A stretch of 20,088 nt of DNA from a virus. Shown here piece by piece: positions 1-20,088 of this stretch. The stretch is from the IMG/VR virus record IMGVR_UViG_3300032289_001198, positions 1-20,088 of that record; one strand, written 5' to 3'. The first letter of the stretch is position 1; each line of letters starts with the position of its first letter. The notes below the pieces were generated by a model, which was not told where the DNA came from, did no database searches, and was given only the letters and a program-made list of their open reading frames with translations. Made by a program: the position numbers and the translations under genes.

Positions 1-518
1 CCATCCAACTTTTCAGTTAAATAAGCACGTTCACCAGCTGGACTAAATCCAACTTCACTCTCAAAGTTCTGAATACGAATTTCGTCAGTCTTTGGAATAA
101 AACTGGGAAATGTACCCTTGATCTTTCCAGCCAATTGAGCAGGAATAGGTGGTTCATACTTGACAATGCCAAGAGCCTCAGTCAAATCATCACCTTCCTT
201 TGGATTACTAATACCCTCTGGAATTGGAGTCAATAGACCTTGACTAATTTGTCCACGCAACCTAATGGTCTTGAGACGAAATCCCTCACTAGAACCCATA
301 CGCTTGTAACTACTCTTACGTAGAAATTCAAATTGAGGACGGATAGGCAAAAAGCTGTCAATCTCATAATAAACAGCCAAATCACCAACCTTGTATTCAT
401 TAACCTTTACAACTACATTCCACCCCTTAACTTTAGCCACCATAATGGCATCAGCACCAACAATAGGTTGAATGTCAACAATCTTAACAACACTAGCCAA
501 TTTACGATCAGTATTCAT
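1..518 (-). CDS. RNA ligase, DraRnl/Rnl5 (DRB0094) type, 3' end cut by window edge
   Basis: Partial gene; about 172 codons are visible, from an ATG at 518 preceded by AAAGGA. The protein opens MNTDRKLASVVKIVDIQPI and reaches the nucleotidyltransferase motif I, TEKLDG, with the likely AMP-accepting lysine at residue 170, just before the edge. About 165 residues ahead of motif I is the layout of Deinococcus radiodurans RNA ligase (Rnl5 clade), which has an N-terminal OB-like module and its active lysine near 165. T4 Rnl1 and Rnl2 have a much shorter N-terminus. The family seals 5'-phosphate/3'-OH nicks in RNA with ATP. The gene lies 15 bases downstream of the 534-851 gene and probably shares its promoter. 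The catalytic half lies outside the window, so integrity cannot be judged. Confidence 0.85.
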   Translation of the reverse strand, partial: MNTDRKLASVVKIVDIQPIVGADAIMVAKVKGWNVVVKVNEYKVGDLAVYYEIDSFLPIRPQFEFLRKSSYKRMGSSEGFRLKTIRLRGQISQGLLTPIPEGISNPKEGDDLTEALGIVKYEPPIPAQLAGKIKGTFPSFIPKTDEIRIQNFESEVGFSPAGERAYLTEKLD

Positions 519-533
519 TTTTTATCCTTTCTA

Positions 534-851
534 TCAGTAAGAATCAAACTCAACCTGAAGTGAATTAAAATTAATAGTAGACGGATCTACATTCAAATCA
601 ATTCCCTCATTTACAACAAACACCTTCAAGTCCTTCTTGGTCTCAAGTGAAGGACCGCCACTACAGCTACAACCAGAGCTGTAACACCAAGTGACGTTAC
701 CATCCTTGTCAACACCAATGCCCTCATATGAGTGATGTCCATAACCGCCATCCCAATTCTCAATCTCCTTGAAAATTACGATGTGGTCATCATCAAACTT
801 GCTCTTAGGAAGAGTGTCCCAATTCTTTACAATATAATCTACGATATTCAT
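534..851 (-). CDS. conserved hypothetical protein with GCSCSGG cysteine cluster
   Basis: This is a 105-residue protein that I do not recognise as a named family. It is acidic, with a Gly/Tyr/His-rich stretch at about 33-45 (NWDGGYGHHSYEG) and a cysteine cluster C56, C61 and C63 (CYSSGCSCSGG) that could bind metal. No signal peptide or membrane segment is seen. The ATG has a strong Shine-Dalgarno site (AAGGAG, 853-859) and a clear promoter at 861-889, so it heads the unit that also carries the RNA ligase downstream. A role in RNA repair is only suggested by position. Confidence 0.8.
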   Translation of the reverse strand: MNIVDYIVKNWDTLPKSKFDDDHIVIFKEIENWDGGYGHHSYEGIGVDKDGNVTWCYSSGCSCSGGPSLETKKDLKVFVVNEGIDLNVDPSTINFNSLQVEFDSY

Positions 852-860
852 TACTCCTTA

Positions 861-889
861 ACTCTACCACGTAGTTTACACAAAGTCAA
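861..889 (-). promoter_or_regulatory. sigma70-like promoter for 534-851 and the RNA ligase
   Basis: On the minus strand: -35 TTGACT (884-889), 17-base spacer ending TGG, -10 TAGAGT (861-866). The TG one base upstream of the -10 makes it an extended -10. The same arrangement recurs at 3362, 7078, 8290 and 9308. Confidence 0.7.
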
Positions 890-894
890 CAAAA

Positions 895-920
895 AACCCG
901 CCAGATTTCTCTAGCGGGTT
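895..920 (-). terminator. rho-independent terminator after the SPFH gene
   Basis: A 7-bp stem AACCCGC/GCGGGTT (895-901 with 914-920) is followed on the minus strand by a T-run (GCGGGTTTTTTG). It lies 20 bases beyond the SPFH stop codon and directly before the next promoter. Confidence 0.85.
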
Positions 921-939
921 CTTATACTTATCCTACCAC

Positions 940-1845
940 TTATCGGTTGGTATTTCCAACATTAATGAACGGAACCACTCCTCCGCCATTATAGACCGGC
1001 AGCTTGCCGTCCCAGCGCTGCAACGCTTCATACTGAACCAGTGCCGGAGTTAGAGACTGAGCCAACACCAAGTTAGCCTTGGATTGAGCCTCTGCCTTAA
1101 GGGTAATACTCCGAGCCTCACCCTCTGCCTTGGCAATGTTACTTTCCTTCTCGCCACGAGCCTTTTCAATCACTTGATCCGCCTCAGCCTTACTCTGACG
1201 AACCTTGGTTTCAGCCTCAATAGCCTTCTGACTAGCTTCTAGCACAGCATTGATACGAGTCTGAACACTCTGATCAACACGAAGACCACCGTGGAAGCTG
1301 ATCAACTCAAACTTAAATCCCTTGGGTCCAAGTTGTACATTAAGATTGCTCTTAACATTGTCAAGAAGGTACTGCTTCCTCTCACCAAAGATGTCACTAG
1401 CCTTCATAGTACTAGCAACACGATTGAATGCGTTATTCACCTCGTTCCTCATAAATCCGTGGGTAATAATTTCCGGTGACTGACGAAACTCCACGAAGAT
1501 CTGAGGAACCTTCTCTGCCACAAAAGTATAAGCAAGAGCGATATCAGCATTAACTACCGCACCTTCAATACTGTTGAAGGTCACACTGTCATCGCCAGGA
1601 CTTTCCTTACTTCCACTTTCACGGTCCCACACAGCATTCTGCATGAAGGTAGGGAACTTATAGATGTCCTCAGTGATAGGGTTGTAGAACACACCACCAG
1701 TAACCAACGGGAAATCATTGACTCCCTTCTGGCTACCCCACTGATTTACCTTGATACCAACATAACCAGGCTCAACCCTATCACAACCAGTGAAAGTTGA
1801 GATGGCGACGATACCGGCGATTACACTAACGAGCTTCTTATTCAT
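940..1845 (-). CDS. SPFH/band-7 (prohibitin-like) lipoprotein
   Basis: This 301-residue protein begins with a lipoprotein signal: basic MNKK, a hydrophobic stretch, then STFTGC with the lipidated cysteine at 21. From about residue 24 (RVEPGYVGIKV) it follows the SPFH/band-7 pattern of prohibitin and HflK/C relatives. A charged, alanine-rich coiled coil at about 205-265 (repeats such as AEADQVIEKARGEKE) precedes a short C-terminal tail. SPFH proteins form ring or cage assemblies at membranes and often control proteases. Here the lipid anchor would put it in the periplasm or envelope. It is the last gene of the 3352-940 operon and overlaps the 78-residue membrane-protein gene by 8 bases. Its G+C (45-52% in three 60-base lines counted) is well above its neighbours. 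Its role in infection is unknown. Confidence 0.88.
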   Translation of the reverse strand: MNKKLVSVIAGIVAISTFTGCDRVEPGYVGIKVNQWGSQKGVNDFPLVTGGVFYNPITEDIYKFPTFMQNAVWDRESGSKESPGDDSVTFNSIEGAVVNADIALAYTFVAEKVPQIFVEFRQSPEIITHGFMRNEVNNAFNRVASTMKASDIFGERKQYLLDNVKSNLNVQLGPKGFKFELISFHGGLRVDQSVQTRINAVLEASQKAIEAETKVRQSKAEADQVIEKARGEKESNIAKAEGEARSITLKAEAQSKANLVLAQSLTPALVQYEALQRWDGKLPVYNGGGVVPFINVGNTNR

Positions 1846-2074
1846 TTTCTTTGTTTTTATTTTCTTCTAGTTTCTTGACCAACTTGGTCACATCACTTTT
1901 TAAGATTACCAGCGTACCAACGAAAAGTCCAGCGAAAAGTGCGGACCCAACAAGATTTGCAACGTCACTCTTTTGATTAATCATTGAGGCGGACAAATTG
2001 AAAATGTACGCTCCCAATGTTGTCAATACAAAATACTTTGCGCAATATTTTACAACATTTTTATTACTAAACAT
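1838..2074 (-). CDS. small membrane protein, two predicted helices
   Basis: A 78-residue protein with hydrophobic stretches at about 12-30 and 40-58 and a highly charged C-terminal tail (KKLEENKNKENE). The size, two helices and charged tail resemble class II holins, but there is no lysin gene nearby and no family match I can name. Its stop overlaps the SPFH start by 8 bases, so the two are probably translated together and may both act at the membrane. Confidence 0.75.
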   Translation of the reverse strand: MFSNKNVVKYCAKYFVLTTLGAYIFNLSASMINQKSDVANLVGSALFAGLFVGTLVILKSDVTKLVKKLEENKNKENE

Positions 2075-2077
2075 ATA

Positions 2078-2467
2078 TTAATTCTCCTTGATATAAAGTT
2101 CTGGAACTTCAGTGGTCAATGGAATAACTACATCATTCAAAGGTTCATCTGATTCAGCTGAACCATAATGGCCGTGGTGTGTGTTTGGAATAGGCAGATT
2201 ATCAATATTCCAATTTGCACGATATTCTTTGGCAGTCTTCTTTAGTGGAGGAAGTTCATTACCATCCTTGTCATATACAATGACATACTGAAAACTATTA
2301 TCATAGGTACAATCGTTGTACTCACTATGAACTACCATAACCATTGTGGTTGCTTCAGGAGGATAATACTTCTTGGCAAACGCAATGTGTTCACTATACT
2401 TTTGTGTATTAGGAACGTAACCAAGTTTGGCTAGATCCTGTAATGTTGCTCTACGATATGTACTCAT
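2078..2467 (-). CDS. hypothetical protein
   Basis: A 129-residue protein, not recognised. The first 35 residues look helical (YRRATLQDLAKLGYVP), the middle is beta-like (FQYVIVYDKDGNELPPLKK), and a His/Gly-rich segment lies near 95-102 (NTHHGHYG). No signal peptide or membrane helix is seen. It is the third gene of the 3352-940 operon, with 3-base gaps on both sides, so expression is linked to the SPFH gene. Confidence 0.75.
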   Translation of the reverse strand: MSTYRRATLQDLAKLGYVPNTQKYSEHIAFAKKYYPPEATTMVMVVHSEYNDCTYDNSFQYVIVYDKDGNELPPLKKTAKEYRANWNIDNLPIPNTHHGHYGSAESDEPLNDVVIPLTTEVPELYIKEN

Positions 2468-2470
2468 ATA

Positions 2471-2857
2471 TTAAAACTTTAGAACTTCTTCACGGGTAAT
2501 AGACAGATGTTCATATTCATCACCATATAGGTCTTCGTGGATACACTGAACATCACCAAAAAGTTCAATCAATGGTTCAATCAGTGGATTTTCCACGTAC
2601 TCTTTCGTTTTATTATCCCACTCACGTTCAACTTCTTCACCTTCTACTACAATCTTGAGATCTTCATATCCAATATAGAATAAGGTTGCGTCACCATCAT
2701 TAAATTCGTGGTTATTAATATACATCTCAACGCTGTCCAGTGTAGGATTATCCACAAAGATCTTCTTTAGTTTAGCCTTAAACTCCTTCTGGAGTTCTGA
2801 CTTAACTGCGTTGAGTTGATTCTTTAGCTCTTCAATTTTCTTAAGTGACTCTTTCAT
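2471..2857 (-). CDS. hypothetical protein with N-terminal coiled coil
   Basis: A 128-residue acidic protein. Residues 1-33 form a Lys/Glu/Leu heptad-like coiled coil (KKIEELKNQLNAVKSELQK), followed by a mixed alpha/beta acidic part. No family is recognised. Between its start and the upstream gene the leader is a tandem AAAAC repeat with no evident Shine-Dalgarno site, so translation may depend on coupling with the gene 18 bases upstream. Confidence 0.75.
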   Translation of the reverse strand: MKESLKKIEELKNQLNAVKSELQKEFKAKLKKIFVDNPTLDSVEMYINNHEFNDGDATLFYIGYEDLKIVVEGEEVEREWDNKTKEYVENPLIEPLIELFGDVQCIHEDLYGDEYEHLSITREEVLKF

Positions 2858-2875
2858 ATGTTTTGTTTTGTTTTG

Positions 2876-3352
2876 TTAGTCTCCGATTACATTTTTAATA
2901 CTACCACCGAAAGTTTTAGAAGTCAAACCATTTTTAGCACGGATTTTACGACCTTCATCAATCTTCACAAAGCTAGGAGGATGTGAAATGCCATTCTGCA
3001 TCCAACTCTTGAACTCCATTTCAGCCAGATAATCTTGTGCTGAAGGAATAAACTTATTAGCAAAGTCTTCCAAACAATGTTGTTCACCAATGTCCCGTAC
3101 ACTTACACTGCGTCCATCACTATTAATAATAGTAGGAAAACGGTGATCACTTGTTTCTGGACCACTATTGGCAAACTTTACACGTTCCAGAATATTACTA
3201 AGAAACCAACTATTGTGTGTTAGAGCACGATGTCGGTTATCCGCAATTGCACCCTTACTACAATCCATAAATGAATGTATAGGTTCATAATCCTGTGGCT
3301 GACCGCCGAACTTACGGACTGAACTTTGAGCGTGAATATATGGCTTTGACAT
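2876..3352 (-). CDS. conserved phage protein, DUF6915-like
   Basis: This 158-residue protein matches from memory a widespread bacterial and phage family (I believe DUF6915) built on FMDCSKGAIADNRHRALTHN (28-47), RSVSVRDIGEQHCLEDF (81-97) and FIPSAQDYLAEMEF (101-114). The conserved His, Asp and Glu residues (H41, H46, D87, E90, H92) suggest a metal site, but no activity is known to me. It is the first gene of the operon running down to the SPFH lipoprotein, with its own promoter 10 bases upstream of the start. Confidence 0.8.
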   Translation of the reverse strand: MSKPYIHAQSSVRKFGGQPQDYEPIHSFMDCSKGAIADNRHRALTHNSWFLSNILERVKFANSGPETSDHRFPTIINSDGRSVSVRDIGEQHCLEDFANKFIPSAQDYLAEMEFKSWMQNGISHPPSFVKIDEGRKIRAKNGLTSKTFGGSIKNVIGD

Positions 3353-3361
3353 AACAAACTC

Positions 3362-3390
3362 AATCTACCACAGGTTTTATAACAAGTCAA
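3362..3390 (-). promoter_or_regulatory. sigma70-like promoter of the 3352-940 operon
   Basis: -35 TTGACT (3385-3390), 17-base spacer ending in TGG, -10 TAGATT (3362-3367). The start codon lies 10 bases beyond the -10, so the leader is very short. Confidence 0.7.
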
Positions 3391-3396
3391 AACAAA

Positions 3397-3422
3397 AATC
3401 CTCTCTTTTTACGGAGGGGATT
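3397..3422 (-). terminator. terminator after the kinase-phosphatase unit
   Basis: A 10-bp stem with G-U pairs, AATCCTCTCT against GGAGGGGATT (3397-3406 with 3413-3422) around the loop TTTTAC. On the minus strand it is followed by TTTTTG. It sits 8 bases past the phosphatase stop. Confidence 0.85.
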
Positions 3423-3429
3423 TGTACAT

Positions 3430-4074
3430 TTAATGATGTTTATCTTGCTTAACGTGGTTCTTGCTCATCATTATCTTCTGAATTTCAGTGAAAGACAATG
3501 GCTTACCATGACCATCCCATCCAACATCCAGAATTTTATTGTCTGTGCTATCAAGCTGAGTGGTTGGATTGGTGTAGTGGCTATGACCACTCAACTGCCA
3601 AGCACCCTTTTGCATTTGATTCCAAATTTGATGTGGGTAATGATGAATAACAATCATATGACCATTTACAATCAGTTCCTTATAATAACCCAGATAAGTT
3701 ATCTTACCAACTGCGTATGGATATACTTCCATATCTTTACCATATTCAGTTACAACAGCATCTTCATAGACTCTACGAATACAGGAGTTGTGATTACCCC
3801 AAATATAAGCAATGTTTTGACAATTGATTCGTGCTAGAATTTCATTGAATTCAGGCGGGGTAATATTCAGACAAAAATCACCCAGATGAATTAGTGTATC
3901 TTGTGGACGTACTACTTCATTGATCTTCGCAATCAAAGCATCATCGTGTTCATAACGATCTTTATATCCTCTAGCTTCAAATATGAAACTTTGGTTATGT
4001 CGGAAATGACTGTCACTGGTAAAGAATACCTTGTGATCGTCATTATGCGTTAGTTTTAGTGGTCTTTCAAACAT
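3430..4074 (-). CDS. calcineurin-like metallophosphoesterase
   Basis: This 214-residue protein has every motif of the binuclear-metal phosphoesterase fold: D21-x-H23 (SDSHF), GDF 65-67, GNHN 93-96, the histidine pair in VIHHYP (144-145) and GHSH 163-166. It resembles the small phosphatases common in phages. Its start overlaps the stop of the upstream polynucleotide kinase by 8 bases. In bacterial Pnkp, a kinase domain is followed by a calcineurin-type phosphatase that removes 3'- and 2',3'-cyclic phosphates from broken RNA; the same order here suggests, but does not prove, RNA end repair. Protein or nucleotide phosphatase activity is the alternative. Confidence 0.88.
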   Translation of the reverse strand: MFERPLKLTHNDDHKVFFTSDSHFRHNQSFIFEARGYKDRYEHDDALIAKINEVVRPQDTLIHLGDFCLNITPPEFNEILARINCQNIAYIWGNHNSCIRRVYEDAVVTEYGKDMEVYPYAVGKITYLGYYKELIVNGHMIVIHHYPHQIWNQMQKGAWQLSGHSHYTNPTTQLDSTDNKILDVGWDGHGKPLSFTEIQKIMMSKNHVKQDKHH

Positions 4075-4525
4075 AAATCATTACATCAATTCCTTCATCA
4101 TATGAAGGTTCTTCAAACTTGTTTAACATCTTATCAATTACCCAATCAGGTACAACTCTACCGCCTTGTTCTCCTCGTTTCTTGTTTCTGTCAATTAATC
4201 CAGCACGATCCATCTTGAATACAAGAGCAACTACCTTTGCACCATACTTTTTGGCTGTATTAATGTAGTCACTTCGTTCTCTACGATTTACACTAGTTGC
4301 GTCTACTAATACATTTTTACCATCTTTTAGAAATTCGTCAACCTTTCGTTTGATATGACCAAAAACTTGATTTGTGCAAGTTTGGTCCGTTTCTCCACTT
4401 CCAAATTTTGCACGTAGTTCATCACTACTTAGATATTCAATATCTTTTCCTTTAATAAAGTTCTTTGCATAAGTTGACTTACCACTTCCAGGCAAGCCAA
4501 CGGCAATATAAATTGTGTTATTCAT
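4067..4525 (-). CDS. polynucleotide 5'-kinase-like P-loop kinase
   Basis: A 152-residue kinase domain of the T4 Pnkp type. It has the P-loop GLPGSGKST (10-18), SSDE (33-36), a Walker-B-like VDATSVNRRER (74-84) where the arginines would contact the 5'-OH end, and an arginine/lysine lid with RNKKRGEQGGRVVPDWVI (113-130). The fold phosphorylates 5'-OH RNA or DNA ends with ATP. The C-terminal HAD phosphatase of T4 Pnkp is absent; the overlapping metallophosphoesterase gene downstream may supply end-healing phosphatase activity. It is the first gene of its unit, with a promoter at 4532-4560. Confidence 0.87.
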   Translation of the reverse strand: MNNTIYIAVGLPGSGKSTYAKNFIKGKDIEYLSSDELRAKFGSGETDQTCTNQVFGHIKRKVDEFLKDGKNVLVDATSVNRRERSDYINTAKKYGAKVVALVFKMDRAGLIDRNKKRGEQGGRVVPDWVIDKMLNKFEEPSYDEGIDVMIYV

Positions 4526-4531
4526 ATGTGT

Positions 4532-4560
4532 ATATTAACATCTACTTGTTATAAAGTCAA
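4532..4560 (-). promoter_or_regulatory. sigma70-like promoter for kinase and phosphatase
   Basis: -35 TTGACT (4555-4560), 17-base spacer, -10 TAATAT (4532-4537), 6 bases before the ATG. The -10 differs from the TGG-TAnnnT form seen elsewhere, but the -35 and spacing are the same. Confidence 0.55.
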
Positions 4561-4610
4561 GACAAAATTGTAAAGAGGAAGTAAAAGATGTTTATTTGGG
4601 GTGGTTGATA

Positions 4611-4619
4611 TGGTATATA
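4611..4619 (+). promoter_or_regulatory. possible extended -10 for the EF-hand gene
   Basis: TGG followed by TATATA, in the divergent 135-base gap between the kinase and the plus-strand gene. The matching -35 position (TTTATT, 4591-4596) is poor, so this is a weak call. Confidence 0.3.
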
Positions 4620-4660
4620 TGTAATGTAATCAATGGTGGTTACGTAAAGAAAGGAAACAT

Positions 4661-4978
4661 ATGTTAAAATATCTATTAGTATTAACCGCAGCATTTGTTC
4701 TAAATGCTCAAGAAGGTCCAAAAGGTCCACCTCCAGGTGAAGGTCATCCTCCTCGTCCAAAGTTGACTGAGGAACAAAAGGCACAACGTGCTGCTTTGGT
4801 TGCAAAGTATGATGCAAACAAAGATGGTAAGTTAGACAAAGAAGAACGTACCAAGGTTAGTGATGATGATCGTAAATTAATGAGAAGTTTTGGACCACCA
4901 CCAGGCGGACCAAAAGGTCCAAAATATGATGGTCCATCAAAAGATGGTGATAGACCAAGTAAACCAAAGAAGAACTAA
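4661..4978 (+). CDS. exported proline-rich single EF-hand protein
   Basis: This is the only plus-strand gene in the window, 105 residues. Residues 1-16 form a signal peptide (MLKYLLVLTAAFVLNA) with probable cleavage before QEG. Then come a Gly/Pro/Lys-rich stretch (GPKGPPPGEGHPPRPK), a helix, one canonical calcium-binding EF-hand loop (DANKDGKLDKEE, 51-62, ligands at positions 1, 3, 5, 9 and 12), and a second Gly/Pro/Lys-rich tail. The ATG follows AAAGAAAGG at normal spacing, and a terminator lies 10 bases past the stop, so it is a self-contained unit. Similar small secreted EF-hand proteins are typical of bacterial chromosomes rather than phages. The role is unknown; a host-derived cargo gene is the likeliest reading. 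Confidence 0.85.
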   Translation: MLKYLLVLTAAFVLNAQEGPKGPPPGEGHPPRPKLTEEQKAQRAALVAKYDANKDGKLDKEERTKVSDDDRKLMRSFGPPPGGPKGPKYDGPSKDGDRPSKPKKN

Positions 4979-4987
4979 TAAACAAAT

Positions 4988-5013
4988 AACCCCACTAAAT
5001 TAATAGTGGGGTT
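4988..5013. terminator. bidirectional terminator between convergent genes
   Basis: A perfect 9-bp stem AACCCCACT/AGTGGGGTT around the loop AAATTAAT, T-rich on both strands. It lies between the plus-strand EF-hand gene and the minus-strand 5037-5351 gene and serves both. Near-copies lie at 5404 and 5941. Confidence 0.85.
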
Positions 5014-5036
5014 TGCTTATGCAACTAATGTATGAA

Positions 5037-5351
5037 TTAGGCTACGGTATTTGGATCATTGTCACTAGCAGCTTCCAAACGAGCAGCTTGTGCATTTACC
5101 AAATCAGCAGCAGCTTGAATTGCTTCTTCACTTGGATGTGGAGTGTTTAATACTGTTACAGCACTATCAGTTGCAGCACTCAAACGTGCCAATGCGTCTT
5201 GTAGATTATTAATTGCGGACATAATTTTATCTAACCTTTCAGTTTGTTGTTTGTTACTATCTAAAACAGCTTTCAATAACTGTGGATCATAACACTCGTT
5301 ATTATCATTATTACCAAAAACCGCCTTAAAAAACTTTTTTAGTGTATTCAT
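5037..5351 (-). CDS. hypothetical helical protein
   Basis: A 104-residue, alanine-rich, mostly helical protein. A short basic, amphipathic N-terminus (MNTLKKFFKAVFG) could touch membrane. A heptad-like stretch at about 25-65 (KQQTERLDKIMSAINNLQDA) suggests a coiled coil, and the tail is rich in Ala and Asp. No family is recognised. It stands alone between terminators at 4988 and 5404, with a possible promoter at 5374-5401. Confidence 0.72.
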   Translation of the reverse strand: MNTLKKFFKAVFGNNDNNECYDPQLLKAVLDSNKQQTERLDKIMSAINNLQDALARLSAATDSAVTVLNTPHPSEEAIQAAADLVNAQAARLEAASDNDPNTVA

Positions 5352-5373
5352 ATAATATTAAATATCAAACTCT

Positions 5374-5401
5374 TGTATATAATTAGTTACATTAAAGTAA
5401 A
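5374..5401 (-). promoter_or_regulatory. probable promoter of 5037-5351
   Basis: -35 TTTACT (5396-5401), 16-base spacer, -10 TATACA (5374-5379), about 22 bases before the ATG. The -35 runs straight out of the T-run of the preceding terminator. Confidence 0.45.
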
Positions 5402-5403
5402 AA

Positions 5404-5428
5404 AACCCGCTAAATTAATAGTGGGGTT
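5404..5428 (-). terminator. terminator after 5447-5914
   Basis: The stem AACCCGCT with AGTGGGGTT has one bulge and one G-U pair, around the loop AAATTAAT. On the minus strand it is followed by a run of seven T. This is a decayed copy of the hairpins at 4988 and 5941. Confidence 0.8.
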
Positions 5429-5446
5429 AATATAAAAACTATATTT

Positions 5447-5914
5447 TTAAACTAATACAGCGTCATATAACTGGGTTGAATTTGAACCTTTCAATCGAAG
5501 ATGTACTTTGCCATCACTTGATGTCATTACATCAATTACCGTAGCGCCTCTTAAACCAGCTGGTTCAGTTCCTTCTGTAGTTACTTCACTCAATGCTAAT
5601 TGTGGTAGTCCCAATTGATTTGCTAATGATTCAACTTTAGATTGGTTACCATTACGAACTTTTAGTTCAGCTAGTTCATCAACCATATTAAAGTATTCTT
5701 GTCCTTTGGAACTAATAATTTGCTTTTTGATATTACGTTTTTCATCTTCCAAAGATGGAGTGTCACCGTCGTAGCTTAAAGCTACACTCTTAAGAGTTTC
5801 TATAATTTCAATGTATCGTTCAATCATAGATACAATGTCACCAGTGTCCTCATTCAATTTTTTGCGGAGAAGACCCAAATGCTTTTTAAATGTTTCGTTA
5901 AGTTTATTACTCAT
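5447..5914 (-). CDS. hypothetical protein
   Basis: A 155-residue protein, not recognised. Residues 1-80 are charged and helical (KKHLGLLRKKLNEDTGDIVSM) with coiled-coil character. A small beta-rich C-terminal part (TVIDVMTSSDGKVHLRLKG, 125-143) looks like an SH3-like or barrel fragment. It is a single-gene unit flanked by the matching hairpins at 5941 and 5404. The sequence before its ATG is almost pure A+T with no clear Shine-Dalgarno site. Confidence 0.72.
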   Translation of the reverse strand: MSNKLNETFKKHLGLLRKKLNEDTGDIVSMIERYIEIIETLKSVALSYDGDTPSLEDEKRNIKKQIISSKGQEYFNMVDELAELKVRNGNQSKVESLANQLGLPQLALSEVTTEGTEPAGLRGATVIDVMTSSDGKVHLRLKGSNSTQLYDAVLV

Positions 5915-5940
5915 ATAATATAAATATATATAAAAATAAA

Positions 5941-5966
5941 AACCCCGCTAAATTAATAGCGGGGTT
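5941..5966 (-). terminator. terminator after the Rnl1-like ligase
   Basis: A perfect 9-bp stem AACCCCGCT/AGCGGGGTT, loop AAATTAAT, with a T-rich tail on the minus strand. It lies 7 bases past the ligase stop and shares its loop with the hairpins at 4988 and 5404. Confidence 0.88.
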
Positions 5967-5973
5967 TATTGAT

Positions 5974-7071
5974 TTAATTCTTCAATACTTGAAACAGTAA
6001 CTTCTTATATTCTTCTTTGCCTAACGACTTACCATCAAGCAATTTGAACAAAAATGAAGCTCTATTAGTATTACCATAAGCTGAAATTACTTGTTCAGCC
6101 TGTAACTTACGAGTAGGTAGAGTCTTGAGTCTGTTATTCACAAACTCATTCATACCACTCACAATCAGATCCACTTCCTTCTTAGCATCACAAATACGGC
6201 TAATTGTACCTTTAATTTGTTCTGCTAACTCAAAATCAAAAGTGGTAAAGATATAACTATAGAAAGTCTGATAGTCAGGCATACATTGCTCCAGCCAGAC
6301 ATCTATAACTTTTTCTATATTGCTTAGCTCGCTCTTCATATGATGCAGAGCAAGATACCACTGTGATTTAATTTTTATTTGGTTTTGAGAATCGTTGTAG
6401 TTTAATACAATTCCTTCTTTATTTTTCCAAACTTTTATGTTTTCAATGATATCTAATATATTTCCAGAAAGTTTAAAAACTTCAGGAACTTTACAATCAA
6501 CTACTGATTGAATTTCTTTTCCGAGTGGAGTGTAAAACGGATAATAAATTCCAGTTTCTTTATTAATTGCTCCTAGAAGCACAATTTCTGGTTCATCATA
6601 TGGCTTTAAAACAATAACATTGTTTGGACTATAAATTTCAAATAAGATTGAATATTCTTCATACTTTTTAAGTAACGATGAAATGTTATATTTTTCAATT
6701 ACATAATCAAAATCATTAGTGTTTTCGTGGTCTTTATATGAAATAGTACCCCTAGTTCTTACATTCAATGAATCATAAATATAATCACATATCATAAGGC
6801 TACCATCTTCTTTATTAGTTAATACCCAATCTTTATGTTTTTCTGGATTAGGATACAAATCAGGAGATTCTCCTGCGTTAAAGAATTTATTGAAACCCCG
6901 TGATAGAATGTTTCCATCATAATCAACTATGACGCTTCTAAAATGCAAGTTTTGTTTAGTCCACTTACAATTAAATTCTACAGGAACAATCAATTGAACT
7001 GCCCGTCCATTCAAACAACCATTCTTGAGTTTAAAGTTGTTTAAATCCAACTTTTCTAAGTCAATCTTCAT
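5974..7071 (-). CDS. RNA ligase, T4 Rnl1-like
   Basis: A 365-residue ATP-dependent RNA ligase. Motif I is KEDGS with the AMP-accepting lysine at 87 (near K99 of T4 Rnl1). The motif III region is LFEIYSPNN (143-151), motif IV KEGIVL (218-223) and motif V IKIKSQWY (232-239). A helical C-terminal domain of about 120 residues follows, as in Rnl1, which uses it to recognise tRNA anticodon loops. The enzyme joins 5'-phosphate to 3'-OH RNA ends and in T4 repairs tRNA cut by the host anticodon nuclease PrrC. It forms its own unit with a promoter at 7078-7105 and terminator at 5941. Together with the DraRnl-type ligase at the left edge, the window has two ligases of different clades. Confidence 0.88.
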   Translation of the reverse strand: MKIDLEKLDLNNFKLKNGCLNGRAVQLIVPVEFNCKWTKQNLHFRSVIVDYDGNILSRGFNKFFNAGESPDLYPNPEKHKDWVLTNKEDGSLMICDYIYDSLNVRTRGTISYKDHENTNDFDYVIEKYNISSLLKKYEEYSILFEIYSPNNVIVLKPYDEPEIVLLGAINKETGIYYPFYTPLGKEIQSVVDCKVPEVFKLSGNILDIIENIKVWKNKEGIVLNYNDSQNQIKIKSQWYLALHHMKSELSNIEKVIDVWLEQCMPDYQTFYSYIFTTFDFELAEQIKGTISRICDAKKEVDLIVSGMNEFVNNRLKTLPTRKLQAEQVISAYGNTNRASFLFKLLDGKSLGKEEYKKLLFQVLKN

Positions 7072-7077
7072 ACAATC

Positions 7078-7105
7078 AATTTACCACGACTTTAAAGAAA
7101 GTCAA
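7078..7105 (-). promoter_or_regulatory. sigma70-like promoter of the Rnl1-like ligase
   Basis: -35 TTGACT (7100-7105), 16-base spacer ending TGG, -10 TAAATT (7078-7083), 6 bases before the ATG. A second TTGACT lies 5 bases further upstream (7105-7110). Confidence 0.68.
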
Positions 7106-7518
7106 GTCAAATATTTCAGAATCAAATAATTGCAAACTAGGTGGTAGGTATTATCGCTTATAATGTATAACCAAGTGCTGATAAACTTGGGTCTAGCATC
7201 TGGATCGGTATTTTTCCAATCATCATAATAACCAGTTACATTACATTTGTCATATGATGGATAGGACCAGTCTGGACCTATACGATTTTTATACCACACA
7301 AAGTATTTGATGATACACCATCTGTCTTGAACGAAGTGGGTAGCAAATATTAGAAATAATGCCAATAAATTTTGGGTAAGCAACAAAAATGGTACAGTAT
7401 ATAACACACAATGAACCAAACAAGGAATGGATCGCTTGTTTTTGTTTAACGCCATCCAATCACTTTGAAAGTAATAGTCTGCTACTAAATGTAGTAATAA
7501 CTGTTCCATATAACCCAA
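7102..7518 (-). CDS. DUF3307-like membrane protein
   Basis: A 138-residue protein with three to four hydrophobic segments (about 5-18, 32-48, 50-64 and 117-135). Conserved polar residues within or beside helices, HLVADYYFQSDWM (10-22), LVHCVLY (34-40) and HFVQDRW (61-67), match the DUF3307 family, whose function is unknown. The spaced His/Asp pairs suggest a membrane-embedded metal site. It is the last gene of the 8283-7102 unit, following the preceding gene by 8 bases. Confidence 0.75.
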   Translation of the reverse strand: MGYMEQLLLHLVADYYFQSDWMALNKNKRSIPCLVHCVLYTVPFLLLTQNLLALFLIFATHFVQDRWCIIKYFVWYKNRIGPDWSYPSYDKCNVTGYYDDWKNTDPDARPKFISTWLYIISDNTYHLVCNYLILKYLT

Positions 7519-7526
7519 TCTTGTTT

Positions 7527-7760
7527 TTATCCAATTCTCAATGCATCAACCGCAGTGGTATTTAACTGTTCAGCGTTGTTGTCATAAAGAGACTCAACAT
7601 CCTCATGTTTGCCATAATACCATTCACTATGATAGTCAAGCACAATCTTGAGCTTTTCAAAAGTGTCTACATCATTGTATCCACCTTCATAACCCCGAAC
7701 AACTACCCGTAAATCTTGAGGGTAATTCTTCAATTGTTCAATTAATTGTCCTACATTCAT
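7527..7760 (-). CDS. conserved phage protein
   Basis: A 77-residue acidic protein starting MNVGQLIEQLKNYPQDLRVV, then GYEGGYNDVDTF. Proteins of this pattern are frequent in large phage genomes; the function is unknown. I chose the ATG at 7760, one base after the upstream stop (TAATATG), over an in-frame TTG at 7769. No signal peptide or membrane segment is present. Confidence 0.75.
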   Translation of the reverse strand: MNVGQLIEQLKNYPQDLRVVVRGYEGGYNDVDTFEKLKIVLDYHSEWYYGKHEDVESLYDNNAEQLNTTAVDALRIG

Positions 7761-7761
7761 A

Positions 7762-8283
7762 TTAGTCAATAAAAGTTACATTTTCAAATCCAACAATATA
7801 ACCACCGTATTTCTTGGAATCATCACTAATGGTCACTTGATAAGTGTCTGGTCTAATTCCAGTAATGTAGAGGTTCTCATACTTACGAGAACCCTGTTTA
7901 GCATTAACTTTCTTACCAACTACATCATCTGAAATAGTCAAAAAATTTTCCTTAACCCATTGCTTCAACATTTCATCTTCCAGAGACTTCTTGACATAGA
8001 TCATATCATCCAAAATCTCACATAGAGCAGCATCAGGCTCAAGATGAACCTTATCCTTTAAAAACTCTGCCAAATTATAACCATCCAAGTCATATTCAAA
8101 GAGACAATTAAAAATGTCATCTTCATATGTCTCACGTGTCTCATCAGCAGTGATAGACTCATTCCATTTCTGGTAGTTATCAACCATCCTAACAAATGCT
8201 TTGTTAGAACGGTTAACAGTCTTCTCACTGAGAACAGGACGCTTTACTGCATCTTTTAGGTTCATATAGGTTTGTTCACTCAT
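7762..8283 (-). CDS. hypothetical protein
   Basis: A 173-residue acidic protein, not recognised. Residues 1-120 are helical with many Asp/Glu. The last 50 form a beta-rich part (DDVVGKKVNAKQGSRKYENL, YQVTISDDSKKYGGYIVGFE) that could be a small SH3-like barrel. It is the first gene of a three-gene unit with a clear promoter. Confidence 0.75.
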   Translation of the reverse strand: MSEQTYMNLKDAVKRPVLSEKTVNRSNKAFVRMVDNYQKWNESITADETRETYEDDIFNCLFEYDLDGYNLAEFLKDKVHLEPDAALCEILDDMIYVKKSLEDEMLKQWVKENFLTISDDVVGKKVNAKQGSRKYENLYITGIRPDTYQVTISDDSKKYGGYIVGFENVTFID

Positions 8284-8289
8284 AAGTCT

Positions 8290-8317
8290 AGATTACCACT
8301 GATTTATATTAAGTCAA
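8290..8317 (-). promoter_or_regulatory. sigma70-like promoter of 8283-7102
   Basis: -35 TTGACT (8312-8317), 16-base spacer ending TGG, -10 TAATCT (8290-8295). The -35 overlaps the last codons of the upstream gene. Confidence 0.6.
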
Positions 8318-8515
8318 GATACTTTTTGGCAGTTTGTAGTCTGGAATTTGACCGGGAAACCAAAAAAAGTCTTCGTCAAAACTATAATGAAAAGTCTGAT
8401 TAGTTGCATGATTGTATGCTTCAATCACAGTTCTGTCATTTAGTATACGCTGTTTACCCCTAAATTCCATATGAGGATATTTAGATTTAATTTCTTCGGG
8501 AACGTGAATGTTCAT
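8309..8515 (-). CDS. hypothetical protein
   Basis: A 68-residue protein from the ATG at 8515, which forms an ATGA overlap with the upstream stop; an in-frame GTG at 8542 would add nine residues. The sequence is rich in aromatics (FHYSFDEDFFWFPGQIPDYK). No family is recognised. It is the last gene of the 9301-8309 unit. Confidence 0.72.
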   Translation of the reverse strand: MNIHVPEEIKSKYPHMEFRGKQRILNDRTVIEAYNHATNQTFHYSFDEDFFWFPGQIPDYKLPKSILT

Positions 8516-8760
8516 AATCTGGGTTTGTTCTTGGTTTTCCACTTATCGTAATGACCGGGAAAATTACGTTCAATGTTTGATTCAATTATTTGTGATGCCT
8601 TTGAATCAATGATTTCAGCATCACAAGTATCGCATCGTTGAATTGTTACATCTTTGGTTACACAACTTCTTCCCCCACTTAATTGTGAGAAATAATTGAC
8701 AGTAACATCTTTGTATGTACCTGTCTCACATTCAAAACATTGTGATGGTCTTGTTTTCAT
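8512..8760 (-). CDS. YgiT-type zinc finger protein
   Basis: An 82-residue protein with two CxxC pairs (C8/C11 and C43/C46) about 32 residues apart, the layout of the YgiT-type zinc finger found at the N-terminus of MqsA antitoxins. The DNA-binding HTH half of MqsA is absent; the C-terminus is a short charged helix. No toxin gene adjoins it, so an orphan zinc-ribbon protein is more likely than an antitoxin. Its ATG overlaps the stop of the upstream 56-codon gene (ATGA). Confidence 0.75.
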   Translation of the reverse strand: MKTRPSQCFECETGTYKDVTVNYFSQLSGGRSCVTKDVTIQRCDTCDAEIIDSKASQIIESNIERNFPGHYDKWKTKNKPRL

Positions 8761-8927
8761 TTTTCAGAAATCCAATCGTGAAATCGTTGTGGTAAACACA
8801 TATACGCAACAATCAATCCAATAGAAATAATTGTGGGTGATACATCCACTTTAAACAACTTATAAAGCAATATACTGGATAACAATGATACTGCCAAATT
8901 AATAAAAAATACCAAAAACATTTTCAT
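8757..8927 (-). CDS. small membrane protein, 56 residues
   Basis: A short gene with ATGA overlaps at both ends, which strongly supports it. The protein (MKMFLVFFINLAVSLLSSIL...) has two hydrophobic helices, about 3-24 and 31-47, joined by a short KLFKVDVSP turn and ending in a charged tail. No family is recognised. It could be a holin or superinfection factor, but nothing in the sequence decides this. Confidence 0.78.
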   Translation of the reverse strand: MKMFLVFFINLAVSLLSSILLYKLFKVDVSPTIISIGLIVAYMCLPQRFHDWISEK

Positions 8928-9085
8928 AGAAATATTGCTTGAATGCTCTTTAACTTACGATTCAATTCTTCATTGTGTTTTTCTAAATCTTCAATTTTTT
9001 GCATCAACCTAGCATTTTCTTTATGTAATGTATGTAGTTGATCCATCAAATCTCTTAGAATATCTGTATTACTTTCAAATTCCAT
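8924..9085 (-). CDS. small coiled-coil protein, 53 residues
   Basis: A short gene between two others, ATG at 9085, stop overlapping the next start as ATGA. Nearly the whole protein is a leucine-heptad coiled coil (RDLMDQLHTLHKENARLMQK, then IEDLEKHNEELNRKL). It may form dimers and act with the adjoining membrane protein, as Rz-like or anchoring pairs do; that link is inference only. Confidence 0.78.
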   Translation of the reverse strand: MEFESNTDILRDLMDQLHTLHKENARLMQKIEDLEKHNEELNRKLKSIQAIFL

Positions 9086-9088
9086 AAT

Positions 9089-9301
9089 TTATTCTACCTT
9101 TCCATATATAGTTTCAACATCAATATAATAATTAGGCAGTCCATACGGACGAATAGTAAACTTCCAAGTCTTTTCACGATCCTTGAAGTTATAACCACTG
9201 ATATAACCAATACCACGGTTAGTATTTACCTTATCACCACAACGATACGGAAGAGGATTTTCAGCCAGTACCTTAGCGAACAACTCATTATTATTGATCA
9301 T
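9089..9301 (-). CDS. hypothetical protein, SH3-like
   Basis: A 70-residue protein with a small beta-barrel look: PYRCGDKVNTNRGIGYISGY resembles motifs that mark a turn between barrel strands (GDKV ... GIGYI), followed by FTIRPYGLPNYYIDVETIYG. The family is not recognised. It is the first gene of the unit running to 8309, with its promoter at 9308-9336. Confidence 0.75.
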   Translation of the reverse strand: MINNNELFAKVLAENPLPYRCGDKVNTNRGIGYISGYNFKDREKTWKFTIRPYGLPNYYIDVETIYGKVE

Positions 9302-9307
9302 AGATAA

Positions 9308-9336
9308 ACTCTACCACACCTTTTTTTAAATGTCAA
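9308..9336 (-). promoter_or_regulatory. sigma70-like promoter of 9301-8309
   Basis: -35 TTGACA (9331-9336, a full consensus match), 17-base spacer ending TGG, -10 TAGAGT (9308-9313). The -35 lies inside the last codons of the dCMP deaminase gene. Confidence 0.7.
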
Positions 9337-9844
9337 ACACTTTTCCGTCAAAATATGCTTTACATCCTAAAATTCTATCAATGGTATGTACTTCTACTCC
9401 AGATTCATTAAACATTGTGAAAGTAGCATTGTCATGTCCCTTCCATTGTTCTCTTTGTGTTGAGTTACACAAATCATTGAATTGTTGATGTATATAAACA
9501 CATTTGATACCACTTTGAATTATACCCCTAGCACAATCTGCGCATGGAAGCGCATTGGTATAAAGAATTGCGCCATCGGTGTTTATACCGTACTTGGCAG
9601 CTGCGTAAATTGCATTACGTTCGCCATGTTCATACCACTTGTATTTTTCTGGTCTTTCGTGACGTAATTCATTTTTGTCATCTACTCCAATAGGAATACC
9701 GTTGTAGCCTGTTGAAATGATACGTTTGTCTTTTACAATAAGAGCGCCAATCTTGGTCTTGGGATCTTTGGATTTACTAGCAACCCAATAAACTCCTTGC
9801 AAAAACCATTCGTTCCAGTCTGGAGGTGTATAATTTAATCCCAT
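9326..9844 (-). CDS. deoxycytidylate (dCMP) deaminase
   Basis: A 172-residue zinc deaminase converting dCMP to dUMP, the substrate of thymidylate synthase. The zinc site is visible as H73-G-E75 (EHGERNAI) and P100-C-x-x-C104 (LPCADC), with substrate-side residues at TGYNGIP (45-51). Length and motif spacing fit the ComEB/T4 Cd family. It overlaps the upstream 10398-9835 gene by 10 bases. In the pathway it acts with ThyA and DHFR encoded at 15286-16669, supplying dTMP for phage DNA. Confidence 0.9.
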   Translation of the reverse strand: MGLNYTPPDWNEWFLQGVYWVASKSKDPKTKIGALIVKDKRIISTGYNGIPIGVDDKNELRHERPEKYKWYEHGERNAIYAAAKYGINTDGAILYTNALPCADCARGIIQSGIKCVYIHQQFNDLCNSTQREQWKGHDNATFTMFNESGVEVHTIDRILGCKAYFDGKVFDI

Positions 9845-10398
9845 AGTTGTTGATAATATTCAGCGAACAATAACATTCCTTTTTTACGACGTTCTTCTAG
9901 TTCTTCATTTTTCTTCAGATATTCAGCCCAAGCTTGTTTTTGTTCTGGTGTTTTTTCACGTTTGATATTTTTAAAGTAATCATCCATATTGTCAACTTCA
10001 TATCTAAACATAGGAGTTGGATTGAACTTTTCTTCATCATGCATATATTCAAATGTCCAAATCAATTCATCCAATATTTCATTCCATCGTTCAGGTGTAA
10101 TATCTGGTGGGTATGTATGAACATTGATCTTCTTGAAATGTTTTAGTCTGGGTAGAATAAAATTTGTAAGTGTCCAGTCCAAACTCCAACATTCACTATC
10201 ACTTACACCATAACGCATACGTTGATAGGTACTAATAATCCATCGTTTTACATCATAATATTTGTAATATACACGCCATCCATAGGCAATATGATCCAAT
10301 ATCCAATCGCCATATTTGTTGGTTCTGTACCAAGGTTTCAATTCAGTAGCTTCAGCTTTTTCTAAGCTTTCGTTGATTTTTTTAGCGTTGAGATCCAT
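9835..10398 (-). CDS. conserved phage protein of unknown function
   Basis: A 187-residue protein rich in Trp, Tyr and charged residues. The core, RYGVSDSECWSLDWTLTNFI, then LPRLKHF and YPPDITPERWNEILDELIW, recalls a family often seen in phages of many hosts, with no known function to me. The C-terminal third is a charged helix (KREKTPEQKQAWAEYLKKNE). It heads a two-gene unit with dCMP deaminase and has a promoter at 10407-10434. A role in nucleotide metabolism is only suggested by the neighbour. Confidence 0.78.
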   Translation of the reverse strand: MDLNAKKINESLEKAEATELKPWYRTNKYGDWILDHIAYGWRVYYKYYDVKRWIISTYQRMRYGVSDSECWSLDWTLTNFILPRLKHFKKINVHTYPPDITPERWNEILDELIWTFEYMHDEEKFNPTPMFRYEVDNMDDYFKNIKREKTPEQKQAWAEYLKKNEELEERRKKGMLLFAEYYQQLWD

Positions 10399-10406
10399 AT
10401 TGTTAT

Positions 10407-10434
10407 ATCATATCATAGTATATTTGACTGTCAA
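10407..10434 (-). promoter_or_regulatory. sigma70-like promoter of 10398-9326
   Basis: -35 TTGACA (10429-10434), 16-base spacer, -10 TATGAT (10407-10412), 8 bases before the ATG. A second TATGAT lies 5 bases upstream of the first. Confidence 0.62.
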
Positions 10435-10440
10435 ACAAAA

Positions 10441-10462
10441 ACCCCACATTTTACTGTGGGGT
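10441..10462 (-). terminator. terminator after 10490-10714
   Basis: A perfect 8-bp stem ACCCCACA/TGTGGGGT around TTTTAC, followed on the minus strand by TTTTGTTTG. It lies 27 bases past the stop of the preceding gene. Confidence 0.87.
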
Positions 10463-10489
10463 GTGTGATGAATAAACAAACAAATGAAA

Positions 10490-10714
10490 TTATTTAGTGT
10501 TCTTTAAACCAGGATGTGCTTTGTGCCAAGGCATTTCGTGTACAACAGTACCTTGTCCTTGATTCCACTTTGAATCTTGATGAACTGGTTGTGGTTGTTG
10601 TTGTGCTTGTGCCATTTGTTGTGCGGCTAACATAGCATTTGCTGCGCCTGGATTGTTGCTGGTAATACCAACTACTGGATTTTGTGTTTTGATTCCCAAA
10701 TAAAGACCTGACAT
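10490..10714 (-). CDS. small Gln/Ala-rich hypothetical protein
   Basis: A 74-residue low-complexity protein with a Gln/Ala/Met-rich middle (AMLAAQQMAQAQQQPQPVHQ) and a His/Trp-containing tail (VVHEMPWHKAHPG). The ATG follows AAAGAAAGG at good spacing, and a terminator follows, so it is a real single-gene unit. No family is recognised; composition suggests a flexible or scaffold-like protein. Confidence 0.7.
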   Translation of the reverse strand: MSGLYLGIKTQNPVVGITSNNPGAANAMLAAQQMAQAQQQPQPVHQDSKWNQGQGTVVHEMPWHKAHPGLKNTK

Positions 10715-10743
10715 AATGTTATACCTTTCTTTAAGTATAACTA

Positions 10744-10941
10744 TTAAGCTTTGGCTTCATTATACACAAAATTATCACTGAACATAGAATATAAATAATC
10801 GTGATGTTTGTCTTCTAAAAGATACTCACGAAGATCAATTATACGCCGGTCATCACAACAATAACACTGCATATAAATTTTGTCCCGCTTTAATTTAGCT
10901 GGCATATCACAATAGTTGCAAGTAATTTGAAGATCGTCCAT
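10744..10941 (-). CDS. small zinc-ribbon protein
   Basis: A 65-residue protein from the ATG at 10941 with two CxxC pairs (C8/C11 and C26/C29), followed by an acidic helical tail. I chose this start over an in-frame GTG at 10986, because the GTG lies inside the terminator hairpin of the preceding unit and would add a poorly fitting hydrophobic leader. The promoter at 10949-10976 leaves almost no 5' leader. The function is unknown. Confidence 0.7.
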   Translation of the reverse strand: MDDLQITCNYCDMPAKLKRDKIYMQCYCCDDRRIIDLREYLLEDKHHDYLYSMFSDNFVYNEAKA

Positions 10942-10948
10942 ATACTTT

Positions 10949-10976
10949 ATAATATCATAAATAATGCAAAAGTAAA
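10949..10976 (-). promoter_or_regulatory. probable promoter of the zinc-ribbon gene
   Basis: -35 TTTACT (10971-10976), 16-base spacer, -10 TATTAT (10949-10954). The -35 begins right at the base of the preceding terminator stem. Transcripts would start within a few bases of the ATG. Confidence 0.45.
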
Positions 10977-11002
10977 GGGATGTCACAGTTACGTAACGTC
11001 CC
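10977..11002 (-). terminator. terminator after the second metallophosphatase
   Basis: The stem GGGATGT/ACGTCCC (10977-10983 with 10996-11002, one G-U) encloses a palindromic GTTACGTAAC core, followed on the minus strand by TTTACTTTTG. It lies 29 bases past the phosphatase stop. Confidence 0.7.
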
Positions 11003-11031
11003 TCTGTAATTTGTTACAAAGTGATCTTTAA

Positions 11032-11811
11032 TTAGAGATCATAATAATTTTTCAGTTCAATCTTACCATTTGTAATAGTAATATACTGATTAAGATTACA
11101 ATCAATACAAATGTTATTTGCATCGGTAATATTAATATATCCCTCACTATTGTGTTGTTTAGCTCTACCAGTTTCCCATTGACTAGTATGACCCACAAAT
11201 TGTTTCAAATCATCAATAGGACTAAACTCATCATCAAAATCACACCAAACAATGCCACCAGCTTTATTCATACCACCCCTACTACGTCCAACTTGATAAA
11301 ACCAATGAAGATCATTTGAAAGCAACTTGGAAGATACTTGTTTTGATTGATCATCAAGATAATTAAATATATCATTGTTGGTTTTAATCTGTGGAGGCAA
11401 CAATCTACTATCCAATCCAGCGTGGGTTAATAGAATATCATCCAACACAATAAACCAATGAAACTTATTACGAATAGATGCACGATCTTTACCCAACACT
11501 TGGTCAATAGTTCTATACTTCCATTCTTCATAACCACTGCACATTGCACTATTGTTGTAATATAGATAATGAATATCGTGGTTACCAAATAGAGTATAGT
11601 TCTTTGGATTGGGTAGAAATGTGTCTTTTAGATATTTTGTAGTAGCTTCGTAATGAATTGGATCATCATACACAAAGCTATCATACCAATCACCTAGACA
11701 AATGTTGATGTCTCCATCTTCTTTTGTGAGGATTTTGTCAAGTTTATTTATGTCATTGTGCGGATCTGCCACAATAACAATCTTCTTTTTATCTGAATTA
11801 AGATTTAACAT
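11032..11811 (-). CDS. metallophosphoesterase (PPP/ApaH-like)
   Basis: A 259-residue binuclear-metal phosphatase: D16-P-H18 (VADPHND), GDWYDS (40-45), GNHD (76-79), THAG (129-132) and GHT (207-209). GNHD followed by THAG is the pattern of Ser/Thr phosphatases and ApaH-like diadenosine polyphosphate hydrolases, which differs from the smaller phosphatase at 3430-4074. The substrate cannot be read from the sequence; protein phosphatase, nucleotide hydrolase and RNA end-processing are all open. It is a single-gene unit with its own promoter and terminator. Confidence 0.87.
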   Translation of the reverse strand: MLNLNSDKKKIVIVADPHNDINKLDKILTKEDGDINICLGDWYDSFVYDDPIHYEATTKYLKDTFLPNPKNYTLFGNHDIHYLYYNNSAMCSGYEEWKYRTIDQVLGKDRASIRNKFHWFIVLDDILLTHAGLDSRLLPPQIKTNNDIFNYLDDQSKQVSSKLLSNDLHWFYQVGRSRGGMNKAGGIVWCDFDDEFSPIDDLKQFVGHTSQWETGRAKQHNSEGYINITDANNICIDCNLNQYITITNGKIELKNYYDL

Positions 11812-11816
11812 ACCTC

Positions 11817-11845
11817 ACTATAAGACTTAAACAATTAAAAGTCAA
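11817..11845 (-). promoter_or_regulatory. sigma70-like promoter of the second metallophosphatase
   Basis: -35 TTGACT (11840-11845), 17-base spacer, -10 TATAGT (11817-11822). GAGG just before the ATG is the ribosome site. The -35 lies within the end of the 11835-12080 gene. Confidence 0.65.
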
Positions 11846-12080
11846 GTGATTTGTTTTTAACTTTTGTGAGTAACCATCTTACCATATCATAATTGGTAGA
11901 TGGTTCTCCGTATTTTTTAATTTCATAGTATTCCATTTCCAACTCATATAGTCTTTTAGTTGCGCCGAATTTTTCGGACCATTTGGGATCTGCTAAAGAA
12001 TTATCTGTTTGTTTCTCTATCTTCTCCAAACATTCCACTAAAAACTCATATTCTATTTTGGAAAGAATTACTTTTTTCAT
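11835..12080 (-). CDS. hypothetical protein
   Basis: An 81-residue, charged, helical protein (MKKVILSKIEYEFLVECLEK...), not recognised. No membrane segment or signal is seen. It lies 5 bases downstream of the homing endonuclease gene and is the last gene of the long 19570-11835 run. No hairpin is obvious after it; the next promoter starts inside its end. Confidence 0.7.
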   Translation of the reverse strand: MKKVILSKIEYEFLVECLEKIEKQTDNSLADPKWSEKFGATKRLYELEMEYYEIKKYGEPSTNYDMVRWLLTKVKNKSLDF

Positions 12081-12085
12081 TCACT

Positions 12086-12808
12086 TTAATTTAAGAACGA
12101 CCACGTAACTGGAATTCCATTAATTTTTCCAGCAGTTTTCGTTTTCATTTTACAACAATTCGTAATACTTGTAATATATATTTTTTTGTCAAAAACATTC
12201 GATTTTGAAGCTTCATGTGCAGATTCAAATATATAACTTTTATCGTTACACTTTGCTAAAATTTGACGAGCAAAATGATGTTTATACTTCTTTTTAGGTT
12301 TACACATTTTCAATCTGTCTTCCGTCGATCTTTTTTTTCCAAACCAATATTTACTGTTATTTTGTGATATTTTATTTTTTGATTCAACCGAATGTTTCAT
12401 TCCTTTTTTTGATTTGGAAATTTTTAGTCGTGTTTCCGCACTTACCAATTTTCCTTTATGTATTTTGCTTATTTTTAATTTACTTTCTTCCGATAGAATT
12501 CCCCGTCCATTACCAAGTTTTAAGTTATAACCATTTGGCGATAAAGAATTTAATTTTAAACCCCAATATTTTTCTTTTAAATCTACATCTAGTTGCGTTA
12601 GATCACTAGATAATTCTTCTAAGAGTTCTATCTTAAAATAATTTATCCCATACTTTTTTATAGCCAATACAATTGGCATGTTTTTTGGATTTTTTCCAGA
12701 GCTGTCACGATAATGTTTTTTGAACCTATTTTCTAATGTAGAATATGTTTGTCCTACATATATTTTATTATTTAGTAAGTTAGTTATTTTATAAATTTTT
12801 GCGTTCAT
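12086..12808 (-). CDS. GIY-YIG homing endonuclease with NUMOD3 repeats
   Basis: A 240-residue free-standing homing endonuclease. The N-terminal GIY-YIG nuclease domain reads KIYKITN (4-10), KIYVGQT (15-21), R28, E79 and NGYNLKLGNG (92-101). DNA-binding NUMOD3 repeats follow at about 105-170 (SEESKLKISKIHKGK, SAETRLKISKSKKGM, STEDRLKM). The C-terminal part (SYIFESAHEASKS) looks like a NUMOD1/HTH module. Such enzymes spread themselves by cutting cognate alleles that lack the insertion. It sits between the 36-codon gene and an unrelated small gene with no intron features seen around it. A TATAAT at 12835-12840 may be its own -10. Its codons are more A+T-rich than most neighbours. Confidence 0.88.
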   Translation of the reverse strand: MNAKIYKITNLLNNKIYVGQTYSTLENRFKKHYRDSSGKNPKNMPIVLAIKKYGINYFKIELLEELSSDLTQLDVDLKEKYWGLKLNSLSPNGYNLKLGNGRGILSEESKLKISKIHKGKLVSAETRLKISKSKKGMKHSVESKNKISQNNSKYWFGKKRSTEDRLKMCKPKKKYKHHFARQILAKCNDKSYIFESAHEASKSNVFDKKIYITSITNCCKMKTKTAGKINGIPVTWSFLN

Positions 12809-12859
12809 ATAATAATATATATGATTGACGCACTATTATATCGTAATTTATGTCATATT

Positions 12860-12970
12860 TTAAGATTCTTTTTTTGGTTTTATTTTTCTAAAAATATCGT
12901 CGTAATTTTTATCGTATTGTTTTTTATTGGTTGGGCGTTGTTTCGAGCCCTTTCCGTTCTGGTTGCTCAT
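12860..12970 (-). CDS. tiny conserved phage protein (GKGSKQRP type)
   Basis: A 36-residue basic protein, MSNQNGKGSKQRPTNKKQYD followed by KNYDDIFRKIKPKKES, read in a different frame from, and overlapping by 47 bases, the end of the gene upstream. The pattern GKGxKxRP...Y(D)xN(Y/F)DxIF recurs as a tiny stand-alone protein in many phages, from memory; its function is unknown. AGAAAGGA about 13 bases upstream of the ATG can serve as ribosome site. Confidence 0.78.
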   Translation of the reverse strand: MSNQNGKGSKQRPTNKKQYDKNYDDIFRKIKPKKES

Positions 12971-13304
12971 AAAAATGTTGATATCCTTTCTCTATTGTAC
13001 TAAAAAATGATCCTTCGTTATACATTTCACTAGCGATAGATGTATCGCTCTTGATATAATTTGAGTTAACATTCTTTAGTGTGAAACCAGTTGATCCATT
13101 TGGATCTGGTTCATATCCTACAAATATAACACTAAATAACTTGTTGTCAAGTACTTCATCAAATTCTTTGTAGGGATCATCTTTGATATATGTGATATCA
13201 GCTTCACTCCACTTATTATCAATACGTGGACACACACATAGTCTGTATTCTCCATCAATGAATGCTTTGAATACAAAAGCATTTGGTTTATTTAGTTCAT
13301 TCAT
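12924..13304 (-). CDS. hypothetical protein
   Basis: A 126-residue protein starting MNELNKPNAFVFKAF. I chose the ATG at 13304, which overlaps the upstream stop by 8 bases (ATGAATGA), over a GTG at 13316. The fold looks beta-rich with a helical C-terminus. Notable pieces are YRLCVCPRID and YEPDPNGSTGFTLKNVNS. No family is recognised. Confidence 0.75.
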   Translation of the reverse strand: MNELNKPNAFVFKAFIDGEYRLCVCPRIDNKWSEADITYIKDDPYKEFDEVLDNKLFSVIFVGYEPDPNGSTGFTLKNVNSNYIKSDTSIASEMYNEGSFFSTIEKGYQHFYEQPERKGLETTPNQ

Positions 13305-13476
13305 ATTTTTCAGCACATTTACTGCAAAGTTGTCCAGCTCCTTCTACATAGTTATAACGATAGTCAATATGTTTGTCTTTGGGTTCATTTGTATCAACTC
13401 CACAAACAATACATTCTTCCATTTCAGATACTACTTTAAAGTAACCATTGGGTAATTTTTCAATTTTATTATTCAT
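13297..13476 (-). CDS. small CxxC/CxxC zinc-finger protein, 59 residues
   Basis: A short gene, ATG at 13476, stop overlapping the next start. The protein carries C22-I-V-C25 and C51-S-K-C54 separated by 25 residues, a zinc-ribbon arrangement. A lysine/glutamate-rich N-terminus (MNNKIEKLPNGYFKVV) precedes it. The function is unknown. It is the third small zinc-ribbon protein in the window, with those at 8512 and 10744. Confidence 0.78.
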   Translation of the reverse strand: MNNKIEKLPNGYFKVVSEMEECIVCGVDTNEPKDKHIDYRYNYVEGAGQLCSKCAEKYE

Positions 13477-13479
13477 AAT

Positions 13480-13821
13480 TTATTTCCACAAAACTTGTAA
13501 TATAACTATTAATGCACTTAATGCAATTAGTGTCAATGTTTTAATACTTATTTTTTCATTAAAATAAATATGTGTCAATATTGTAAACATAACTATACCA
13601 ATACTAAATGTAAAAATTCTATTTGGCCACATTTTTCCATTAAAATATTCTGCTAATAATTTTGTAGCATATATCGATAACAATGTACTAGGCACACTTA
13701 ACCATATCAACCACATTTCATATTTTTTATAAAATGAATTAATAAATTGTCCGTAAATTTGATGCCAACCAATAATATAAACAAATACTAATATTGACAA
13801 TGCAAATAACAACTTAATCAT
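13480..13821 (-). CDS. four-helix membrane protein, EmrE/DMT-like
   Basis: A 113-residue protein with four hydrophobic helices (about 3-20, 36-55, 68-86 and 92-111), the size and topology of small multidrug-resistance/DMT transporters. Motifs are IIGWHQIYGQFI near helix 1 and MWPNRIFTFSIGIVMF in helix 3. The Glu in helix 1 needed by true SMR drug pumps is not seen, so transport activity is doubtful. Its start overlaps the upstream stop (ATGA). Its role is unknown; membrane stress or entry exclusion would be guesses. Confidence 0.75.
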   Translation of the reverse strand: MIKLLFALSILVFVYIIGWHQIYGQFINSFYKKYEMWLIWLSVPSTLLSIYATKLLAEYFNGKMWPNRIFTFSIGIVMFTILTHIYFNEKISIKTLTLIALSALIVILQVLWK

Positions 13822-14012
13822 TTTGCCCTCAAAATTGTATTATACTTGTTTACCGTAGATTTACACAATATGTTTCCTTTACCTAGTTTAGCATAGGTAT
13901 TTTCTTCAATATGAACCAAATCATCAGACTTGATACTTTCACCCTCTTTTAACTTGGTATACTTTTTAATATCTTTATCTGTTAATTCAACAATATTATC
14001 AGCGCTCTTCAT
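13818..14012 (-). CDS. small hypothetical protein
   Basis: A 64-residue charged protein (IVELTDKDIKKYTKLKEGES...), perhaps a small barrel with a helical tail. Not recognised. It has ATGA overlaps on both sides with the cREC gene upstream and the membrane protein downstream, so it is co-translated with both. Confidence 0.72.
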   Translation of the reverse strand: MKSADNIVELTDKDIKKYTKLKEGESIKSDDLVHIEENTYAKLGKGNILCKSTVNKYNTILRAK

Positions 14013-14392
14013 ACAGTTTTGTTATACGATTCAACATAACTAATAATGTTGCGTTTTCCCACGGGGTTCATAGAGTGTACTACATATGGAGGATGTTTAA
14101 CACCCTTCTTCATACAATAATCAACCAACCATTTTGCAACGTCATATCCAGTCTTTTCAGTATATGAATCGTATGGAATATCATCACCTTGTAAACCATG
14201 TCCATAATGAGATGATGCTATGTCGTGATCGAATGATACGAATGTTGGTAACCCAAGTTTGTTGATAGTATCAACAAATTCATTATATGATCGTACAACA
14301 ACCCAGTGTTCATTTGGCACATCTGGCAATTTGGTATATTTTCTGACATCTGACATTGAACGAATATCATCTAACATTAAGTAATAACTCAT
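14009..14392 (-). CDS. cREC-type cyclic-phosphate processing receiver domain protein
   Basis: This 127-residue protein has the receiver-like cREC pattern: LMLDDIR (5-11), WVVVRSYNEF (30-39), LPTFVSFDHDIAS (48-60), GYDVAKWL (82-89) and VVHSMNPVGKRNII (104-117). The cREC family was proposed by comparative genomics to process cyclic phosphates on RNA ends in repair systems; I know of no direct assay. The acidic pair D8/D9, D55/D57 and H106 would form the active site. It lies in a chain of ATGA overlaps, away from the ligases, but fits the same RNA-repair theme. Confidence 0.75.
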   Translation of the reverse strand: MSYYLMLDDIRSMSDVRKYTKLPDVPNEHWVVVRSYNEFVDTINKLGLPTFVSFDHDIASSHYGHGLQGDDIPYDSYTEKTGYDVAKWLVDYCMKKGVKHPPYVVHSMNPVGKRNIISYVESYNKTV

Positions 14393-14586
14393 AATTTTCT
14401 TGATTTTTTAATTTTCTCTTCTAAGTATAGAGTATATTTAGCTTCTTGTCTACAGTTAACTAGTTTATAACCTAAGAAATCTGCTTTAATGACACGAATA
14501 CCTTTTGAACCATATTCGTTCATTATAGTTTCCAACTCTTCGGTAGTAGATACATTATGTATTCTAACACTATATTTGTATTTCAT
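14389..14586 (-). CDS. small protein, DUF4177-like
   Basis: A 65-residue protein: MKYKYSVRIHNVSTTEELET with EYGSKGIRVIKAD resembles the DUF4177 pattern (KYEYKVV...LNEYGxEGWEVV), a small alpha/beta unit. The tail is very basic (EEKIKKSRKL). The function is unknown. ATGA overlaps link it to both neighbours. Confidence 0.68.
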   Translation of the reverse strand: MKYKYSVRIHNVSTTEELETIMNEYGSKGIRVIKADFLGYKLVNCRQEAKYTLYLEEKIKKSRKL

Positions 14587-14726
14587 CTGCTTGGACGTAC
14601 CAAATTGCTTAAATCTGGTACAGTATAACCTTGTTTAATTAGTTCACGGGTTTGTTTTACAAGTCGGTCAAAATAAGCCAACTTCATCTTTATCTTTTCT
14701 TTTTCTTTCTTGGTCTGTTTTTTCAT
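14583..14726 (-). CDS. tiny basic protein, 47 residues
   Basis: A short gene with ATG at 14726 overlapping the HNH stop (ATGA) and its own stop overlapping the next start (ATGA). The protein has a lysine-rich N-terminus (MKKQTKKEKEKIKMKLAYFD) and a helical rest ending TVPDLSNLVRPSR. Not recognised; nucleic-acid binding is possible from its charge. Confidence 0.72.
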   Translation of the reverse strand: MKKQTKKEKEKIKMKLAYFDRLVKQTRELIKQGYTVPDLSNLVRPSR

Positions 14727-15289
14727 ACAGCTACTTCAGCTTTAATTGTTGGATTATGATTTGCAACTAAATGACACCATTTTATAAACTCTTCATCTGT
14801 TAGTTTACCTTTCATTCTATTTAATGTTTTTGCAATCCATTGAACATTTCCGCATATATACCCTTTCGAACTATCAATTCTGTCTAAAGAAGCATTCCCA
14901 TCTCTAACAGAGAAGTTTTTGTTGAATTTTAATTCAATACCGGATAGAGCGCATTTTCTATTTTGTTTCAAAAATATGTTCCATGCGTATTTTATATCTA
15001 TTGTTAGTTCTAAATTTCTTGTTTTTGCTCCATCTATTATATGATTCCATAACGTTCCACTAATATCTTCATAACCAGTATATGTTGGATTTTGTTTGCC
15101 GGTCGTTTTTGCACTTTTACAACCACATGAATTACAATTGCCACTTTTTACATGATATCCTGCCATTAACTTTGTTGTACCACAATCACATTTACAATTA
15201 AGAAATGTTCTTTTATTTTTAATAACACTGGATTGTATTTGGAGTGATCCAATCCTAGTTCCTATTAAATGTTGGTAACCACGAATCAT
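14723..15289 (-). CDS. HNH homing-type endonuclease ending in a ThyA-like tail
   Basis: A 188-residue protein. The N-terminal zinc-binding part is CKCDCG (32-37) with CNSCGC (52-57), shared with phage HNH proteins. The nuclease core runs from CALSGIEL (113-120) through SLDRIDSSKGY (134-144) to CGNVQWIAKTLNRMK (146-160), with Asp at the usual His position, as in many phage HNH enzymes. The last 11 residues, HNPTIKAEVAV, match the conserved C-terminus of thymidylate synthases and echo the end of the ThyA gene immediately upstream (SSPAIKYEVAI). This suggests the endonuclease gene landed in the 3' end of thyA and now carries the original tail. Its start overlaps the thyA stop (ATGA). Confidence 0.85.
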   Translation of the reverse strand: MIRGYQHLIGTRIGSLQIQSSVIKNKRTFLNCKCDCGTTKLMAGYHVKSGNCNSCGCKSAKTTGKQNPTYTGYEDISGTLWNHIIDGAKTRNLELTIDIKYAWNIFLKQNRKCALSGIELKFNKNFSVRDGNASLDRIDSSKGYICGNVQWIAKTLNRMKGKLTDEEFIKWCHLVANHNPTIKAEVAV

Positions 15290-16173
15290 ATCGCAACCTC
15301 GTATTTAATAGCGGGACTGGATTGATAATTTACCAATTCAGTATCTTGATATGTCCAGTCAAATATTGAAGTGAACTTATCGGTTTTAATAGTTGGTGAT
15401 GGATATGTTTCTTGAGTCAATTGTTTTTTAATTCCGTCTAGGTGATTCACGTATATGTGGGTATCCATGAAGAATCCAATCAATTTTCCTTCTTTCAAAC
15501 CAGATTCTTTAGCAAGAAGATGTAATAGTAATCCATATGTAGCAATTGATTGATTACACGCAATATCTACGCTACGTTGATTCCACGAAAGATTCAAATA
15601 TCCATCAATAACGGTTACTTGCCAACTATAGTGGCAAGGCGGAAGTGCCATATATTCTAGTGCCAATGGATTCCACGCATTACAAATCATTCGTCTGTCA
15701 TCTGGATTAGTCTTTAATGTGTTAACAATATTTTTTAATTGGTCAATTCCTCTGCCAAGCCTGTCGTCTCCATATTGGCTACTAAGATCATGGCTTTTAC
15801 AATCTTGAAAATTTCTCCATTGAGATCCATATATTAAACCTAAATCGTCTTCTGCCGCCATTTTCTTTTTTGTTTCCTCATCGTTGGCATAAGGGACTTT
15901 TTTTGGATTACACCAGCCATCCCAATAATGGCATCCTCTATCTTGTAACCACTTTTTACTTGTGAGTCCTTTTATAAAAAATTCAAGTTCAACTTTGGTG
16001 GATTTAAACGGCATTTTACGGCTTGTTAACAATGGAAAGCCATCACACATATCGTGTTGAAACATAGCACCGGCAATAGTCAAACAATCTACACCAGTTC
16101 TGTTCTTTTTAAGTCTTCCGTTTGTCAAAATATCATTGACAATTCTGAAATATTCTGTGTCTACTTTGTTCAT
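15286..16173 (-). CDS. thyA: thymidylate synthase
   Basis: A 295-residue protein from the ATG at 16173, one base after the DHFR stop (TAATATG); a TTG 36 bases upstream would add residues not typical of the family. Visible are the RTG of the N-terminus (25-27), YWDGW (83-87), the arginine pair R160/R161 (DDRRMI), catalytic C180 (LPPCHYSWQ), QRSVD (199-203) and DTHIYVNH (237-244), ending AIKYEVAI. It methylates dUMP to dTMP with methylene-THF. The dUMP-contact loop after QRSVD is two residues shorter than in E. coli ThyA, and the invariant Asn before IA-x-Y appears to be Ser (NQSIATY, 207-213). An insertion at about 90-108 is also present. It is in an operon with DHFR. Confidence 0.92.
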   Translation of the reverse strand: MNKVDTEYFRIVNDILTNGRLKKNRTGVDCLTIAGAMFQHDMCDGFPLLTSRKMPFKSTKVELEFFIKGLTSKKWLQDRGCHYWDGWCNPKKVPYANDEETKKKMAAEDDLGLIYGSQWRNFQDCKSHDLSSQYGDDRLGRGIDQLKNIVNTLKTNPDDRRMICNAWNPLALEYMALPPCHYSWQVTVIDGYLNLSWNQRSVDIACNQSIATYGLLLHLLAKESGLKEGKLIGFFMDTHIYVNHLDGIKKQLTQETYPSPTIKTDKFTSIFDWTYQDTELVNYQSSPAIKYEVAI

Positions 16174-16174
16174 A

Positions 16175-16669
16175 TTACTTAGTATACTTGATAACTTTGT
16201 GTAGGTCAAATTCTTTTACAACTTCTTTATTAGTAAACAAATCTTCAAAACTAGACATAAATGTATCGCCATCATAACTACCATTTACATGCGTAACATA
16301 AAATTCTGTAATATATGGTAATAATCTAACATATGTTTTAGCTCCACCCGCAACAATTACATCAGGATCATTATTTAAATCCATTAAAGATATATCGGTT
16401 GTATCTATAAGTTTACCACTAAGATTGTTTTTGTTAACAAAATATTGATTTTGAATATAAGCATCCAATTCTTCAATTCTTCTTGTTAATACCAGAATTT
16501 CTCTGTTTTTTAAAAGTGGTAATGTATCAAATGTATTTTTACCCACAATAAGTTTTTTACCCATCGTAAATTCTTTAAACCATTTAAAATCATTGGGGAT
16601 AGATGGCCAGGGTAATCCACCATTTTTGCCTATAACTCTATTTTGTGCCATTGCAATAATTGCTTTCAT
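16175..16669 (-). CDS. folA: dihydrofolate reductase
   Basis: A 164-residue DHFR that regenerates tetrahydrofolate oxidised by ThyA. The family pattern is clear: AIIAMAQNRVIGKNGGLPWP (3-22), the catalytic Asp at 27 (IPNDFKWFK), GKNTFDTLP (43-51), VLTRR (60-64) and the NADPH-binding IVAGGAKTYVRLLP (105-118), then FYVTHV. Its ATG overlaps the CysC-like kinase stop (ATGA) and its own stop sits one base before thyA, an arrangement common in phages and bacteria. Confidence 0.92.
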   Translation of the reverse strand: MKAIIAMAQNRVIGKNGGLPWPSIPNDFKWFKEFTMGKKLIVGKNTFDTLPLLKNREILVLTRRIEELDAYIQNQYFVNKNNLSGKLIDTTDISLMDLNNDPDVIVAGGAKTYVRLLPYITEFYVTHVNGSYDGDTFMSSFEDLFTNKEVVKEFDLHKVIKYTK

Positions 16670-17109
16670 TTAATGTAGTCTAAAATTAATTTAATTGATT
16701 CTTCTATTGTATGTTTATCAGTATCAATGTCAAGATAATTGGTTAGTGGTGGTTCATAATAATCTACCATTTTACCCTCACGTAATCTGTTACTATGTAA
16801 ATATACTTCTTTAACAGTATGTTTGTTATTGTTTTTTAATGATTCACGTAAATCTCTAAATGGCGATACAAGTGCTACAACTGTATAATCATTGGTTGAA
16901 TCTGAATTAATTGATAAATTGATTGCGGTTTGTACATTTTTACGTCTACCATTTTTACTATAATCTACATTTTTTGTAATTGTTCTGAGTGAGTCGCCAT
17001 CTATTATTGTTGCGGTAACATCTTTACGTATTTCATGTAAACGATGAACTAGTTCTAATGCTAGAGTGGTTTTACCACTATTTGGCTGACCTGTAAACCA
17101 TATTATCAT
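16666..17109 (-). CDS. adenylylsulfate kinase-like (CysC family) P-loop kinase
   Basis: A 147-residue kinase: P-loop GQPNSGKTT (7-15), IDGDSLR (36-42), NGRRKNVQ (53-60), VSPFRDLRES (81-90) and the substrate motif YEPPLTNYLDIDT (118-130). All correspond in order to APS kinase, which makes PAPS for sulfation; it is somewhat shorter than usual. No sulfotransferase or ATP sulfurylase is seen nearby. The overlap with the glycosyltransferase genes upstream could mean it phosphorylates a sugar or sulfate group for surface glycans, but that is inference. Other phosphate acceptors are possible. Confidence 0.82.
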   Translation of the reverse strand: MIIWFTGQPNSGKTTLALELVHRLHEIRKDVTATIIDGDSLRTITKNVDYSKNGRRKNVQTAINLSINSDSTNDYTVVALVSPFRDLRESLKNNNKHTVKEVYLHSNRLREGKMVDYYEPPLTNYLDIDTDKHTIEESIKLILDYIK

Positions 17110-17753
17110 AACAATACTTTCTTTTCGTGTTTAACAATAACCTCTGGATGTACCCAAACGTTTATGCCTTGTTCTTTAATCAAATGACAGAAGCTTACAT
17201 CTTCCATCGTAAATTCAGTAACATTACCAAATTGTTTCCACATTGGTCTAAACCAAGGATACTTTAGTTTTTCAAATACACCCTTTTTTATAAGTATAAA
17301 GCCAAATCCAGTGTAATCCACAACAAAAGGATCACTGTGTTCTTTTAACTTAGAAGGCGTTAAAAATTCAAAACTACCATATTTTTTGAAATGATCTTCA
17401 TTCCAATCTTTGACTGTAGCATAGTGTTTACCATCTTGCATTAGATATAGACCAGATGCAATTTCCTTTCGCATATTGTATAGTTTAACGAAGTTATCTA
17501 TACTGAATATGTTGTCACTATCAATCCATAACATATAATCATAATCAACTCTGCCTTGCCACGGCTTTTGATTTTCTCCAGCATTAGAATCACCACCCAA
17601 ACACATATTACGTACATAATAAATGTTGCAAGATTCCCTACGAGATAATATTGGAGTGATTTTGTTTTGAATACACCAATTATAAAATGGTATAAAGCTA
17701 TCTAACCATTGACCTGAGAAATTATTGCCGGGTAAACAAATTATTAATCTCAT
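17106..17753 (-). CDS. GT-A glycosyltransferase-like protein
   Basis: A 215-residue protein with the Rossmann-like GT-A layout: N-terminal MRLIICLPGN strand, a pair YYVRNMCLGG (45-54), the metal/nucleotide-sugar DxD motif in YMLWIDSDNIF (73-83), and later DYTGFGFILIKKGVFEKL and TMEDVSFCHLIKEQG with a catalytic-type acidic residue. It probably transfers a sugar to phage DNA, a virion protein or host glycan; which is not readable. It overlaps the second transferase gene upstream by four bases, so the two probably act in sequence. Confidence 0.82.
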   Translation of the reverse strand: MRLIICLPGNNFSGQWLDSFIPFYNWCIQNKITPILSRRESCNIYYVRNMCLGGDSNAGENQKPWQGRVDYDYMLWIDSDNIFSIDNFVKLYNMRKEIASGLYLMQDGKHYATVKDWNEDHFKKYGSFEFLTPSKLKEHSDPFVVDYTGFGFILIKKGVFEKLKYPWFRPMWKQFGNVTEFTMEDVSFCHLIKEQGINVWVHPEVIVKHEKKVLL

Positions 17754-18496
17754 ACTGTAAACAGTTTGTTTTGTTGATAAAAGTTACCTTTATATCCCTT
17801 CCAACCATAGTGTGTCAAGTTACAAGTTGTATCTACATATATCTCACCACCAATACTTCTATAAAGATTACAAAAGCCATAATCTTCACTTTCATATCGT
17901 TTGGTTTGTTCATTTATTTTACATGGAAAGAAATCATAGAACTTGTCTCCATATCCCATATACCCGTCAATATCATTCTTGTATGCTATATTAGGCATTT
18001 CTCTAGCAATTTGACTAAAGACACGTTTCTTGAACAACATAAAACCAGTAGCCGCATAATTTACTTTCTCTATAGTTTTAACATCTTGTCCAAACTTAAT
18101 TTCAGTAGCAAAGTCAGTACACACTTCTTCAAATCTATCCCCAATTGTTTCGGGTCCACTTTGTGCCAATAACTTTACTTTGGATGAATTGATATATTTC
18201 TTCGGGTATAATCCTGAAACAACATCTTTATCAGCTTTCAATAACGAAAAGAAGCTTTCTGGTTCAAAACTGATATCACTATCAATAAACATCATATAGT
18301 CACAATCAGGTTGATTTAGAAAACTAGCTGCAGCTGCATTACGTGCTCTAGCAATTAGACTTTCAAAGTATATACAATCCAAAGCAAATGATATACCTCT
18401 CTTTTGTCCTTCAAAAATTAACTTCATCACACTAAACATAAAGTGTGATAACACTGTATGATTATAACATATAACCGGCAAATAAACTTTGGTCAT
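17750..18496 (-). CDS. GT-A glycosyltransferase-like protein
   Basis: A 248-residue protein of the same fold as its neighbour: N-terminal VYLPVICYNHTVL, SLIARARNAAAASFL (46-60), DxD in YMMFIDSDISFEPESF (67-82), DVVSGLYPKK, YAATGFMLFKKRVF and the late SEDYGFCNLYRSIGGEIYVD. Paired DxD transferases of this kind are frequent in large phages. The acceptor is unknown. It starts 4 bases after the pseudopilin C-terminal half ends. Confidence 0.83.
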   Translation of the reverse strand: MTKVYLPVICYNHTVLSHFMFSVMKLIFEGQKRGISFALDCIYFESLIARARNAAAASFLNQPDCDYMMFIDSDISFEPESFFSLLKADKDVVSGLYPKKYINSSKVKLLAQSGPETIGDRFEEVCTDFATEIKFGQDVKTIEKVNYAATGFMLFKKRVFSQIAREMPNIAYKNDIDGYMGYGDKFYDFFPCKINEQTKRYESEDYGFCNLYRSIGGEIYVDTTCNLTHYGWKGYKGNFYQQNKLFTV

Positions 18497-18500
18497 AACT

Positions 18501-18749
18501 TTATTCTGTTTGTACTTCTGATTCTTTCTTTTCTACAATGTCATTGGTATAACCTTCATACTTTACCTCACCAATAACATTGATAATAAATTTGTTGGTA
18601 ATGGTTCCTTCCAAATTACTTGTAACAATATAACTTTCTTGTACACTACCATCAAGAAAAAACACAATCTTTGTAGCACTTGTTTCTAGTATCTTCAAGT
18701 CATTTGTTACAGCATCTAATAAATAAAAGTCTTCAAACGAACTATACAT
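18501..18749 (-). CDS. possible separately translated C-terminal pseudopilin half
   Basis: 82 residues from an internal ATG. Without the upstream 16 codons and the pilin helix it lacks a signal peptide, so it would stay cytoplasmic. A -10-like TATAAT (18750-18755) with TTGAAC 17 bases upstream abuts the ATG, which would place the transcript start inside the gene, so I regard it as chance. Best read as the second half of the split pseudopilin rather than an independent gene. Confidence 0.35.
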   Translation of the reverse strand: MYSSFEDFYLLDAVTNDLKILETSATKIVFFLDGSVQESYIVTSNLEGTITNKFIINVIGEVKYEGYTNDIVEKKESEVQTE

Positions 18750-18797
18750 ATTATAATCTGGGTCAAATGTAAGTTCAAACTCTTTTTGTTGAAATGC

Positions 18798-18968
18798 TTA
18801 TTGATACTTTAAATTAATTAAATAAGTCTTTAAATTCTCTCTAGCTTCAAAATATCTAGTATTACCCACCAAACTATCATAGTTAATAACAATTGCACCA
18901 ATAATACCAAGCAATATGGTTATTGCTAATACCAATTCAATTAGTGTAAATGCTTTACTTCTTTTCAT
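18798..18968 (-). CDS. prepilin N-terminal fragment, 56 residues
   Basis: The product if the TAA at 18798 is obeyed. It contains the full class III signal peptide and N-terminal alpha-helix of a pseudopilin (KAFTLIELVLAI, about 5-28) and a short amphipathic helix ending NLKYQ, but no globular domain. Such a fragment could still be processed by host prepilin peptidase and inserted in the inner membrane, possibly interfering with host pilus or type II secretion assembly. That effect is speculation. Confidence 0.6.
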   Translation of the reverse strand: MKRSKAFTLIELVLAITILLGIIGAIVINYDSLVGNTRYFEARENLKTYLINLKYQ

Positions 18969-19212
18969 TTATTAGTTTTAGTTTTTGTTGACGGGTTAAC
19001 TGTTTGATTTGATATTCCCTTTTCATTGCTTCACTCTTGGTATCAAAACATTCAGTATATACTAATCTAACAGGCAATCGTGTCTTTGTATATTTTGCCC
19101 CTAAAGATTTATTGTGGGTATCTACTCGTTTTTCAACATTATTAGAATACCCACAATAAAGTTCTCCACCCCTACATTCTACTATATAACAACAATGATT
19201 CTTATCAACCAC
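18955..19212 (-). CDS. GIY-YIG nuclease-superfamily protein (YhbQ/UPF0213-like)
   Basis: 85 residues from the GTG at 19212, which overlaps the upstream stop by 8 bases; a TTG at 19221 is the alternative. It is a single GIY-YIG domain: CYIVECRGGELYCGYSNNVE (8-27) with R29, then THN, GAKYTKTRLPVRLVYTE and a helix with the conserved Glu in SEAMKREYQIK. Stand-alone domains of this size (YhbQ, UPF0213) are thought to act on nucleic acid; no homing modules are present. It lies between two exported or membrane proteins and overlaps the pilin start by 14 bases. Confidence 0.8.
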   Translation of the reverse strand: MVDKNHCCYIVECRGGELYCGYSNNVEKRVDTHNKSLGAKYTKTRLPVRLVYTECFDTKSEAMKREYQIKQLTRQQKLKLINEKK

Positions 19213-19570
19213 GAATATCAAGTTTTGCTTTAGGCCAAGCTGTTCCTAATCCAATATTACCATTAGAACAAATGGTTAAGTTACTTGGATTTGATGTAAC
19301 TGGTTCTGGTTTTTTGAGTGGGGAATGAATATTAATATCAATATTCTCACTATTATTAACTCTGATTGTAAAGTTATCACTATCAGCAAATGACATTACA
19401 CAACTAGCACCACTACTATGTGTAAATACCAACTTGTCACAATATACAACTGTTTCTACAACTGGTGATGGTACAATAGGTTCTGATGCTTTAACACTTG
19501 AACCAGCAACAACACCTGCAATTCCTCCAAATAGGGTGGAGAAAAACCCTTTACGATTTAGTTTTTCCAT
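19205..19570 (-). CDS. exported protein with fibre-type GNIGLGT motif
   Basis: A 121-residue protein. The N-terminus, MEKLNRKGFFSTLFGGIAG, resembles a Tat signal (R-K instead of R-R, before GFF) running to about residue 29 (VKA). The rest is beta-rich and ends SNGNIGLGTAWPKAKLDIRG, the repeat that precedes intramolecular chaperone domains in phage tail fibres and bacterial surface proteins (GNVGIGTxxPxxKLxVxG). The chaperone domain is missing and the protein stops right after the motif. It may be a truncated fibre or a small exported protein. It is the first gene of the long run down to 11835. Confidence 0.75.
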   Translation of the reverse strand: MEKLNRKGFFSTLFGGIAGVVAGSSVKASEPIVPSPVVETVVYCDKLVFTHSSGASCVMSFADSDNFTIRVNNSENIDINIHSPLKKPEPVTSNPSNLTICSNGNIGLGTAWPKAKLDIRG

Positions 19571-19578
19571 ATACTAAT

Positions 19579-19607
19579 AACATATCAGTAAATAGATACT
19601 AAACCAA
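19579..19607 (-). promoter_or_regulatory. possible promoter of the 19570 operon
   Basis: -35 TTGGTT (19602-19607), 17-base spacer, -10 TATGTT (19579-19584), 9 bases before the ATG. Spacing fits, sequence match is modest. Confidence 0.35.
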
Positions 19608-19618
19608 TATTTTATTTT

Positions 19619-20088
19619 TTAAACATAAACTTGAGCAATATCAACAATTGCTTTCAATTCATCCACAAAATCATCATAATTGTCATGCAATGATACAAAG
19701 TAATCATCAGGAGTCCAAAAACCCTCACTAAGTTCCCTAGCATTCTTCATTGCTAGTTTAGTCTGCAATTCCACATCAAACTTACGAGAATACTCTGGTT
19801 CACAATATACTATAATATCTTGTTTGATAGTAACATAAATGTTGCGTTCCAATGCTGCACCCAATTCAAACAATGTAATTGGACATAGTGTTTCTTGCGC
19901 AAAGTAAAACACTAGAATGTTTGATTCATGTAGATATTTATGTTCCCACTTGATTTGTTCTTCACTGACTTTTGGATTATTGATGTCAAAGTTGTTACGA
20001 CGGGGATTATAAATAGTTACATTATAATCTTTCAACTTTTCAACCAACTTGGCTTGCCAATCTTTGCAATTACTAATGCCTCCGCCCA
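19619..20088 (-). CDS. nucleoside 2-deoxyribosyltransferase-like protein, start beyond edge
   Basis: Partial gene; about 156 codons are seen, the N-terminus lies past the right edge. It opens GGGISNCKDWQAKLVEKL, then VTIYNPRRNNFD, VFYFAQETLCPITLFELGAA and ends ...IAQVYV. GGISNC-x-DWQ, NPRR-x-x-F and FELGAA are the landmarks of the nucleoside 2-deoxyribosyltransferase-like family, with the Glu of FELGAA in the catalytic position. The family moves deoxyribose between bases or hydrolyses nucleotides, so a role in phage nucleotide salvage or modification fits the ThyA/deaminase set. An in-frame TTG at 20047 would start too late, after the GGISNC motif. Confidence 0.8.
   Translation of the reverse strand, partial: GGGISNCKDWQAKLVEKLKDYNVTIYNPRRNNFDINNPKVSEEQIKWEHKYLHESNILVFYFAQETLCPITLFELGAALERNIYVTIKQDIIVYCEPEYSRKFDVELQTKLAMKNARELSEGFWTPDDYFVSLHDNYDDFVDELKAIVDIAQVYV

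Follow-up and report, generated by a model that had tools for sequence, protein, structure and literature searches.

A conserved phage gene for an exported EF-hand protein under probable host envelope-stress control

Introduction

In bacteria, the canonical feature of CpxP is a pair of LTxxQ motifs, as described in the excerpted text of PMC5063474, and an excerpt of PMC6737893 places cpxP upstream of cpxRA, with divergent transcription. In E. coli and Pseudomonas, the regulator CpxR recognises GTAAA-N4-8-GTAAA; the site at P. aeruginosa cpxP is given as GTAAAGCTTGGGTAAA (PMC12802237, PMC5063474, both in extract). A second point of reference is provided by cyanophages, in which pstS and other genes are controlled by the host PhoBR system in relation to phosphate stress, according to an extract of PMC10976474; the same extract records that boxes predicted in phage genomes have failed binding tests before. 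A search of a limited literature collection, by title and abstract opening, returned no phage EF-hand gene in Verrucomicrobia and no Cpx-regulated phage moron.

Here, we describe a small phage gene that encodes an exported-type EF-hand protein, runs against its neighbours and carries a CpxR-type box in its promoter. We compare its family in viral and bacterial genomes, and weigh the case for control of the gene by a stress regulator of the host.

Results

An exported EF-hand protein encoded against the surrounding genes

The window analysed here is the whole 20,088-nucleotide stretch of viral DNA (positions 1 to 20,088 of IMG/VR record IMGVR_UViG_3300032289_001198). An initial annotation had singled out a lone plus-strand gene with its own ribosome site and terminator, a signal peptide, one perfect EF-hand loop and flanks rich in Gly, Pro and Lys. 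This anatomy was borne out on re-examination: the 105-aa ORF is present as described, the other convincing ORFs in the window's ORF list are all on the minus strand, and the remaining plus-strand ORFs of at least 50 aa overlap minus-strand genes. The features of the gene are as follows.

4650-4657, plus strand: putative ribosome-binding sequence AAAGGAAA, directly 5' of the ATG; most relatives keep AAAGGAAA
4661-4978, plus strand: EF-hand gene, ATG start, exported-type protein of 105 aa
4661-4708, plus strand: signal-peptide-like N-terminus, residues 1-16, ending in LNA before Q; by inspection, retained in relatives
4763-4777, plus strand: LTEEQ, an LTxxQ motif, residues 35-39; LTxxQ is shared by 30 of the 34 distinct family proteins from viruses
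4811-4846, plus strand: canonical EF-hand loop DANKDGKLDKEE at residues 51-62, matched by Pfam EF-hand_5 below its cut-off (E 0.0012)
4988-5013, strand not assigned: GC-rich, terminator-like inverted repeat between convergent genes; relatives keep an inverted repeat

The protein runs from a hydrophobic N-terminus ending in LNAQ through a Pro/Gly-rich part, LTEEQ and the EF loop to a basic tail rich in Pro, Gly and Lys; in its presumed mature form it holds 21 K/R against 15 D/E. The loop fits the canonical 12-residue pattern (D-x-D/N-x-D-G-x-hydrophobic-x3-E) and is the only strict one in the six frames of the window, while a loop of this kind arose in 0.5% of 200 codon-shuffled windows. Not one of the 34 distinct viral family proteins examined lacks the canonical loop, an invariance that is partly a matter of ascertainment, because NKDGKLDK served as one peptide of the first scan; in L220 and L234, which were reached via neighbouring genes, the loop is retained in altered form (DADKDGKLSKEE and DANKDGKMDKEE). 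Pfam EF-hand models matched at E values of 0.0012 and 0.011, with scores below the curated cut-offs (18.7 bits against 25.9, and 15.7 against 25.4). No second loop, as in paired EF-hands, is present in the 105 aa. Searches of PHROGs and NCBIfam with the protein gave no match, and neither did a protein search of annotated phage records. AlphaFold predicted helices at residues 37-50, 60-64 and 68-76 around the loop, with poorly modelled flanks (mean pLDDT 66). Foldseek found no match to this model at E 0.001 or better, and a second structure search gave only matches of Z 2.5 or less, in part to calcium-binding EF-hand chains. From its sequence, the loop would be expected to bind calcium.

Downstream, the T run that follows the inverted repeat is longer in most relatives than the TTTGC of the window. 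In a terminator scan, the window copy scored on the minus strand but not on the plus strand, and the repeat may therefore serve both convergent genes. The convergent neighbour (5037-5351, minus strand) has a weak match to Metal_resist (E 0.0012, below cut-off), with no signal peptide seen, which is probably a chance coiled-coil likeness.

Elsewhere in the window, the 56-aa product of the minus-strand gene 18798-18968 matches the prepilin-type N-terminal methylation motif of Pfam N_methyl above the cut-off (E 1.8e-5). This is a pilin-like leader in a phage, and the PHROGs that match the protein are of unknown function. The product of 940-1845, also on the minus strand, is a Band 7/SPFH (prohibitin-like) protein that begins like a lipoprotein and for which the best PHROG is phrog_200, "lipoprotein". 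A tRNA search of the window found none.

Distribution, synteny and age of the family

Relatives of the EF-hand protein are encoded by 56 viral-contig loci and, as a search for bacterial homologs proposed in the initial annotation revealed, by 50 bacterial loci, nearly all of them in Verrucomicrobia. G015, in which L058 lies, carries the label Pedosphaera; in its class, a homolog at E 1e-10 is present in 29 of 188 genomes, and the single-EF-hand exported proteins of Verrucomicrobia are usually present in one copy per genome.

Among the viral loci, L002-L031 and L036 share neighbours with the window and are referred to as group 1. In all 31 of these loci the EF-hand gene runs against every shared neighbour, and in L031 and L036 further plus-strand ORFs follow it. 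Scans with the neighbouring genes recovered the gene, together with the promoter box described below, at the same locus in all 16 related contigs with sequence spanning the site, a count that leaves out L224 and L226, whose contigs end short of it. In the more distant L241, L242 and L244, the EF-hand gene is absent from the available sequence. Group 2 (L032-L055, apart from L036) has almost no neighbours in common with the window; in one of its loci, L038 (5299-13464), the EF-hand gene is opposed and lies between the genes for tail tube and tail sheath. Near it in the same locus lie genes for a homing endonuclease and for a product that matches a "phosphoheptose isomerase" PHROG. L056 and L057 form a third case, in which the EF-hand gene is co-oriented with its neighbours.

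Median dN/dS in group 1 is 0.193 (151 pairs from 18 sequences). The EF-hand gene has a GC3 of 0.17; 24 other window genes average 0.277 (sd 0.073). In a tree of 62 rows, a single supported set (98) unites 18 group-1 phage rows, deeper order is not resolved, and a single phage clade is not rejected (p-AU 0.70). The combination of GC3, dN/dS and synteny leads us to reject a recent transfer of the EF-hand gene. The earlier suggestion of a moron-type cargo gene taken from a host thus stands as regards an apparently autonomous unit with bacterial relatives, while a recent or sporadic pick-up is not supported: orthologs as core genes in related phages, which the initial annotation had named as the refuting finding, do occur within this phage group, being present in every spanning contig.

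A CpxR-type box in the promoter

The region upstream of the gene contains the following elements.

4564-4587, plus strand: extended regulator box AAAATTGTAAAGAGGAAGTAAAAG, supported by the relatives' alignment, by the host regulator boxes (core and flanks) and by the published CpxR consensus
4569-4586, plus strand: box core TGTAAAGAGGAAGTAAAA, GTAAA-N6-GTAAA, part of the extended box
4591-4596, plus strand: putative weak -35, TTTATT, 4 bp past the box, proposed from position and spacing
4614-4623, plus strand: putative -10 region TATATATGTA, TATGTAT in most relatives, proposed from conservation in most aligned promoters

The box, TGTWAAG-N5-GTAAAA, is a direct repeat with a period of 11 that occurs in the window and 22 relatives, which are all 23 aligned group-1 promoters. 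Its spacing equals that of the P. aeruginosa cpxP site as given in the extracts cited above. The distance from box to start codon is 92-97 bp, shortened to 60 bp in L029, L031 and L036, the loci from which conservation of the putative -10 is absent. A sigma-70 scan listed no promoter-like site on the plus strand just 5' of the gene.

Occurrence of the box follows group 1 closely. The window and 31 of 31 other group-1 loci each contain a single box, and the 75 remaining loci (107 in total) contain none. Over whole records, seven of eight large group-1 contigs (51-174 kb, the longest 174,551 bp) contain one box, and the pattern read backwards has zero copies in the same eight. When the 150 bp upstream of each gene were scored against GTAAA-N6-GTAAA, at least nine of ten positions agreed in every one of the 22 distinct group-1 promoters, with 16 perfect matches. 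Among 248 other genes of the same contigs, 10 reached that score and 3 matched perfectly. Because the sequences are kin, these counts are not independent. The corresponding figures in group 2 were 5 of 13 against a background of 5 of 148, so the box there is decayed or only partly shared; in L050 and L056 it is absent. The constraint on the box is apparent from its contrast with the variable bases between it and the -10. The eighth large contig, L010, has a second box-like match 5' of a T4-type RNA ligase gene, as does L024; these may be sigma-70-like promoters that resemble the box by chance. The window's copy of this match is weaker, with two mismatches, and lies at 7079-7096 on the minus strand.

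The box and its regulator in Verrucomicrobia

A search for the box pattern in 384 genomes of the class holding G015 gave a match in 144, for which no overall enrichment is claimed, and led to box sites just 5' of a response-regulator gene. The best NCBIfam models for its product were OmpR (204.7 bits) and CpxR (203.2 bits), and because both are below cut-off the regulator is labelled OmpR/CpxR-type here, not CpxR. Of 188 genomes searched at the protein level, 39 encode this regulator. A box is located at most 350 bp upstream of the regulator gene in 19 of 30 Verrucomicrobia loci and absent from 11, one of the 19 not being independent because the query regulator was itself chosen through its box. 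In strand and pattern controls on the 28 parsed regulator loci, the forward box was found in 19, the antisense in none and the reversed in none; PhoB-type regulators of the same class had a box in 0 of 30 loci. Agreement between 18 host and 24 phage boxes extends to bases outside the repeats, including GAAAATT before the box (flank agreement score 9.2; after column permutation, mean -6.8 and sd 4.2, with 0 of 2000 permutations as high). The 11-bp repeat had at first been read as a Pho box, a reading rejected on the grounds that host boxes precede OmpR/CpxR-type, not PhoB-type, regulators.

An EF-hand gene stands head-to-head with the OmpR/CpxR-type regulator gene in 7 of 30 loci, against 0 of 30 for PhoB-type regulators. 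The seven genes start 113-295 bp away on the other strand, and most of their products begin like a signal peptide and have Pro/Gly-rich stretches; as a control, exported-like EF-hand ORFs were found in 4 of 77 pieces of 1.5 kb. At these loci (L170, L172, L177, L182, L184, L194 and L196) the operon consists of regulator and sensor kinase. In one such kinase, that of L155, a Pro-rich stretch precedes the second membrane segment. In L140, a box is found 124 bp 5' of a gene for an exported, Pro/Gly-rich EF-hand protein with two loops, one case among roughly 50 host box sites viewed, most of which precede other things; the other genes behind host boxes are mixed, many of them not interpretable.

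The head-to-head and box-linked host proteins stand further from the phage protein than its closest relatives do. The latter have one loop and no box: none was found upstream of the closest bacterial EF-hand homologs, either in L058-L107 or in L108-L127. Few genomes carry both an EF-hand homolog and the OmpR/CpxR-type regulator. It is therefore not obvious that box and gene were acquired together from the hosts examined. In a search for host links, a relative of phage gene 2876-3352 was found in 1 of 384 genomes, at 47% identity.

Discussion

The data are best explained by an old, conserved phage cargo gene that is under Cpx-like control by the host and has a general role in envelope stress, a reading to which we assign a probability of about 0.55. 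The conserved CpxR-type box was missed by the initial annotation, and what had been called a cargo gene therefore becomes a cargo gene under probable host stress control. The host itself would be a Verrucomicrobium. Disturbance of the envelope, by infection or by another insult, would activate a Cpx-like sensor-regulator pair of the host, and the activated OmpR/CpxR-type regulator would bind the box adjoining the weak -35 and switch on this single gene, the expression of which could thereby be independent of the surrounding minus-strand phage genes. Binding and activation at the predicted box are proposed from sequence; in our judgement, control by the host regulator is well supported on that ground and likely. 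Once in the envelope, the exported protein would most likely act as a CpxP/Spy-like partner, damping the sensor or protecting the envelope until lysis; CpxP is the closest likeness because of the promoter and the motif. Given control by the host regulator, we judge such CpxP-like action to be somewhat less than an even prospect. The fuller scenario is tentative and, on the whole, doubtful: several phage lineages of Verrucomicrobia would carry an EF-hand adaptor of CpxP type, induced by the host stress regulator in infection and feeding back to the phage's favour.

The box could instead be read by phage-encoded transcription machinery or a phage activator, so that the gene would be timed by the phage programme. 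Its strict conservation in group 1 is consistent with this, and phage regulators having few sites exist, but we consider such a reader unlikely given that the box is almost unique in contigs of up to 174 kb and that its flanks match those before a bacterial regulator.

Other explanations concern the protein rather than the box. One possibility is a moron of surface or superinfection-exclusion type, whose exported product would bind calcium and alter the host surface or phage adsorption; stress control would then be incidental. Export, the basic tail and the autonomous promoter and terminator all agree with such a function, as does the reversed gene between tail genes in group 2, a classic place for a moron; yet no anchor, lipobox or adhesin-like domain was seen in the protein, which is small and, in the AlphaFold model, has long stretches of low confidence, and this alternative appears unlikely as well. 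The same group-2 position, between tail tube and tail sheath genes, might suggest an accessory protein of lysis or the virion, in which calcium would serve to disrupt the envelope or stabilise the virion. The opposite strand, the gene's own promoter and terminator, box conservation far above background and the lack of a match to any lysis or structural family all argue against it, leaving this the most improbable of the explanations considered.

Comparison with known systems

The phage protein resembles CpxP and Spy, as far as these are described in the extracts cited, in being small and exported, in its LTxxQ motif and in the CpxR-type box upstream of its gene. It differs from CpxP in having one LTxxQ motif instead of two, and in its EF-hand loop and Pro/Gly/Lys-rich flanks; it shows no match to the Pfam LTXXQ family at E up to 0.1. 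Its gene is carried by a phage and does not adjoin cpxRA, no two-component gene being recognised anywhere in the window's ORF list. The cpxP-like divergent setting is found instead in the seven Verrucomicrobia loci with head-to-head EF-hand genes, an arrangement like that of cpxP with cpxRA.

Among bacterial proteins, the single-EF-hand exported proteins of Verrucomicrobia (such as L058 and L061) share with the phage protein a signal peptide, an LTxxQ-like start and the loop KYDxNKDGKLDKEER, but they have no CpxR-type box upstream, and their tails are shorter and less Pro/Gly-rich. The EF-hand proteins of L170, L172, L177, L194, L196 and L140 are likewise exported and Pro/Gly-rich and are associated with the same regulator or box, but usually have two to four loops and are not the nearest relatives. 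By sequence, the lone reversed unit with promoter and terminator of its own is that of a phage moron, though one fixed in its phage group, not sporadic.

As with the PhoBR-controlled genes of cyanophages (extract of PMC10976474), a phage gene is here preceded by a box of a host OmpR-family two-component regulator; unlike those genes, the box is a predicted envelope-stress box of Cpx type, not a Pho box, and is read from the sequence of a single gene. If the proposed control is true, host two-component control of phage genes would be extended from phosphate to envelope stress, a signal probably triggered by infection itself, with the box as a directly testable promoter. It would also point to an EF-hand protein as the partner in the position of CpxP in a Cpx-like system of Verrucomicrobia.
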